In this document: piece by piece, positions 1 to 64,000 of the stretch | How the letters are laid out: each line of letters starts with the position of its first letter | Position numbering within the stretch: position 1 is the first letter of the stretch | NCBI RefSeq assembly: GCF_000189755.2 | Contig: NZ_KI912183.1 | Span: 238,366 to 302,365, forward strand | DNA from: Desulfotomaculum nigrificans DSM 574 | GTDB lineage: Bacteria > Bacillota > Desulfotomaculia > Desulfotomaculales > Desulfotomaculaceae | Direction of reading: 5' to 3' | Length of the DNA: 64,000 nt | Position numbers and translations under genes: made by a program | Notes under the pieces: generated by a model | Database searches by the model: none | What the model was told of the DNA's origin: nothing | What the model saw: only the letters and a program-made list of their open reading frames with translations

Positions 1-3
1 TCA

Positions 4-35
4 GTGGCTGATCTGTTCTGGGTTAGCCACTTTTT
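4..35 (+). terminator. Rho-independent terminator of an upstream gene
   Basis: GTGGCT (4-9) pairs perfectly with AGCCAC (25-30) and is followed directly by TTTTT. It probably ends a gene lying before the window. Confidence 0.7.
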
Positions 36-60
36 GTGTGCAACTACAACCCCCGAAATA

Positions 61-69
61 TGATATAAT
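61..69 (+). promoter_or_regulatory. Extended -10 promoter of pcrA
   Basis: TGATATAAT matches an extended -10 (TGnTATAAT). No good -35 box is visible at the usual spacing. It lies 45 bases before the pcrA start. Confidence 0.5.
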
Positions 70-113
70 GTACAGTGTTTTTTGACTATCATTTTTGCCA
101 AACGGAGGAAGTT

Positions 114-2279
114 ATGGACGTTTTAGCAAACCTTAACCCTGCCCAGGCGGCGGCGGTACAACATACCGAAGGACCACTGTTGGTGTTGGCCGGGGCCGGC
201 TCCGGCAAGACCAGGGTGCTTACCCATAGAATTGCTAAGATTTTGGAACAAGGGGTGCCCCCTTACAACATTTTGGCCATTACCTTTACCAATAAGGCAG
301 CGGCGGAGATGAAAAGCCGGGTGGAAAATTTGGTGCCCCAGGCGGCCCGGGATCTGTGGGTAATGACCTTTCACAGCGCCTGCCTGCGGATGCTCAGGAG
401 AGAAATTCAGGCCCTGGGTTATAACAGCAACTTTTCCATTTATGATGATGCCGACCAGCAAACACTGATTAAGGAATGCCTCAAGGAACTGGAGATTGAC
501 GAAAAGCGCTTCCAACCAAGAGGTTTGTTAGCGGCCATTTCCGGGGCCAAAAACAAACTACAAACCCCGGACTTATATGAAAGACAAGCCTTTGACTATT
601 TTGAGCAGGTGGCAGCCAGGGTTTACCGGCTTTATCAGGAAAAATTATTTAAAAATAACGCCCTGGATTTTGACGACCTGATCATGCTGACGGTAAAACT
701 ATTTAAGGAACACCCCCATGTGCTGGGCTATTACCAGACCAAGTTTAAATATATTTTGGTGGACGAGTACCAGGACACCAACCATGCCCAGTATGTGTTG
801 GTAAATATGTTGGCCGAACGGCACCGTAATATCTGCGTGGTGGGTGACCCCAATCAGTCCATTTATAAATGGCGGGGGGCAGACATAAATAACATCCTGA
901 GTTTTGAACGTGATTATCCCGAAGCAAAAGTAGTTAAGCTGGAACAAAATTACCGGTCCACCGGCACCATTCTGCAGGCAGCCAATGCGGTAATTAAGCA
1001 TAATTTGGCGGCCAAGGACCTAGAGTTGTGGACGGCCAAGGGGGCCGGCAGCCCTATCCATGTGTACCGGGCGGAGAACGAGCGGTTTGAAGCTTACTAT
1101 GTGGCGGACAAGGTAAAAGAATTAAAACTGGCCGGTCGTCAATACAAGGATATGGTGGTGCTTTACCGCACCCATGCCCAGTCCCGGGTACTGGAAGAAG
1201 TTTTGCTGCGCGCGGGGATTCCCTATACCATCTTTGGGGGACTGAAATTCTATGAACGCAAGGAAATCAAGGATTTACTGGCTTATTTACGGGTGATTGT
1301 TAACCCGGCGGACAGCCAAAGTTTGCTGCGGATTATTAACGTACCCAAACGGGGTATTGGGGCTTCTTCCATCGAAAAGATGACCGCCTTTGCAGTGGAA
1401 CGGGATTTAAATCTGCTGCATGCCCTGGCCCTGGTGGAGGATATTCCAGGCATACCGGCCAAGGCCCGCAAGCAGTGCAACTTGCTGGTGGATTTGCTAA
1501 ATGACTTACGCCAGCAGTCACAATTCCTTTCCGTGACGGAAATTACTGAAGAAGTGCTGAACAGAACAGGTTATAAAGCTGAACTGGAGGCGGAGAATAC
1601 TGTCGAAACCAAAACAAGAATAGAAAACCTGCAGGAATTTTTATCCGTAACCAAGGAGTATGATAAGCAGCACAGTGAAGAAGGGGGCCTGGAGGATTTT
1701 CTGGGTTCCATCTCCCTGGTTACCGATATGGACAGGCATGACCCCAATGCCGACCAGCTGGTACTGATGACCCTGCACAGCGCCAAAGGCTTGGAGTATC
1801 CGGTGGTATTTATGATCGGTATGGAGGAGGGGGTTTTCCCTCACAGCAGGGCCCTGTACGACCAGGAAGAATTGGAAGAAGAAAGGCGGTTAGCCTATGT
1901 GGGTATTACCCGGGCCCAGGAACAGTTGTATTTAACCCACTGTTGGGAAAGAACCCTCTTTGGCCGCACCAATATCAATCAAAAGTCCCGCTTTTTGGAT
2001 GAAATCCCGGTGGAACTGACGGTGGGGCAAAGTCCGGTCCCAAAACAAACTGTCAGTGTTGGATTAGGGTCGGTGCAGAAAGCCGCTCAACCAGTGACCA
2101 GGCCCACTGCAGGCAATAAATCCTTTGTGCTGGGGGACAAGGTTCGACACAGCAAATGGGGTGAAGGTGTTATTGTTAGGGTTAAAGGTGAAGGAGATAA
2201 CGCCGAACTATCGGTGGCTTTTCCTCAACTGGGGATCAAGACCTTAATGGCCCAGTATGCTCCATTAGAAAAGATTTAA
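114..2279 (+). CDS. pcrA: ATP-dependent DNA helicase PcrA (UvrD/Rep family)
   Basis: A superfamily 1A 3'-5' DNA helicase of 721 residues, the usual length for PcrA, acting in nucleotide excision repair, plasmid rolling-circle replication and removal of RecA filaments. Visible motifs are the Walker A loop AGAGSGKTR near residue 30, the DEYQDTNHAQ Walker B motif II, VGDPNQSIYKWRG (motif III), QNYRSTGTIL (motif IV), and TLHSAKGLEYPVV and YVGITRAQ (motifs V and VI). The C-terminus has the small basic beta-domain (VRHSKWGEGVI) that binds RNA polymerase in Gram-positive PcrA. ATG 114 is chosen over the in-frame upstream codon at 75 because CGGAGGAAG lies just before it. Amj and LigA follow closely; pcrA-ligA is a common Firmicute pairing. 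Confidence 0.95.
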   Translation: MDVLANLNPAQAAAVQHTEGPLLVLAGAGSGKTRVLTHRIAKILEQGVPPYNILAITFTNKAAAEMKSRVENLVPQAARDLWVMTFHSACLRMLRREIQALGYNSNFSIYDDADQQTLIKECLKELEIDEKRFQPRGLLAAISGAKNKLQTPDLYERQAFDYFEQVAARVYRLYQEKLFKNNALDFDDLIMLTVKLFKEHPHVLGYYQTKFKYILVDEYQDTNHAQYVLVNMLAERHRNICVVGDPNQSIYKWRGADINNILSFERDYPEAKVVKLEQNYRSTGTILQAANAVIKHNLAAKDLELWTAKGAGSPIHVYRAENERFEAYYVADKVKELKLAGRQYKDMVVLYRTHAQSRVLEEVLLRAGIPYTIFGGLKFYERKEIKDLLAYLRVIVNPADSQSLLRIINVPKRGIGASSIEKMTAFAVERDLNLLHALALVEDIPGIPAKARKQCNLLVDLLNDLRQQSQFLSVTEITEEVLNRTGYKAELEAENTVETKTRIENLQEFLSVTKEYDKQHSEEGGLEDFLGSISLVTDMDRHDPNADQLVLMTLHSAKGLEYPVVFMIGMEEGVFPHSRALYDQEELEEERRLAYVGITRAQEQLYLTHCWERTLFGRTNINQKSRFLDEIPVELTVGQSPVPKQTVSVGLGSVQKAAQPVTRPTAGNKSFVLGDKVRHSKWGEGVIVRVKGEGDNAELSVAFPQLGIKTLMAQYAPLEKI

Positions 2280-2310
2280 TTTGGTAACACTAGTAGTGAT
2301 GGAGGAATTT

Positions 2311-3189
2311 ATGGAGCGTTTAATTGCCGTGGTGGTTTTAACCGCCATTATCCATTTAATTAATACTTTGATTTATGCCGTGCGCCCCGCCGGGGTCATG
2401 ACCCGGCGCCTGGCCACCGCCTATTCCTTATTTAATGTAATTTTTCTCATTGCCCAGACCGCCAATATGCTGCAGGCACCGCTGTTGTCTTCCATTATTG
2501 AACATGCTATCATGCGGGGACAGCAGGCAGCGGGTTCCGTGGCCAATCTGCTGCAATCCCCGGTGTACCAGCAGGAATTAACTGGTTTAAATTACCAAAT
2601 CCGGACGGTTATTTTGGGTGCCACATTGGGTACTTTGCTGGGGGCGCTGCTGATTCCCACCTTCATTACGGTATTTACCAAAGGCATTTATCTTTTTGAC
2701 CAGGTGAAATCGGTACCCAAGATGGTTGGCATGGTGATATTCTCACCGGGCAAGGTGGCCAAATCGGCCAGGGAGGCGGTACGGGTACCAAATCGGCAGT
2801 TTTTTGTGCAGGCTATCCGGGAAAAGTTAACTATTCCGCGCAAATTCCTGGTGCTGAATGTTTTTGTTACCGGCATTTATACCACGGCGGTGCTGTCTTC
2901 TTTATATGCCGGGGCACTGTTTCCGGAATTCCGGGCCACTGCCACCCTTTTGTCGGGTATCATTAACGGTATTGCCACCATTTTATTTGCCACGGTGGTG
3001 GACCCCACCGCTGCCGGTCTTACCGACCAGGCCCTGCGCCAGGAGCGACCGGAAAAGGATATTAAACAAATGTCCTTTTATTTAGCCCTGACTAGATTAA
3101 CAGGTACATTGCTGGCGCAAATTTTCTTTGTGCCCGCGGCCTGGATTATTAAATACGTAGCCCAAATCATTGCCCACGGGGGCTTATAA
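2311..3189 (+). CDS. amj: Lipid II flippase Amj family (DUF2837)
   Basis: A polytopic membrane protein of 292 residues that resembles the Amj/YdaH family, the alternate lipid II flippase that can replace MurJ in Bacillus subtilis. The N-terminus has the conserved IHLINTLIYAVRPAGVMTRR, with hydrophobic segments near residues 1-20, 40-60, 95-125, 190-215, 220-240 and 265-290. ATG 2311 is preferred over TTG 2281 because GGAGG (2301-2305) is correctly spaced. It sits 31 bases after pcrA and 21 before ligA, so the three are probably cotranscribed. Family assignment is from recalled sequence similarity; flippase activity is inferred. Confidence 0.75.
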   Translation: MERLIAVVVLTAIIHLINTLIYAVRPAGVMTRRLATAYSLFNVIFLIAQTANMLQAPLLSSIIEHAIMRGQQAAGSVANLLQSPVYQQELTGLNYQIRTVILGATLGTLLGALLIPTFITVFTKGIYLFDQVKSVPKMVGMVIFSPGKVAKSAREAVRVPNRQFFVQAIREKLTIPRKFLVLNVFVTGIYTTAVLSSLYAGALFPEFRATATLLSGIINGIATILFATVVDPTAAGLTDQALRQERPEKDIKQMSFYLALTRLTGTLLAQIFFVPAAWIIKYVAQIIAHGGL

Positions 3190-3192
3190 TAG

Positions 3193-5220
<2,028 letters not shown>

Positions 5221-5233
5221 TTGGATCAAACAA

Positions 5234-5264
5234 ATCTCCGGTCAAAGCTGGCCGGGGATTTTTT
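5234..5264 (+). terminator. Terminator after ligA
   Basis: ATCTCCGG (5234-5241) pairs with CCGGGGAT (5252-5259), eight pairs including one wobble, followed by a run of T. Confidence 0.8.
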
Positions 5265-5351
5265 GTCAAATCCGCTAAAAATGATTTTGTTTTCTGCGGC
5301 AGGAATTCCCAGGCGGCTCAAAGAAGTAGTGAGCGGGAGGGATTAGTTGGT

Positions 5352-6527
5352 GTGAGATGGATTGGCATATGTCTTTTAAGTATTTTTATATTTACTAGTA
5401 TTAACGGTCCGGTGCAGGCTGCCGGGCGGTTTTACCCTTACGGGGAAGTAAAGTGGATGGTGGAGAAAGTAGGTAAATTATCTACCGAGGTAACCCTGAC
5501 AGATAACGGACTGCTTTATTGCCCGGTGGGGAATAAAATTTTATGTTACGACACGGTCAGAGGTATTAAATTGTGGGAGCGCAAGGTTGATGTGGGTGGT
5601 AAGATTACCGAACCACTGTTAGTTCAGGAGCAAACGGTATATGCCACCGGCACCGATGGGATTCAGCAAATGAAGCCCAACGGCAGTTTGACCTGGATTT
5701 ACCGGATTTATCCCAAACCCAAAGGGACTAACAGTAGCAGGGTGGTATCCGGCGGTCCCGGGGGATTGATTTACCTGGGGTTGGCCGATGGATTGTACGC
5801 CTTGGAACCGAAAAAGAACTTTAAGTGGCGCTACTCGGATGACAAAAACATAGTAGCCTGTTTGGGGGATGACCGGGCTGTTTATGTCTGTCTGGGAGAT
5901 AAAACAGCGGGATATACCTTAAAGGCCTTGGGCGCCACGGGAGATCGCCTCTGGAGCACCAGCCTGGGTGACATAAAGGATGTAAACATGACCTTTGGTC
6001 CGGACGGTAACCTCTATGTGGTTACTAACCCGGCTAACCTGGACCGGGGCAGTTATGGCAAGGTGTGGTGCCTGGACAGGTTAACCGGTAAGGAAATTTG
6101 GCATTACTCGGTAAAGGCCGCCAACCTGTCCCGGGTGACTTTTTCTACTGACGGAAGAATAGTTTTTTGCGCCAACAGCCAGTTGTATTGCATTGATATA
6201 CATACCGGTCTGTTGCAATGGAATTTACCTTTACTTAACGTGGTGTCCGGGGTGGCTATAGACAGTACCAGGCAGCGGATTTATGCCGGCAGCAACGATG
6301 GCCGGGTTTATTGTGTCAGTTTTGCCGGCAGACTGGTCTGGGAAAAGGAAATTGACCGCACCACCGGGCAAACTCTGGCCAAAGGCGGCGGTATTATGAT
6401 CGACACCGGTAAAGATGAAAAGGATGCCATTTCCCGGGCACCGGTTTTGCTTAAGGACGGCAGTATTTTAGTTTATACCGATAAAGGAAATATGTATAAA
6501 TTCATTGATGTGTACAAGGAGAGATAA
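5352..6527 (+). CDS. Secreted PQQ-like beta-propeller repeat protein
   Basis: A 391-residue protein with a signal peptide (hydrophobic residues 3-23, likely cleavage after VQA). The rest is made of beta-propeller repeats of the PQQ/quinoprotein-like type, seen as recurring units such as YDTVRGIKLWERKV, LYALEPKKNFKWRY and CLDRLTGKEIWHYS, with aspartate-glycine turns and terminal tryptophans. Such proteins are scaffolds or sensors outside the membrane; no cofactor site is evident. Start is GTG 5352 with GGGAGGG upstream. The SLH protein begins five bases after its stop, so the pair forms one transcript and probably one cell-surface function. Confidence 0.75.
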   Translation: MRWIGICLLSIFIFTSINGPVQAAGRFYPYGEVKWMVEKVGKLSTEVTLTDNGLLYCPVGNKILCYDTVRGIKLWERKVDVGGKITEPLLVQEQTVYATGTDGIQQMKPNGSLTWIYRIYPKPKGTNSSRVVSGGPGGLIYLGLADGLYALEPKKNFKWRYSDDKNIVACLGDDRAVYVCLGDKTAGYTLKALGATGDRLWSTSLGDIKDVNMTFGPDGNLYVVTNPANLDRGSYGKVWCLDRLTGKEIWHYSVKAANLSRVTFSTDGRIVFCANSQLYCIDIHTGLLQWNLPLLNVVSGVAIDSTRQRIYAGSNDGRVYCVSFAGRLVWEKEIDRTTGQTLAKGGGIMIDTGKDEKDAISRAPVLLKDGSILVYTDKGNMYKFIDVYKER

Positions 6528-6531
6528 AACC

Positions 6532-7887
6532 ATGCGCTTTACTGGCAAATGGTTAGTGGCGGCAGTAGCCATTTTGATGTTGCTGCCCCGGACTGGCTGG
6601 GCTTTCAACACAACCACTGGCGGAGAATTTACCGACATTGCCGGTCACTGGGCCAAGCAGCCCATTGAGAAAATACATGCCATTGGCTTGGTTAAGGGAT
6701 TTCCTGATCATACATTCCGACCCAATCAACCGGTTAGCTGTTTGGAAGCCATTACTGTGATGTTAAATGCTGCCGGTTACAGCGACCAAATCGCCAAACT
6801 AAAACGTGCTAAAAATGCTCCCCCCAGCCCTTATCCGGTGCCCTGGGGGCAAAACTACATGGATTTTGCGGTCCAGCAGAAGTTTATCCCGGCGGCTATG
6901 CTGCAGAATTTTCAATCCCACCGGGCCATTACCCGGGCCGAGCTGGCGGCAATTATAGCTAACACCTTTTATTTAACCGCACCCGATGCAGTTGGTTACA
7001 CCGATGGTGATAGTATTCCCCCGGACTATCTACCGGCTGTGCAGGCTGTAAGCAAAAATGGTCTGATGTCTGGTTATCCTGACGGTAGTTTTCGTCCCCA
7101 GGGCCAGGTGGCCAGGGGTGAATTGGCAGCCATCCTGAGCAAACTTTATGACCAGGGTTGGATTAACCTCGATCCTAAAAGAAAGATCACCGGTTGGATA
7201 GCCAGGATAAACCAGGTTAAAAACGGTACCGAGATCGAACTGAATTCAATCTACGGCACGGTAAAAGTACTGGCTGATGCCAATTGTAAGTGCTACTACC
7301 AGGGACAGTTAATGGATTTAAAACAGGCGGTTAACTACCGGGTAGAAGGAATCCTGGACAGCAGGCGCCGGGCAGCTTACCTGGAATTGCTGGAACGCAG
7401 GACCTTTTCTCCGGTTCGGCAGGAGGTATATGCCAGTTACCTGCGCCTGGCCGAAGGTGAGCCGGTGGTTTTAACCGTTAAAGATCTAATGAATAATGAA
7501 GTGGATTACCCTATTGCCTGGGATGCTTCGGTTATTGATGAGAAGGCCAAAGGCAAAACCACCGGGAAGGACCTGCTCAAAAAACTAAAGGTGGATCAAT
7601 TTGTTAAACTGGGCGTCACCTCCGGGGGAGAGGTTAAAGACATTACCATTCTTGATGTCAAGACCATCACCGGGAAAGTTGCTTCCCTGGACAGGAAGTT
7701 GCGGTTGGAATCAAAGACCAGCAATAGTAAGAAATATGTACCTGATGAGTTCTGGGGCTGGGACTCCGGCCGCCTGGTGGATAAGGATGGCGAGGAGATC
7801 AGTAAAATTGAGGTGGGAGATAACGTCAAGATTTATTATATCGGGGAGCCTTTTTATGAAAGGGTGCTGCAGATACAGAAGCAATAG
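6532..7887 (+). CDS. S-layer homology (SLH) domain protein
   Basis: A 451-residue exported protein with a signal peptide (cleavage near GWA-FN). Three SLH motifs follow. The first (about residues 30-85) has FTDIAGHWAKQPIEK and GFPDHTFRPN, the second (about 105-150) has RAITRAELAAIIANTF, and the third (about 160-215) has SGYPDGSFRPQGQVARGELA. SLH domains anchor proteins to secondary cell-wall polymer. The C-terminal 230 residues form no domain I recognise. ATG 6532 is chosen over ATG 6505 because AAGGAGAG precedes it and the upstream gene stops at 6527. It shares a transcript with the beta-propeller protein. Confidence 0.85.
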   Translation: MRFTGKWLVAAVAILMLLPRTGWAFNTTTGGEFTDIAGHWAKQPIEKIHAIGLVKGFPDHTFRPNQPVSCLEAITVMLNAAGYSDQIAKLKRAKNAPPSPYPVPWGQNYMDFAVQQKFIPAAMLQNFQSHRAITRAELAAIIANTFYLTAPDAVGYTDGDSIPPDYLPAVQAVSKNGLMSGYPDGSFRPQGQVARGELAAILSKLYDQGWINLDPKRKITGWIARINQVKNGTEIELNSIYGTVKVLADANCKCYYQGQLMDLKQAVNYRVEGILDSRRRAAYLELLERRTFSPVRQEVYASYLRLAEGEPVVLTVKDLMNNEVDYPIAWDASVIDEKAKGKTTGKDLLKKLKVDQFVKLGVTSGGEVKDITILDVKTITGKVASLDRKLRLESKTSNSKKYVPDEFWGWDSGRLVDKDGEEISKIEVGDNVKIYYIGEPFYERVLQIQKQ

Positions 7888-7931
7888 ACGATAAATTAAT
7901 GGTTGACCCATAAGGTTAGTCTAATTTGTTT

Positions 7932-7966
7932 TGGTTTGCTTATCTAGCCGCGGGGACTTCTGTTAT
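7932..7966. repeat. Dispersed repeat, copy 1
   Basis: This 35-base stretch recurs in the opposite orientation at 24847-24880, with one substitution and one missing base. In this copy it overlaps the left arm of a terminator hairpin; in the other it lies just past the stop of the alaX-type gene. Confidence 0.75.
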
Positions 7967-8018
7967 TTACTAGGGGTTCACTCTTGGATAACAGAAGTCC
8001 CTGTTTGCTTTTAATTTT
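7953..8018 (+). terminator. Terminator between convergent SLH gene and ridA
   Basis: Fourteen-base arms (7953-7966 and 7988-8001, GGGACTTCTGTTAT and its complement) are perfectly paired and followed by a T-rich tail on the plus strand. Confidence 0.75.
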
Positions 8019-8036
8019 TTAATTGGCAGGGTTTGG

Positions 8037-8486
8037 TTACTTATGCCCGCAGCCGCAGCCTCCACCGGATGGTGTGTGACCGTGACCATGGCCGTGCCCA
8101 TGTCCCGGGGCCGCAATAACTTCTATTTCTACTCCCACATCCCGGGGCAGACGGGCCACTTGAACCAGGGAGCGGGCCGGTGCCGGGCAGGGGAAATATT
8201 CAGCGTAGACCTGATTAATTTTTTCAAAGTCGTTAATGTCCTTGACAAAAACCGTCACCTTAACCACGTGTTCCATACCGACACCGGCAGCTGCTAAAAT
8301 GGCCTTAATATTATCAAGACTCCGGCGGGTTTGGGCTTGAATATCGCCGGTAACAATTTGACCGGTGGCCGGGTCAATGGGAATTTGCCCGGAGGTAAAA
8401 ATAAAGGGGCCGAAGCTAATAGCCTGAGAATAGGGCCCAATGGCAGACGGGGCTGCATCAGTACTGATTTCTTTTTTATTGTGCAT
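8037..8486 (-). CDS. ridA: RidA/YjgF enamine deaminase with His-rich tail
   Basis: A reactive-intermediate deaminase that hydrolyses 2-aminoacrylate-type enamines and imines. The core has the family signatures [32 protein letters not shown] and, near the end, [21 protein letters not shown] with the substrate-binding arginine. Family members are about 125-130 residues; this one has 149 because of an added C-terminal tail with five GH dipeptides followed by GGGCGCGHK. That tail looks metal-binding and is not part of the family fold. The start is ATG at 8486, with AAGGAGG eleven bases upstream. It is convergent with the SLH gene and divergent from gatC. Confidence 0.9.
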
Positions 8487-8591
8487 AATTATGTAAACCT
8501 CCTTGACCAAGCCTAATTTAAAACTTAGAATACCCCGATTTTTCAATAACCATTAGCTTAAGGTGTTGTTGGTTCCGAAATTTTGGTTTCC

Positions 8592-8628
8592 TTGCACCAC
8601 GTTGACAATCTTTGTTATAATATTGTCA
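8592..8628 (+). promoter_or_regulatory. gatC promoter with inverted repeat around the -10
   Basis: TTGCAC (8592-8597), an 18-base spacer and TATAAT (8616-8621). TGACAAT (8603-8609) and ATTGTCA (8622-8628) form an inverted repeat enclosing the -10 box, which could be an operator. Confidence 0.5.
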
Positions 8629-8655
8629 GTTTTTGAGTAAAGGAAGGTGTACCGT

Positions 8656-8937
8656 TTGATCAGTAAAAAGGATGTAGAGCATGTGGCCCTGCTGGGCCGT
8701 TTGGAACTGAGCGAAGAGGAAAAAGAGCTGTACACCCAACAGTTAAATAAAATTCTGGAAGCGGCCAGAGCATTACAGGAACTTGACACCGCAGATATTC
8801 CCCCCACCGCCCATGTACTGCCAATCCAAAATGTGTTCAGAGAAGACCGGGTGGGACAACACATGGACCCGGAAAAGGCCCTGGCCAATGCACCGGAGCG
8901 AGAAGAAAACTTCTTTAAAGTACCGAAAATAGTGTAA
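8656..8937 (+). CDS. gatC: Asp/Glu-tRNA amidotransferase subunit C
   Basis: The small stabilising subunit of GatCAB, which converts Glu-tRNA(Gln) and Asp-tRNA(Asn) to the amides. It has 93 residues and the characteristic ISKKDVEHVALLGRLELSEE opening and C-terminal VFREDRVGQ. TTG 8656 is preferred over GTG 8647 because AAAGGAAGG overlaps the GTG and is well spaced for the TTG. gatA and gatB follow, with a palindromic repeat between gatC and gatA. Confidence 0.93.
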   Translation: MISKKDVEHVALLGRLELSEEEKELYTQQLNKILEAARALQELDTADIPPTAHVLPIQNVFREDRVGQHMDPEKALANAPEREENFFKVPKIV

Positions 8938-8944
8938 GCTAACA

Positions 8945-9054
8945 GGCATTTCTTTTTGGTCAGCTGTTGGCTGTTAGCCATTGGCTATTTAGGCCTGTTA
9001 ATAAAAGCCAACGGCTAAAAGTTAATGGCCAATAGCTGACCCAGCAGGAATACC
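8945..9054. repeat. Palindromic heptamer-repeat element A
   Basis: The outer ends GGCATTTCTTTTTGGTC and GGAATACC are inversely related. Inside are arrays of degenerate heptamers (GTTGGCT, GTTAGCC, ATTGGCT) facing their complements (AGCCAAC, GGCTAAA, GGCCAAT). GGTCAGCT and AGCTGACC form the base of the fold. It lies between gatC and gatA and could act as an intra-operon hairpin. Related elements are at 26863-27010, 38868-38982 and 44311-44562. Confidence 0.7.
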
Positions 9055-9078
9055 CTATTGCTCAAGGAGGGGAAAATA

Positions 9079-10536
9079 TTGGATCTTTCTCAGTTGACAG
9101 CCCACGAACTCCATGACCGGCTGTTAAAAAAAGAGGTATCTGCCGCCGAGATCACCGCGGCGGTATTTAAACGGATAGATCAAGTGGAGGACAAGGTTAA
9201 ATCCTATTTGACCATTACTAAGGAATCAGCCATGGCCAAGGCTCAGGAGGTAGACGGAAAGATAGCCCGGGGAGAACAGGTTGGCCCCCTGGCCGGCGTT
9301 CCCATTGCCATTAAGGACAACTTGTGTACGGAAGGCATTCGTACCACCTGTGCTTCTAAAATTTTATATAATTTTGTGCCTCCTTATACTGCCACCGCGG
9401 TGGCCAAACTTAATGCCGCAGATATGGTCATGGTAGGTAAAACTAACATGGATGAGTTTGCCATGGGTTCCTCCACAGAAAACTCTGGTTTTCAGCTGAC
9501 CTATAACCCCTGGGATTTAGAGCGGGTACCCGGTGGTTCCAGTGGCGGTTCCGCCGCTGCAGTGGCGGCCGGTGAAGCCATCTTATCCTTGGGTTCCGAT
9601 ACCGGTGGTTCCATCCGCCAGCCGGCTGCCTTTTGCGGCGTGGTGGGCATGAAGCCTACTTATGGGGCAGTTTCCCGTTACGGTCTGGTGGCCTATGCCT
9701 CCTCGTTAGACCAAATCGGACCCTTTACCAAAGATGTCACCGATATGGCCCTGGCTCTTAATGTCATTTGCGGTTACGACCCAATGGACAGTACTTCCGC
9801 CAATATTAAACAACCGGACTTTACCCAATATTTAGTTAATGACATTAAGGGGATGAAAATTGGTATTCCCCGGGAATATATGGCCGAGGGAATTGACCCC
9901 CAGGTTAAAGAAAAAATTAAGGCAGCCATTGACAAATTAACTGAACTGGGCGCCCATGTAGAAGAGACAAGCCTTCCCCATACCGATTATGCCATGCCGG
10001 CCTATTACCTTATTGCCACCGCTGAAGCCAGTTCCAACCTGGCCAGGTATGACGGTGTGCGTTACGGTTTGCGGGTGGAGGATGCCGAAGATGTGGTGGA
10101 CATGTATATGCGCAGCCGCAGCCGGGGTTTTGGTCATGAAGTTAAGCGCCGTATTATGCTGGGGACTTATTCTTTATCGGCTGGTTATTACGATGCCTAT
10201 TACTTAAAGGCCCTTAAAGTTCGTACCTTGATTAAACGGGATTTTGACCGGGCCTTTGAGCAATATGACCTACTCCTGAGCCCCACTTCCCCCAGCACCG
10301 CCTTTAAAGTGGGGGAAATGGTAAACGACCCCTTGCAAATGTATCTGCAGGATGTTTGCACCATCCCGGTAAACCTGGCCGGGATTCCGGCCATTTCTAT
10401 CCCCTGTGGTTTGGTCAATGGCTTGCCGGTTGGCCTGCAGTTGATGGGTAAAGCCTTTGATGAAGGTACCCTGCTCAGGGTGGCCTACACCTTTGAACAA
10501 AATACTGATTTTGGCCGACTCAGGCCGCAATTATAG
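9079..10536 (+). CDS. gatA: Glu/Asp-tRNA amidotransferase subunit A
   Basis: The amidase-signature subunit that releases ammonia from glutamine for tRNA-bound Glu or Asp amidation. It has 485 residues, the usual length. The Ser-cisSer-Lys triad is visible: the lysine in [10 protein letters not shown] near residue 77, the serines in [15 protein letters not shown] and [15 protein letters not shown] near residues 150-180. TTG 9079 is chosen over TTG 9058 because AAGGAGGGG lies at 9065-9072. gatB begins 12 bases downstream. Confidence 0.96.
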
Positions 10537-10548
10537 GGGGTGGAGCCA

Positions 10549-11991
10549 ATGACGCAACAGTATGAAGCCGTAATTGGTCTGGAAATACACGTGGAGTTAA
10601 AGACCAATACCAAGATCTTCTGCAACTCCACCACCGAATTTGGCGGAGATCCTAACACTCACGTCTGTCCGGTATGCCTGGGACTGCCCGGTACTTTACC
10701 GGTATTAAATAAAAAGGTGGTGGAATATGCCGTTCGGGCCGCCCTGGCTTTGAATTGCTCCGTTGCTAACTTTTCCAAGTTTGACCGGAAAAACTACTAC
10801 TATCCGGACCTGCCCAAGAACTATCAAATTTCCCAATATGATCTGCCCATAGCAGAGCACGGTTACCTGGATATTGAGGTGGACGGGCAGACCAAACGCA
10901 TCGGTATCACCCGCCTGCATATGGAAGAGGATGCCGGCAAGCTGGTACACCAGGGCAATATTGTGAGCACCCCGTATTCACTGGTGGATTATAACCGGAC
11001 GGGAGTGCCGCTGATTGAAATTGTATCTGAGCCGGATATGAGATCCCCTGAGGAAGCCAGGGCCTATGCCGAGAAATTAAGAGCCATTATCCAATACACC
11101 GGGGTTTCTGATTGCCGGATGGAAGAGGGCAGCCTGCGCTGCGATGCCAATGTTTCGGTTCGCCCGGTGGGACAAAAGGAATTTGGCACCAAGACAGAGA
11201 TAAAAAATTTGAACTCCTTCCGGGCCTTACAAAGGGCTCTGGCCTATGAAATAGAACGGCAGATTGCGGTACTGGAGGCCGGCGACCGGGTGGTGCAGGA
11301 GACGCGCACCTGGGATGAGACCAGGGGGATCACACTTTCCATGCGCAGCAAGGAGCAGGCCCATGACTACCGTTATTTCCCTGACCCGGATTTGGTGCCT
11401 CTGGTGCTGGATAACCAGTATATTGATTTTATCCGCCAGTCATTACCGGAGCTGCCGGATCAGCGCCGGGCCAGGTATATGGACGATTATGGATTGCCGG
11501 CTTATGATGCCAACATCTTAACCCTGACCAAAGAGATGTCCGACTACTTTGAAGAGGTCTTAAAAGATTATGATAACCCCAAGACCGTCAGCAACTGGAT
11601 GATGGGGGAAATGACTCGTTTACTTAACGCCAATGGCATAGATATTACTGAATGTAAGATCAGGCCTGGCCAACTGGCCGACATGCTTAACCTGGTGGAT
11701 AAAGGAACCATCAGTATCAAGATTGCCAAAACCGTGTTTGAAGAGATGTTTAACACCGGTAAAGATGCCGAAGCCATTGTCAAAGAAAAGGGGCTGGTAC
11801 AGATTTCCGATGCGGGTGCCATTGCCGCAGTGGTGGACGAAGTGATTGCCGCCAACCCCAAATCTGTAGAAGACTTCCGGGCGGGTAAAGAAAAGGCCAT
11901 TGGCTTCCTGGTGGGCCAGGTAATGAGGGCCACCAAGGGGAAAGCCAACCCTGAGCTGGTCAATAAACTGCTCCGGGAAAAGCTGCAATAA
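10549..11991 (+). CDS. gatB: Asp/Glu-tRNA amidotransferase subunit B
   Basis: The tRNA-binding kinase/transamidase subunit of GatCAB (480 residues). Signatures are [13 protein letters not shown] at the start, [15 protein letters not shown], the [20 protein letters not shown] block and [20 protein letters not shown]. The C-terminal part is the YqeY-like tail domain that reads the tRNA elbow. ATG 10549 is preferred over GTG 10540, which lies within the GGGGGTGGAG ribosome site. A terminator closes the gatCAB group. Confidence 0.96.
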
Positions 11992-12006
11992 AAATTATTA
12001 TCAACA

Positions 12007-12045
12007 CCCCCGGGTTCATGCGTCTGCCCGGGGGGTTATGTTTGT
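12007..12045 (+). terminator. Terminator after gatB
   Basis: CCCCCGGG (12007-12014) pairs with CCCGGGGG (12027-12034); the tail is moderately T-rich. Confidence 0.7.
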
Positions 12046-12080
12046 ATTATTAGACAAAAATAAAAGTGTCCAAAAATAAG

Positions 12081-12197
12081 TGTACAGTAAACTGCACAAA
12101 ATACGTTATGTGAAAAACAGAGCAATACCGAGATAATTAGGATTATTTGCTTTAAACTAACGGTATACAGTATTTATTTGTTGTATACAGTATTTAT
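12081..12197. promoter_or_regulatory. Candidate operator sites ahead of the TCA-type cluster
   Basis: Two exact copies of GTATACAGTATTTAT (12163-12177 and 12183-12197) are set 20 bases apart, two helical turns; each contains the palindrome ATAC-A-GTAT. Upstream, 12081-12098 is an 18-base palindrome (TGTACAGT then AA then ACTGCACA, one mismatch) with the same TACAGTA core. The layout suggests binding by a dimeric regulator. The next gene starts at 12268. No clear -35/-10 pair could be fixed. Confidence 0.5.
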
Positions 12198-12267
12198 GCT
12201 GCTTTGGCATATTATCCAGTCAGCTATTGTGTTAACATAGATAAGTAGTTTATATGGAGGTGCAAGA

Positions 12268-13401
12268 ATGGAAAAGAGAAAAATTTGGATTGTTGATACC
12301 ACCCTGCGGGATGGCGAGCAAACTGCCGGTGTGGTGTTTGCTAACCGGGAAAAGGTACGTATTGCACAATATTTAGATGAGATGGGTGTTGATCAAATAG
12401 AAGCGGGTATTCCAGTAATGGGCGGGGACGAACAGGAAGCAATTAAACAAATTTGTAAACTGGGGCTAAAGGCCAGTATTATGGGCTGGAACCGCCCGGT
12501 AATCAAGGATATTGAGGCTTCCCTGCAATGTGGTGTGGATGCGGTGGCCATATCTATTTCTACTTCTGATATCCACATTAAACATAAGTTAAAGACCAGC
12601 CGTGAATGGGTACTGGAGCATATGGTCAGGGCCACTGAGTTTGCCAAAAAGGAAGGCATGTATATTTCAGTTAACGCTGAAGATGCCTCCCGCAGTGATA
12701 TGAATTTCTTAATTGAGTTTGCCAAAGCAGCTAAGCAGGCCGGAGCGGATCGCCTGCGTTATTGTGATACGGTAGGTATATTGGAACCATTCACCACCTA
12801 TGAGCGGATTAAGACATTGAGAGAAGCGGTGGATCTGGAAATTGAAATGCATACCCACAATGACTTTGGTATGGCCACCGCCAATGCCCTGGCCGGAGTG
12901 CGGGCAGGGGCCAACTGGGTTGGTGTGACTGTCATGGGGCTGGGTGAACGGGCCGGTAACTCGCCGTTGGAAGAAGTAATTATGGCCCTGAAACATTTGT
13001 ATGACATTGACTTAAACTTTAAGACCGAGATGTTCCGGGAAGTGGCCGAATATGTTTCCAGGGCTGCCGGTCGGGAACTGCACTGCAGCAAGGCTATTGT
13101 GGGTTCTAATATGTTTGCCCACGAATCAGGTATTCACGCTGACGGGGCCATTAAAAATCCTAAAACCTACGAGGCTTTTCAACCGGAAGAAGTTGGTCTG
13201 GAGCGGCAAATTATTATTGGTAAGCACTCGGGATCTGCTTCCCTGCGGATGAAGTTTGCTGAATACGGCATTGAATTAACCAAGGAACAGGCAGAAGAAT
13301 TACTGCCCAAGATTCGCTCAGCGGCAGTATCACTAAAACGATCCTTATTTGACAAGGAATTAGTTTACATTTATGAAGACCACTTTGGAAAGAGGGATTA
13401 A
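12268..13401 (+). CDS. Homocitrate synthase/Re-citrate synthase-like protein (DRE-TIM)
   Basis: A 377-residue DRE-TIM metallolyase that condenses acetyl-CoA with a 2-oxo acid. It has DTTLRDGEQTAGV at residues 10-22, the HTHNDFGMATANALAG metal site, GLGERAGNSPLEE, and HESGIHADG. Length and sequence resemble NifV-type homocitrate synthase without the leucine-binding regulatory domain of LeuA. No nitrogenase genes are in view. The partners downstream are aconitase-family subunits and an isocitrate-type dehydrogenase, so citrate production as a Re-face citrate synthase is an equally good reading. Such enzymes belong to this same family and are commonly misannotated. GGAGGTG precedes ATG 12268. 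Confidence 0.8.
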   Translation: MEKRKIWIVDTTLRDGEQTAGVVFANREKVRIAQYLDEMGVDQIEAGIPVMGGDEQEAIKQICKLGLKASIMGWNRPVIKDIEASLQCGVDAVAISISTSDIHIKHKLKTSREWVLEHMVRATEFAKKEGMYISVNAEDASRSDMNFLIEFAKAAKQAGADRLRYCDTVGILEPFTTYERIKTLREAVDLEIEMHTHNDFGMATANALAGVRAGANWVGVTVMGLGERAGNSPLEEVIMALKHLYDIDLNFKTEMFREVAEYVSRAAGRELHCSKAIVGSNMFAHESGIHADGAIKNPKTYEAFQPEEVGLERQIIIGKHSGSASLRMKFAEYGIELTKEQAEELLPKIRSAAVSLKRSLFDKELVYIYEDHFGKRD

Positions 13402-13402
13402 C

Positions 13403-14659
13403 TTGGGCAAAACAATTATTGAGAAAATACTTTCTGCCCATAGTGGTCAGGATTGCCGGGCCAATGATATTGTGGTGGCCCAGGTTGACTATATTATGGG
13501 CCAAGACGGCACCTCACCACTGGCCATCAGGGCTTTTGAAAATATGAACGGCAAGGAATTATTTGATCCGGACAAGGTGGCCCTGGTGATAGATCACAGT
13601 GCCCCCAGCCCCCTGGAAGGGGTGTCGGCCCTGCATAAACTAATGCGGGAGTTTGCTAAACAAAAGGGCTGCCACCTGTATGATATCGGAGCGGGTGTCT
13701 GCCACCAGCTAATCCCGGAAAGCGGCCAAGTGGGTCCCGGTAGTTTGGTTATCGGTGCTGATAGTCATACCTGTACCTATGGCGCTCTTAACGCCTTTTC
13801 CACCGGGGTTGGTTCCACTGACTTAGCCGGCGGTTTAATTTCCGGTAAAATGTGGTTTAAAGTACCGGAAACAGTGAAATTTGTTTGCCACGGGGTACTG
13901 CCCCCAGGGGTATATGCCAAAGACTTAATCCTTTACTTAATCGGGCAGGTTACCGCCGATGGCTGCACCTACATGGCTGCCGAATACACCGGGGAGGCCA
14001 TTGCCGCCCTGTCCATGGAAGGTCGTTTTACTGTGGCCAACATGGCCATTGAAATGGGAGCTAAAGCCGGCTTAATGGAAGCCGATGAAAAGACCTTCCA
14101 GTGGCTTAAACGGTATACGGATAGAGAATTTACCCCGGTTAGCTCCGATGCAGATGCCAATTACCATCAGGTGCTGGAATTTGATGTATCTAAGTTAGAA
14201 CCCCAGGTGGCCAAGCCACACCGGGTAGATAATGTGGCACCCATTTCCCGGGTGTTGGGTGCCCCCATCCAGCAGGCCTTCATTGGCACCTGTACTAACG
14301 GCCGCCTGGAGGATTTACGGTTGGCTGCCTCCATTCTGGAGGGTAAAAAAGTACACCCGGATGTGCGCTTTATTGTAGCTCCGGCCTCCCGTAGGGTCTA
14401 CCTGGACGCCATGGCCGAAGGGGTCATTCAGAAACTGGTTGAAGCCGGTGCAGCAGTGGTAACCCCCGGCTGCGGCCCCTGTGTGGGTACCCACAACGGC
14501 GTTCCTGCCGATGGGGAGACTGTCCTCTCCACCGCCAACCGTAACTTCAAGGGACGTATGGGTAACAGTAATGCCGAAATTTACCTGGCTTCACCCGCTA
14601 CGGTGGCAGCCTCGGCCTTAACCGGCGTTATTACTGATCCCAGAGAATTTGTGAAGTAG
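13403..14659 (+). CDS. Aconitase-family hydro-lyase large subunit (LeuC/AksD type)
   Basis: The [4Fe-4S] large subunit of a two-subunit dehydratase in the isopropylmalate isomerase/homoaconitase group, 418 residues, archaeal-type length. Cluster cysteines are visible in FIGTCTNGRLEDL and TPGCGPCVGTHNG; GADSHTCTYGALNAF and VIDHSAPSP are conserved active-site blocks. TTG 13403, two bases after the preceding stop, follows AGAGGGA and is preferred over the overlapping ATG 13373. Its placement with a citrate-type synthase and isocitrate-type dehydrogenase suggests citrate to isocitrate conversion rather than leucine synthesis; no leuA or leuB is nearby. Confidence 0.85.
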   Translation: MGKTIIEKILSAHSGQDCRANDIVVAQVDYIMGQDGTSPLAIRAFENMNGKELFDPDKVALVIDHSAPSPLEGVSALHKLMREFAKQKGCHLYDIGAGVCHQLIPESGQVGPGSLVIGADSHTCTYGALNAFSTGVGSTDLAGGLISGKMWFKVPETVKFVCHGVLPPGVYAKDLILYLIGQVTADGCTYMAAEYTGEAIAALSMEGRFTVANMAIEMGAKAGLMEADEKTFQWLKRYTDREFTPVSSDADANYHQVLEFDVSKLEPQVAKPHRVDNVAPISRVLGAPIQQAFIGTCTNGRLEDLRLAASILEGKKVHPDVRFIVAPASRRVYLDAMAEGVIQKLVEAGAAVVTPGCGPCVGTHNGVPADGETVLSTANRNFKGRMGNSNAEIYLASPATVAASALTGVITDPREFVK

Positions 14660-14667
14660 GTGAAGCC

Positions 14668-15168
14668 ATGAAGTATCAAGGTAAGTGCCACAAATTTGGC
14701 AATGACGTGAACACCGACTACATCATCTCCGGTAAATATAAATTTAAGACATTGGATATGAACGAACTGGCCAAACACGTGATGGAAGATCTAGATCCGG
14801 ATTTCTATAATAAAATAACCCCGGGTGATTTCATCGTGGCCGGCACTAACTTTGGCTGCGGCTCCTCCCGGGAGCAGGCCCCGCTGGCCATTAAGCATGC
14901 TAACATCAGTGCGGTGCTGGCGAAATCATTTGCCCGGATCTTTTACCGCAACGCCATTAACACCGGTTTGCCGGTTATTGAATGCGATACTGATTTAATT
15001 GATGCCGGGGATCTGCTGGATATTGATTTAGCCAGCGGGTATATCATTAACCGGAGCAAGGATATTACCATTGCGGTTAAACCGTTACCCCAGGTAATGA
15101 TTAAGATATTAAATGACGGCGGGCTGGCAGCCCATTTCCGCAAATATGGCGGTTTTAAATTCGACTAA
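14668..15168 (+). CDS. Aconitase-family hydro-lyase small subunit (LeuD/AksE type)
   Basis: The swivel-domain partner of the preceding large subunit, 166 residues. Recognisable blocks are NDVNTDYIISGKY, the substrate and cluster-facing GTNFGCGSSREQAPLAIK, and KSFARIFYRNAINTGLPVIE. The specificity loop, which reads YLRT or YLVY in characterised archaeal homoaconitase and isopropylmalate isomerase, here reads KYKFKTLD, one residue longer. The substrate therefore cannot be assigned from the known loop code. The gene begins eight bases after the large subunit. Confidence 0.87.
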   Translation: MKYQGKCHKFGNDVNTDYIISGKYKFKTLDMNELAKHVMEDLDPDFYNKITPGDFIVAGTNFGCGSSREQAPLAIKHANISAVLAKSFARIFYRNAINTGLPVIECDTDLIDAGDLLDIDLASGYIINRSKDITIAVKPLPQVMIKILNDGGLAAHFRKYGGFKFD

Positions 15169-15184
15169 GAAGGTGCTTTAACCA

Positions 15185-16183
15185 ATGGTGCATAAAGTTA
15201 CCCTCATCCCCGGAGATGGCATTGGGCCGGAGATTACCGAGGCGGCGCGCCGGGTGATTGATGCCTCAGGAGTAAAGATTTCATGGGAGACAGTTGAAGC
15301 CGGAGCTGCCGTTATAGCTCAGCACGGTACACCTCTACCGGATTACGTTTTGGAATCCATCCGCCGCAATAAAGTAGCCCTGAAAGGGCCCATCACCACG
15401 CCGGTGGGCAAAGGCTTTCGTAGCGTTAACGTGACCCTGCGGCAGGAACTGGACCTTTACGCTAACCTGCGTCCGGCCCGCACCCTGCCGGGTATTAACA
15501 GTCGTTACCAGGGTATTGATCTTATTGTGGTACGGGAGAACACGGAAGACCTTTATGCCGGTGTGGAGCACCGGGTGGGTCGGGATGCAGCTGAGAGTAT
15601 CAAAATTATTACCCGTGAGGCGTCTGAGCGGATTGCTCGGTTTGCCTTTGATCTGGCCCAGAAACAGGGGCGCCGAAAGGTCACGGCAGTGCATAAAGCG
15701 AATATCATGAAGCTTTCGGATGGCTTATTTTTAGACAGTGTCCGGTCGGTGGCCGAGATTTATTCCGGCATTACTTATGAGGAAATGATTGTGGATGCCA
15801 TGTGCATGAAACTGGTACAAGAACCGGAGCAGTATGATGTGCTGGTGCTACCCAATTTGTACGGCGATATTGTTTCCGACCTGTGTGCCGGATTGGTGGG
15901 AGGCCTGGGGGTAGCTCCCGGGGCTAACATCGGCCTGGAATGTGCGGTATTTGAAGCAGTACACGGCAGTGCCCCCCAACTGGCCGGTCTAAACCAGGCC
16001 AATCCGCTGGCCATTATCCTCTCCGGCGTAATGATGCTGCGTCACCTGGGTGAATACACAGCGGCCGGTAGAATAGAAGAAGCTGTTACTAAGGTGCTCC
16101 AAGAAGGTCAATACGTAACCCCTGACCTGGGCGGCACAGCTACCACCGGCGGTATGGCAGAGGCCATTATTGACAAATTATAA
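15185..16183 (+). CDS. Isocitrate/isopropylmalate dehydrogenase family, probable NAD-isocitrate dehydrogenase
   Basis: A 332-residue beta-decarboxylating dehydrogenase producing a 2-oxo acid, probably 2-oxoglutarate. [20 protein letters not shown] contains the Ser-x-Asn pair that binds the gamma-carboxylate of isocitrate; isopropylmalate and homoisocitrate enzymes differ there. [20 protein letters not shown] and DAMCM are the conserved catalytic blocks. HGSAPQLAG lacks the Lys-Tyr pair of NADP enzymes, which suggests NAD. It lies 16 bases after the small subunit and is the last gene of the cluster. Isocitrate specificity is inferred from motifs. Confidence 0.85.
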
Positions 16184-16202
16184 TAAAGTGTATTATTTAC
16201 AC

Positions 16203-16281
16203 GGTAATTCTGTTATGGAAATAACATAATTACCCCGAGGGTTTGTTAACTTTAAACCGAGGCAAAATGCCTCGGTTTTTC
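16203..16281. terminator. Tandem hairpins between convergent genes
   Basis: The first hairpin spans 16203-16234 (GGTAATT and TGTTAT arms with their complements, GGAA loop, one mismatch). The second pairs CCGAGGCA (16257-16264) with TGCCTCGG (16268-16275) and is followed by TTTTT. The second is a clear plus-strand terminator; the first may serve the opposite strand or be an operator. Confidence 0.75.
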
Positions 16282-16294
16282 TTAGTGGGTCCGG

Positions 16295-16888
16295 TTAACC
16301 TTTAAAATATTTGTCTATTATTTGTTCAGCCATTCTTTTGGCAGCATTGGCCTGGGCCACTAACATGATCACTGTTAAAAACAACTGGGCCAATTCCTGC
16401 TCTTGTTTATTCTGTATAGATAACGTCTTATCACTGATAAGCTTAAATTTTTCACTAAAGGTTTGGCGAAAGTCAGCAAACTCATATCGTTTGAGATCAA
16501 CTAATGTAGAGTAAATATCCTCTAAAGAAACAATATCATCATCAGACTGTTCAATATTCTTTAAAACAGGGGCAAATAAAGTGCCAATATCGTTAAAGGA
16601 TAAAATATTTTTCAAATTATAAACCAGGATTAATAAAATGATATGCTCCTTACCATACTTTTTGTTTTGGGGCGGTGGCAACAAACCGCCCTTGGTGTAA
16701 TTGTTAATCATTGTTTTGGTAAAAATTTTATCAGTATTATCCCTTTTTAAATGGCCCAATTTTTTGTCAAAAAAGGTAAGCAATTGCTCCATATACAACT
16801 CCATATCTGGTATATCCGATAAATCAATGTCATCAGCCAGATCAAGTTCCTCTATAAGTTTTTTTAAGTCATGTCCTCTTTCTTCCAT
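16295..16888 (-). CDS. DUF1836 family protein
   Basis: A 197-residue soluble protein resembling the DUF1836 family of Firmicutes, of unknown function. The region IFTKTMINNYTKGGLLPPPQ followed by YGKEHIILLILVYNLK resembles a MerR-like winged-helix DNA-reading module, so a regulator is plausible. Start ATG at 16888 is preferred over the upstream in-frame ATG because GTGAGGA lies before it. It converges on the isocitrate dehydrogenase gene and is divergent from the PspA operon. Confidence 0.7.
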   Translation of the reverse strand: MEERGHDLKKLIEELDLADDIDLSDIPDMELYMEQLLTFFDKKLGHLKRDNTDKIFTKTMINNYTKGGLLPPPQNKKYGKEHIILLILVYNLKNILSFNDIGTLFAPVLKNIEQSDDDIVSLEDIYSTLVDLKRYEFADFRQTFSEKFKLISDKTLSIQNKQEQELAQLFLTVIMLVAQANAAKRMAEQIIDKYFKG

Positions 16889-17075
16889 ATTTATCCTCAC
16901 CATCCTAACAAGATTTTACAGTATTTAATACTATGTGGTCAAGAATAACTGAAACATAACATGTTTTCAATAACATTTTGATAAGGTCACTATAGGAAAC
17001 AAAAGAAAACCGTAGATAATTAAATAAAATAGTGATTTATGTCGTTGGAAGAGTTGGGATTAACCAGGACAGCCT

Positions 17076-17139
17076 TTGTGTTATAGCAAACCACATATTA
17101 TGATATATATAATATTAAACATAGTAATTAAAACTATGT
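17076..17139 (+). promoter_or_regulatory. Promoter and inverted repeat ahead of the PspA operon
   Basis: TTGTGT (17076-17081), 17-base spacer, TATGAT (17099-17104). Downstream ACATAGT (17119-17125) and ACTATGT (17133-17139) form an inverted repeat at a position suited to an operator. A further hairpin, CTGATTG/CAATCAG (17171-17189), ends exactly at the ribosome site of the first gene. Confidence 0.45.
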
Positions 17140-17196
17140 CGTTTATTGAAGTTTGCCGCGTAAAAGAAGTCTGATTGATTTACAATCAGGGAGGGG

Positions 17197-17718
17197 GTGG
17201 TTCATATCGGAATAATTGAGCGTCTCAGTAAGATATTGAAAGCCCAAAAAAATAAGCAAGAACCAGTGGCTCAAGAAATTACTCTCTTTGATCTGCAGGA
17301 GGGTCAAATTATCTCGTTAGATCTGGAGGACTGGGTAATCGAGGGCAAAGTGACTTACCGGCAGCAGCCTGGCTTGGTCTTGTACTGGATAAAATCCGCC
17401 ATGCAACGGCAAGCCCTGCTGCTGGATAAAGCTACACCTGATCAAGCTGTGGTGTTGACATTATTTCCCGGAAGATTGGATGAAGCAGATGAGGTTAAGA
17501 CCGAATACCTGTTAGATGGTAAGCGTTATTTCCTGGATTATCACGGGGAGTGTGAGGTATCTGTATCCGGAAAAGTACCTGTTGGTCCCGGTGAATTGAT
17601 GTTTTGGCAATACGAAACGGATCAGCGGCAGGTTTACCGGATTGAGTGGCAAAAGGGGCGTTTTTTCCATTACGACGGGCGATGGATTGATGTATTTGAA
17701 ATAGAGGTGGTGGCGTGA
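17197..17718 (+). CDS. DUF4178 domain protein
   Basis: A 173-residue soluble protein of the DUF4178 type, seen as short beta-strand blocks such as LEDWVIEGKVTYRQ, YFLDYHGECEVSVSGKVP and FHYDGRWIDVFEIE. Such genes commonly sit beside DUF4247, DUF350 and PspA genes. The molecular role is unknown. The start is uncertain: GTG 17197 lies inside the ribosome site GGGAGGGGGTGG, and no ATG, GTG or TTG follows at good spacing, though ATC, ATA and ATT codons do. The stop overlaps the next start. Confidence 0.65.
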   Translation: MVHIGIIERLSKILKAQKNKQEPVAQEITLFDLQEGQIISLDLEDWVIEGKVTYRQQPGLVLYWIKSAMQRQALLLDKATPDQAVVLTLFPGRLDEADEVKTEYLLDGKRYFLDYHGECEVSVSGKVPVGPGELMFWQYETDQRQVYRIEWQKGRFFHYDGRWIDVFEIEVVA

Positions 17719-18437
17719 AGCGCGTAACTAAATTTTTAATTCTTTTGCTTTTGGTTGTAGCCTTATTTCTGACGGTTGGTTGCGGGCAGTCAGCCACGGA
17801 TTATATCAGCAAAAACTTTCCTTTGGAGGATGTGCAGGGCAACGAAAAGGATGGCCTGCAAAGGATCTACCGGGCAGAAAATATGACCGTAGCTCAGGTG
17901 GTTGACAAAATCACAGGACAGCAGGAACCCCAAGAAAAGTCCGTTAAAGATGACAAGGCCGTACTGGTTTATGACAAAAATATCATAACTGTTAAAAAGG
18001 ATGACCAAAAGGCCCAGGATTCTTTGATTTTCGAAAGCAGTTACCAGTTTGTAAAAAACAATACTGATTATGGATTTTGGGAAGGGTATTTAACTGCCAG
18101 GATATTGGATCACATATTTGGCAGCGTTGGTTACCGGGGGCCGCCTTATACCTATACCGGTGGGGGCCAATATAAAGGGCCGTGGGATTATACCGGAGAT
18201 GCAAAAGGGGATGCAGGTTCCGGTATCAAAAAACCAGGCAGCATATCTAAGCCAACCACATCAGTGGGTACCGGGGAGGCAATCCGTAAGTCATCCGGCC
18301 AGAGTACCGATGATCATGTCATTTCAGATAATAATTGGGTCGGTAAAATCAGCAGTAAAAGCAGTGGTTCTATTTTTTCCAAACCAAAGACATCCAGCGG
18401 ATTTGGAAAAGTGATAAGAAAAAGCCGCAGGTTTTAA
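17715..18437 (+). CDS. DUF4247 family lipoprotein
   Basis: A 240-residue lipoprotein: basic N-terminus, hydrophobic stretch and lipobox LTVGC (Cys near residue 23), so it is anchored outside the membrane. The body resembles DUF4247 (ATDYISKNFPLEDVQ). The last 80 residues are low complexity, rich in Gly, Ser and Lys, ending in KSRRF. GTG 17715 overlaps the stop of the DUF4178 gene by four bases, showing tight coupling. It probably acts with PspA in envelope maintenance; this is inferred from context. Confidence 0.65.
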   Translation: MKRVTKFLILLLLVVALFLTVGCGQSATDYISKNFPLEDVQGNEKDGLQRIYRAENMTVAQVVDKITGQQEPQEKSVKDDKAVLVYDKNIITVKKDDQKAQDSLIFESSYQFVKNNTDYGFWEGYLTARILDHIFGSVGYRGPPYTYTGGGQYKGPWDYTGDAKGDAGSGIKKPGSISKPTTSVGTGEAIRKSSGQSTDDHVISDNNWVGKISSKSSGSIFSKPKTSSGFGKVIRKSRRF

Positions 18438-18467
18438 TATAAAAATTATTTATGGAGGTATTTTAAA

Positions 18468-19133
18468 ATGGGGTTATTTAAAAGATTAAAAGACATAACT
18501 CTTGCCAACATTAATGCAGTTCTGGATAAAGTTGAAGACCCGGTTAAGATGCTGGATCAGTATTTACGTGATATGGAAGAAGACATTAGGGATGCCTCAG
18601 AAGCAGTGGCACAGCAAATTGCCATTAGCAAGAAATTTGAAAGACAGTATCAAGAAGCAGCAGCCATGGTGGAAAAGCGGCAAAATGATGCCATTAAGTC
18701 TATCAACGCCGGGCGGGATGATCTGGCTAAGAAGGCATTGGCAGATAAAAAGAACCATGAGTTAAAAATGAATGAATTTAAAGCTCAATTTGAAATACAA
18801 TCAGCCACTGCAGAGAAGTTAAAAGATCAACTGGCGGAGATGAAGACGGAGTATGAAAAGCTAAAAGCCAAAAGAGATACCCTGGTGGCCAGAGCCAATG
18901 CCGCCAGGGCTGCAGAAAAAGTCTACGCTGCTATGAGTGGACTGGGCAGTAGTTTGGCCAGGCATGGTTTTGAGCGCATGGAGGAAAAGGTTATGGCCAT
19001 GGAAGCCAGGACAGAAGCAAGTAAGGAATTTGCTCCCGGCGGTTCAGACTTAGATAAAGAACTGGCTGAGTTGGGAAAAGATAGTGCGGTGGAAGATGAA
19101 CTCGCTGCCTTAAAAAAACAATTAGGTAAATAA
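18468..19133 (+). CDS. pspA: PspA/IM30 family protein
   Basis: A 221-residue phage-shock-protein A homologue, an ESCRT-III-like coiled coil that binds and stabilises stressed membrane. It opens with MGLFKRLKDITLANINAVLD, the amphipathic membrane-binding helix, followed by the conserved VEDPVKMLDQYLRDMEEDIR and continuous heptad helices to about residue 150. It sits 30 bases after the DUF4247 lipoprotein with its own GGAGG site. The order DUF4178-DUF4247-PspA suggests one membrane-integrity unit. A terminator follows. Confidence 0.92.
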   Translation: MGLFKRLKDITLANINAVLDKVEDPVKMLDQYLRDMEEDIRDASEAVAQQIAISKKFERQYQEAAAMVEKRQNDAIKSINAGRDDLAKKALADKKNHELKMNEFKAQFEIQSATAEKLKDQLAEMKTEYEKLKAKRDTLVARANAARAAEKVYAAMSGLGSSLARHGFERMEEKVMAMEARTEASKEFAPGGSDLDKELAELGKDSAVEDELAALKKQLGK

Positions 19134-19140
19134 TTGTAAA

Positions 19141-19168
19141 AAACGTCGCGTAAAAAGCGGCGTTTTTT
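19141..19168 (+). terminator. Terminator after pspA
   Basis: ACGTCGC (19143-19149) pairs with GCGGCGT (19157-19163), flanked by A and T runs. Confidence 0.85.
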
Positions 19169-19296
19169 GATTGGTAAGTTAGTTAAAATACTGATTGGAT
19201 TTGTATGTAGAAAAACAATAATATTTACCTACTATAAAGAGCGGATTAACTTCAGATAATAACTATGAATCCTTAATGTTAAGAGGAGGTGTGTGC

Positions 19297-19686
19297 ATGG
19301 CTAACAGAACCAATTTTGGTGAACAAAGCATAGGTGCTTATCGCTTAAAAGAGATGCATGATGCTCAGTACCCTGGTGGTGTAGTGGTTGACCCTACGCC
19401 CATAACAGCAGGAGAGGAAGTAGTGGTCTTTTATAATGGTCTTTTGGCCCAAAGCGGGGCGGACGAAGTATATGTGCACTGTGGCTTTGGTGACAATGAC
19501 CAATGGAAATCCGTGCAAGATCTGCGGATGGCCAAAACCGGTTGGGGTTGGGTTAAATCAATGACTATGCCGGATACGCCTACCCGTTTTAATTTCTGCT
19601 TCCATGACAGTGCTCAGAACTGGGATAATAACAACGGACACAACTGGAGTTTTCAAGTCCACGATGGGCAAATGAACAAACATTAA
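19297..19686 (+). CDS. Stand-alone starch-binding module (CBM25/53-like)
   Basis: A 129-residue protein made of a single carbohydrate-binding module. GEEVVVFYNGLLAQSGADEV, YVHCGFGDNDQW and the aromatic run MAKTGWGWVKSMTMPD, then FNFCFHDSAQNWDNNNGHNW, match the pattern of alpha-glucan-binding CBM25/53 domains found in starch synthases and amylases. There is no signal peptide and no catalytic domain, so it is cytoplasmic. Start ATG 19297 follows AGGAGGTG. It precedes a glycosyltransferase and lies near a GH57 enzyme, suggesting it targets proteins to glycogen. It has its own terminator. Confidence 0.7.
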   Translation: MANRTNFGEQSIGAYRLKEMHDAQYPGGVVVDPTPITAGEEVVVFYNGLLAQSGADEVYVHCGFGDNDQWKSVQDLRMAKTGWGWVKSMTMPDTPTRFNFCFHDSAQNWDNNNGHNWSFQVHDGQMNKH

Positions 19687-19696
19687 CAACAACATA

Positions 19697-19729
19697 TACC
19701 CCTACCGCCCGGTGGGGGATTTTTTTGTT
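19697..19729 (+). terminator. Terminator after the CBM gene
   Basis: CCCCTACC (19699-19706) pairs with GGTGGGGG (19711-19718), one wobble, then seven T. Confidence 0.85.
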
Positions 19730-19799
19730 CATATTATTAGACAAAATGGAAAAAATAATCAGGTAATTTTCAACAGTTATGAGAAAGGTGTGTGGCAAT

Positions 19800-21023
19800 T
19801 TGAGGGTTGTTGTATTTTCCTGGGAATACCCGCCTATTAGTGTAGGTGGCCTGGCCCAGCACGTTTTTGATTTAACCCAGGCCATGGCTAAACAAGGTGA
19901 TGATATTCATGTAATAACCCGGGGTAACGGAAGTATACCTGATTTTGAAAATGTCCAGGGTGTTAAAGTTTACCGGGTAAATCCATTTAAAGTTTCATCT
20001 ACTGATTTTGTTACTTGGGTCATGCAATTAAATATGGCCATGCTGGAAACAGTCATCCCACTGTTAAACGAATTAGATGTTGAAATTATCCATGCCCATG
20101 ATTGGTTGGTGGCATATGCGGCTAAGGTTTGCAAGCATGCCTATCACATCCCTCTGATTTCTACCATCCATGCCACCGAGTGGGGTAGGCATAACGGTTT
20201 GCATAATGATATGCAAAGACATATCAGTGACATTGAATGGTGGTTAACCTATGAATCCTGGCGGGTTATTTGTTGCAGTCATTATATGCACGGAGAGTTA
20301 AGGCATGTTTTTCAATTGCCCGCGGATAAAATTAGAATAATTCCCAACGGTGTTAATCCGGGGAATTTTAAATTCAGCGCCGATACTACATACCATAGAG
20401 ATACCTATGCGGCTCCGGATGAGAAAATAGTCTATTACGTGGGGCGCCTGGTGCCTGAAAAAGGGGTGCAGGTACTGTTGGATGCTGTTCCTAAAATTCT
20501 TTATTACCACCCTAAGACTAAATTTGTTATTGCCGGTACCGGACCTTTTGCCGATGAATTAAAGAATAAGGCCAATCAAATGGGTATTGGCCACAAAGTT
20601 TATTTTACCGGTTACGTCAATGATTTAGCCCGCAATAGCTTATATCATTATGCGGATGTGGCGGTCTTTCCCAGTCTATATGAACCCTTTGGTATTGTGG
20701 CACTGGAGGCAATGGCGGCTCAGACGCCGGTGGTTGTTTCAGATACAGGTGGTCTGGGTGAAATCATTCATCACGGGGTAAATGGTATGAAGGCCTATAC
20801 CGGCAATGCCAATTCTTTGGCCGATAATATTTTACATTGTCTGATGGATCCTGTGTCCGCCCGGCGCATGCGTGAACAAGCCTACCGCGATGTGCTGGAG
20901 CAATATAACTGGGACAATATTGCCAGGGAAACCAAAAAAGTTTATCAAGAAATTATAAATGAGAATCGCCATACCCATTGGCAGCGGGTAGAGCATAAAA
21001 ATACCAAATTCATGCAACAATAA
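19800..21023 (+). CDS. Glycosyltransferase, glycogen synthase-like (GT4/GT5 type)
   Basis: A 407-residue retaining GT-B glycosyltransferase. The N-terminus [20 protein letters not shown] is the glycine-rich acceptor loop of glycogen/starch-synthase-like enzymes; [10 protein letters not shown] and [16 protein letters not shown] (the E-x7-E donor motif) mark the C-terminal nucleotide-sugar domain. TTG 19800 is preferred over ATG 19779 because GAAAGGTG precedes it at the right distance. The flanking starch-binding module, nucleotidyltransferase and GH57 gene suggest alpha-glucan synthesis; the donor (ADP- or UDP-glucose) cannot be told. Confidence 0.85.
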
Positions 21024-21055
21024 TAAGGATTGTTCCGTTAAGGAGGGATCCTTTC

Positions 21056-23524
21056 ATGAAAGCAATTATTATGGCCGGTGGTGAGGGGACAAGGCTTAGA
21101 CCCTTAACCTGCGGCCGGCCCAAGCCCATGATGCCGGTGGTTAACCGGCCCATGATGGAACATATTGTGGATTTATTAAAAAGGCACGGTATTAATGAAA
21201 TAGGGGTAACCCTGCAATATCTTCCTGATGCCATTAGGGACTACTTTGGTAGCGGTTCTGAATTTGGTGTGCATATGCGCTACTATGTGGAGAAAGTTCC
21301 CCTGGGCACGGCAGGTAGTGTAAAAAATGCCCAGCAATTTTTGGATGAAACCTTTGTGGTCATTAGTGGTGATGCTCTTACCGATTTGGATCTGAGCCAG
21401 GCCATGGAGTTTCATCGGCAAAAGGGGGCCATGGCCACTTTGGTGCTAACACCGGTGGATTGTCCTTTGGAATACGGGGTAGTAATTACCGATCAAGATG
21501 GGAGAATTACGCAGTTTTTGGAAAAACCCGGCTGGGGAGAAGTCTTCAGTGATACCGTTAACACCGGTATCTATATACTGGAACCGGAAGTATTAAATTA
21601 TTTTGAGCCGGGGCAAAAGTTTGATTTCAGTAAAGATTTGTTTCCCCTATTGTTAAAGGAAAAACAACCTTTGTATGGTACGGTATTGGCGGGTTATTGG
21701 TGCGACATAGGTAACTTACAACAATATGTGCAAGCTCACCAGGATTGCCTGACCGGCAAAGCAGCGATCAAGATTCCCGGTACGGAAATTGCACCCGGTA
21801 TTTGGATTGGTGAGAATACCCGGATAGACCGGGAGGCACAAATTAACGGACCTGTTTTAATTGGGGACAATTGCCTCATCGGGCCTGGAGCAGTTATCGA
21901 TGCCTATTCTGTAATTGGTAACGGTTGTATGGTGCAAGAACAGGCCACCCTTAAACGAAGTGTGGTATGGGATAATGTATACATTGGTCCCAAGTCAGCC
22001 ATTCGGGGAGCGGTAATTGGCAGCAGGGTCAAAGTAAATGCCAATGCAGCTGTCTACGAAGGTTCCGTGGTGGGTAGTGATTCTGTACTTAAGGAACGCT
22101 GCTTGCTGAAACCGGACGTTAAGCTATGGCCGGGTAAGGTGGTAGAAACCGGGGCCACCGTGGGAAGCAGTCTGGTCTGGGGTACGGCTAAGTCCAGGTC
22201 TTTGTTTGGTATAGAAGGGATTACGGGCTTAACTAATATTGACATCACCCCGGAATTTGCCTGCCGGTTGGGTGCTGCCCACGGGAGTAATTTAGGCATT
22301 GCCGCCAGGGTGGGTGTATCCAGTGATAGTTATGCGGCTTCCCGCATGATTAAAAAAGCCTTGATTTGCGGGCTGCAATCTGCCGGTGCGGAAGTGCTGG
22401 ATTTTGGTGACGGTATTACTCCCATGCATCGCTTTGCGGTAAGGACATATAACTGCCAGGCGGGACTTCATGTCCGTTTATCTTCTCAACGATCCGACAA
22501 ATTAAATATCTTATTCACCGATGCCAAGGGAGCCAACATCTCCCGGGGGCAAGAGCGAAAAATTGAAAATACCCTGGCCAGGGAAGATTTTAGGCGGGTA
22601 GAGGCCCGGCAGATTAAGCCTGTTCGGACAGTCGAGGGGGTGGCCCAGTCCTATGCCCGGGATCTGATTAAGGATATCAATGCCGATATACTTAAACAAA
22701 ACAGACCACACCTGACATTACTATATGACCGGGCCAACCTTGAACATATTGTGTCAACAGCACTGTCAGCTTTAGGCATCGCAGCAGATAATTTAGATTT
22801 GCCACGAGAATCCGGTATTCCCCACCATTGGTCAGCCTATGAGGAACTGTTAAGTGACTTAACCAGGGCCGTCCGGGAGAAGGGATCAGCTGCAGGGGCG
22901 ATTATAGATCCCAACGGCGACCGATTAATCATTGTTGATGGACAAGGAAATGTAATCAGTGAGGATAAATTAACCGCTCTTATTTCCTTAATCATACTTA
23001 AAGAACAGGCCGGTCCGGTTATAGTTCCGGTCACTGCCCCCCGGGCCATTGATGAATTGGCCAGGCGTTATAAAGGGACGGTAATCCGGACTAAAACCTC
23101 TCAGCAAGACTTTATTAACAAAATCATGAATCATGGTTTTCAGACAGATGGTCAATTACAGCGGTATTTAATGAACTTTGATGCCTTATCTGCCCTGCTC
23201 CGGATTATTGATTTCTGTGCCAGGAAAGGTCTTACCCTGCAGGAATTGGTGGCCGAAATACCGGATTTCTTCCTGCATAAAAGGGAAGTGCAAGTTCCCT
23301 GGGAAGCTAAGGGCCGGGTCATTAGAAAACTTATTGAGGAACAGAGCGGAAAATTGGAGTTACTGGACGGGGTTAAGGTTTACCACCCCAACGGCTGGGC
23401 GCTGGTTTTACCTGATCCGGAGGAACCGGTGTGCCGGTTATTTACAGAAGGATTAAACATGGAAATAGCCGAAGAATTAACAGATTTATATACCAGAAAG
23501 ATTAATGAAATTGCCGGTGCCTAA
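21056..23524 (+). CDS. Sugar-1-phosphate nucleotidyltransferase/phosphomannomutase-like fusion
   Basis: An 822-residue fusion. Residues 1-235 are a nucleotidyltransferase ([20 protein letters not shown] signature, [18 protein letters not shown]). Residues 250-370 are left-handed beta-helix hexapeptide repeats. Residues 385-820 are a phosphohexomutase-like domain. In that last part the catalytic loop, normally TASHNP, reads RLSSQRSDK and the metal loop DxDGDR reads DPNGDR, so mutase activity is doubtful and a regulatory role is possible. Annotated relatives are called mannose-1-phosphate guanylyltransferase; glucose-1-phosphate is also possible given the polysaccharide neighbours. Confidence 0.85.
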
Positions 23525-23547
23525 TCTTCATAGGTTAGGCACTTTTT
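23517..23547 (+). terminator. Terminator overlapping the fusion gene stop
   Basis: GTGCCTAA (23517-23524, containing the stop codon) pairs with TTAGGCAC (23535-23542), followed by TTTTT. Confidence 0.85.
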
Positions 23548-23647
23548 ATCTAATAAATTTTAGTTGCTGACGATAATAACAAGGAAAAATTTTGTCCCTG
23601 TCGAATTTAAGTACATAAATTCACAAGCCCGAGAGGAGTTGGGTAAT

Positions 23648-24850
23648 ATGCCGGGGATATATGATGATCCATATATCTTTCAATTTCGCTCTAATGTAAT
23701 CGGCAGCATAAAAGAGAACGGCAAAATGGGAGTTTTACTGGAGAACACCATTTTTTACCCGGAGGGCGGAGGGCAGCCGTCGGACCGGGGTACCATGGTA
23801 TCGGCCCGGCGCTGCTATGAAGTAGTCCATGTGGAACAGAGACCGGAAGGAATTGTCCACTGGTTGGCCGGGACCAGCGTGCCGGAAAATGGCGCCAGTG
23901 TTTTAATGAGTATAGATGCGGATAGGCGCCAGGATCATATGCAGCAACACCATGGGCAGCATATTATTTCAGCTATTTTTGAGCAAAAGTATGGCTGGGA
24001 TACCGTTGGTTTTCATTTAGGAGAGGAAACCAGCACCATTGATTTAACTACGGACAAGATACCGTTGCATGTGTTACAGGAGGTTGAAGAGGAAGCAAAC
24101 CGGGTGGTAATGGAGAATCTGCCGGTTAAAATTGAAACCTATGATCGGGAACAGCTTAACCCGGCGTTGTTAAAGAAAGTTCCTCCGGATCAAGAAAAGG
24201 TTCGCCTGGTTACTATATCAGGTATCGATGAGAATGCTTGCTGCGGCACACATCCCCGGGCCACCGGCGAGGTAGGACCGGTTAAACTGCTTAAGACCGA
24301 AAAAGTACGGGGTAATACCAGGCTGCATTTTATTTGTGGTTTGCGGACTATTCGTTGGATAAGGCAAACTGCCGAAACATTGCGGAGTATTGAAGATGCC
24401 GTAGGGGCTGTCGGTAGTGAGGCCATTACCAGGATTAATAATCGGGAAGCGGAACTTAAAAAACTACAGAAGGAACGTAAGGAATTACTAACTTTTAAAT
24501 ACCGTCATTTAGCCGACCAACTAAAGGAACAAGCACTTTTCATCGGAGACACTTATTTAATAAGCGTGCAACATTTTCCGGATGGTGACATGGAATTAAT
24601 CCGTGGTGTAGCCGCCATCTGGTGTGAGCAACCCCAACGGGTAGCGGTATTGACCGCTGGCACCGGACCCTTTGATGTAGTGATGGCCCGCGGTGCGGAG
24701 GTAGCCCCAGCCATGAACCAACTGGCAGCCCAGGTCTGGCCTATCCTCAAGGGTAAAGGTGGTGGCAGTGCCGATTTAGTGCAGGGGAAAGCACAAGAAC
24801 TGCCTGCAGAACAGCTCAATTCCTTAGTAAAAGATTTTTTCGGTGGATAA
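23648..24850 (+). CDS. Alanyl-tRNA editing protein (AlaX-L type, DHHA1)
   Basis: A 400-residue stand-alone trans-editing hydrolase that clears Ser- or Gly-mischarged tRNA(Ala). It lacks the synthetase catalytic domain. The zinc/editing site is visible as HHGQH near residue 102 and CCGTH near residue 200; ENTIFYPEGGGQPSDRG is the threonyl/alanyl second-additional-domain signature. The C-terminal half has a coiled coil and a DHHA1 domain ending KGGGSADLVQG. ATG 23648 follows GAGAGGAG; the upstream in-frame extension from 23564 is unlikely to be translated. It is convergent with trmL. Confidence 0.88.
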   Translation: MPGIYDDPYIFQFRSNVIGSIKENGKMGVLLENTIFYPEGGGQPSDRGTMVSARRCYEVVHVEQRPEGIVHWLAGTSVPENGASVLMSIDADRRQDHMQQHHGQHIISAIFEQKYGWDTVGFHLGEETSTIDLTTDKIPLHVLQEVEEEANRVVMENLPVKIETYDREQLNPALLKKVPPDQEKVRLVTISGIDENACCGTHPRATGEVGPVKLLKTEKVRGNTRLHFICGLRTIRWIRQTAETLRSIEDAVGAVGSEAITRINNREAELKKLQKERKELLTFKYRHLADQLKEQALFIGDTYLISVQHFPDGDMELIRGVAAIWCEQPQRVAVLTAGTGPFDVVMARGAEVAPAMNQLAAQVWPILKGKGGGSADLVQGKAQELPAEQLNSLVKDFFGG

Positions 24851-24880
24851 CAGAAGTCCCTGCGGCTAGATAGCAAACCA
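24847..24880. repeat. Dispersed repeat, copy 2
   Basis: The inverse of 7932-7966, with one substitution and one deletion. It begins at the stop codon of the alaX-type gene and ends where a terminator hairpin begins. Confidence 0.75.
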
Positions 24881-24910
24881 ATGAGGCTGCCCTTTGGGTC
24901 AGCCTCATTT
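24881..24910. terminator. Hairpin between convergent alaX-type gene and trmL
   Basis: ATGAGGCTG (24881-24889) pairs perfectly with CAGCCTCAT (24900-24908), with no strong T tail. The right arm contains the trmL stop codon. Confidence 0.55.
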
Positions 24911-25363
24911 CATGTTGGGAAAACCCAGTTGGCGCAGAGCTTCATAAAGAGCAATGGCAACTGAGTTGGATAAATTCAAAGAACGCACCGTCTCCAGCAT
25001 AGGGATACGTAAACAATAGTCTGGATTTTGGCTTAATACTTCCCTGGGTAAGCCGGCGGTTTCTTTACCAAAGACCAGAAAATCATCAGGCCGGTACTGC
25101 ACCCGGTGATGGGGCTTGCCGCCTTTGGTGGTAAAATACCAAAATCTCCCGTTAGGATATTGCTCCTGAAGTTCCTGCAAGCTATCGTGATAATGTAAAT
25201 CTAACAGGTGCCAGTAATCCAACCCGGCCCGCTTTAAGTGTCGGTCATCGGTGGAGAATCCTAACGGTCTAACTAAATGTAAACTGGCTCCGGTGACTGA
25301 ACAGGTGCGGGCAATGTTACCGGTATTGGCTGGGATTTCAGGCTCCACTAAAACGATATGCAT
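24905..25363 (-). CDS. trmL: tRNA (cytidine(34)-2'-O)-methyltransferase TrmL
   Basis: A 152-residue SPOUT methyltransferase that 2'-O-methylates the wobble base of tRNA-Leu isoacceptors, including the CAA anticodon type encoded in this window. Motifs: MHIVLVEPEIPANTGNIART at the N-terminus, FGKETAGLP (motif 2) and RIPMLETVRSLNLSNSVAIA (trefoil-knot motif 3). The length fits the minimal YibK form. Its start overlaps the nth stop by one base, so trmL, nth and the CoA-binding gene form one minus-strand operon. Confidence 0.93.
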   Translation of the reverse strand: MHIVLVEPEIPANTGNIARTCSVTGASLHLVRPLGFSTDDRHLKRAGLDYWHLLDLHYHDSLQELQEQYPNGRFWYFTTKGGKPHHRVQYRPDDFLVFGKETAGLPREVLSQNPDYCLRIPMLETVRSLNLSNSVAIALYEALRQLGFPNMK

Positions 25364-26034
25364 TACTTATTCTCTCCCTTTTGCTTACCGGCCGTTGGAC
25401 ACAATTCCTTTAAACAACATTCCCAACAGCGGGGGTTACGGGCATCACAAACCCGTCTGCCGTGATAGATTATTTGATGGTGGGCACGCTGCCATAGTTC
25501 CGGCGGAAACAGGGCACACAGGTCCTGTTCTGTTTGCTCTGGAGTCTTCCCCTGGGATAAACCTAAACGGCGGGCTACCCGGTGCACGTGGGTGTCCACC
25601 GGAAAGGTGTGGTGACCAAAGGCCACACCCAGGATAACATTGGCGGTTTTTCGCCCCACCCCGGGTAATTTTTCTAATGTTTCCCGGTTTTCAGGTACCT
25701 TACCGCCATATTTGTCCACCAATATTTTGCTGGCTTCAACGATAAACTTACTTTTATTGCGAAAAAGACCACACCCTTTAATGTCCTCGGCCAACTGCTC
25801 CGGGGTCAGTCGAGCAAAATCCTCGGGGGTTCGGTATTTTTTAAACAGCTTGGCCGTTATCTTATTAACCTGTGCATCTGTACTCTGGGCAGACAAAATG
25901 ACAGCCACCATTAATTCAAAGGGTGTGGAGAATTTTAGGTCAGTGGTTGCCTCCGGATAGGCCTCAGCTAAACGGCGGGCAATTAAATTAGCCCGGCGAA
26001 CAGTTGCCGGGTCCGGTTTCCTATCTTCCGCCAT
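25363..26034 (-). CDS. nth: Endonuclease III
   Basis: A 223-residue bifunctional DNA glycosylase/AP lyase that removes oxidised pyrimidines. The helix-hairpin-helix LPGVGRKTANVILG holds the catalytic lysine, and FPVDTHVHRVARRLGL holds the catalytic aspartate. The C-terminal cysteines follow the C-x6-C-x2-C-x5-C pattern of the [4Fe-4S] cluster. Start ATG at 26034 overlaps the stop of the upstream CoA-binding gene. Confidence 0.96.
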   Translation of the reverse strand: MAEDRKPDPATVRRANLIARRLAEAYPEATTDLKFSTPFELMVAVILSAQSTDAQVNKITAKLFKKYRTPEDFARLTPEQLAEDIKGCGLFRNKSKFIVEASKILVDKYGGKVPENRETLEKLPGVGRKTANVILGVAFGHHTFPVDTHVHRVARRLGLSQGKTPEQTEQDLCALFPPELWQRAHHQIIYHGRRVCDARNPRCWECCLKELCPTAGKQKGENK

Positions 26035-26450
26035 TATTCTCCCAGGAGCCGGGCATGTTCGATCTTTATACAGCGGTCCTGAACAAAAGTAATACCTGCC
26101 CTGGTGGCAATTTGGGCGGCTTCCTCATTGGCGATCCCTAACTGCAGCCAGATAGCCTTAGGTTTTAAAGATACGGCTTGCTCCACCACCGGAGGTGTAT
26201 CTTCACTTTTCCGGAAAACATTAACCAGATCAATCTGGTCCGGAATATCCGCCAGAGTTTTATAGGCTTTTTCACCCAGCACTTCGGTTACCCGGGGATG
26301 TACCGGAATAATTCGGTAGCCGTGCTGTTGCAGGTAATTTGCCACTTTAAAACTATCACGTTGGGGTTTGTCCGATAAACCGACAATGGCAATGGTGCGG
26401 CAGTTATTTAACAGTTCTTTAATGGTTTGATCGTCAGGATTGTTGTACAA
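26034..26450 (-). CDS. CoA-binding (YccU-type) protein
   Basis: A 138-residue single-domain Rossmann protein of the CoA_binding_2 family. RTIAIVGLSDKPQRDSFKVA is the nucleotide loop; RIIPVHPRVTEVLGEKAYKTL and KAIWLQLGIANEEAAQIA are typical of the family. The start is TTG at 26450 with AAGGAGG nine bases upstream. It is the first gene of the CoA-binding/nth/trmL operon. The biological role of these small proteins is unclear. Confidence 0.85.
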   Translation of the reverse strand: MYNNPDDQTIKELLNNCRTIAIVGLSDKPQRDSFKVANYLQQHGYRIIPVHPRVTEVLGEKAYKTLADIPDQIDLVNVFRKSEDTPPVVEQAVSLKPKAIWLQLGIANEEAAQIATRAGITFVQDRCIKIEHARLLGE

Positions 26451-26568
26451 TCTTTTGTACCTCCTTGTATTAAATTATGTTGACCCCCATTTTTACCTCA
26501 TGCTAAAGTATTAATGTACTTATTATGCCATAGTTTGCTAAGCACAAGTCAATTACAGGAGTGAGATT

Positions 26569-26856
26569 ATGGCAGCGGTATTGTTGGCGGTGGCTCTGGG
26601 AGTTCTGGTGGGCCACCTAAATTTATTTCCTTATGGACAAAAGACCATCAATAAGTTAACCACGACCTGCCTTTTAGTCATGTTGTTAGCCATGGGAGCT
26701 AATCTGGGAGCCAATGATAAATTGCTGGCCGATTTAACCCGTATTGGCTGGCAAGCCCTGGTGTTGGCCCTTGGCAGTGTAGTAGGCAGTGTTTTACTGG
26801 TACGGGCTGCCGAAAAGCGGATTAGCGAGCAACTTAAGCAGGACGAGGAAGCCTAG
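26569..26856 (+). CDS. LysO-family N-terminal half protein
   Basis: A 95-residue protein with three hydrophobic segments (about 1-20, 27-48 and 60-80) and LLAMGANLGAND, resembling the N-terminal domain of the Lys_export (LysO, DUF340) family. E. coli LysO is a single chain of about 299 residues; here the family is split into this gene and the 199-residue gene at 27064. Together they total 294 residues. Start ATG 26569 has CAGGAGTGAG upstream. Lysine export is inferred. Confidence 0.75.
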   Translation: MAAVLLAVALGVLVGHLNLFPYGQKTINKLTTTCLLVMLLAMGANLGANDKLLADLTRIGWQALVLALGSVVGSVLLVRAAEKRISEQLKQDEEA

Positions 26857-26862
26857 CCCCAA

Positions 26863-27010
26863 GGGGTATTCCTATAGGATCCTGTTGTTTGCCTAGGGGG
26901 TATTTCTTTTTGGTCCTGTTGTTAGATATTATTATTTCATTAAGGTCATATAATGACAAGACCCAAAAGTAATACCATTAAGGCCAACAACAAGACCTAA
27001 AGTAATACCC
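26863..27010. repeat. Palindromic heptamer-repeat element B
   Basis: GGTATTTCTTTTTGGTCCTG (from 26899) is inversely matched by GACCTAAAGTAATACC (ending 27009). A second related left end, GGGGTATTCCTATAGG, starts at 26863, and an internal right end, GACCCAAAAGTAATACC, ends near 26977. The element lies between the two lysO halves and shares its termini with elements A and C. Confidence 0.65.
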
Positions 27011-27063
27011 TTGAGACTAGCGACTAGACCATCAAGTAGTGCCTATAAGAAGGAGCGATTGTT

Positions 27064-27663
27064 ATGACCTGGATTATCCTGGGGTCAGTGGCTCTAGGCA
27101 TTGCCCTGGGCCATTGGGTGGTGCCCCCGCATTATGCCCATTATCTGGATACTGTAACTACATCTGCTTTATATCTTTTACTTTTCGGTATTGGTATTGA
27201 CTTAGGCCGCCAGCGGGAAGTATGGTTAAAACTATGGCACATGGGCTGGCGTATATTGTTTTTACCTCTGTTGGTGGCGGTGGGTAGTCTGACCGGAGCG
27301 GCGGTTTCCGGGTTTATACTGGGACTTCCTTTTAATGAATCCACTGCCATTGGGGCAGGATTTGGTTGGTACAGCCTGTCCGGGGTATTGATCAGCCAAA
27401 TTTATAACGTGGAAACAGGTGCCCTGGCTTTTATTACCAATGTGGTCAGAGAGTTGTTAACCTTTATTTCTGTACCGCTGGTGGCTCGTTATATTGGCCG
27501 ACTTTCGGCTGTGGCTCCCGGCGGGGCCACCACCATGGATACTACTTTACCTATCATTACTAAATCAACCGGTGCCGATATGGCGGTCATTGCCTTTATC
27601 AATGGTTCTGTTTTAACCACCCTGGTTCCCGTGCTGGTGCCGTTCTTTATCGGGCTTAAATGA
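27064..27663 (+). CDS. LysO-family C-terminal half protein (lysine exporter)
   Basis: A 199-residue membrane protein with five or six hydrophobic segments and the family blocks ALYLLLFGIGIDLGRQ, GAGFGWYSLSGVLISQIYN and IITKSTGADMAVIAFINGS. It matches the C-terminal domain of LysO. ATG 27064 follows AAGGAGCG. It is probably functional together with the 95-residue protein as a two-chain transporter, separated from it by a 200-base repeat-rich gap. Confidence 0.85.
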   Translation: MTWIILGSVALGIALGHWVVPPHYAHYLDTVTTSALYLLLFGIGIDLGRQREVWLKLWHMGWRILFLPLLVAVGSLTGAAVSGFILGLPFNESTAIGAGFGWYSLSGVLISQIYNVETGALAFITNVVRELLTFISVPLVARYIGRLSAVAPGGATTMDTTLPIITKSTGADMAVIAFINGSVLTTLVPVLVPFFIGLK

Positions 27664-27724
27664 CCCCAATTTGAATTCCCTAAAGATATTACCACACTTA
27701 TAGCTGTTTTTTCCAGTCCTGATG

Positions 27725-27957
27725 TTATCCCACCAGGCCCCACTTACTGGCAAAGGTTTGAAAAGCCATATCCCTGTAGTAGGCCTCTTCGGTAATTGGC
27801 ACCGGCACTCCTTCACAGTTTTCCTTATATTCCCCTTATCCCCAAAACCCCTCTTTAATTCCAGCGCAAAATGTTTTATAAAGCCAAAATACCTGGGTAA
27901 TACTAAAAAAGCCTTGAAAATAAAAATTTCTACAGTTATTTTGCCCCGTTTGTTCAT
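27725..27957 (-). pseudogene. Small gene broken by a one-base frameshift
   Basis: Two frames join into one plausible protein. From ATG 27957 one frame reads MNKRGKITVEIFIF through HFALELKRGFGDKG. Another continues as EYKENCEGVPVPITEEAYYR to KWGLVG and a stop at 27725. Adding one base to the G run at 27832-27835 (four G, read on the minus strand) makes one 77-residue open frame. I do not recognise the family. It could be a pseudogene, a phase-variable gene or a sequencing error. This fills most of the gap between lysO and the DUF4912 gene. Confidence 0.45.
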
Positions 27958-28013
27958 AAAAATCGCTGAATCGCCTTGAACCAAAGTTTAAATCTGCCAA
28001 GGAGGGGTAAAAG

Positions 28014-28742
28014 ATGGACAACTTATGGCCCTGGGCTCTGGGGCTGGTGGTATTAATCCTGTTGGCAGCAGCTTTTCTGCCCATGAACAGGACACCTGCT
28101 GCCAAGAAATCAGAAGTGGCCAGGACGGAGTCCGATACGGAGTTTGCCGCCGAAGTAGCACCCCCGACTCCAAAAGTTAGCAGGGAGTCTCAGCATGAGA
28201 AAAAAGAAGCACCGGATGTCTTTATACCACACCATTATGATGTAGATCGATTGGTATTGGCCATTAAAGACCCCAACTGGATTTATGCCTACTGGGAGAT
28301 TTCCTCGGCCAAATATCATGATTTTGTGCATCGATATGGTCATGAGGCATGGGATAATTCACGACCGGTATTACGCATCTATGATGTAACTGGGAGTGGT
28401 GATTACTTAAACCCGTCTAATCTTTGCTTCCGGGAAATTTATCTGGATCCTTGGGCCGATAACTGGTTCATCGAAGTGGGCCGACCAAACAGAACTTTTT
28501 ACGCCGAGTTAGGGCGGGTTTTAGCCAATGGAGAGTTCATCCCGTTACTTTATTCCAATTTGATTACTACACCACCGGATGCCGTTTCTGATCGGATTGA
28601 TGAAGAATGGATGTGGATAGGGGGTATTTATCGGTATATCGGACGTGCCAACTATGGATTAAGCTCAACGATAATGTCGGAGAAACGTGCTGTTGAGGGT
28701 ACGATACCTTTTATGGGAAGTTCGCCCGGTGCGGAAAACTAA
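28014..28742 (+). CDS. DUF4912 domain membrane-anchored protein
   Basis: A 242-residue protein: an N-terminal transmembrane helix (about residues 6-24), a charged linker to residue 70, then a DUF4912 domain with YDVDRLVLAIKDPNWIYAYW, PVLRIYDVTG and WFIEVGRPNRTFYAELG. DUF4912 proteins often accompany GH57 and starch-active genes, as here, where the GH57 gene starts 18 bases later. Function unknown; probably part of the polysaccharide unit. AAGGAGGGG precedes ATG 28014. Confidence 0.8.
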   Translation: MDNLWPWALGLVVLILLAAAFLPMNRTPAAKKSEVARTESDTEFAAEVAPPTPKVSRESQHEKKEAPDVFIPHHYDVDRLVLAIKDPNWIYAYWEISSAKYHDFVHRYGHEAWDNSRPVLRIYDVTGSGDYLNPSNLCFREIYLDPWADNWFIEVGRPNRTFYAELGRVLANGEFIPLLYSNLITTPPDAVSDRIDEEWMWIGGIYRYIGRANYGLSSTIMSEKRAVEGTIPFMGSSPGAEN

Positions 28743-28760
28743 AGAGAGGGTGAAATTTGA

Positions 28761-30374
28761 TTGGCTAAAGGTTACTTAACAATTGTTCTGCATGCCCATT
28801 TACCATATGTACGACACCCGGAAGATGAAAATTTTTTGGAAGAAAGATGGTTTTACGAAGCAATTACCGAGACCTATATACCATTAATTGATACTTTTAC
28901 CAGGTTGGTTCGGGATAATATACCCTTCCGGCTAACCTTTTCCCTTTCACCGACTCTGGTGTCAATGCTCACTGATCCTTTGCTCCAGCAGAGGTATCTA
29001 CGTCACCTCAACAAGCTTATTGAACTGGCCCATAAGGAAGAAAGCAGAACCTACGGTACACCCTTTCATCAAACAGCTTTGATGTACAAAGATAAATTTC
29101 AAAGGGCCTATGATATCTTTGTACATGAAAATGACTGTAATTTGGTCCAAGCTTTTAAAAGGCTCCAGGATCTGAACCGCTTAGAAATTATCACCTGTGC
29201 TGCCACCCATGGGTTTTTACCGTTGATATTTAATCGGCAAGCCGTTAGGGCGCAAATTGAAACTGCTGTTAATGTCCATCGCCATCACTTGGGGCAGGTA
29301 CCTTGGGGCATCTGGTTACCCGAGTGTGGTTATGCCCCGGGAATTGACGATATTTTACAGGAGTATGGAATTAGATACTTCTTTTTGGATAGTCATGGGC
29401 TGCTGTATGCCTACCATCGGCCCAGGTTTGGACTTTATGCACCTATTTATTGCCCGTCCGGGGTGGCGGCCTTTGGTCGGGATATAGAAAGTTCCAAGCA
29501 GGTATGGAGTGCTACGGAAGGTTATCCCGGAGATCCCGATTACCGTGAATTTTACCGGGATATTGGTTATGATCTGGATTACGATTATATTAAAGATTAC
29601 ATTCATCCAGATGGTATCCGGGTTCATACCGGCATTAAGTATCATCGCATCACCGGTAAAGTTGATTTGGCTGATAAACAGCCTTACCATCCTGACTGGG
29701 CGGCCAACAAAGCAGATATCCATGCAGCTAACTTTATGTTCAATCGGGAAAAACAAATCGAATATCTATCCACCATGATGGAACGACCGCCATTAATCAT
29801 TGCTCCCTATGACGCGGAACTTTTTGGCCACTGGTGGTATGAAGGACCGTTGTGGCTGGAACTTCTCATCAGAAAAATTTCCAGTCAAACCCAAAATATT
29901 GAATTAGTTACGCCAAGTGATTACCTGCGCCGGTTTAACTGTAATCAGGTAACCAGGCCATGTCCTTCCACCTGGGGTGCAGCCGGGTATAATCAGGTAT
30001 GGTTAAACGAAAAAAATCATTGGATTTATCGGCACTTACACATGGCCGCAGACCGGATGAATGAACTGGCCGATCTGTTCCCCCGGGCTGAGGGAACCCT
30101 GGCCAGGGCCCTCAACCAGGCCGGACGTGAGTTGATGCTGGCCCAGAGCAGCGATTGGGCCTTCATTATGGCCACCGGAACAATGGTGCCCTACGCCATT
30201 AGAAGAACCAAAGAACATATTGCTAATTTTTTGCGATTGTATGATGAAATTAAGTATTGCCGTATAAATGAAGAATTTTTATCCCATTTGGAACGGCAGA
30301 ATAATATTTTTCCCCACATTAATTATCGTTCCTGGCGAACCAGAACAGAACCACAGCAGAGTGCTATTTCCTAA
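28761..30374 (+). CDS. GH57 family 1,4-alpha-glucan branching enzyme-like protein
   Basis: A 537-residue glycoside hydrolase family 57 protein. It opens with YLTIVLHAHLPYVRHPE (conserved HAH), carries the nucleophile glutamate in WLPECGYAPG and the acid/base aspartate in IIAPYDAELFGHWWYEGP, followed by the DUF1957 helical domain typical of GH57 branching enzymes. It probably forms alpha-1,6 branches in glycogen. TTG 28761 follows GAGAGGG. It is cotranscribed with the DUF4912 gene and ends in a strong hairpin. Confidence 0.88.
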   Translation: MAKGYLTIVLHAHLPYVRHPEDENFLEERWFYEAITETYIPLIDTFTRLVRDNIPFRLTFSLSPTLVSMLTDPLLQQRYLRHLNKLIELAHKEESRTYGTPFHQTALMYKDKFQRAYDIFVHENDCNLVQAFKRLQDLNRLEIITCAATHGFLPLIFNRQAVRAQIETAVNVHRHHLGQVPWGIWLPECGYAPGIDDILQEYGIRYFFLDSHGLLYAYHRPRFGLYAPIYCPSGVAAFGRDIESSKQVWSATEGYPGDPDYREFYRDIGYDLDYDYIKDYIHPDGIRVHTGIKYHRITGKVDLADKQPYHPDWAANKADIHAANFMFNREKQIEYLSTMMERPPLIIAPYDAELFGHWWYEGPLWLELLIRKISSQTQNIELVTPSDYLRRFNCNQVTRPCPSTWGAAGYNQVWLNEKNHWIYRHLHMAADRMNELADLFPRAEGTLARALNQAGRELMLAQSSDWAFIMATGTMVPYAIRRTKEHIANFLRLYDEIKYCRINEEFLSHLERQNNIFPHINYRSWRTRTEPQQSAIS

Positions 30375-30396
30375 GGGGCTGCACAGGCAGCCCCTT
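30373..30396 (+). terminator. Hairpin after the GH57 gene
   Basis: AAGGGGCTGC (30373-30382) pairs perfectly with GCAGCCCCTT (30387-30396) around a four-base loop. The tail is only weakly T-rich. A short heptamer-like remnant (CCAATGG, CAGCCAATAG) lies at 30442-30470. Confidence 0.7.
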
Positions 30397-30508
30397 ACTT
30401 ATGATTAAATTCTTTACTATATAGGGGTTGTATCAATATAACCAATGGCGAACAGCCAATAGTTCAGAAGGAAATAGTATGATCAAATAGAAATAACCAA
30501 TTAAAGGG

Positions 30509-31237
30509 GTGGTTATCATTTCCAAAGTGGATATCCTGGCCATTGGCGCTCATCCCGATGATGTTGAAACGGGGGCCGGTGGTTTACTTAGCAAATTCAT
30601 TAAATTGGGTTTTACGGCGGGTATAGTGGACCTGACAGCAGGGGAAATGGCCACCAACGGTAATCCGGCGGAGCGGCGGCGGGAGGCATTAAGGGCGACG
30701 GAAATAATGGGGTTACCCTGGCGCAAGTGTCTGGGGATACCTGACCGGGGTATCCAGGTTAACCGGCATAATATTATGCTGCTGGTGCAGGTGATACGAG
30801 AAAGTCGGCCCAAACTTATTTTGTGCCCCTATTGGGAGGAACGGCACCCGGACCACGTTAACGCTTGTCAACTGGTAAAGGAGGCCTATTTTGATGCTGG
30901 TTTACGTAAGATTGAGAGCAATTGGGCTCCTTTCAGACCGCAGCAAATATGGTATTACTTTTTATCCCGGGCCGGTGAACCCAAGTTAATTGTTGACATA
31001 ACCGATGTTTATAATATAAAAAAGGCAGCCTTGGCGGCCCATGTGACCCAGTTTGGCCGCCAGACGGGCCGGTGGGACACCTTTCTTAATACCGGACCCG
31101 GGAGTCTGATGGCGTTAGTGGAAAGCAGAGATCGCTATTTCGGATCTTTAATTGGCTGTATGTATGGGGAAGGTTTTACCATGGACACGCCACTGGCCAT
31201 AAAAAACCCGGTAACCTTGCTGGAGGTGAAGGAGTGA
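30509..31237 (+). CDS. bshB1: Bacillithiol biosynthesis deacetylase BshB1
   Basis: A zinc LmbE-type deacetylase that converts GlcNAc-malate to GlcN-malate in bacillithiol synthesis. The metal site AIGAHPDDVETG is at residues 11-22, with ERHPDHV downstream. DLTAGEMATNGNPAERRREA and the ending GCMYGEGF are BshB1 signatures. At 242 residues it has the expected length. GTG 30509 lies inside its own ribosome site (AAAGGGGTGG), so the true start is uncertain. The stop overlaps the bshA start (GTGA). Confidence 0.93.
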   Translation: MVIISKVDILAIGAHPDDVETGAGGLLSKFIKLGFTAGIVDLTAGEMATNGNPAERRREALRATEIMGLPWRKCLGIPDRGIQVNRHNIMLLVQVIRESRPKLILCPYWEERHPDHVNACQLVKEAYFDAGLRKIESNWAPFRPQQIWYYFLSRAGEPKLIVDITDVYNIKKAALAAHVTQFGRQTGRWDTFLNTGPGSLMALVESRDRYFGSLIGCMYGEGFTMDTPLAIKNPVTLLEVKE

Positions 31238-32349
31238 AGATTGGCATCCTTTGTCATTCAACATACGGCGGCAGTGGTGTGGTGGCGGCGGAACTGGGTA
31301 AGCAACTGGCCCGCCGGGGACACCAAATACATTTTGTAACCATTGGCCGGCCCTTTAGATTAGACAGCTACCAGCACAATGTATTTGTCCACGAGGTGAA
31401 TGCCTTTCACCATCCTTTGTTTGAGGTACCGCCGTACTTTTTAACCCAGGTAAATAAAACAGTTGAGGTAATGCGGCGTTACCAACTGGATCTGCTGCAT
31501 GCTCATTATGCCATTCCCCACTCCGTTGGTGCCCACCTGGCCCGGCAAATTTTAGGTAAACATGTACCGGTGGTAACTACTCTCCACGGCACAGATACCT
31601 CACTGGTGGGGGCGCACCAGGAATTTTTTGCCATCACCAGTCATGGGCTGGCGGTCAGTGATGCCGTTACAGTGGTCTCTAATTTTTTAGCCCAACAAAC
31701 CAGAGCAACCTTTAGCAACCAGCGGGAATTGAAACTGATTTATAACTTCGTGGACTCCGAGGTGTTTAAGCCTGGCAATGATCATGTACGTAAAAGCATG
31801 ACCAGGTCGGGAGAGTCCCTGCTGATACATATTTCAAATTTCCGTCCCCTCAAGCGGGCGGTAGATGTAGTGGAGGTATTTAACCTGGTTCGCCGGCAAA
31901 AACCTTGTCGCCTGATTTTAATAGGTGACGGACCGGATATGCCTTTGGTCCAACGCAGGGTTGGTCAACTAGGCTTAAACAACCATGTCATTTTCCTGGG
32001 GCAACAGGATGCGGTGGCCCCTATACTGGCGGCAGCAGACGTAATGCTGTTACCGTCCTGTTGCGAAAGTTTTGGTCTGGTGGCTTTAGAAGCCCTGTCC
32101 TGTGGAGTACCGGTGATAGCAACTATTGCCGGTGGTATTCCGGAGGTCATTGAGCATGGCCAGGTTGGTTTTTTAACCGGTGTAGGTGATATAGAAAAAA
32201 TGGCTGAGTATACTCTCCTTTTGTTAAGTAATAATGAACTACGGCACAAAATGTCAGTTCAGGCCAGACAACATGCCATTAATAGGTTTAACCCTGAGTA
32301 TTGGGTGGCAAAATATGAAGAAGTTTACCGTTCAGTTTTAAATCAGTAG
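31234..32349 (+). CDS. bshA: N-acetyl-alpha-D-glucosaminyl L-malate synthase BshA
   Basis: A 371-residue GT4 glycosyltransferase making GlcNAc-malate from UDP-GlcNAc and malate, the first step to bacillithiol. Signatures are CHSTYGGSGVVAAELGKQLA, HAHYAIPHSVGAHLARQI, TTLHGTDTSLVG, ISNFRPLKRAVDVV and LPSCCESFGLVALEALSCG. It is translationally coupled to bshB1. The cysteine-adding bshC is not in the window. Confidence 0.94.
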   Translation: MKIGILCHSTYGGSGVVAAELGKQLARRGHQIHFVTIGRPFRLDSYQHNVFVHEVNAFHHPLFEVPPYFLTQVNKTVEVMRRYQLDLLHAHYAIPHSVGAHLARQILGKHVPVVTTLHGTDTSLVGAHQEFFAITSHGLAVSDAVTVVSNFLAQQTRATFSNQRELKLIYNFVDSEVFKPGNDHVRKSMTRSGESLLIHISNFRPLKRAVDVVEVFNLVRRQKPCRLILIGDGPDMPLVQRRVGQLGLNNHVIFLGQQDAVAPILAAADVMLLPSCCESFGLVALEALSCGVPVIATIAGGIPEVIEHGQVGFLTGVGDIEKMAEYTLLLLSNNELRHKMSVQARQHAINRFNPEYWVAKYEEVYRSVLNQ

Positions 32350-32364
32350 TTTGGAGGGGTATCA

Positions 32365-32676
32365 TTGAAAGCAATCACTTTTGGCACATTACTGGCCCAG
32401 GAGGGGCAAAGTGAGGCACTACTCAAAACTATTCAGGAACATATGGATTTACTTAAAAAGCAGGAAGGTTTTGTGGAAGGGTATGTTGCCAGGGATAAAG
32501 GTAATAACCATAAGTTTTTAGTTATTTCCATCTGGCAAAATCAAGAAGCACAGCAGGCTGCTGTGTCTAAACTTACCGGTGATCCGCTGGCCACCAAGGG
32601 ATTCTTTGAGTTAATGCAATTGCTTAACGGTCAGCCTGATTTTGGAAACTACCTAGTGGAAGACATATGCAGATAA
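32365..32676 (+). CDS. Antibiotic biosynthesis monooxygenase (ABM)-like protein
   Basis: A 103-residue dimeric alpha/beta-barrel-type protein with the ABM pattern: GTLLAQEGQSEALLKTIQEH, EGFVEGYVARD, KFLVISIWQNQEAQQA. Such proteins include heme-degrading and quinol monooxygenases, but no diagnostic catalytic residue can be assigned. TTG 32365 follows GGAGGGG, 15 bases after bshA, so it is probably on the bacillithiol transcript. Confidence 0.7.
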   Translation: MKAITFGTLLAQEGQSEALLKTIQEHMDLLKKQEGFVEGYVARDKGNNHKFLVISIWQNQEAQQAAVSKLTGDPLATKGFFELMQLLNGQPDFGNYLVEDICR

Positions 32677-32720
32677 ACAATGGAATAAGGTTAAGGTAAA
32701 ACCGGCAAAGGAGTGGTCAT

Positions 32721-33530
32721 ATGCCTGATTTGCGGGAAGTTGAAGTCGGCACCACAGTGATAACTGCCGTACCGGTGGCCGATGTTTTAGAAAAACCGGA
32801 GGAAGGTGTCCCCCGGACAACCCAGTTACTGATGGGATGGCCCGCACAGGTATTAGGAATGGAAGCAGATTGGCTACATATTCAGGCTGCTGACGGGTCA
32901 CCCGGCTGGGCCAAGATGGACCACTTTAGTTTACCACCATGGCCGGAACAAGTTAGTCAAATAAAAATAAGGCGCGCCACGGCCGACCTTTACTTAATCC
33001 CGGGGGTCACCGCAAAAAAGCTGTGTACTTTGTTTTTGGGCAGTCAATTATATTTGCTTGAGCAAAGGGAGGAATACCTTAAGGTGGTTGTTCCCCGGGG
33101 TGGCACAGCCTTTGTCCATAAAGAGGATGTCAAAATTTTAGAGTCTAATCAACTAACCAAACAAAAAGAAGGGGTCCTGGCAACTGCCGGGCTATTTATT
33201 GGTTCCCCGTACCTTTGGGGCGGAATGACTGTACAGGGGATTGATTGCTCCGGACTAACTTATATGGCTTATTTCGCCAACGGTTACCAGTTGCCGCGTA
33301 ATGCCGAAGATCAATTTAAGGTAGGTAAGCCGGTGGATAAAGCCGATCTACAAACAGGAGATCTGGTGTTTTTCTCCACCATAGATCCGGGTCCGTCTCA
33401 TGTAGGTATTTATCAGGGAGACGGTTTATTTCTAAATGCCAGAACCAAACAGGGCGTCACCACAACATCCCTGGATGATGATTTTTTTGCCTGCCGTTAC
33501 CTGGGGGCCAGAAGGTATTTTGATTTTTAA
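32721..33530 (+). CDS. NlpC/P60 family cell-wall endopeptidase with SH3-like domains
   Basis: A 269-residue C40 peptidase. The N-terminal 145 residues contain two bacterial SH3-like segments that bind peptidoglycan; the C-terminal domain has GIDCSGLTYMAY (nucleophile Cys) and SHVGIYQGDG (catalytic His). This is the layout of gamma-D-Glu-diamino acid endopeptidases such as YkfC. No signal peptide is visible, so it may act on recycled muropeptides in the cytoplasm. AAAGGAG precedes ATG 32721. Confidence 0.88.
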   Translation: MPDLREVEVGTTVITAVPVADVLEKPEEGVPRTTQLLMGWPAQVLGMEADWLHIQAADGSPGWAKMDHFSLPPWPEQVSQIKIRRATADLYLIPGVTAKKLCTLFLGSQLYLLEQREEYLKVVVPRGGTAFVHKEDVKILESNQLTKQKEGVLATAGLFIGSPYLWGGMTVQGIDCSGLTYMAYFANGYQLPRNAEDQFKVGKPVDKADLQTGDLVFFSTIDPGPSHVGIYQGDGLFLNARTKQGVTTTSLDDDFFACRYLGARRYFDF

Positions 33531-33532
33531 GA

Positions 33533-33577
33533 CCCCAAGGCTTTGGTTTTTCAACCCAGCTTGGCCTTTTTTTTAGT
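33533..33577 (+). terminator. Terminator after the NlpC/P60 gene
   Basis: CCAAG and CTTGG arms around a loop of about 25 bases, followed by eight T. The stem is imperfect. Confidence 0.55.
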
Positions 33578-33617
33578 ATAATGATCATAAAATCAGTTTC
33601 GGTAGGGAGCGACAACC

Positions 33618-34301
33618 ATGCAAGTGACTGAAGAAATGATTTTTCCGGTACAATACACCTGCCCCCATTGTGGTAAGCAATTTAGTCACCCGGAAGTTAA
33701 AAGCAAATATATCATTATGGAAAGGCAGGACAGTGATTTTTGCTCTTATTACGCTGCTATTAATCCCATTTATTATGATGTGCTAGTTTGTAGATTTTGC
33801 GGTTATAGTTACACCAAAGAAACCAATGTACCTTTAACTGATCAAGAAAAAGCTGCCATTGGGGCCATTCTGGCTAACTGGCATACCGAAGGATATCAGT
33901 ATGGTGGTTTAAGAACCCTGGAACAGGCGATTAATGCTTATAATCTGGCTATCCTTTGCCAGGAACTCAGAAATGCTAAGGATTCGGTCAAAGGTTCGTT
34001 GTTTTTAAGATTAGCCTGGTTATACCGATACCAGGGTAATAAAGAGAAGGAAACTGTCTGTTTACAACGGGCATTGGAATTTATGATCCGGGCCTACGAA
34101 AGGGAGTCAGGTTCCGAACTCAAAAAAGAATTACGCATGATGTATATCATGGGTGATTTAGCTTACCGGTTGGGTGACATTAAAGAAGCAATCAAGTGGT
34201 TTCAGGCAGTAACCAATCACCCGGGGGCGGCCAGGTATCCGGTATATTCCCGGATGGCCAGATCCCGCTGGCAGGACCTGAGACAGGAATTAAAGAAATA
34301 A
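33618..34301 (+). CDS. DUF2225 family protein with zinc-ribbon and TPR-like region
   Basis: A 227-residue protein of the DUF2225 family. YTCPHCGKQF and LVCRFCGYSY form a four-cysteine zinc ribbon in the N-terminal third, with DSDFCSYYAAINPIYYDVLV between them. The C-terminal part is helical with TPR-like repeats (LAWLYRYQGNKEKETVCLQRALEF). Function is unknown. ATG 33618 follows GGGAGCG. Confidence 0.8.
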   Translation: MQVTEEMIFPVQYTCPHCGKQFSHPEVKSKYIIMERQDSDFCSYYAAINPIYYDVLVCRFCGYSYTKETNVPLTDQEKAAIGAILANWHTEGYQYGGLRTLEQAINAYNLAILCQELRNAKDSVKGSLFLRLAWLYRYQGNKEKETVCLQRALEFMIRAYERESGSELKKELRMMYIMGDLAYRLGDIKEAIKWFQAVTNHPGAARYPVYSRMARSRWQDLRQELKK

Positions 34302-34302
34302 G

Positions 34303-34333
34303 CGAGCCTCCTTTGGGGAAGCTCGTCTTCTTA
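34303..34333 (+). terminator. Probable terminator after the DUF2225 gene
   Basis: CGAGC (34303-34307) pairs with GCTCG (34321-34325) with weak inner pairing, followed by a T-rich stretch. Confidence 0.5.
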
Positions 34334-34336
34334 TTT

Positions 34337-34365
34337 TGCATATCGGAAAGACTTTCCGACATGCA
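34337..34365. promoter_or_regulatory. 29-base near-perfect palindrome
   Basis: Arms TGCATATCGGAAAG and CTTTCCGACATGCA around a single central A, one mismatch. There is no T tail, so it looks more like a protein-binding site than a terminator. It lies 150 bases ahead of dnaE. Confidence 0.5.
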
Positions 34366-34516
34366 CAAGGGCAATTAAGGCTGCCGCCGGCTTGGGCCCC
34401 TTGTGGGTACGCCGGCTTGGTGCCAGCCAGTTTTCTTTGTAGAGGCCTTTTTCAAGCTCCGTGGTAAAATTAATTTCAGTTAGACCAGAATCCGGGTGTA
34501 AAAGAGGTGATTAGCG

Positions 34517-37500
34517 CTGGACGAGTTTGTACACCTGCATGTACACAGTGAATATAGTTTGTTGGACGGTGCAACCAGGATTAAACAGGCGGCTCGGCAG
34601 GCCAGGGAAAGTGGCATGAATGCACTGGCCTTGACGGATCACGGGTGTATGTTCGGGGCGGTGGAGTTTTATAAAACCTGCCACCAAGAAGGGATTAAAC
34701 CCATTCTGGGCTGCGAGGTTTATGTAGCTCCCCGTAGCATGACTGACCGTATTCCTAAGTTAGATGATCAACTCTATCACCTGGTTTTGCTGGCAGAGAA
34801 TCAAGAGGGTTATAAAAATTTATTAAAGCTGGTTTCCCTGGGTTATACCGAAGGATTTTATTATAAACCAAGGGTGGATAAACAAACCCTGGCCCGTTAT
34901 CATAAAGGACTGATCGCCCTCAGTGGCTGCGTGGCCGGTGAGGTGGCGCAACGGATTCTGAGCGGTCAATCCCAGCAGGCCCGCCAAGCAGCCCGGGACT
35001 ATGTAGATATTTTCGGACCCAATAATTATTTTCTGGAGCTACAAGATCACGGTTTTCAGGAGCAGAAAACAGTTAACCGTGAACTGCTGCGGATAGCCGG
35101 TGATATGCAGCTGCCGCTGGTAGCCACCAATGACGTGCACTATCTTAAACGGGAACATGCCTATATTCAAGATGTTTTACTATGTATTCAGACAGGTAAA
35201 AGTGTAAACACACCCGGCAGGATGAAATTTGCATCCCAGGAGATGTATTTAAAAAATCCCCACGAAATGAATTTAGTTTTTGGCGAAATCCCTGAGGCTT
35301 TAACTAACACGGTAAGAATAGCGGAACGCTGTCATGTTGAATTGGAATTTGGCAAGCTGCATCTGCCTTATTTTACGGTACCTGAGGGCTACACTCCGGC
35401 CAGCTATTTACGGGAACTTTGTGAGGCCGGGGCGGTTAAACGGTACGGTCATTGCAGCGGGCCGGTGAAAGAACGGTTAGACTATGAACTTAAAGTCATT
35501 GGCCAAATGGGGTATGATGAATATTTTCTGATTGTTTGGGATTTTATTAAGTTCGCCAGAGAAAGGGGCATTGGTGTGGGACCCGGCCGCGGCTCCGCGG
35601 CAGGCAGTATCGTATCTTATGTATTGGGTATCACCAGTCTGGACCCATTGCGATATGGTTTGCTTTTTGAACGTTTTTTAAATCCTGAGCGCATATCTAT
35701 GCCCGATATAGACGTTGATTTTGACTTTGAACGGCGGGGCGAGGTTATCGAATATATCGTGCAAAAGTACGGCACTGACCGGGTGGCCCAAATTATTACC
35801 TTTGGTACCATGGCCGCCCGGGCGGCCATCCGGGATGTGGGCCGGGCTCTGGATATGTCCTATGGTGAGGTGGACAGGGTGGCCAAGCTGGTACCAGGGG
35901 AATTAAACATGACCATTGCCAAAGCCCTGGCCAGTTCACCGGAATTAAAGGCAGCCTATGACCATGACCCGGAGGTCAAGCGTTTAGTGGATACCGCGGC
36001 CGAATTGGAAGGTATGCCCAGGCACGCTTCCACCCACGCCGCCGGGGTGGTGATCTCCAGGGATCCTTTGGTGGAATATTTACCACTGCATAAAGCGGCC
36101 GATGGCCTGGTGACCACCCAGTTTCCCATGGGTACCGTAGAGGAATTGGGCCTGTTAAAGATGGATTTGTTGGGCCTGCGTAACCTGACGGTGATTAATG
36201 AGGCGGTTAACCTGATCAAACAAACCAGGGGCCGTGCCTTGGATATGAATGCAATTGCCCTGGATGATCAGACCACCTATAATATGCTGGCCCGGGGTGA
36301 AGGGGTAGGCGTATTCCAACTGGAAAGCAGCGGTATGCGCAATATACTTAAAGAACTTAAACCCAGTGCCTTTGAAGATATTGTTGCCCTGGTAGCTTTA
36401 TATCGGCCTGGTCCGCTGGGCAGCGGTATGGTGGAGGATTTCATCCAACGTAAGCATGGTTTAACCAAACCTGATTATTTTCACCCGGATTTAGAACCCA
36501 TCCTGAAGGAAACCTACGGAGTAATTTTATATCAAGAACAGGTCATGATGATTGCCCGGGTGATGGCCGGCTATACTTTGGGACAGGCCGATGCCCTGCG
36601 CAAGGCCATGGGGAAGAAAATTCCGGAAATCATGGCTATGCATCGCCAGTGGTTTATTCACGGAACTACTGTGGATGAAAAGGGTAAGCCACTAAAAAGC
36701 CCCATCCCGGGGGCGGTAGCCCGGGGTTACGATGTGGCGTTGGCGGAAAAAATGTTCGATTTAATGGAATACTTTGCTGGTTATGGTTTTAATAAATCTC
36801 ACTCGGCAGCCTACGCCCTGGTTTCTTACCAGACTGCCTATTTAAAAGCCAATTACGGTGTAGAGTATATGGCCGCCCTGCTTACCTCGGTGCGAGATAA
36901 CACGGATAAAGTAGTTATTTATATAGAAGAATGCCGGCGGATGGGTATTCAAGTGTTACCGCCTGATATTAACCAGAGCCGGGAGAATTTTACCGTGGTT
37001 AACGGTGCCATTAGATTTGGTTTGGCTGCCGTTAAAAACGTTGGCTTAGGAGCAGTGCAGGAGATCATCCGGGCCCGGGAAAAAGACGGTGATTTCACCA
37101 GTTTTACTGACTTTTGCAGTCGGTTGGATACCCGGGTGGTTAACCGCCGGGTGCTGGAAAGTCTGATTAAAGCCGGTGCCCTGGATCAATTTGGCCACCG
37201 GGCCCAGCTGCTTAAAGGGCTGGACGATGGCCTTGAATTAGCAGCCAGAGTGCAGCGGGATAGGAACCAGGGGCAGGTTAGTTTGTTTGACCTGATGACC
37301 GACAAGGCAGAAGAGGCCATGGAAATTCCTCTACCGGATGTGCAACCCCTTACCATCAGGGAACAACTGCAGCTGGAGAAAGAAACTTTAGGGCTGTATA
37401 TTTCAGGACACCCCTTAGCTGAATTTAACTGGCTGATGGAGGCCTTGGAAGCCAGACGGATAGTAGAACTGCTGGAGGCAATGGACGGGCAACCGGTATT

Positions 37501-38131
37501 GGTGGTGAGTAACATTGTCACAATAAAAAGGATAACCTCCCGCAAAGGTGACCTAATGGCTTTCGCAACAGTGGAAGACCTGACCGGGAACTGTGAAGTG
37601 GTAATATTTCCGGATGTTTACCGGCGTTATGCTAAGCTATTAGACCGGGGTTTACCGCTGTTGATCAGGGGGAAAATAAATCATTCCGGTGAAGAGGCTA
37701 AGGTTTTGGCTGAGGAAATATGGCTGCTGGAAGAAATAAGTAAAAAGTTGTGGCTGAAAGTAAACTGTGAAGATGCAACATTAATGAAAGAATTGGAAAA
37801 GGTACTGGCTAAATATCCGGGTAACACACCTGTATTTCTGTTTAATCCCACGAAGCGACAAGTGGTTCCCCTGGAACAGGTACTATGGGTTAATCCGGTA
37901 CCTGAATTAAGAAATGATCTAGCTCAGCTTATAGACTGGGATGATATTAAGCTGCGTTGTGGAATTAATAAAGTAGACCTCATGCCTCAGGCATCTATGG
38001 CACCAGTGACTACCCAGGCACCGCTTCAGAGGAAATCTAAGTTGGAGGGCCCACAAAAACCGGCCATAAATGGGGACCGCTCCTTTGACCCGGACAATTA
38101 CCCGCTGCCAGCCAGTCTCCTGGAACTGTAA
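34517..38131 (+). CDS. dnaE: DNA polymerase III alpha subunit DnaE
   Basis: A C-family replicative polymerase of 1204 residues. The PHP domain opens with VHLHVHSEYSLLDGA; the palm carries the catalytic aspartates in PDIDVDFDFERR and the GPGRGSAAGS block; YQEQVMMIARVMAGY and GYGFNKSHSAAYALVSYQTA are fingers motifs; an OB fold (NIVTIKRITSRKGDLMAFAT) lies near residue 1000. The PHP start motif requires initiation upstream of TTG 34559. The frame is closed by a stop at 34508-34510, and the only start-like codon is CTG 34517, spaced six bases from GAGGTGA. Polymerase type is certain; the CTG start is inferred. Confidence 0.95.
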   Translation: MDEFVHLHVHSEYSLLDGATRIKQAARQARESGMNALALTDHGCMFGAVEFYKTCHQEGIKPILGCEVYVAPRSMTDRIPKLDDQLYHLVLLAENQEGYKNLLKLVSLGYTEGFYYKPRVDKQTLARYHKGLIALSGCVAGEVAQRILSGQSQQARQAARDYVDIFGPNNYFLELQDHGFQEQKTVNRELLRIAGDMQLPLVATNDVHYLKREHAYIQDVLLCIQTGKSVNTPGRMKFASQEMYLKNPHEMNLVFGEIPEALTNTVRIAERCHVELEFGKLHLPYFTVPEGYTPASYLRELCEAGAVKRYGHCSGPVKERLDYELKVIGQMGYDEYFLIVWDFIKFARERGIGVGPGRGSAAGSIVSYVLGITSLDPLRYGLLFERFLNPERISMPDIDVDFDFERRGEVIEYIVQKYGTDRVAQIITFGTMAARAAIRDVGRALDMSYGEVDRVAKLVPGELNMTIAKALASSPELKAAYDHDPEVKRLVDTAAELEGMPRHASTHAAGVVISRDPLVEYLPLHKAADGLVTTQFPMGTVEELGLLKMDLLGLRNLTVINEAVNLIKQTRGRALDMNAIALDDQTTYNMLARGEGVGVFQLESSGMRNILKELKPSAFEDIVALVALYRPGPLGSGMVEDFIQRKHGLTKPDYFHPDLEPILKETYGVILYQEQVMMIARVMAGYTLGQADALRKAMGKKIPEIMAMHRQWFIHGTTVDEKGKPLKSPIPGAVARGYDVALAEKMFDLMEYFAGYGFNKSHSAAYALVSYQTAYLKANYGVEYMAALLTSVRDNTDKVVIYIEECRRMGIQVLPPDINQSRENFTVVNGAIRFGLAAVKNVGLGAVQEIIRAREKDGDFTSFTDFCSRLDTRVVNRRVLESLIKAGALDQFGHRAQLLKGLDDGLELAARVQRDRNQGQVSLFDLMTDKAEEAMEIPLPDVQPLTIREQLQLEKETLGLYISGHPLAEFNWLMEALEARRIVELLEAMDGQPVLVVSNIVTIKRITSRKGDLMAFATVEDLTGNCEVVIFPDVYRRYAKLLDRGLPLLIRGKINHSGEEAKVLAEEIWLLEEISKKLWLKVNCEDATLMKELEKVLAKYPGNTPVFLFNPTKRQVVPLEQVLWVNPVPELRNDLAQLIDWDDIKLRCGINKVDLMPQASMAPVTTQAPLQRKSKLEGPQKPAINGDRSFDPDNYPLPASLLEL

Positions 38132-38196
38132 AAACTTGTAACATACTTGTCCCCCTGATATAATCATGCCAGGATTTTCGGAGGGGGGTATGAAAA

Positions 38197-38862
38197 TTGA
38201 ATATGGTATTTTTGGTATCATTTATCCTTGTTTTGTTCATTATTGTGGAGATAGCGGCCATCGCCTTAAAAATTACCGGTATGGATTTACACAAAGCTCG
38301 TTTTCAGGCCCTATCAGCCCTGGTTACAGTAGGATATACCACCTCTGATTCAGAATTGGTGGTGCAACACCCGGCCCGCCGCCGTATTATCATGGTGCTG
38401 ATGGTGGTGGGATACCTGGGTACGGCCACCATGGTCACGGCCTTGATTAATATTTTACAACACCCGCTTACTTTAATTCAGGTGGCTTCGGCGGTGGGTA
38501 TATTGCTATTGACTGTAAGCTTGTTGTCCAGCCAGCGGTTTCGCCAAAAAATTGATAAAGGCATTGAACAGCGGTTATCCCGCAACCAGTCGCTAAGAAA
38601 ACGTACAGTAGAAGAAGTGCTAAGATTAGACCGGCAATACGGAGTGGCCGAAGTAATATTAAAAGAGAATAATGACTTAGTGGGCCAGACCATTGCCAGC
38701 AGTAAAATCAGAGATAAGGGTATTTTTATTCTAGCCATTGAGCGAGGGCAGAACTTTACCCACTCCCCCAGGGGCGGGGAGATTTTACAGTTGGGTGATA
38801 AGTTAATAGTGTACGGCAAAATTTCCAGTATTCACGAACTGAGCTATCCCAAAGCGACTTAG
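38197..38862 (+). CDS. Membrane protein with TrkA-C (RCK_C) domain
   Basis: A 221-residue protein with three hydrophobic segments (about residues 2-25, 66-86 and 92-112) and a C-terminal TrkA-C domain (VAEVILKENNDLVGQTIASS, GGEILQLGDKLIVYGK), which binds small ligands such as c-di-AMP in potassium-transport regulators. The N-terminal part resembles a short ion-channel or transporter remnant. It may be a regulatory subunit of a cation transporter encoded elsewhere. TTG 38197 follows GGAGGGGGG. Confidence 0.7.
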   Translation: MNMVFLVSFILVLFIIVEIAAIALKITGMDLHKARFQALSALVTVGYTTSDSELVVQHPARRRIIMVLMVVGYLGTATMVTALINILQHPLTLIQVASAVGILLLTVSLLSSQRFRQKIDKGIEQRLSRNQSLRKRTVEEVLRLDRQYGVAEVILKENNDLVGQTIASSKIRDKGIFILAIERGQNFTHSPRGGEILQLGDKLIVYGKISSIHELSYPKAT

Positions 38863-38867
38863 CGGGA

Positions 38868-38982
38868 GGAACAAGAATTTAGGGGCTAAGTCTTGCCGCT
38901 ATTCGTCATTCGCTATTCGCTTTTGGCGAATGAAACGAAGAGCGAATGGCGAAAAGCCAGCCCCCTAAAGAATACCTACTAG
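38868..38982. repeat. Palindromic heptamer-repeat element C
   Basis: Left arm heptamers (CGCTATT, CGTCATT, CGCTATT, CGCTTTT) face GGCGAAT, AGAGCGA, ATGGCGA and AAAGCCA. Outer ends AATTTAGGGGCT and AGCCCCCTAAAGAATACC are inverse matches. The CCTAAAG-AATACC end is shared with element B. Confidence 0.65.
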
Positions 38983-38994
38983 ATATGCTGCCGC

Positions 38995-39023
38995 TTGTCA
39001 AATATACTTAAATATGGTATGAT
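38995..39023 (+). promoter_or_regulatory. mtrB promoter
   Basis: TTGTCA (38995-39000), 17-base spacer, TATGAT (39018-39023), 45 bases before the mtrB start. Confidence 0.65.
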
Positions 39024-39068
39024 TGTGGCTGTCAAAAAGAGGAAATTTAATCCTGGGGTGATAAATAG

Positions 39069-39299
39069 ATGCCAGATAACTATAATATCACGGGTGAGTA
39101 TGTGGTGATTAAAGCCCTGGAAAACGGGGTAACTATCATTGGTTTGACCAGGGGCCGCGATACTAAATTCCATCACTCAGAGAAGCTTGATAAGGGAGAA
39201 ATCATGATTGCCCAATTTACCGAATACACTTCGGCTATTAAAATTCGAGGCCGGGTTGAAGTTTTGACTAAACATGGACAGCTCCGCACAGATGATTAA
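39069..39299 (+). CDS. mtrB: Trp RNA-binding attenuation protein TRAP
   Basis: A 76-residue protein that forms an 11-subunit ring, binds tryptophan and then wraps NAG-repeat RNA to terminate or block trp expression. [20 protein letters not shown] and [20 protein letters not shown] are nearly identical in pattern to Bacillus MtrB, including the lysines and arginine of the KKR RNA-binding set and the [11 protein letters not shown] tryptophan-pocket region. Its evident target, the trp leader at 47012-47127, lies 8 kb downstream. It is not next to folE as in Bacillus. Confidence 0.96.
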
Positions 39300-39337
39300 C
39301 CTATCATTGGCAATAATGTATCAGGGAGCTACTTCAG

Positions 39338-39371
39338 TATCCAGGGACTTAACTCTGGATATACTTATTTT
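39338..39371 (+). terminator. Terminator-like hairpin after mtrB
   Basis: TATCCAG (39338-39344) pairs with CTGGATA (39355-39361), followed by a T-rich stretch. Confidence 0.6.
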
Positions 39372-39456
39372 TGTGGGGAAAAAAGAGGAATACCGGTAAT
39401 TTTGATAGAAACATCTATTGGTTAAATAAAGCAAAAGTACGGGGAGGCCGTTATCA

Positions 39457-39648
39457 GTGTGGACGGTGGTATATATTGCGCCCAACAAGAAAGAAGCCGA
39501 GCGACTGCAACAAGCTTTAACACGGGAGGGCCTGTTGGTTAAATTACGCAATATCGGACTACCGAATGCTAACGACAATGGGTCGGTAGAAATTTTGGTG
39601 CCAGAATCAGAAGTTGATGAAGCCTTAGAGATAATCAACACGGTTTAA
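39457..39648 (+). CDS. DUF2007-like small signal-transducing protein
   Basis: A 63-residue protein (WTVVYIAPNKKEAERLQQAL, EGLLVKLRN, VEILVPESEVDEALEII) with the ferredoxin-like fold pattern of the DUF2007 'putative signal transducing' family. The role is unknown, but it often sits just ahead of accDA, as here (28 bases before accD). GTG 39457 follows GGGGAGG. Confidence 0.75.
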   Translation: MWTVVYIAPNKKEAERLQQALTREGLLVKLRNIGLPNANDNGSVEILVPESEVDEALEIINTV

Positions 39649-39675
39649 CGTGTTTGAGGCGAGGGAGAGGTTAGT

Positions 39676-40527
39676 TTGGTTTTAGAGATTTTCCGTAAAC
39701 CTAAATATGTTACCGTAAGGCCTGAAGGAGCCCGGGAAGGAGAAAAAAGGGATATCCCCGAAGGTCTATGGGTTAAGTGCTCCCGTTGTAATGAAATTCT
39801 TTACAATAAGGAACTGGAAAAAAACTTTAAGGTATGTCACAAATGTAATTTTCACTTTAGGTTGGGAGCCAGGGAAAGAATACGTATAACACTGGATGAA
39901 GGTTCATTTAAAGAGTTTGATACGGACTTAACCACCATAAACCCTTTGGATTGGCCCAATTATCCGGAAAAAGTTGCGTTGGCCCAGGAAACCACCGGCT
40001 TACCCGAGGCAGCGGTTACCGGCAGTGGCACCATTGAGGGTTACCCGGTGGTGATTGGGGTGTTGGACTCCCATTTTATCATGGGCAGTATGGGATCAGT
40101 GGTGGGAGAAAAAATCACCCGGGCAGTGGAAAGAGCCATGGAGAAAAGACTGCCGTTAATTATTTTTGCTACCTCAGGGGGCGCCCGCATGCAGGAGGGT
40201 ATTTTGTCCCTCATGCAGATGGCCAAGACATCAGCTGCACTGGCCAGGTTTAATCAGGCCGGATTATTGTATATTTCGGTGTTTACCGATCCCACCACAG
40301 GTGGGGTGACAGCCAGCTTTGCTTCGCTGGGAGATATCATTATTGCCGAACCGGGGGCACTCATTGGTTTTACCGGACCACGGGTAATTGAGCAAACCAT
40401 TCGTCAGAAATTACCCGATGGTTTTCAGAGGGCTGAGTTTATGCGACAACACGGTATGGTGGATATGATTGTTAACCGGCCGCAGATGAAGGAGACCTTG
40501 GCCCAACTACTATCGCTGCACAGCTAA
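39676..40527 (+). CDS. accD: Acetyl-CoA carboxylase carboxyltransferase subunit beta
   Basis: The beta half of the carboxyltransferase that makes malonyl-CoA, 283 residues. A zinc ribbon ([20 protein letters not shown] then HKC) lies near residue 35; crotonase-fold blocks include [24 protein letters not shown] and [19 protein letters not shown] 39676 follows GAGGGAGAGG. accA follows 20 bases later; accB and accC are not in view. Confidence 0.96.
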
Positions 40528-40547
40528 GCCTAAAAAAGGAGGCCGAT

Positions 40548-41492
40548 ATGGCACTTGATTTTGAAAAGCCTTTACTTGAACTTGAGGCTAAGATAGATGA
40601 ATTAAAACGGTTTACAAGTGAAAAAGGGATAGATTTTACCGATGAAATTGTTCTGTTAGAGAAAAAAGCCAGGGATATGAAAGAAAGCATTTACGGTAAG
40701 CTAACTCCCTGGCAAAAGGTACAAATTGCCAGACACCCGGCCCGCCCTAATACTCTGGATTACATTAAAGCGCTGTTTACGGACTTTTTGGAATTACACG
40801 GAGATCGGCTTTATGGTGATGATCCGGCGATTATTGGCGGCATTGCCCGTTATAAAGGAACACCGGTAACGGTCATGGGCCACTTAAAAGGACATAATAC
40901 CAAGGAAAATGTCCAACGCAATTTCGGTCAGGCCCATCCGGAAGGCTTTCGCAAGGCCTTGAGATTAATGAAGCAAGCTGAGAAATTTAATCGCCCGATT
41001 ATTTGTTTTATTGATACTGCCGGAGCCTACTGTGGTATGGGAGCAGAAGAGAGGGGACAAGGGGAAGCCATAGCCAGGAATTTAATGGTTATGTCTACTC
41101 TGCAGGTACCTATAATATCTATTGTAATTGGCGAAGGTGGCAGTGGCGGTGCCCTGGCCCTGGGTGTGGCCAATCGTATTTTAATGCAGGAACATACTAT
41201 TTTTTCTGTCAGCTCGCCGGAAGCTGCGGCCAGTATATTGTGGAAGGATGGCAGCAAGGCCCAGGAGGCAGCCGAGACATTAAAACTCACAGCCCAAGAT
41301 TTAATGAGACTGGGGGTTATCGATGAAATCATCGCGGAACCCCTGGGCGGTGCCCATAGTGATCCGGGGGTTGCTTATGCCAGGATGGATGAAGCTCTGG
41401 AGAGAAACTTTAAGGAATTGCTGCAAATCCCCAAGGATGAACTGGTAGCAACCAGGTATGCTAAATTCCGGGCCATGGGGCAAACCGGATAG
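40548..41492 (+). CDS. accA: Acetyl-CoA carboxylase carboxyltransferase subunit alpha
   Basis: The alpha half of the carboxyltransferase, 314 residues, forming an alpha2-beta2 complex with AccD. Signatures are the helical N-terminus ([13 protein letters not shown]), [48 protein letters not shown] and [16 protein letters not shown]. It is in one operon with accD, with a hairpin (41506-41530) before pfkA. Confidence 0.96.
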
Positions 41493-41505
41493 TCGAAGTA
41501 TTAAT

Positions 41506-41530
41506 TAGCCTGTCGCCCAGCGGCAGGCTA
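41506..41530 (+). other. Hairpin between accA and pfkA
   Basis: TAGCCTGTCG pairs with CGGCAGGCTA, ten pairs with one wobble. There is no T tail, so it may be an RNA-processing or pausing element rather than a terminator. Confidence 0.55.
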
Positions 41531-41545
41531 TAGGTGTATAAGTAA

Positions 41546-42526
<981 letters not shown>

Positions 42527-42559
42527 GCATTATAGGATTCAAACAAGGAGGATATATCG

Positions 42560-44311
42560 ATGAGACGTACCAAAATTGTTTGCACTATCGGGCCTGCCAG
42601 TGAAAATGTGGAAACCTTAAAGAAAATGATGTTGGCTGGCATGAACGTAGCAAGACTAAACTTTTCTCATGGCACCCACGAAGACCATGGTCGGAGAATA
42701 AAAGCCATTCGCCAAGCTGCCGCTGAAGTGGGCAAAAATATTGCCATTATGCTGGATACCAAAGGACCGGAAATCCGGTTAAAGACCTTTGCCAATCCAC
42801 CGGTAACGTTGGAACAAGGACAACGTTTTACCCTGACCACCCGAGATATTGTGGGTGATAACACCATTGTTGCTGTTACCTATAGTGATTTACCCAATGA
42901 TGTAAAACCCGGTAGCCGGATAGCCATTGCTGACGGCTTAATTGAATTGGAAGTGGAGTCGGTGGACGGGCCGGATGTACATTGCCGGGTGATCAACGGA
43001 GGCAAACTTTCCAACCAAAAGGGTGTAAACCTACCGGGCGTCAACGTTAACCTGCCTTCTCTCACCGAAAGGGATATTGCTGATATTAAATTCGGGTTGG
43101 AACAAGGCGTCGATTTTATTGCTGCCTCCTTTATTCGTAAAGCCTCTGATGTTTTGGCCATTCGACAAATTGTAGAAGAGTACGGGGCAGAAGTGGACAT
43201 CATTGCTAAAATTGAAAGCCGTCAGGGTGTTGATAATTTAGCGGATATAATTAATGTTGCTGATGGTATTATGGTGGCCCGGGGTGATTTGGGAGTGGAG
43301 ATCCCCGCTGAAGAAGTCCCGGTGCTACAAAAAACTATGATTGAAATGTGTAACATGGCGGGGAAACCGGTAATTACCGCCACCCAAATGTTGGAATCCA
43401 TGACCCAGAACCCCAGACCCACCAGGGCTGAAGCCAGTGATGTGGCCAACGCCATTTTCGACGGTAGTGACGCCATTATGCTGTCCGGTGAAACTGCCGC
43501 CGGTAAGTACCCGGTCCAGGCAGTGGAGACCATGGCTCGCATTGCCCAGCGAGCCGAACTGGCCCTGGATTTTGATGAGCTTTTAGAAACTCGCGGGGCA
43601 GCCATCGAGAGAACGGTTACCGACGGAATCAGCCATGCGGTTTGTACCATTGCCAAGGAACTGGGTGTAAGCGCCATTATTACAGCCACTGCCAGCGGGC
43701 ATACAGCCAGGATGATTGCCAAATACCGGCCTAAAGCGCCTATCATTGCCGTTACACCAAGGGCCAAGGTATTACGTAAAATGGCCCTGGTCTGGGGAGT
43801 CGAACCGCTTTTGATGGCTGACCTCACCGGCACAGATGAAATGATTGCCGGTTCGGTGGAGGTGGCCTTGGCGGCAGGACTGATTTCCGCCGGCGACCTG
43901 GTTGTGATTACTGCCGGTGTGCCGGTGGGTGTGCATGGTACCACTAACATGATGAAGGTACATACCGTGGGTACCCTGCTGGCCAGAGGCACCGGTATCG
44001 GCCAGCGGGCGGTAACAGGGAAGGCCAGGGTCTGCCGCACCCTGAAGGATGCTTTGGATAAAGTGCAGCCAGGCGATATTTTGATTACCCATGCCACTGA
44101 CCGTGACTTTGTCCCGGCCATGGAAAAAGCCGCTGCCGTCATTACCGAAGAGGGCGGTTTAACCTCCCATGCAGCCATTGTTGGACTTGAATTTGGTATC
44201 CCGGTTATTGTGGGAGTGGAAAATGCCACCGACATTTTACCCGATGATGAGATTATTACCGTGGACGGGCAGCGGGGTCTGGTATACGGTGGCGTGGCCA
44301 GGGTACTGTAG
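42560..44311 (+). CDS. pyk: Pyruvate kinase with C-terminal PEP-utiliser domain
   Basis: A 583-residue pyruvate kinase of the long Firmicute type. KIVCTIGPASENVETL opens the barrel; MLDTKGPEIR, IIAKIESRQGVDN (catalytic lysine) and MVARGDLGVEIPAEEV follow. The extra C-terminal domain, residues about 475-583, is a PEP-utiliser/phosphohistidine swivel domain with GGLTSHAAIVG containing the histidine position. It is in one unit with pfkA. Confidence 0.96.
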   Translation: MRRTKIVCTIGPASENVETLKKMMLAGMNVARLNFSHGTHEDHGRRIKAIRQAAAEVGKNIAIMLDTKGPEIRLKTFANPPVTLEQGQRFTLTTRDIVGDNTIVAVTYSDLPNDVKPGSRIAIADGLIELEVESVDGPDVHCRVINGGKLSNQKGVNLPGVNVNLPSLTERDIADIKFGLEQGVDFIAASFIRKASDVLAIRQIVEEYGAEVDIIAKIESRQGVDNLADIINVADGIMVARGDLGVEIPAEEVPVLQKTMIEMCNMAGKPVITATQMLESMTQNPRPTRAEASDVANAIFDGSDAIMLSGETAAGKYPVQAVETMARIAQRAELALDFDELLETRGAAIERTVTDGISHAVCTIAKELGVSAIITATASGHTARMIAKYRPKAPIIAVTPRAKVLRKMALVWGVEPLLMADLTGTDEMIAGSVEVALAAGLISAGDLVVITAGVPVGVHGTTNMMKVHTVGTLLARGTGIGQRAVTGKARVCRTLKDALDKVQPGDILITHATDRDFVPAMEKAAAVITEEGGLTSHAAIVGLEFGIPVIVGVENATDILPDDEIITVDGQRGLVYGGVARVL

Positions 44312-44373
44312 TTGGCTGTTGGCTATTAGCTATTAGTTATCGGCTATCAGCTATCGGCTGTCAGCTTTCAGCC
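44311..44373. repeat. Degenerate heptamer array (left arm of element D)
   Basis: Nine consecutive heptamers starting at the pyk stop: GTTGGCT twice, ATTAGCT, ATTAGTT, ATCGGCT, ATCAGCT, ATCGGCT, GTCAGCT, TTCAGCC. The complementary array lies at 44514-44562. Confidence 0.75.
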
Positions 44374-44431
44374 TTTAAGGCACTGTACTTTAGCTAGCCT
44401 GCCCAATCTTAAATGAATTTTGCTTATTAAG

Positions 44432-44470
44432 AAACCACCTGGCTTTTGGATCCGGGTGGTTTTACTTTTT
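44432..44470 (+). terminator. Terminator after pyk
   Basis: ACCACC (44434-44439) pairs with GGTGGT (44455-44460), extended by outer A-T pairs and followed by a T-rich tail. Confidence 0.75.
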
Positions 44471-44513
44471 ATAAATAACATTTTTAAATACAATAACACA
44501 GGGTCAAGGGACA

Positions 44514-44562
44514 AGCCAAAAGCCAACGGCCAACCGCCAACAGCTAATCGCTAACCGCTAAA
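44514..44562. repeat. Degenerate heptamer array (right arm of element D)
   Basis: Seven consecutive heptamers: AGCCAAA, AGCCAAC, GGCCAAC, CGCCAAC, AGCTAAT, CGCTAAC, CGCTAAA. These are complements of the left-arm units. The array runs over the stop codon of the minus-strand gene at 44558. Confidence 0.75.
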
Positions 44563-44851
44563 ACGATTCTCCGCCAACTTTAAACTGCTTAAGAAACTCT
44601 AGCCCCTTTTGACTGATAATCACCGGAAAAGCCGCTACATAACCAGGACGGAGGAAAAACTTGGGATTACGGCCCTTGACACTGAGCCAACCCTGGTCAA
44701 TACAATAACTCAAAGCCTTGATGGCCTCTTCCTCAGTAATATCCATAGAAAGCATAACAGGTTCCATCACCGCCTCGGGAAAATAACACCCCCGGCGTAC
44801 GTCTTCTATAGTCTGCAAAACTTTGACGGCAAATGCTTCCAGGTCAGACAT
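44558..44851 (-). CDS. Hypothetical small protein, possible winged helix
   Basis: A 97-residue soluble protein I do not recognise. It is helical at the start (SDLEAFAVKVLQTIEDV), then DITEEEAIKALSYCIDQGWL followed by a short beta region, a pattern like a winged-helix domain. ATG at 44851 follows GAGGAG at good spacing. It is divergent from the DedA gene. Confidence 0.6.
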   Translation of the reverse strand: MSDLEAFAVKVLQTIEDVRRGCYFPEAVMEPVMLSMDITEEEAIKALSYCIDQGWLSVKGRNPKFFLRPGYVAAFPVIISQKGLEFLKQFKVGGESF

Positions 44852-44960
44852 CCTATCACTCCTCAATCTGGCTATTAAATTTAATTATACCCTCCCCCTT
44901 AAGCTTCAGCAAATATTAGCACCTCCCGGAAGACATACTAAGGCAGGGAGGGAAACGAAT

Positions 44961-45554
44961 TTGACCGATAAGATTTGTGCAATTTTTGGGGAATTGGGAC
45001 TGATTGGTCTTTTTTTAGGTATTTGTTTGGAAGCCTTGGGACTTCCCTTTCCCGGCAGTGTATTGTTAGGTGTTACGGGGTTTTTATCCAGACAGGGTAA
45101 GTTTAATATTTTTCTGGCCTGGACAGTGGCCATAGCCGGTTATATGATTGGCTCCACCGCAGCTTTTTTAATTGGGCGGCATATTGGCGAGCCTTTTATG
45201 TTACGATGGGGTAAGTATATACATCTGACACCGGATAGATTTGAACAAGCTAAAGGGTGGTTAACCAGATCGGCACCAGGTTTTATCATCGGCGGACGCT
45301 TTATCCCCACCGTGGGTAATATAACACCCTATGTGGCGGGTATCAGTGGTATTCCTCTGACTAAATTTCTATTGTATGATTTTGTCCATGCTTCATTATG
45401 GTTAACTACCTTCCTGGGTGCCGGTTCATTGTTAGGCAATAATTGGCAGCGGGTAATGAACAGTCAGTGGACCAAATGGGTTTGGGTAATTATTATTTTT
45501 ATTTTTTCCTTTTATTTTCTGCGCCGCAACCTGGTTAATAAAACAAAAATTTAA
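44961..45554 (+). CDS. DedA/SNARE-associated family membrane protein
   Basis: A 197-residue integral membrane protein of the DedA superfamily, members of which flip undecaprenyl phosphate or phosphatidylethanolamine. ICLEALGLPFPGSVLLGVTG carries the conserved E-x-PxPG-type motif, and GGRFIPTVGNITPYVAGISG is the family G-x-x-x-R-x-P block. TTG 44961 is chosen over the 46-codon upstream extension because GGGAGGG lies before it. Confidence 0.88.
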   Translation: MTDKICAIFGELGLIGLFLGICLEALGLPFPGSVLLGVTGFLSRQGKFNIFLAWTVAIAGYMIGSTAAFLIGRHIGEPFMLRWGKYIHLTPDRFEQAKGWLTRSAPGFIIGGRFIPTVGNITPYVAGISGIPLTKFLLYDFVHASLWLTTFLGAGSLLGNNWQRVMNSQWTKWVWVIIIFIFSFYFLRRNLVNKTKI

Positions 45555-45664
45555 GGTTAAGTTTAAGGCGCCTAACCAAAAAATTTAGTCAGCAAAGGGT
45601 TTTACCATGGCCATATAAAAGATTAAGAAGAAAACCTTAGATGTAAAATATGGGGGGATGAGGT

Positions 45665-46603
45665 ATGATCAGCGTAAGGCAAGCCGATTTGTCTGTTATT
45701 AAGCAACAAAAGGATGCAGGCGGGATGATCCGGGCCCATGAGGCAGGAACCGGCCCATCCTATTACAGCAGGGTAAGGGCGGCTGTTGGTGAAGCTTTGA
45801 GATCAGCTGAATCCAGGGGATTAAAGTCTCTTTTGCTGCCTGTGGTTGACTCCAAGCGGCAGGATATTAACCCGGATATGCTGGCTAAAATTATGGTTTC
45901 TGAGGTAAGACGTCATTTAACCGTAAGCTCTGGCTTAACCGAAGTGAACTTTTTGTTGGAGGATGCTGCGGAGGTGCAGGCCTTTGCCAATATAATCAAC
46001 AGAACCAAAATTGTTTGTTTAGGTGACAGCATTACCTATGGCTATCCCGATGGACCACAATTCTCCTGGGTGGCTGTGCTGACAAAGGCCACCGGACGTG
46101 AATTTATTAACCGCGGCGTAAACGGTGAAACCACCGGTCAAATGCTGGACCGTTTTGCTCAGGATGTGTTACCGGAACAACCAGCCTATTTAATTTTGCT
46201 GGGGGGAGCCAATGATGGTTGGCAGGGGGTTCCCCTGGATGAGGTACAAAGCAATATTACCCAAATAACGGAGCAAGCTTTGGCCAACGGCATTTGCCCT
46301 TTGCTGGGACTGCCTACCCCGCTGAGCATTGATCAACTGCTGGTACATTTTGCCGGCACCCGGCAAGAGGCCATAGCGTATGAACATAGATTAAACGATA
46401 TCAGAAGCTGGGTCAGTCAATTTGCCGCCCAAAGGGGACTTTTAACCCTGGACTTTTATACGCCGCTGTTGTCAACTGACCATATGGTGGGGGATGCCAA
46501 TTTATTGTTGGATGGAGGGCATCCCACTCACCTGGGTTACCGTCTTTTGGGAGAGGCGCTGGTCAAACAATTAACCGGTAAATTACATTGGTCAGGCTAT
46601 TAG
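45665..46603 (+). CDS. SGNH/GDSL hydrolase with N-terminal macro-like half domain
   Basis: A 312-residue fusion. Residues 25-115 (YYSRVRAAVGEALRSAESRG, LKSLLLPVVDS, LAKIMVSEVRRHL, EVNFLLEDAAEVQAFANII) resemble the second half of a macro domain; the ADP-ribose-binding first half with its Asn-Ala-Ala-Asn and glycine loops is absent. Residues 118-305 are an SGNH hydrolase with block I LGDSITYGYP, block III GGANDGW and block V DGGHPTHLGY (catalytic Asp-His). No signal peptide, so intracellular. The substrate is unknown. It converges on the SWIM-like gene one base away. Confidence 0.75.
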   Translation: MISVRQADLSVIKQQKDAGGMIRAHEAGTGPSYYSRVRAAVGEALRSAESRGLKSLLLPVVDSKRQDINPDMLAKIMVSEVRRHLTVSSGLTEVNFLLEDAAEVQAFANIINRTKIVCLGDSITYGYPDGPQFSWVAVLTKATGREFINRGVNGETTGQMLDRFAQDVLPEQPAYLILLGGANDGWQGVPLDEVQSNITQITEQALANGICPLLGLPTPLSIDQLLVHFAGTRQEAIAYEHRLNDIRSWVSQFAAQRGLLTLDFYTPLLSTDHMVGDANLLLDGGHPTHLGYRLLGEALVKQLTGKLHWSGY

Positions 46604-46604
46604 T

Positions 46605-46844
46605 TTAGTCCAACCCTAAAACCTGGCGTAAAGCCAGCATATGGCGGCATTTAAAATCCGGGTCCCGGCGGGAGCGCCAGCGGAATGTACAACAATCACA
46701 GCTATCTAAAGTGGTGTTTAATTCCCAACGACAGTCAGCCTCGATGACCGAACCCCGGTCCGGGCCGGTAACGTACACCACCAGGTTGCCTACAGCATAG
46801 GGTTCAAACAATTTTACTTCTTGCTTGTTAATAGTCACCTTCAT
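46605..46844 (-). CDS. Small SWIM-type zinc-finger protein
   Basis: A 79-residue protein ending with CDCCTFRWRSRRDPDFKC then RHMLALRQVLGL, which fits the CxC...CxH pattern of SWIM zinc fingers. The N-terminus is a short beta region (VTINKQEVKLFEPYAVGNLV). SWIM fingers mediate DNA or protein contacts. An AGGTGG-like site precedes ATG at 46844. The stop lies one base from the stop of the convergent hydrolase gene. Confidence 0.6.
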   Translation of the reverse strand: MKVTINKQEVKLFEPYAVGNLVVYVTGPDRGSVIEADCRWELNTTLDSCDCCTFRWRSRRDPDFKCRHMLALRQVLGLD

Positions 46845-46960
46845 AATCCACCTTTCTGGAAATCATTTTCGGGGTATCTTTTTTAGTTTATGCGGCTAAT
46901 GGAATAATTCCTTCTTAACCGAAATAAAAGTAATTTGACAATTTCTTGTTTGTTAACCGG

Positions 46961-46989
46961 TTGACTTACCTTCATGGCTGTGGTATTTT
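46961..46989 (+). promoter_or_regulatory. trp operon promoter
   Basis: TTGACT (46961-46966), 17-base spacer, TATTTT (46984-46989). Transcription from about 46996 would place the TRAP site close to the RNA 5' end. Confidence 0.6.
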
Positions 46990-47011
46990 TATTATTAAAT
47001 TAATATTTTTA

Positions 47012-47074
47012 TAGAGCTGAGTTGAGTTAAATATAAGAGTTGAGATTGAGATTAGCTGAGAGTGAGTTAGGTAG
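47012..47074 (+). promoter_or_regulatory. TRAP-binding site with eleven GAG/TAG triplets
   Basis: GAG or TAG triplets start at 47014, 47019, 47024, 47037, 47042, 47048, 47053, 47058, 47064, 47068 and 47072. Spacers are one to three bases, with one longer gap after the third triplet. Eleven triplets match the eleven subunits of the TRAP ring. The last ones overlap the antiterminator arm. Confidence 0.9.
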
Positions 47075-47127
47075 GTTAACTATGTCCATAGAACCAATGC
47101 TCATTTTCGGGTATTGGTTTTTTTATT
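47074..47127 (+). terminator. trp attenuator: overlapping antiterminator and terminator
   Basis: Terminator: AACCAATGC (47092-47100) pairs with GTATTGGTT (47111-47119), then a T run. Antiterminator: GGTT (47074-47077) can pair with AACC (47092-47095), enclosing CTAT/ATAG. TRAP bound to the last triplets would free AACC for the terminator, as in Bacillus. Confidence 0.85.
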
Positions 47128-47150
47128 TGTCGAAATCGGAGGTGAATTAA

Positions 47151-48674
47151 GTGTATTTTCCTTCCCTGGAGGAGTATTGCCGATTAAGTGAGGAATACAA
47201 CTTGGTTCCTGTCTATCGGGAATACCTGGCTGATACCGAAACACCCGTGTCTGTCTACCAGAAACTTTCCCCCAGCGGGTCCAGTTTCCTGTTGGAAAGT
47301 GTGGAGGGAGGTATCAACCTGGCCCGCTATTCATTTATCGGGGCTGATTGCTTCTTAACCTATCGTTTTCACCGGGGAAAGGCAGAATTTTGGGGCTTAA
47401 CCGGTGAGGCTAAATTACACGGCGGCCCCTTACAGGCCCTGGGTGGTTTGTTAAGCAGGTATCGCACACCACAGCTGCCTGATCTACCCCGGTTTACCAG
47501 CGGGGCAGTGGGTTATTTTGGTTATGATATGGTACGATACCTGGAGCGGCTGCCTAATGATAAGGCGGATGATTTGGACTTACCCATCTGCCAGTTGGTA
47601 TTTCCGGGGGTGGTACTGGTCTTTGATCATGTTTGTCGCACCCTAAAAGTGGTTGCTAATATACCCATGTCAGGTAGTCCGGCAGAAACTTACTGGCAGG
47701 CAGTGAAAAAAATTGAACAAGTGGCCGAGAAGATTTTTTCTTCAGACAGTGCCCGGCATTACTGGACGCCGGTAGAGCCGGTCAGCAATTCTCCCAAAGC
47801 ATTGCAGCAATGGTTAAGAAAACATTCATCAATGACCAAGGATGATTTTGTAGCTTCTGTTAATAAGGCATTGGATTATATCAAGGCCGGAGATATTTTT
47901 CAAGTGGTTTTATCCCAACGTTTTAACCTACCCTATGACGGGCATCCCTTTGAATTGTATCGCCGGCTAAGATCCATCAATCCTTCCCCCTATTTAACTT
48001 ACCTGGATTTTGGTGACCTGGCACTGGTGGGGGCATCCCCGGAAATGCTGGTGCGGGTGACGGAGGGAAAGGTGTTAACTCGTCCCATTGCCGGAACCAG
48101 ACCCAGGGGCAAGGATGAAAGGGAAGATAAGCAGTTGGCGGCGGAAATGCTGGGAGATGAGAAAGAGAGGGCGGAACACCTGATGCTGGTAGATTTAGGA
48201 CGTAACGATTTGGGCCGGGTTTGTATTCCGGGAACTGTTACAGTGCCTAAATTTATGCAGGTGGAACGTTATTCTCATGTAATGCACCTGGTTTCCGAAG
48301 TTACCGGCCGGTTAGAAGAAGGAAAAGATAGCTTGGCGGCTCTGGCTGCCTGTTTCCCGGCTGGCACCTTATCCGGAGCACCCAAAATAAGGGCCATGGA
48401 GATCATCGAGGAGTTAGAACCGATTCATCGGGGACCTTACGGGGGAGCCGTAGGTTATATTGACTTTGCCGGCAATATGGACACTGCAATTACCATCCGA
48501 ACTGTCCTGTTGCACCGGGGTCAGGCCTATTTTCAGGCCGGGGCCGGAATTGTGGCGGATTCCGATCCGGAAAAGGAATATCAGGAAACTTTACATAAGG
48601 CCAGTGCCATGGCTGCTGCCATATTAGCAGCGCTTACACCGGGGGAGGGGTTAAACCATGCTGGCTGTGATTGA
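47151..48674 (+). CDS. trpE: Anthranilate synthase component I
   Basis: The chorismate-binding synthase subunit, 507 residues. LLESVEGGINLARYSFIG near residue 50 is the tryptophan feedback site pattern (LLES). The C-terminal chorismate-binding blocks are FQVVLSQRFN, TRPIAGTRPRGKDERED, LGRNDLGRVC, AGTLSGAPKIRAMEII and FQAGAGIVADSDPEKEYQET. GTG 47151 follows GGAGGTG. First gene of trpEGDCFBA; trpG overlaps its end by 17 bases. Confidence 0.97.
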   Translation: MYFPSLEEYCRLSEEYNLVPVYREYLADTETPVSVYQKLSPSGSSFLLESVEGGINLARYSFIGADCFLTYRFHRGKAEFWGLTGEAKLHGGPLQALGGLLSRYRTPQLPDLPRFTSGAVGYFGYDMVRYLERLPNDKADDLDLPICQLVFPGVVLVFDHVCRTLKVVANIPMSGSPAETYWQAVKKIEQVAEKIFSSDSARHYWTPVEPVSNSPKALQQWLRKHSSMTKDDFVASVNKALDYIKAGDIFQVVLSQRFNLPYDGHPFELYRRLRSINPSPYLTYLDFGDLALVGASPEMLVRVTEGKVLTRPIAGTRPRGKDEREDKQLAAEMLGDEKERAEHLMLVDLGRNDLGRVCIPGTVTVPKFMQVERYSHVMHLVSEVTGRLEEGKDSLAALAACFPAGTLSGAPKIRAMEIIEELEPIHRGPYGGAVGYIDFAGNMDTAITIRTVLLHRGQAYFQAGAGIVADSDPEKEYQETLHKASAMAAAILAALTPGEGLNHAGCD

Positions 48675-49248
48675 TAATTATGATTCCTTTACCTTTAACC
48701 TGGTTCAAATGGTTAGGGAATTGGGCACCCCGGTGAAAGTTTATCGTAACGATACTGTTACCCCGGAGGAACTGCTAAACGGCAACTTCACCGGAGTAAT
48801 TATTTCCCCGGGGCCGGGTCGACCGGAGGATGCCGGTATTTGCCTGGAGGTGGTTAATAAACTGGCAGGTATCTTGCCCATTTTAGGTGTCTGTTTGGGT
48901 CACCAAGTCATTGCCCAGGCTTTAGGGGGCAGGGTGATACCGGCCAGGCGGCTAATGCACGGTAAAGTCTCCCGCATTATTCATGATGGAATGGGCATAT
49001 ACCGTGGATTGCCCCAGGAATTTACCGCTGCCCGTTACCATTCACTGGCGGTGGAGCAAGCAAGCTTGCCGTCTTGTCTAAAGATTACTGCCAGAACACC
49101 GGAAGGGGAGGTGATGGGGATTCGGCACCGGGAATTCCAATTGGAGGGAGTACAATTTCACCCTGAATCAATAGCAACTCCCGAAGGCAGGAAAATACTG
49201 AAGAATTTCATTTCATATACAAATGAGCCAAGTTATGAGCAGAGTTGA
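48658..49248 (+). CDS. trpG: Anthranilate synthase glutamine amidotransferase component II
   Basis: A 196-residue class I glutamine amidotransferase feeding ammonia to TrpE. The catalytic Cys is in LGVCLGHQVIAQALGG and the His-Glu pair in VQFHPESIATPEG. DNYDSFTFNLVQ opens it. ATG 48658 follows GGGGGAGGGG inside the trpE end. In Bacillus trpG lies in the folate operon; here it sits within the trp operon. Confidence 0.96.
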   Translation: MLAVIDNYDSFTFNLVQMVRELGTPVKVYRNDTVTPEELLNGNFTGVIISPGPGRPEDAGICLEVVNKLAGILPILGVCLGHQVIAQALGGRVIPARRLMHGKVSRIIHDGMGIYRGLPQEFTAARYHSLAVEQASLPSCLKITARTPEGEVMGIRHREFQLEGVQFHPESIATPEGRKILKNFISYTNEPSYEQS

Positions 49249-49264
49249 GAAGGAGGAGAGCAGA

Positions 49265-50302
49265 GTGATTAATGAAGCTATTAAAATGGTTGTCAGCGGC
49301 CATCATCTTTCCGAGGCCGAGGCCCAGGAAACCATGAATGAAATTATGGAGGGACAGGCGACACCGGCGCAAATCGCTGCCTTTCTTACCGCCCTGCATC
49401 TGAAGGGTGAAACAGCCGAGGAAATTACCGGTTTTACCAGAACCATGCGTGCCAAGGCCAGCCGGGTGATTACCCGACGTACCGGCCTGGTAGATACTTG
49501 CGGCACCGGTGGAGATGGCGCCAATACATTTAATATTTCCACAGCCTGCGCTTTGGTACTGGCGGGTGCCGGAATTCCGGTGGCCAAACATGGCAACCGT
49601 TCGGTCTCCAGTAAATGTGGTAGTGCTGATGTACTGGAGGCCCTGGGGGTAGCGGTGAACCTTACACCGGAAGAAGCGGGTCTGTGTTTGGATCAGGTGG
49701 GGATTGCTTTTTTGTTTGCTCCCCTGTTGCATGGGGCCATGAAATATGCTGCCGGCCCCAGAAAAGAAATTGGCATCCGTACAGTATTTAATATTCTTGG
49801 CCCCTTGACCAATCCCGCCGGTGCCCAGAGTCAGGTGTTAGGGGTGTATTGTGCGGATCTGGTTCCGGTGCTGGCACAGGTTTTAGCCAATCTAGGCACG
49901 AAAAAATCCTTTGTTGTTCACGGATGCGGCGGCTTGGATGAAGTGTCTCTGGCCGGTGAGGCACTGGTTTATGAAATCCAGGGCCATGAAGTCACCAGTT
50001 TTACCCTGGACCCAGCAGATTACGGTTTGCCCCGCTCACCGGTGGCTGCCCTGGCCGGTGGCGATGCCAAGTTTAACGCCAGAATTATTACCAATATATT
50101 AAGCGGTGCGCCCGGACCTAAACGAGACGCCGTAGTGATAAATTCCGCCCTGGGTCTGGTGGCCGGTGGGTTAGCCCCGGATATTGCTACCGGTGTACGG
50201 CTGGCCCAGGATGTCCTGGATTCAGGAAGCGCGCTTAAGAAATTAAAACAACTGGTGGAGTTTACTCAGTCGGTGGTGGCAAGGAGGCAGGCGGCGCTTT
50301 GA
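49265..50302 (+). CDS. trpD: Anthranilate phosphoribosyltransferase
   Basis: Joins anthranilate to PRPP; 345 residues. VDTCGTGGDGANTFNIST is the PRPP/diphosphate loop, AKHGNRSVSSKCGSADVLEA the anthranilate/metal block, and RKEIGIRTVFNILGPLTNPA is conserved. GTG 49265 is preferred over ATG 49223 because AAGGAGGAG precedes it and the earlier start would overlap trpG. The stop overlaps trpC (TTGA). Confidence 0.96.
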   Translation: MINEAIKMVVSGHHLSEAEAQETMNEIMEGQATPAQIAAFLTALHLKGETAEEITGFTRTMRAKASRVITRRTGLVDTCGTGGDGANTFNISTACALVLAGAGIPVAKHGNRSVSSKCGSADVLEALGVAVNLTPEEAGLCLDQVGIAFLFAPLLHGAMKYAAGPRKEIGIRTVFNILGPLTNPAGAQSQVLGVYCADLVPVLAQVLANLGTKKSFVVHGCGGLDEVSLAGEALVYEIQGHEVTSFTLDPADYGLPRSPVAALAGGDAKFNARIITNILSGAPGPKRDAVVINSALGLVAGGLAPDIATGVRLAQDVLDSGSALKKLKQLVEFTQSVVARRQAAL

Positions 50303-51093
50303 TCTTACAACGTATTGTCGAGCACAAAAAACAAGAGGTCAGGGAACTATTATCCCAGGTCAACCCGGCGAAACTGGCCAGGGAGGCAGCTCAATTAGCG
50401 CCGACCAGGGATTTCAAGGGAGCTATCAACAGAAAAGACAAAGTAGCACTCATTGCCGAAATAAAAAAGGCTTCACCTTCCAAGGGGATCCTTTGTCCTA
50501 ACTTTGACCACCTGGAACTGGCCCGCATTTACCGGGACAATGGGGCCGCCGCGGTTTCCGTATTAACTGACCACCGGTTCTTTGGCGGTAAACTGGCCTA
50601 TTTAACAGAGGTACGGCAGACCATAGATTTACCTGTACTACGCAAGGATTTTATCATTGACCCGGTACAAATTTACCAAAGCCGGTTGGCAGGTGCTGAT
50701 GCGGTATTGTTAATTGCTGCCATTCTCCCCGGCGACCAGCTTCGCCAACTGCTTAACATAACCAGGGAAACAGGTATGCAGGCTTTGGTGGAGGTACACA
50801 ACGCAGTGGAGGTAGAGCAGGCGCTAAAGGCCGGTGCCGATTTAGTCGGTATTAATAACCGGGATTTAAATACTTTTATCACTGACCTGGCCACCACAGG
50901 CAAACTAATAGACCGTCTAAAAAGACCCGCTTTAACTGTGGTCAGTGAAAGCGGTATTAAGGATTATCACCAGTTAGAGTACTTAAGGAGTATTGGGGTG
51001 CATGGGGCCCTGGTGGGTGAAGCCCTGGTAACAGCTGACGATATCGGCCTAAAAGTAAGAGAATTGACCGCCGGGGGTGATGCTGTTGTCTAG
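50299..51093 (+). CDS. trpC: Indole-3-glycerol phosphate synthase
   Basis: A 264-residue TIM barrel closing the indole ring. LIAEIKKASPSKGIL holds the catalytic lysine, LRKDFIIDPVQIYQSRLAGA, LVEVHNAVEVEQAL, GINNRDLNTF and VVSESGI the other barrel-end motifs. TTG 50299 overlaps the trpD stop, with AAGGAGG upstream. It is a separate gene from trpF, as in Bacillus. Confidence 0.96.
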   Translation: MILQRIVEHKKQEVRELLSQVNPAKLAREAAQLAPTRDFKGAINRKDKVALIAEIKKASPSKGILCPNFDHLELARIYRDNGAAAVSVLTDHRFFGGKLAYLTEVRQTIDLPVLRKDFIIDPVQIYQSRLAGADAVLLIAAILPGDQLRQLLNITRETGMQALVEVHNAVEVEQALKAGADLVGINNRDLNTFITDLATTGKLIDRLKRPALTVVSESGIKDYHQLEYLRSIGVHGALVGEALVTADDIGLKVRELTAGGDAVV

Positions 51094-51718
51094 CCTGCGC
51101 ATAAAAATCTGCGGTATTCGGGACCCCCGGACAGGTTACGCGGCAGCCCTGGTCGGTGCCGATGCCATTGGTATGGTCTTGGCTCCCAGCCGCCGACAAG
51201 TCACTCCCGAGCAGGCCAGGGAAATTTGCCAGGCCCTGCCTCCCATGGTTACCAGAGTAGGGGTCTTTGTAAATACCCCGGCGGAGGAAGTGCGTCAGAT
51301 AGCACATTTTTGCGGTTTGGATATAGTGCAGTTACACGGCCAGGAAAGTCCGGACTACTGCCGGAATCTCGGATTACGCTGTATTAAAGCCTTGCCCGCC
51401 AGGGATAGACATACCCTGGAACAAGCTCGTTTGTACCCGGTTAGCGCCATCCTGGTGGATGCTTTTGTTAAGGGACAGACAGGAGGTACCGGGTGTACCT
51501 TTAACTGGCACCTGCTAGATGATCTGGATCTAAAGTTGCCTTTGATCTTAGCCGGGGGACTTACCCCCGACAATGTCGGCAGGGCTGTGGCCCTGGTACG
51601 GCCCTTTGCAGTGGATGTTTCCAGTGGGGTAGAGGTTAACGGGCAAAAGGATATTCATTTAATTACAGCTTTTATCAAGCGGGCAAGGGAGGTATGTACT
51701 TATGCAGCCGGATATTAG
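51086..51718 (+). CDS. trpF: Phosphoribosylanthranilate isomerase
   Basis: A TIM-barrel Amadori isomerase, about 210 residues. [20 protein letters not shown] (catalytic Cys), [16 protein letters not shown] and [16 protein letters not shown] (catalytic Asp) are visible. TTG 51086 is spaced six bases from GGGGGTG; ATG 51080 and GTG 51077 are alternatives. It overlaps the end of trpC, and its stop overlaps trpB. Confidence 0.95.
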
Positions 51719-52892
51719 AGGATATTTTGGAAAGTACGGAGGAACCTTTGTGCCGGAGACATTAATGCCGGCCCTGGAGGAACTGATTAAGGCATATGAT
51801 GAAGCCCGGCAGGACCCGGATTTTCAAAGAGAAGTGGACTATTACTTAACTAACTATGTAGGGCGACCCTCACCGGTATACCTGGCCCGGGCCCTGAGTG
51901 CCAGGTTGGGGGGGGCTAAGATTTATTTAAAACGGGAGGATTTAAACCACACCGGTGCACACAAGATTAACAACACAGTGGGTCAGGTAATATTGGCCCG
52001 GCGCATGGGTAAGAAAAGAATTATTGCTGAAACCGGCGCCGGCCAGCATGGGGTAGCCACAGCCACTGCGGCAGCCATGTTTGGCTTAAAATGTGTTGTT
52101 TACATGGGAGCGGAAGATATTCAGCGCCAGGCCCTTAATGTTTTCCGCATGCGCTTACTGGGAACAGAAGTGGTAGAGGTTTCTTCCGGCAGCGGCACCT
52201 TAAAAGATGCCATGAATGAAGCCATGCGAGATTGGGTAACCAATGTACGTGATACCTACTACGTTATCGGGTCAGTGGCCGGACCTCACCCCTATCCCAT
52301 GATGGTAAGGGACTTTCAGGCTGTGATCGGCCGGGAAGCCCGCCAGCAAATGCTGGAACAAACCGGCGCTTTGCCGGATTGTGTTATTGCCTGTGTGGGC
52401 GGCGGCAGTAATGCCATGGGAACCTTTTACGCCTTTCTGGATGATCCTGAAGTAAAGCTGGTGGGTGTGGAAGCGGGAGGTAAAGGGCTAAGCTCCGGTC
52501 AACATGCTGCCACCCTAACTGCCGGCAGACCGGGGGTACTGCACGGCTCCTACAGTTATCTAATGCAGGACAGCCATGGCCAGGTGGCACCGGTTCACTC
52601 AGTTTCCGCCGGACTGGATTACCCCGGAGTAGGTCCGGAGCATAGTCACTTGAAAGATATTGGCCGGGTCCAATATACGGTGGCCACCGACGAGGAAGCC
52701 CTGGCCGCCTTTCACCTGCTTTGCCGCACCGAGGGCATCATCCCGGCCTTGGAAAGTTCCCATGCCCTGGCGGAAGCCATCAAAGTAGCGCCACAAATGG
52801 CCGGCCACCAGTCCATCCTGGTTTGTTTGTCCGGCCGGGGAGATAAAGATGTCCACACGGTGGCCAGAGAAATGGGGGTTGAACTGGTATGA
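51702..52892 (+). CDS. trpB: Tryptophan synthase beta chain
   Basis: The PLP enzyme condensing indole and serine; 396 residues, TrpB1 type. [19 protein letters not shown] holds the PLP lysine, [20 protein letters not shown] and [16 protein letters not shown] bind substrate and cofactor phosphate, and [13 protein letters not shown] is typical of TrpB1. ATG 51702 follows GGGAGGT. The stop overlaps trpA (ATGA). Confidence 0.97.
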
Positions 52893-53689
52893 ACGGCATT
52901 GAACTCCTGGCAGCCAGATTTGCCCAGGTTAAACAACGGGGGGAAAAGGCTCTGATTGCCTATATTACTGCCGGTGATCCCAGCCTGGAGACTACTGCCA
53001 AATTAGTTGCCAGTCTGGATCAGGCCGGGGCAGATATTATTGAACTTGGTGTACCTTTCTCCGACCCGGTAGCGGACGGCCCGGTTATTCAAAGGGCTGT
53101 TAACCGGGCTTTGGCCAATGGAACAACCCTGGCTGGTATACTGGATCTGGCAGCAAATTTAACCAACAAAGTAGCTACACCCCTGGTTTTAATGTCTTAC
53201 TATAACCCCATTCTTCAATATGGGCTGGACCAATTTTGTCATGATGCTGCCCGGGCAGGGGTAGCAGGCATTATTGTGCCTGACTTGCCTCTGGAAGAAG
53301 CCGGGCCAATCCTGGCTGCCTCGGAATTGGCAGGATTGGCCTGGATCCCGCTGGTGGCTCCCACCACCGATGGCCAGCGTTTAGCTAGAATAGCGGCAGC
53401 GGGCAGTGGATTTGTCTACTGTGTAACGGTCACCGGCATTACCGGCACAACCCAGGATGTTACCGGTGAAATTGGCCGGATAGCTAAGGAAGTTCGCAGT
53501 TTAACCGAGTTGCCCGTGGCGGCTGGGTTTGGTATCGGCACACCGGAACAGGCTGCAGCGGTAGCCAGGTATTGCGACGCTGTGGTGGTGGGCAGCGCTT
53601 TCGTAAAGTTGGTAGAAAAACAGGGTAAAGATAGCATGAAGGTAGTGTCTGAACTTGCCAGTCAGCTTAAGCAAGCTCTCAAAGGTTAA
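52889..53689 (+). CDS. trpA: Tryptophan synthase alpha chain
   Basis: Cleaves indole-glycerol phosphate and channels indole to TrpB; 266 residues. [18 protein letters not shown] contains the catalytic Glu and Asp region, ADGPVIQRA and [15 protein letters not shown] are conserved, with the phosphate loop [10 protein letters not shown]. It is the last gene of the operon. Confidence 0.97.
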
Positions 53690-53761
53690 CCCCTGTAATT
53701 TTTTAACATTATCCTGTATATTGATTGATCTTTACCAGTTCTGTTAAAATGTATAAAGAAT

Positions 53762-53797
53762 AAGTCCCTGCCATTACTCCCGCAGGGACTTTATTAT
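53762..53797 (+). terminator. Terminator of the trp operon
   Basis: AAGTCCCTGC (53762-53771) pairs perfectly with GCAGGGACTT (53782-53791), followed by a T-rich tail. Confidence 0.85.
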
Positions 53798-53876
53798 TCC
53801 CGGTACCCTGCGAAAAACATATTTGATTACGTAATAAAATGTAGAAGTTAACCAGTTAAAGATTACTCAGGGGGGT

Positions 53877-54653
53877 ATGATCGGGGTCAGGGGGAGTGAC
53901 CGGATCTTGACTTTAGAACAGTATACAACACAGTACCTGAAACAGGCTCAAAAGGGTGATGATGGGGCCAGGGAAATCATTTTATCCGAGGCCAAATCAT
54001 TTATTCAAAAAACAGCGGTTAATTTTTGTGCCAGGCCTTTAGAATGGGGACTGGATGATGAATTGAGTATTGCCTTAATGGCCTTTAATGAGGCCATTGA
54101 CCGTTACCAAGATAATAGGAACATACCGTTTCTGGGCTTTGCCCGTTTAGTGATAAAAAGCAGGTTGTCAGACCATTTTCGCAAGGAAGCCCGCCATAAA
54201 CACCAGCCTTTAGAATACCAAACAGCGGATAATTCAACAATTCAGTTGGAGACCGAACAGGCCTGGGAAAATTATTTACGTGAGGCGGAAGCTCGTGAAC
54301 GCCAGGAAGAAGTAGTGGAATTTCAGAGGGAGTTATCCCAATACGGCATAAGTGTCAGCGATTTGGTTGAAGCCTCACCCAAGCACAAGGATGCAAGGGA
54401 AAATCTCATTGCCGTGGCTAAACAAGTGGTTGATCGGCCGGATTTAATAGAACAGTTAATCCGTACCAAACGATTGCCGATCAAAGAATTGGATCAAATT
54501 TGCGGACTGCACCGCAAAACATTGGAGAAGGGGCGACGCTATATCATTGCCATGGCCTTGTTACTCCATTATAAGGAACGGTTCATTTATTTATATTCTT
54601 ACTTAAGGTTAACCGGTTGGTCCTGTGGGGAGGAGGGAAGTAACTGTGGTTAA
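53877..54653 (+). CDS. sigI: RNA polymerase sigma-I factor
   Basis: A 258-residue sigma factor of the SigI type. The region-2-like block WGLDDELSIALMAFNEAIDR with YQDNRNIPFLGFARLVIKSR is typical, and the C-terminal helix-turn-helix reads LPIKELDQICGLHRKTLEKG. In Bacillus SigI answers heat and envelope stress; in cellulolytic clostridia its paralogues answer polysaccharide. The start is uncertain: ATG 53877 sits too close to GGGGGG, and TTG 53907 after GGGGGAG is possible. rsgI overlaps its end. Confidence 0.9.
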   Translation: MIGVRGSDRILTLEQYTTQYLKQAQKGDDGAREIILSEAKSFIQKTAVNFCARPLEWGLDDELSIALMAFNEAIDRYQDNRNIPFLGFARLVIKSRLSDHFRKEARHKHQPLEYQTADNSTIQLETEQAWENYLREAEARERQEEVVEFQRELSQYGISVSDLVEASPKHKDARENLIAVAKQVVDRPDLIEQLIRTKRLPIKELDQICGLHRKTLEKGRRYIIAMALLLHYKERFIYLYSYLRLTGWSCGEEGSNCG

Positions 54654-55749
54654 AGGATTGTTAATCCGGTCTAAAGGCCCGCTGGGTGTGGTGATGACCC
54701 AGGACGGCAGATTTGTGCGAGTTTTGTTAACCGGTGGTAACCGGGCCCTGGGGCAAGAAGTTATGGGCCGTGAGTTACATTTTCCCTCTATGACGCGGGG
54801 ATTGGCCGTGGCTTCTCTGTTACTTGTGATCATGATCGGGGTATGGGCCAAAATAATGTCTGTACCGGCCGCAGCGGCCTATGTTGCCCTGGATATCAAC
54901 CCCAGTGTTGAACTGACTGTTGATCAGGTTGGCCAAGTGATTCAGTGCCGGGGGTTGGATGATGACGGACAAAAATTGCTAAAACAAGTGGTTTTAGATA
55001 AAGTGGAAATTTACCGGGCGTTAGATTTGTTAGTACAAGGGGCAGTTCAACAGCATTACTTAAATGAAATCAATAACGTAGTACTGGCCACGGTCACCCC
55101 GATCAAAGAATATTCCGTGGTGGATGAAGAAAAACTTAAGGATTCGGTGAGTCAAGCAGTAACCGGCTTACCTGTGTCGGTTAAAATTATTACCGAGGTA
55201 GCTACGCCGCAGGAACGTCAGCAGGCTACGGACAAAGGGATCTCCGTGGGAAGATATTTAATCTACCAGGGAAGTACTCGTCAGGGTGCACCCTTAACCA
55301 TCGAAGATGTAAAAAACAAAGGCTTGGGTCAGTTGGAAAAGGAAAAAGGGTGGCAAATTGAACAGGTTTTACCCCATGCCAGGTATAATATCCGGGCGAA
55401 GCACCAGCCGGGTAAAGGAGATAACAATGAGACGTCCGATAAACAAAAGTTACTAAATAAGGTTCCGCCGGGACAAGTAAAAAAAGAACAACCGCATTTG
55501 CCACCGGGTAAGCAAACTAATCCAGCCATGGAGTCAGGGAAACAGGTGATTGAAGAAAAACAACAGATGATTAAAGATAAGGATGAAAAAGCTGATGAAA
55601 TAACAAGCGAGCGACGGGTAGACCGTCACCAAAGCCAGTTAAACCAAAATAAAAATGAAAATAAGGATACGCCGGATGACCATCTCAAAAAAGATAGTCC
55701 GGGCCTGGATAAAAAGCCTACCCCAAATCATGGGCATGACAAAAAATAA
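54646..55749 (+). CDS. rsgI: Anti-sigma-I factor RsgI
   Basis: A 367-residue single-pass protein. Residues 1-50 are the RsgI N-terminal domain that binds SigI; residues 52-75 are the membrane helix (ASLLLVIMIGVWAKIM); then the conserved AAAAYVALDINPSVELTVD periplasmic domain that is autocleaved in studied homologues. From residue 245 the tail is a Lys/Gln/Asp-rich, low-complexity extension with no carbohydrate-binding module, unlike clostridial cellulosome RsgI proteins. GTG 54646 follows GGAGGAGGGA and overlaps sigI. Confidence 0.9.
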   Translation: MVKGLLIRSKGPLGVVMTQDGRFVRVLLTGGNRALGQEVMGRELHFPSMTRGLAVASLLLVIMIGVWAKIMSVPAAAAYVALDINPSVELTVDQVGQVIQCRGLDDDGQKLLKQVVLDKVEIYRALDLLVQGAVQQHYLNEINNVVLATVTPIKEYSVVDEEKLKDSVSQAVTGLPVSVKIITEVATPQERQQATDKGISVGRYLIYQGSTRQGAPLTIEDVKNKGLGQLEKEKGWQIEQVLPHARYNIRAKHQPGKGDNNETSDKQKLLNKVPPGQVKKEQPHLPPGKQTNPAMESGKQVIEEKQQMIKDKDEKADEITSERRVDRHQSQLNQNKNENKDTPDDHLKKDSPGLDKKPTPNHGHDKK

Positions 55750-55763
55750 GATTAATAAAAACA

Positions 55764-55798
55764 AAATGCCTCTTCCAAGTTAAGTGGGAGAGGCATTT
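55764..55798. terminator. Bidirectional terminator between rsgI and corA
   Basis: AAATGCCTCTTCC (55764-55776) pairs with GGGAGAGGCATTT (55786-55798), thirteen pairs with one wobble; A and T runs serve both strands. Confidence 0.8.
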
Positions 55799-55801
55799 AT
55801 A

Positions 55802-56770
55802 TTACATCCATTTGCGCTGGCGAAAGATGACCACCATCCAAATAGAAACGGTAATTAAGCCAATGGTAATACTAATGGTCGACCATATTGAGTTTTGGTC
55901 CGGTAGCGGGACATTCATCCCAAAAAATCCGGTGACAAAGGTTAACGGCATAAAGATGGTAGAAATCACGGTTAAAACCCGCATGGTTTCGTTGGTACGG
56001 GCACTAATAATTGAGGAGTAGGTAGCCAGGGCACCATCCACCAGGTCCTTGTAACCGTCAATTGAGTCAGTTATGCGTTCCAGGTGGTCTACCAAATCTA
56101 GATAATAAGGCTCGTTATCTTCAGAAATTTTAAAGGAACTGTTGCTAATATTAGAAAATATCCTGTGCTGGGGAGCGATACCCCGTCGCATAGTTAAAAT
56201 GGTTCGCCTTAGGGCTAAGAATTCATCGGTGGTTTCTTTACTGGGCTTTTCATAAATCTCGTCTTCCAGGTCTTCAATACGATCACCGATGCGGTCAAGT
56301 ACCGGGAAATACTCATCAATTAGGCCGTCAATAATGGAGTACAGAAAAAAGTCCGGTCCTTTATCAGTTAAAGCCGTATCACAAAGGCAAACCTTGGCCA
56401 TTTTGCCCAGGCTGGGGAGAGTGTTTTTATGCACGGTGACTACATAATTTTCCCCCAGAAATACTCCCAGCTGAACCAGCATAATTTCTTCGTCTCGCTC
56501 TTCATTGTAGCGGATAGCATGCATGACCAGAAAGTGATAATCATCATATTTATCTAACTTAGCCCGGGGGCTGTAATGGGTACAGTCCTCAACTGCCAAT
56601 TCGTGAAAGTCAAAAACTTTGGCCACATATTTAATTTCTTGCTCAGTAAAATTATATAGATCAACCCAGAGCAGATTGTTTTTATCTAACAGCACTGTCT
56701 GCAGATTGTCCAGATTTATGTCATGGCGCATTTTTCCCTGCGTATGATCATAAAGGTACGTCTTAATCAT
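55802..56770 (-). CDS. corA: Magnesium/cobalt transporter CorA
   Basis: A 322-residue CorA channel. The soluble funnel domain comes first; two C-terminal transmembrane helices follow, the first ending in the GMN selectivity motif (FVTGFFGMNVPLP), the second near residues 290-315, then a basic tail RQRKWM. ATG at 56770 follows GGAGGTG. It is preceded by an M-box magnesium riboswitch, so expression should fall when magnesium is plentiful. Confidence 0.96.
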   Translation of the reverse strand: MIKTYLYDHTQGKMRHDINLDNLQTVLLDKNNLLWVDLYNFTEQEIKYVAKVFDFHELAVEDCTHYSPRAKLDKYDDYHFLVMHAIRYNEERDEEIMLVQLGVFLGENYVVTVHKNTLPSLGKMAKVCLCDTALTDKGPDFFLYSIIDGLIDEYFPVLDRIGDRIEDLEDEIYEKPSKETTDEFLALRRTILTMRRGIAPQHRIFSNISNSSFKISEDNEPYYLDLVDHLERITDSIDGYKDLVDGALATYSSIISARTNETMRVLTVISTIFMPLTFVTGFFGMNVPLPDQNSIWSTISITIGLITVSIWMVVIFRQRKWM

Positions 56771-56899
56771 GGGAACACCTCCAGTGTGGCAAAACTATGG
56801 CTACAAGGGTAGTCTTACCGGGTAAGAATGAATTAAACAATATTTATCTTTAGCCGCCGGATAAGGATCATCCATTCTTACCACCTCCCACTGGAAAAT

Positions 56900-57117
56900 A
56901 AAAAAACCTTCTTCAAAGAAGGTCAAAGATAGATACCCAGGTTAAGGGCACCTGGCCTTCTCCACTCGTGCAAGCTTTGGCACATACATAGCTAGGGCAC
57001 TTGTCCCAGCCACATTAGGTATAACCTTAAGCCGGTAGAACCTGTTAACCCGTTAGCGTCTCTCGACATTTCCGGGCAGTGGCATTTGTCTATGCAGAAG
57101 CCTCACCTAACGAAGCT
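56900..57117 (-). promoter_or_regulatory. M-box (ykoK) magnesium riboswitch
   Basis: Read on the minus strand, the RNA opens CTTCGTTAGGTGAGGC, then GCATAGACAAATGCCACTGCC and later GCTGGGACAAGTGCCC, the conserved core of the M-box. It ends in a terminator, ACCTTCT/AGAAGGT (56906-56923) followed by seven U. The corA start is 130 bases further. High magnesium should favour termination. Confidence 0.92.
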
Positions 57118-57135
57118 AAATATTAACCTAAATAA

Positions 57136-57164
57136 ACTATATGTTATAAAACTCTAAGTGTCAA
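57136..57164 (-). promoter_or_regulatory. Promoter of the M-box/corA transcript
   Basis: On the minus strand TTGACA (57164-57159), 17-base spacer, TATAGT (57141-57136). Transcription would start about 12 bases before the M-box core. Confidence 0.75.
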
Positions 57165-57280
57165 TGGTTTTTAGCCAATTTTAAGCAATTTAGCCAACCA
57201 TAGATTGTAAAAAAGAAAAAAAGTTAATTTACTACCATTGTCTTTAAATGCCTCTTAATAAATCCCTAACTCAACATTAT

Positions 57281-57985
57281 TTAAATTTCCATTTCTAAAT
57301 GTTGCTGCAGTATTTTATTAATTTTAGCCTGATCAAAATTAAGCCACTTGCCTACGGTTTTTATTATCTCATCGGCTTGCCGGGGGTAGAATTCCGGCGA
57401 GGTAGCAATGGTAACCATCTCGGCAGTTTCATTAAAATGGGGCAGATTTTCTGCGTATAGCATATGATAAGGGATTATCTTTTGTTGTGCTCCGGGAAGA
57501 GAACAAATTAGTTCCACGTGCAAAATGTTATCTGCAAAGTTAACCCGCCCCAGTTGTTCACTTGAGAACATTTTTTTTACTATTTGTGGATTGCTTATAT
57601 CCATTAAATTATCCGGCATCACCCAGTAAATTTCCTTCACTAAACCTTCCCTAACAGAATGCCACAAATAATTTTGGCAACCCAACATCTTCAGGTTGGT
57701 TAAGTCTTGCTGATTATGTCCGTACAAATCGCTGTGGGCATCAATGTGCAGGATGACATTATCACGCCGGCCATTTATCCACCAGCGTAAATGGCTTTGC
57801 ATATGGTTGGTAAATATATAACGTTGCGGTCCCAGGGTAATCCCCTTTTGGGTTAGAAGATTAAATAATTTGCCGGGATCTATTATTTGGCAGTTAAGAT
57901 TATCCGGGGGGCGCCGGTTGCTGGTTGATTCCTTAATAACCGGTAATACGAAATAATCTAAATCTATATCCAGGTATAATGCCAA
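57281..57985 (-). CDS. UPF0489 family protein (arginase-like fold)
   Basis: A 234-residue protein resembling UPF0489. LYLDIDLDYFVLPV opens it, TNHMQSHLRWWI and NVILHIDAHSDLYGH follow, and TSPEFYPRQADEII lies near the end. The Asp/His clusters resemble the ureohydrolase (arginase/deacetylase) metal site, which suggests a metal hydrolase, but no activity is known to me. The gap on its corA side holds the riboswitch; its own start at 57985 has GGAGGCC just upstream. Confidence 0.7.
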   Translation of the reverse strand: MALYLDIDLDYFVLPVIKESTSNRRPPDNLNCQIIDPGKLFNLLTQKGITLGPQRYIFTNHMQSHLRWWINGRRDNVILHIDAHSDLYGHNQQDLTNLKMLGCQNYLWHSVREGLVKEIYWVMPDNLMDISNPQIVKKMFSSEQLGRVNFADNILHVELICSLPGAQQKIIPYHMLYAENLPHFNETAEMVTIATSPEFYPRQADEIIKTVGKWLNFDQAKINKILQQHLEMEI

Positions 57986-58089
57986 ATCAAATGGCCTCCT
58001 TAAAGTATTTTCAACAAATAATTATAACATGCTTATACAACAGTGTTTCATTTACGAACAGACAATCGATTAAAATAATTCTTTGGCAT

Positions 58090-58105
58090 TGGCATTGAAT
58101 TTGCA
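58090..58105 (+). promoter_or_regulatory. Sigma-54-type promoter
   Basis: TGGCAT-N5-TTGCA: GG at 58091-58092 and GC at 58103-58104 with ten bases between, the exact -24/-12 geometry. It lies about 130 bases before the H-cluster protein. No enhancer site was identified. Confidence 0.6.
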
Positions 58106-58236
58106 TTATAAAACTATAAACTTTATTAATTCCAAAATATTTGTTTGATAATTATTAGCTCTGTACTAAAGGAGTTATAAATATATTGTCGAATCAGTTA
58201 TTAACCATTTGCTTGTTTCCTGAGAGGTGAACTTAA

Positions 58237-59952
58237 ATGGCCTTAATTTCTACCAACCAGGATTGTCGGAAATGTTACGCATGTGTCAGGGCCTGCCCTG
58301 TTAAAACCATTTCCATCAGCGATGGCATCCCGGAAATCATAGAAGAAGGTTGCTTAGGGTGTGGTCAGTGCGTTTTGGCCTGCTCAATTGGCGCTAAAAT
58401 TGTGCATGATGATACACCCAAGGTGCAGCGATGGATTCTGGAGGGCCAAAAGGTGGCGGCGATTGTGGCGCCGTCTTACCCTGCCTCTTTTGATTGGACT
58501 GCCGGGCAATTGATCAGTTCCTTACGCTACCTGGGCTTTTCCACTGTGCAAGAGGTAGCTTACGGAGCCTCCATTTGTGCCAAAGAATACGGCAAGTTAT
58601 TTCAGGAACAGCAAGATAAAACGATTATTTCCACAGCCTGTCCCGCCGTGGTCCAGCTGGTGGAAAAACATATGCCATCTTTAACCAAGTACCTGGCTCC
58701 GATAGACTCCCCCATGTTGATTCAAGCCAAATTAGTAAAACTGGCCTATCCGGACCATAAAATTGTTTTTATAGGCCCCTGTCTGGCCAAAAAATATGAA
58801 GCAGTTGATATTAATACCCGGGGTTATGTTGATGCCGTAATTACTTTTAAGCAATTAAACTGCTGGTTTAACCAACGGGAAATTCCATGGGAGGAACTGC
58901 CGGAAGGTCAGTGGGATAACCCCCGGCCCGAGTTAGCCCGGACTTTTCCCATTAGCGGCGGGCTTTTGAAAACCTCGGGGGTTGTCGAGGATGTTGCTAC
59001 CATGGATATTGTGGTGGTGGAAACTCCCCGCCGCTGTATTGAAGTTTTACGGGCCATTGAAAGCGGGGAATTTACGCCACGATTTGTTGATATGCTGGTC
59101 TGTGAAGGGTGTGTTATGGGCCCGGGGATGATCAGTGATAAACCTTATATGGTACGGGCTACTAAAGTGGCTAATACTGTAAAGGCTGAAAATAACACTG
59201 GTGGTGACAAAATAACCGGCGTTTTACCAAAGTTGGATGTAAAAAGAAAATTTACCGCCAGGCCTGTTTTAAAGAAAACCTTTAGTGATGAAGAGGTTTG
59301 GCGGATGCTCAAAGAAACAGGCAAGCAAACACCTAAGGATTTAATTAACTGTAGTGCCTGTGGTTATGATACCTGCTGGGAAAAGGCAGTTGCCTGTTTG
59401 CAGGGAGTGGCTGAAAAAGAGATGTGCCTGCCCTACTTGCTGCGGCAAATCCCTTCCTTAACCAAAAGTCTTATGGATATGAGCAACAAGTTAATGTTAT
59501 CTATGGAGTCTATTAATTTTTCCACCTTGACTTTAAAGGGTACCACTTCTAGAATTAACTGTAAAAATCAGCACCTAGAGGAACTAATAAAAGAAACGAA
59601 TATCATTGCTAAAAATACTATGGAGTTAGCCGATACGGTTTTAACAATGGTTTCTCAATACCAGTTGTCGGTAAGCGGACAAGAGTCCGCCAAACTTAGT
59701 TTAACCAACGGTGAACTGGAAGAGATCAGGAGAATAGCAGATCAAAGCAGGGAGCAAGCAGAGAAAACCACTGCCGCCTTTGAAGAGATCGCTAATATTT
59801 TAAACAACCTGCGAGAAGACAGCGTAGTTATTTTAGAACAGGAAAAAGCCATCAAGGTTGTCACTAATTCATTAGAACAAATTGTCGGCACCTACGAGCA
59901 GTTACTTAATATCGGTGCTGCCATGGCCAACATAGGCCGGAATTATACTTAG
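58237..59952 (+). CDS. Sensory-type [FeFe]-hydrogenase-like protein with Fe-S domains and coiled coil
   Basis: A 571-residue protein. Residues 8-60 hold two [4Fe-4S] ferredoxin motifs (CRKCYACVRACP and CLGCGQCVLAC). Residues 75-330 are an H-cluster domain with the four cluster cysteines in STACPAVV, IGPCLAKKYEA and CEGCVMGPG. Residues about 368-395 form a further Fe-S motif (CSACGYDTCWEKAVAC). Residues 400-571 are a long coiled coil resembling chemoreceptor or signalling helices. This resembles group C/D putative sensory hydrogenases rather than enzymes coupled to a NADH or ferredoxin subunit. The usual TSCCP is reduced to TACP. It stands alone behind a sigma-54-like promoter and has its own terminator. 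Confidence 0.8.
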   Translation: MALISTNQDCRKCYACVRACPVKTISISDGIPEIIEEGCLGCGQCVLACSIGAKIVHDDTPKVQRWILEGQKVAAIVAPSYPASFDWTAGQLISSLRYLGFSTVQEVAYGASICAKEYGKLFQEQQDKTIISTACPAVVQLVEKHMPSLTKYLAPIDSPMLIQAKLVKLAYPDHKIVFIGPCLAKKYEAVDINTRGYVDAVITFKQLNCWFNQREIPWEELPEGQWDNPRPELARTFPISGGLLKTSGVVEDVATMDIVVVETPRRCIEVLRAIESGEFTPRFVDMLVCEGCVMGPGMISDKPYMVRATKVANTVKAENNTGGDKITGVLPKLDVKRKFTARPVLKKTFSDEEVWRMLKETGKQTPKDLINCSACGYDTCWEKAVACLQGVAEKEMCLPYLLRQIPSLTKSLMDMSNKLMLSMESINFSTLTLKGTTSRINCKNQHLEELIKETNIIAKNTMELADTVLTMVSQYQLSVSGQESAKLSLTNGELEEIRRIADQSREQAEKTTAAFEEIANILNNLREDSVVILEQEKAIKVVTNSLEQIVGTYEQLLNIGAAMANIGRNYT

Positions 59953-59954
59953 TT

Positions 59955-59985
59955 AAGGCCTAGCACAATCTAGGCCTTTTAATTT
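59955..59985 (+). terminator. Terminator after the hydrogenase-like gene
   Basis: AAGGCCTAG (59955-59963) pairs with CTAGGCCTT (59970-59978), then TT-rich sequence. Confidence 0.85.
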
Positions 59986-60021
59986 TCTATTGGTTTTAAG
60001 GAGAAAGCTTGGTGAATAAAC

Positions 60022-60081
60022 ATGACTAGAATAATATTTGGAGGGATGGTTTTGGTAAAAAATGAATATTTAAATTTTTAA
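60022..60081 (+). CDS. Possible leader peptide ahead of mgtC
   Basis: A 19-codon open frame (MTRIIFGGMVLVKNEYLNF); an inner TTG at 60052 with GGAGGG upstream would give nine codons. It is followed at once by a terminator-like hairpin. There is no run of regulatory codons, so it may be chance. Confidence 0.25.
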   Translation: MTRIIFGGMVLVKNEYLNF

Positions 60082-60097
60082 GCTAAAAACTTATTAT

Positions 60098-60128
60098 AGG
60101 TTCGGCTCTGTTCAGGCCGGACTTTTTA
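60098..60128 (+). terminator. Terminator-like hairpin in the mgtC leader
   Basis: GTTCGGC (60100-60106) pairs with GCCGGAC (60116-60122), one wobble, then TTTTT. Lying between a short open frame and mgtC, it may be an attenuator. Confidence 0.6.
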
Positions 60129-60196
60129 GTCTACATGGTTGGTAAGTTCTATTCCTTCAAATAATAATAACGTTAATACCTTTAGGGGTGAACCGA

Positions 60197-60658
60197 ATGA
60201 TAGAATTTCCACCGGAAGTTTATTTTAGAGTTATATTTTCTGTATTTGTCGGTACCGTATTGGGATTGGAAAGAACAGTTTATAATAAACCAGCCGGTGT
60301 ACGGACATTTTCATTAGTATGCTTAGGGTCCACCTTAATCATGATTGTGTCTATTAATGGCGCGCAGTTTTTAGGGATTAAACCGCCCCCGGATCCTTTA
60401 CGGGTTGCAGCGCAAATTGTAACTGGCATTGGTTTCATTGGTGCAGGGGTTATTTGGAATAGTGAAAACGGGGTAAAACACGGCATAACCACCGCTGCAG
60501 AACTATGGGTGGTTTCGGCCATAGGAATGGCTTTAGGATTAGGACTTTATGATCTTGTTTTACTGGTAATACTTTGCGTATATATGGCTATATTTTTTGG
60601 ACGTAAACTTGATAGTTTATTCCGCAAAGGTAAGGGTGAATTAGACGGAGATTCATAG
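60197..60658 (+). CDS. MgtC/SapB family membrane protein
   Basis: A 153-residue protein with four to five hydrophobic segments and the MgtC signatures VLGLERTVYNKPAGVRTFSLVCLGS, split here as GLERTVYNKPAGVRT and FSLVCLGS, plus GIGFIGAGVIW and GITTAAELWVVSAIGMALG. Family members act in magnesium limitation and virulence or modulate ATP synthase. It lacks the C-terminal ACT-like domain of the Salmonella protein. ATG 60197 is preferred over GTG 60188, which lies inside AGGGGTGA. Confidence 0.9.
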   Translation: MIEFPPEVYFRVIFSVFVGTVLGLERTVYNKPAGVRTFSLVCLGSTLIMIVSINGAQFLGIKPPPDPLRVAAQIVTGIGFIGAGVIWNSENGVKHGITTAAELWVVSAIGMALGLGLYDLVLLVILCVYMAIFFGRKLDSLFRKGKGELDGDS

Positions 60659-60737
60659 CACCCGCTTTTTCAATATTTTTCATTCTTTAATATTGAGTAA
60701 CAGTGCTTTTTTAAATGTATTTGTTTAACTATAAAAA

Positions 60738-60775
60738 AAATCCCTGTAGAGTTTTGAACTGCACCACAGGGATTT
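60738..60775. terminator. Bidirectional terminator between mgtC and the tRNA
   Basis: AAATCCCTGT (60738-60747) pairs with ACAGGGATTT (60766-60775). A and T runs on each side suit both mgtC and the minus-strand tRNA. Confidence 0.8.
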
Positions 60776-60802
60776 TTCTATATAAAACCATGTTGCCATC
60801 AC

Positions 60803-60899
60803 TGGAGGGGAGTAGTCGGAATCGAACCGGACTCCAACCTGGGTCACAGGCCGGCTCGTGGGTTTGCAGCCCACAGGGGGAACCATCCCCGTACTCCCC
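60803..60899 (-). tRNA. tRNASec-shaped tRNA with GCA (Cys) anticodon
   Basis: A 94-base tRNA plus encoded CCA. The acceptor stem has eight pairs (GGGGAGTA with TACTCCCC), the D arm is five pairs with a four-base loop, and the anticodon stem GTGGG/CCCAC holds loop CTGCAAA, anticodon GCA. An eight-pair variable arm (CCGGCCTG with CAGGTTGG) follows. The T loop TTCGATT sits on a five-pair stem with one bulged C. The discriminator is U. The 8+5 acceptor/T helix and long variable arm are those of bacterial tRNASec, while GCA and U73 are tRNACys identity elements. Its charging is unknown: CysRS, SerRS or the selenocysteine route. Confidence 0.82.
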
Positions 60900-61000
60900 A
60901 GAATTATTTTAGCACATAAAATGTTATATTAGGTATGAAAATTAGTGATGTTTAAATTACTACTATAACCATCGTTTATGCTTAACATCATCCAAACTTA

Positions 61001-61041
61001 AAACAAAAAAGCTTCAAGCAATTACAATTGCTTGAAGCTTT
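61001..61041 (-). terminator. Terminator of tRNA-Leu
   Basis: A perfect 15-pair hairpin (61008-61022 with 61027-61041, four-base loop) followed on the minus strand by TTTTTT. Confidence 0.88.
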
Positions 61042-61050
61042 AATTAACTG

Positions 61051-61139
61051 TGGTGCCGAAGGTGGGAGTCGAACCCACACGAGGGGTGAACCTCGCTGGA
61101 TTTTGAGTCCAGTGCGTCTGCCAGTTCCGCCACTTCGGC
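61051..61139 (-). tRNA. tRNA-Leu (CAA)
   Basis: An 86-base class II tRNA plus encoded CCA. Acceptor GCCGAAG/CTTCGGC, discriminator A, anticodon stem CTGGA/TCCAG with loop CTCAAAA (anticodon CAA, reading UUG), a short variable arm and T loop TTCGACT. TTG is a frequent start and leucine codon in this window. Confidence 0.96.
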
Positions 61140-61172
61140 TTGCTATTAGCTTTTAAAATTGACTGCTCGTTT

Positions 61173-61201
61173 ATTATACGAAAAGACAAGTAAAATTTCA
61201 A
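61173..61201 (-). promoter_or_regulatory. tRNA-Leu promoter
   Basis: On the minus strand TTGAAA (61201-61196), 17-base spacer, TATAAT (61178-61173), 34 bases before the tRNA. Confidence 0.8.
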
Positions 61202-61283
61202 GAGCAAAATAAAAAATTTTTGTTAGGGAAAGATTTTTAAAAAACCTAGCTTTTATTGCTAATTTTATGTTACAAATATAAGT

Positions 61284-62604
<1,321 letters not shown>

Positions 62605-62829
62605 TACAAATATAAGTCGTGAACAGTCATATATTTGCTGAGACTTTATACAGCTAACTAATTACCAATGATGGAGTTTTTTAGCTAAAGGATTTACCAT
62701 ACGGTATGTCGAACAGTTTTTAAGACCTCATTTTAATCTTCCTTGTTAAGTTAGTTGGAAACTTTCTACTATACTTTTAATAATCTGGAAGAGAGTAGAT
62801 GACCTTTGTTTGGAAGAGGAGGCGGGACA

Positions 62830-63426
62830 TTGCCGCTGGAGGATCGTTTGTTAGTTGAACGTAGTAAAAAGGGCGATAGAGAGGCTTTTGAACAACTGGT
62901 CCAGATGTATGAAAACAAAGTATATACAATTGCTTACAGATTAATGGGAAACCACACAGATGCGGCGGATTTGGCCCAGGAAGCTTTTATAAAAATATAT
63001 CAAGCGTTGCCTAATTTTCGAGGTGATTCAAGTTTTAGTACCTGGATCTATCATATTACGGTAAATGTTTGTCGGGATGAATTACGTAAGAGGCAACGCA
63101 GACCAACCGTTTCACTGGACGATTCACCGGATAATAACACCTGTACATACGAGTTACGCAGCAACATGCCTACCCCGGAAGAGGAGTTGGACCGCAGTGA
63201 AACTCAAGCTATGGTTCAACAATGTCTTAATGAACTTTCTGATGATTACAGAATAATATTGGTGATGCGAGAGATTCAAGAAATGGCTTACGAAGAGATT
63301 GCCGAAAATTTGGGTTGTTCTTTAGGAACCGTTAAATCTCGCTTAAGTCGGGCCAGACAAGCGTTAAAGGAAAAAATAAGTAAACAAATGGAACTTTTAT
63401 CCCCCAAACGTCGTCTAGCCAAGTAA
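62830..63426 (+). CDS. ECF RNA polymerase sigma factor (SigW-like)
   Basis: A 198-residue group 4 sigma factor. Region 2 reads YTIAYRLMGNHTDAADLAQEAFIKIYQALPNF split over residues 35-65, with STWIYHITVNVCRDELRKRQR; region 4 has MAYEEIAENLGCSLGTVKSRLSRARQ, a helix-turn-helix. Sequence pattern is closest to the SigW group. TTG 62830 is preferred over 62806 because AGGAGG (62817-62822) precedes it. The anti-sigma gene starts 14 bases downstream. Confidence 0.92.
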   Translation: MPLEDRLLVERSKKGDREAFEQLVQMYENKVYTIAYRLMGNHTDAADLAQEAFIKIYQALPNFRGDSSFSTWIYHITVNVCRDELRKRQRRPTVSLDDSPDNNTCTYELRSNMPTPEEELDRSETQAMVQQCLNELSDDYRIILVMREIQEMAYEEIAENLGCSLGTVKSRLSRARQALKEKISKQMELLSPKRRLAK

Positions 63427-63440
63427 AGGAGGGATGTTCC

Positions 63441-64000
63441 GTGCGATGCCAGGATGTCTTAGAAATGCTGTCACCGTACATTGATGGAGTCCTGAGTACT
63501 GCCGAAAATGAGGCAGTTAGGGTCCACCTGGCTGGCTGTCCTGCATGTCGGGCTGAATGGGAAGAACTAAATAATACCGTCAGCCTCCTTCAGGAACTTC
63601 CTGAAATAGCTCCACCAGCTGGATTCAGGGCTGGGTTAATGGAAAAAATTGATCAACTATCTGCTCCTGCCCAGGGGCCTCAACATAAACGTTGGTTTAA
63701 ACGTGTGGCTGAGGTTAGCAAGGGGACTTGGGCTAAAACTGCTGCTGTTGCGGCGGTAATGGCTATGGCCCTTGGACTTACTTCCCTATGGCAAAAGGAT
63801 GGTAATCAATTGATTCCCATTGACCCCAAGACACAGGATGTGGTTGTGGCTCAGGAACAACAGTCAGACAAAAATCCACCGGCTAAAGTTGAAAACAACG
63901 CGGGTGAAAATTCTGGATCACAAGTCCGGAACAATACCACAAAACCTAAAACCACCACTCCTAGAGAGAATACTGCAGCTTCCGGTAATAAGCAGGGCCA
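63441..64000 (+). CDS. Anti-sigma factor with zf-HC2 domain (cut by window end)
   Basis: The first 186 residues of a membrane-bound anti-sigma factor. The N-terminus MRCQDVLEMLSPYIDGVLS and HLAGCPACRAEWEEL form the zinc-binding anti-sigma domain (H-x3-C-x2-C). A membrane helix (TAAVAAVMAMALGLTSLW) lies near residues 95-113, followed by a Thr/Asn/Lys-rich extracytoplasmic region. GTG 63441 follows AAAGGAGGG. Paired with the ECF sigma factor; the gene has no stop before 64000. Confidence 0.88.
   Translation, partial: MRCQDVLEMLSPYIDGVLSTAENEAVRVHLAGCPACRAEWEELNNTVSLLQELPEIAPPAGFRAGLMEKIDQLSAPAQGPQHKRWFKRVAEVSKGTWAKTAAVAAVMAMALGLTSLWQKDGNQLIPIDPKTQDVVVAQEQQSDKNPPAKVENNAGENSGSQVRNNTTKPKTTTPRENTAASGNKQG

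What the first reader, a model, noticed from the sequence alone, without database searches (positions are those of the whole stretch)
60803..60899. tRNASec-architecture tRNA carrying a cysteine anticodon and discriminator
Seen: an 8-bp acceptor stem, a 4-base D loop, an 8-bp variable arm and encoded CCA, typical of tRNASec, but anticodon GCA and U at the discriminator, both cysteine identity elements. The T stem has a bulged C. Known: SerRS reads long variable arms, CysRS reads GCA and U73. Inference: the tRNA could place Ser, Cys or Sec at UGC/UGU codons, or serve a non-translational role. I recall published surveys reporting tRNASec variants with Cys anticodons in some bacteria, so the class may be known, but the combination deserves a close look.
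Basis: partly seen in the sequence, partly recalled or inferred. Interest (0 to 1): 0.87.

Follow-up and report, generated by a model that had tools for sequence, protein, structure and literature searches.

The report
Cysteine tRNA built like selenocysteine tRNA
This is an intact gene for a known kind of hybrid tRNA that has the body of a selenocysteine tRNA but the labels of a cysteine tRNA; published work on a species of the same bacterial group says such a tRNA lets the cell put cysteine where selenocysteine is encoded, so it is remarkable biology but not a new discovery.

Summary
It passes the Rfam tRNASec threshold. It is not a degenerate selC: the genome also has a canonical tRNASec(UCA), selA-selB, one cysS, a normal tRNACys and a second gene of the same kind. 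Homologues covary strongly. A pattern scan of named genomes found 104 tRNA-like sequences with GCA and a long variable arm; all 74 with encoded CCA have U73. The genes go with selB: 22/22 carriers in a phylum sample against 66% of all genomes, and 45/50 carriers from several phyla.

The class is known. It is the selC* tRNACys of Mukai et al. 2017. A 2024 review, citing Vargas-Rodriguez et al. [quoted passage not shown] I think this gene does the same. Additions are modest: a second copy that ARAGORN misses, a 5-bp T stem with bulged C, and divergent copies in relatives. Charging and decoding cannot be tested in silico.

The parts
60803..60899 (-). tRNASec-like tRNACys(GCA) gene (selC* type) with encoded CCA, U73, 8-bp acceptor, 8-bp variable arm and a T stem of five pairs with one bulged C
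   Evidence: ARAGORN, Rfam RF01852 49.8 bits, covariation in 40 homologues, exact sequence
60906..60914 (-). Extended -10-like motif TGC-TAAAAT about 6 nt upstream of the tRNA; possible own promoter (inference, no clear -35)
   Evidence: read from the sequence; not found by the consensus scan
60733..60778 (-). Probable intrinsic terminator downstream of the tRNA: long hairpin AAAATCCCTGT...ACAGGGATTTTTTTT followed by a run of U
   Evidence: fold of 60725-60802 (-): -23.1 kcal/mol, z -3.4; loop too large for the consensus scan
61008..61041 (-). Terminator-like hairpin of the upstream tRNALeu; suggests that the hybrid tRNA is a separate transcription unit
   Evidence: 15-pair stem with T tail
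61051..61139 (-). Upstream neighbour tRNALeu(CAA); ordinary, not part of the mechanism
   Evidence: ARAGORN, RF00005 58.5 bits

Best explanation
The gene encodes a selC*-type tRNACys. Steps and their status: (1) CysRS charges it with cysteine through GCA and U73 (inferred from identity elements). (2) The tRNASec-like body, with 8-bp acceptor, short D loop and long variable arm, is recognised by SelB rather than EF-Tu (reported for the D. nigrificans tRNA; inferred here). (3) SelB brings it to Sec UGA codons marked by a SECIS element, where the GCA anticodon reads UGA and inserts Cys in place of Sec (Cys at Sec UGA codons is reported for the D. nigrificans tRNA; a G34:A mismatch at the wobble position follows from the sequences). 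(4) The likely benefit is a cysteine version of selenoproteins when selenium or Sec-tRNASec is short (inference). The genome keeps a canonical tRNASec(UCA) for normal Sec insertion.
For: tRNASec architecture with GCA and U73, under selection. U73 in 74/74 homologues with encoded CCA. Canonical tRNASec, selA, selB and one canonical cysS in the same genome. Co-occurrence with selB: 22/22 carriers in a phylum sample against 263/398 of all genomes, Fisher p 8e-5; 45/50 carriers from several phyla. Literature: PMC11415595 for Cys at Sec UGA codons with SelB; PMC7609411 for the class.
Against: Nothing on charging, SelB binding, expression or UGA decoding was measured for this gene. The primary paper could not be read. 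selB co-occurrence could partly reflect descent from selC inside Sec-using lineages, and related genomes are not independent. A GCA anticodon can also read UGC/UGU. Some homologues have C33, A33 or ACA.
Confidence: 0.85

Rival explanations
1. Minor ordinary cysteine isoacceptor: charged by CysRS, carried by EF-Tu and reading UGC/UGU like any tRNACys, with the unusual body as historical baggage.
For: GCA and U73 are the ordinary cysteine identity elements; GCA pairs normally with UGC/UGU.
Against: An ordinary tRNACys is present in this genome and in 92 of 100 relatives. Carriers nearly always have selB, which an ordinary isoacceptor would not need. The review reports that the D. [quoted passage not shown]
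Confidence: 0.08
2. A tRNASec with changed anticodon: charged with Ser by SerRS, converted by SelA, placing Sec at UGC/UGU codons, as reported for a GCA tRNASec of Aeromonas salmonicida.
For: tRNASec-like D arm, acceptor and variable arm; the review cites an A. salmonicida tRNASec with GCA that translates targeted UGC codons with Sec.
Against: U73 where this order's canonical tRNASec genes have G73; U73 in 74/74 homologues with encoded CCA; a canonical tRNASec(UCA) is present.
Confidence: 0.03
3. Decaying selC duplicate or non-translational RNA, with no role in decoding.
For: Some relatives have variants with C33 or A33, altered D arms and one truncated copy; a degenerate partial tRNASec copy lies near selC.
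Against: Compensatory changes across 40 homologues, invariant U73 and CCA in that alignment, and a probable terminator of its own indicate selection on a whole tRNA.
Confidence: 0.04

Closest known systems
tRNASec-like tRNACys(GCA) of Desulfotomaculum nigrificans (Vargas-Rodriguez et al. 2018, PMID 29879865; named tRNAReC as I recall)
   Same: Same bacterial group; tRNASec-like structure with GCA anticodon; selB in the genome. Reported to decode Sec UGA codons with Cys through SelB (PMC11415595).
   Different: Its sequence could not be read here, so identity with this gene is unknown; function of this gene untested.
selC* tRNACys (Mukai et al. 2017, PMID 28076288, as described in PMC7609411)
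   Same: tRNASec-like body, U73, GCA, 8-bp acceptor, bulged T stem; Firmicutes among the listed phyla.
   Different: Described as a 4-bp T stem with a bulged A51a; here five T-stem pairs and a bulged C. No second selB or dedicated cysS here.
Canonical bacterial tRNASec (selC)
   Same: 8-bp acceptor region, 4-nt D loop, long variable arm; passes the Rfam model.
   Different: GCA instead of UCA, U73 instead of G73; about 60% identical to this genome's own tRNASec.
Ordinary class I tRNACys
   Same: GCA anticodon and U73.
   Different: 8-bp acceptor and long variable arm; about 50% identical to this genome's tRNACys.

Membership tests
selC* tRNACys (tRNASec-like tRNACys) | tRNASec-like body: 8-bp acceptor, short D loop, long variable arm | tested here: met
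   RF01852 49.8 bits, above gathering score; 8-bp acceptor 99.7% paired in 40 homologues
selC* tRNACys (tRNASec-like tRNACys) | Cysteine identity elements GCA and U73 | tested here: met
   read directly; U73 in 74/74 homologues with encoded CCA
selC* tRNACys (tRNASec-like tRNACys) | Modified 8/4 branch with one bulged nucleotide in the T stem (published as A51a) | tested here: inconclusive
   8-bp acceptor and a single bulge at the corresponding place, but C instead of A and five T-stem pairs instead of four. Congeners L063, L065 and L066 have A there. The review says the bulge was dispensable.
selC* tRNACys (tRNASec-like tRNACys) | Occurs beside a canonical tRNASec and SelB | tested here: met
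   tRNASec(UCA) 69 bits; selB 400 bits and selA 624 bits
selC* tRNACys (tRNASec-like tRNACys) | Charged by CysRS, delivered by SelB, Cys at UGA | not testable with these tools
   only reported for D. nigrificans in a review
Canonical tRNASec | UCA anticodon (or another Sec-assigned one) and G73 for SerRS/SelA | tested here: not met
   GCA and U73; the 15 tRNASec of relatives read in full have UCA and G73
Ordinary tRNACys | Class I body with short variable loop and 7-bp acceptor | tested here: not met
   8-bp acceptor, 8-bp variable arm
allo-tRNA | 12-bp acceptor branch with SerRS identity elements | tested here: not met
   13 pairs plus a bulge (8 + 5), with Cys-type U73 and GCA; definition from PMC7609411

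The most novel reading that the evidence does not exclude
The multi-copy sets in this order have diversified: besides standard GCA copies, some genomes keep copies with anticodon ACA or with C33 or A33, so some copies may have left Cys-at-UGA recoding for another role, such as selected sense codons, regulation, or a cysteine donor outside translation.
Probability: 0.08. Interest if true: 0.55.

Novelty: already known. Interest (0 to 1): 0.3.

Why it matters
If the published mechanism holds here, the organism has a built-in way to make cysteine versions of selenoproteins, using SelB and a codon-anticodon mismatch, so UGA has two programmed meanings in one cell. The co-occurrence with selB across phyla suggests that this backup is widespread among Sec-using bacteria. 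The strict U73 conservation gives a simple rule for telling these genes from real tRNASec in annotation, where ARAGORN names them plain tRNA-Cys or misses them.

Tried and rejected
(1) Sole tRNACys in some genome: G036 (listed 100% complete) gave no ordinary tRNACys even at E 10, but in the loci checked its tRNAPhe, tRNAAsp and tRNAIle are missing too and a tRNAGly lies at a contig start, so this looks like an assembly gap. (2) Separating selC* from selB inside the order: not informative, 96 of 100 have selB over cut-off; a phylum sample was used instead. (3) Phage-borne copies: none of the 24 IMG/VR pattern hits looks like this tRNA. SelB relatives in viral contigs: none. (4) A second, dedicated cysS: one hit over cut-off per genome in 11 genomes. 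(5) Single-sequence folding does not give the full cloverleaf for either copy, so the structure rests on covariation. (7) The primary papers are not held; reviews were used.

Full report
Observation. The minus strand of 60803-60899 carries the tRNA exactly as described. ARAGORN calls tRNA-Cys(gca) at the same coordinates, and Rfam assigns it to tRNA-Sec (49.8 bits, gathering score 47) and not to the general tRNA family. With an explicit structure on 40 homologues, 94.4% of cells pair and 20 of 32 pairs show changes on both sides, against 8.3 in shuffles (0/500); the acceptor is 99.7% and the T stem 100% paired around one unpaired column. Single-sequence folding is not decisive.

The gene unit. 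A tRNALeu(CAA) lies upstream on the same strand, but a terminator-like hairpin separates the two (61008-61041). A TGC-TAAAAT motif sits about 6 nt before the tRNA (read from the sequence), and a strong hairpin with a U run follows it (z -3.4). It is probably transcribed on its own (inference).

The genome. G000 (3.05 Mb, one contig) has a canonical tRNASec(UCA) at 69 bits, selA at 624 bits and selB at 400 bits side by side, a single cysS over cut-off, one sound tRNACys and a degenerate copy of it, and a second hybrid tRNA at 365596-365691, 82% identical, which ARAGORN misses. Its genus includes records named Desulforamulus aeronauticus and D. putei (matching contig lengths).

Distribution. BLASTN finds the gene in 48 of 100 relatives, some with two or three copies; a few of the weakest hits are partial. 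All 74 with encoded CCA have U73; among the 30 without it, my fit gives U73 in 20. The geometry varies: 34 fit 8/5 without a bulge, 30 fit 8/5 with a bulge (this gene's type) and 25 fit 8/4 with a bulge, the last being the form the review describes. Carriers include records titled Bacillota, Deltaproteobacteria, Thermodesulfobacteria, Nitrospirae, Actinobacteria, Acidobacteria and Planctomycetota; the fits for the last two groups, which mostly lack encoded CCA, are less certain.

Link with the Sec machinery. Of 50 carrier genomes reached through these loci, 45 have selB over the curated cut-off, and one more has a partial copy at a contig edge. In a sample of 398 genomes of the phylum, 24 match the pattern; two matches (G476, G280) I set aside as not tRNA by reading the matched stretches. 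All remaining 22 have selB, against 263 of 398 overall (Fisher p = 8e-5). Related genomes are not independent; the 22 fall in 13 families, and 0.66^13 is 0.0045. All 16 relatives searched have a top RF01852 hit at 61-75 bits; the 15 I could read in full have UCA and G73.

Mechanism. GCA and U73 predict charging by CysRS; the body predicts handling by SelB. [quoted passage not shown] 2018. Review PMC7609411 describes the class as selC* tRNACys in Firmicutes, Thermodesulfobacteria, Nitrospirae and Proteobacteria, with U73, GCA and a bulged T stem. From memory, the 2018 paper named these tRNAReC, described a UCA, Sec-inserting derivative in Pelotomaculum as tRNAReU, and proposed a safeguard for selenoprotein production; I could not open it. 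Two relatives carry such UCA versions of the same body with G73 and A73 (L099, L100), and each genome also has a separate, better-scoring tRNASec hit.

Verdict. A sound observation and a functional-looking gene, but of a class described in 2017 and studied in 2018 in a species of the same group. The additions are modest: a second copy that ARAGORN misses, the C bulge with five T-stem pairs, the selB association across phyla, and variants with ACA, C33 or A33 in relatives. Whether the two primary papers already contain these points I could not check.

Noticed in passing
L005:1501-1596 (G000:C1:365596-365691, +): Second hybrid tRNA(GCA) of the genome, 82% identical, missed by ARAGORN, directly upstream of tRNALys(CTT); several relatives show the same neighbour.
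   Followed up: partly
L083, L091, L106, L105, L092, L101: Copies in relatives with C33 (three), A33 (one) or anticodon ACA (two), although U33 is near-universal in elongator tRNAs.
   Followed up: partly
L099:1580-1675 (-), L100:1501-1596 (+): UCA-anticodon tRNAs with the same body and bulged T stem but G73 and A73, 80-81% identical to the window tRNA; probably the published Sec-inserting derivative.
   Followed up: partly
L001 about 2281-2356: Degenerate partial second copy of tRNASec about 700 bases from the intact selC, with IstB-like transposition genes on the other side.
   Followed up: no
L049:217-288 (-): Degenerate tRNACys copy without CCA, in what looks like a duplicated Phe-Gly-Cys tRNA cluster.
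   Followed up: no
L133, L182 and other GACGGTCA-type sequences: GCA/U73 long-arm tRNAs with a different acceptor sequence in Sulfobacillus and other Bacillota MAGs, with 8/5 or 9/4 geometry and no bulge.
   Followed up: partly
window 55802-57121 (-) and 60188-60658 (+): M-box (Mg2+) riboswitch at 56954-57121 ahead of a CorA gene, with an MgtC family gene nearby.
   Followed up: no
window 53877-55749 (+): Sigma factor gene overlapping an RsgI-like anti-sigma gene.
   Followed up: no
window 61815-62489 (-): Transposase-like ORF with an HTH_38 domain close to the tRNAs; similar coding sequence seems to continue downstream in another frame, so it is probably broken.
   Followed up: no
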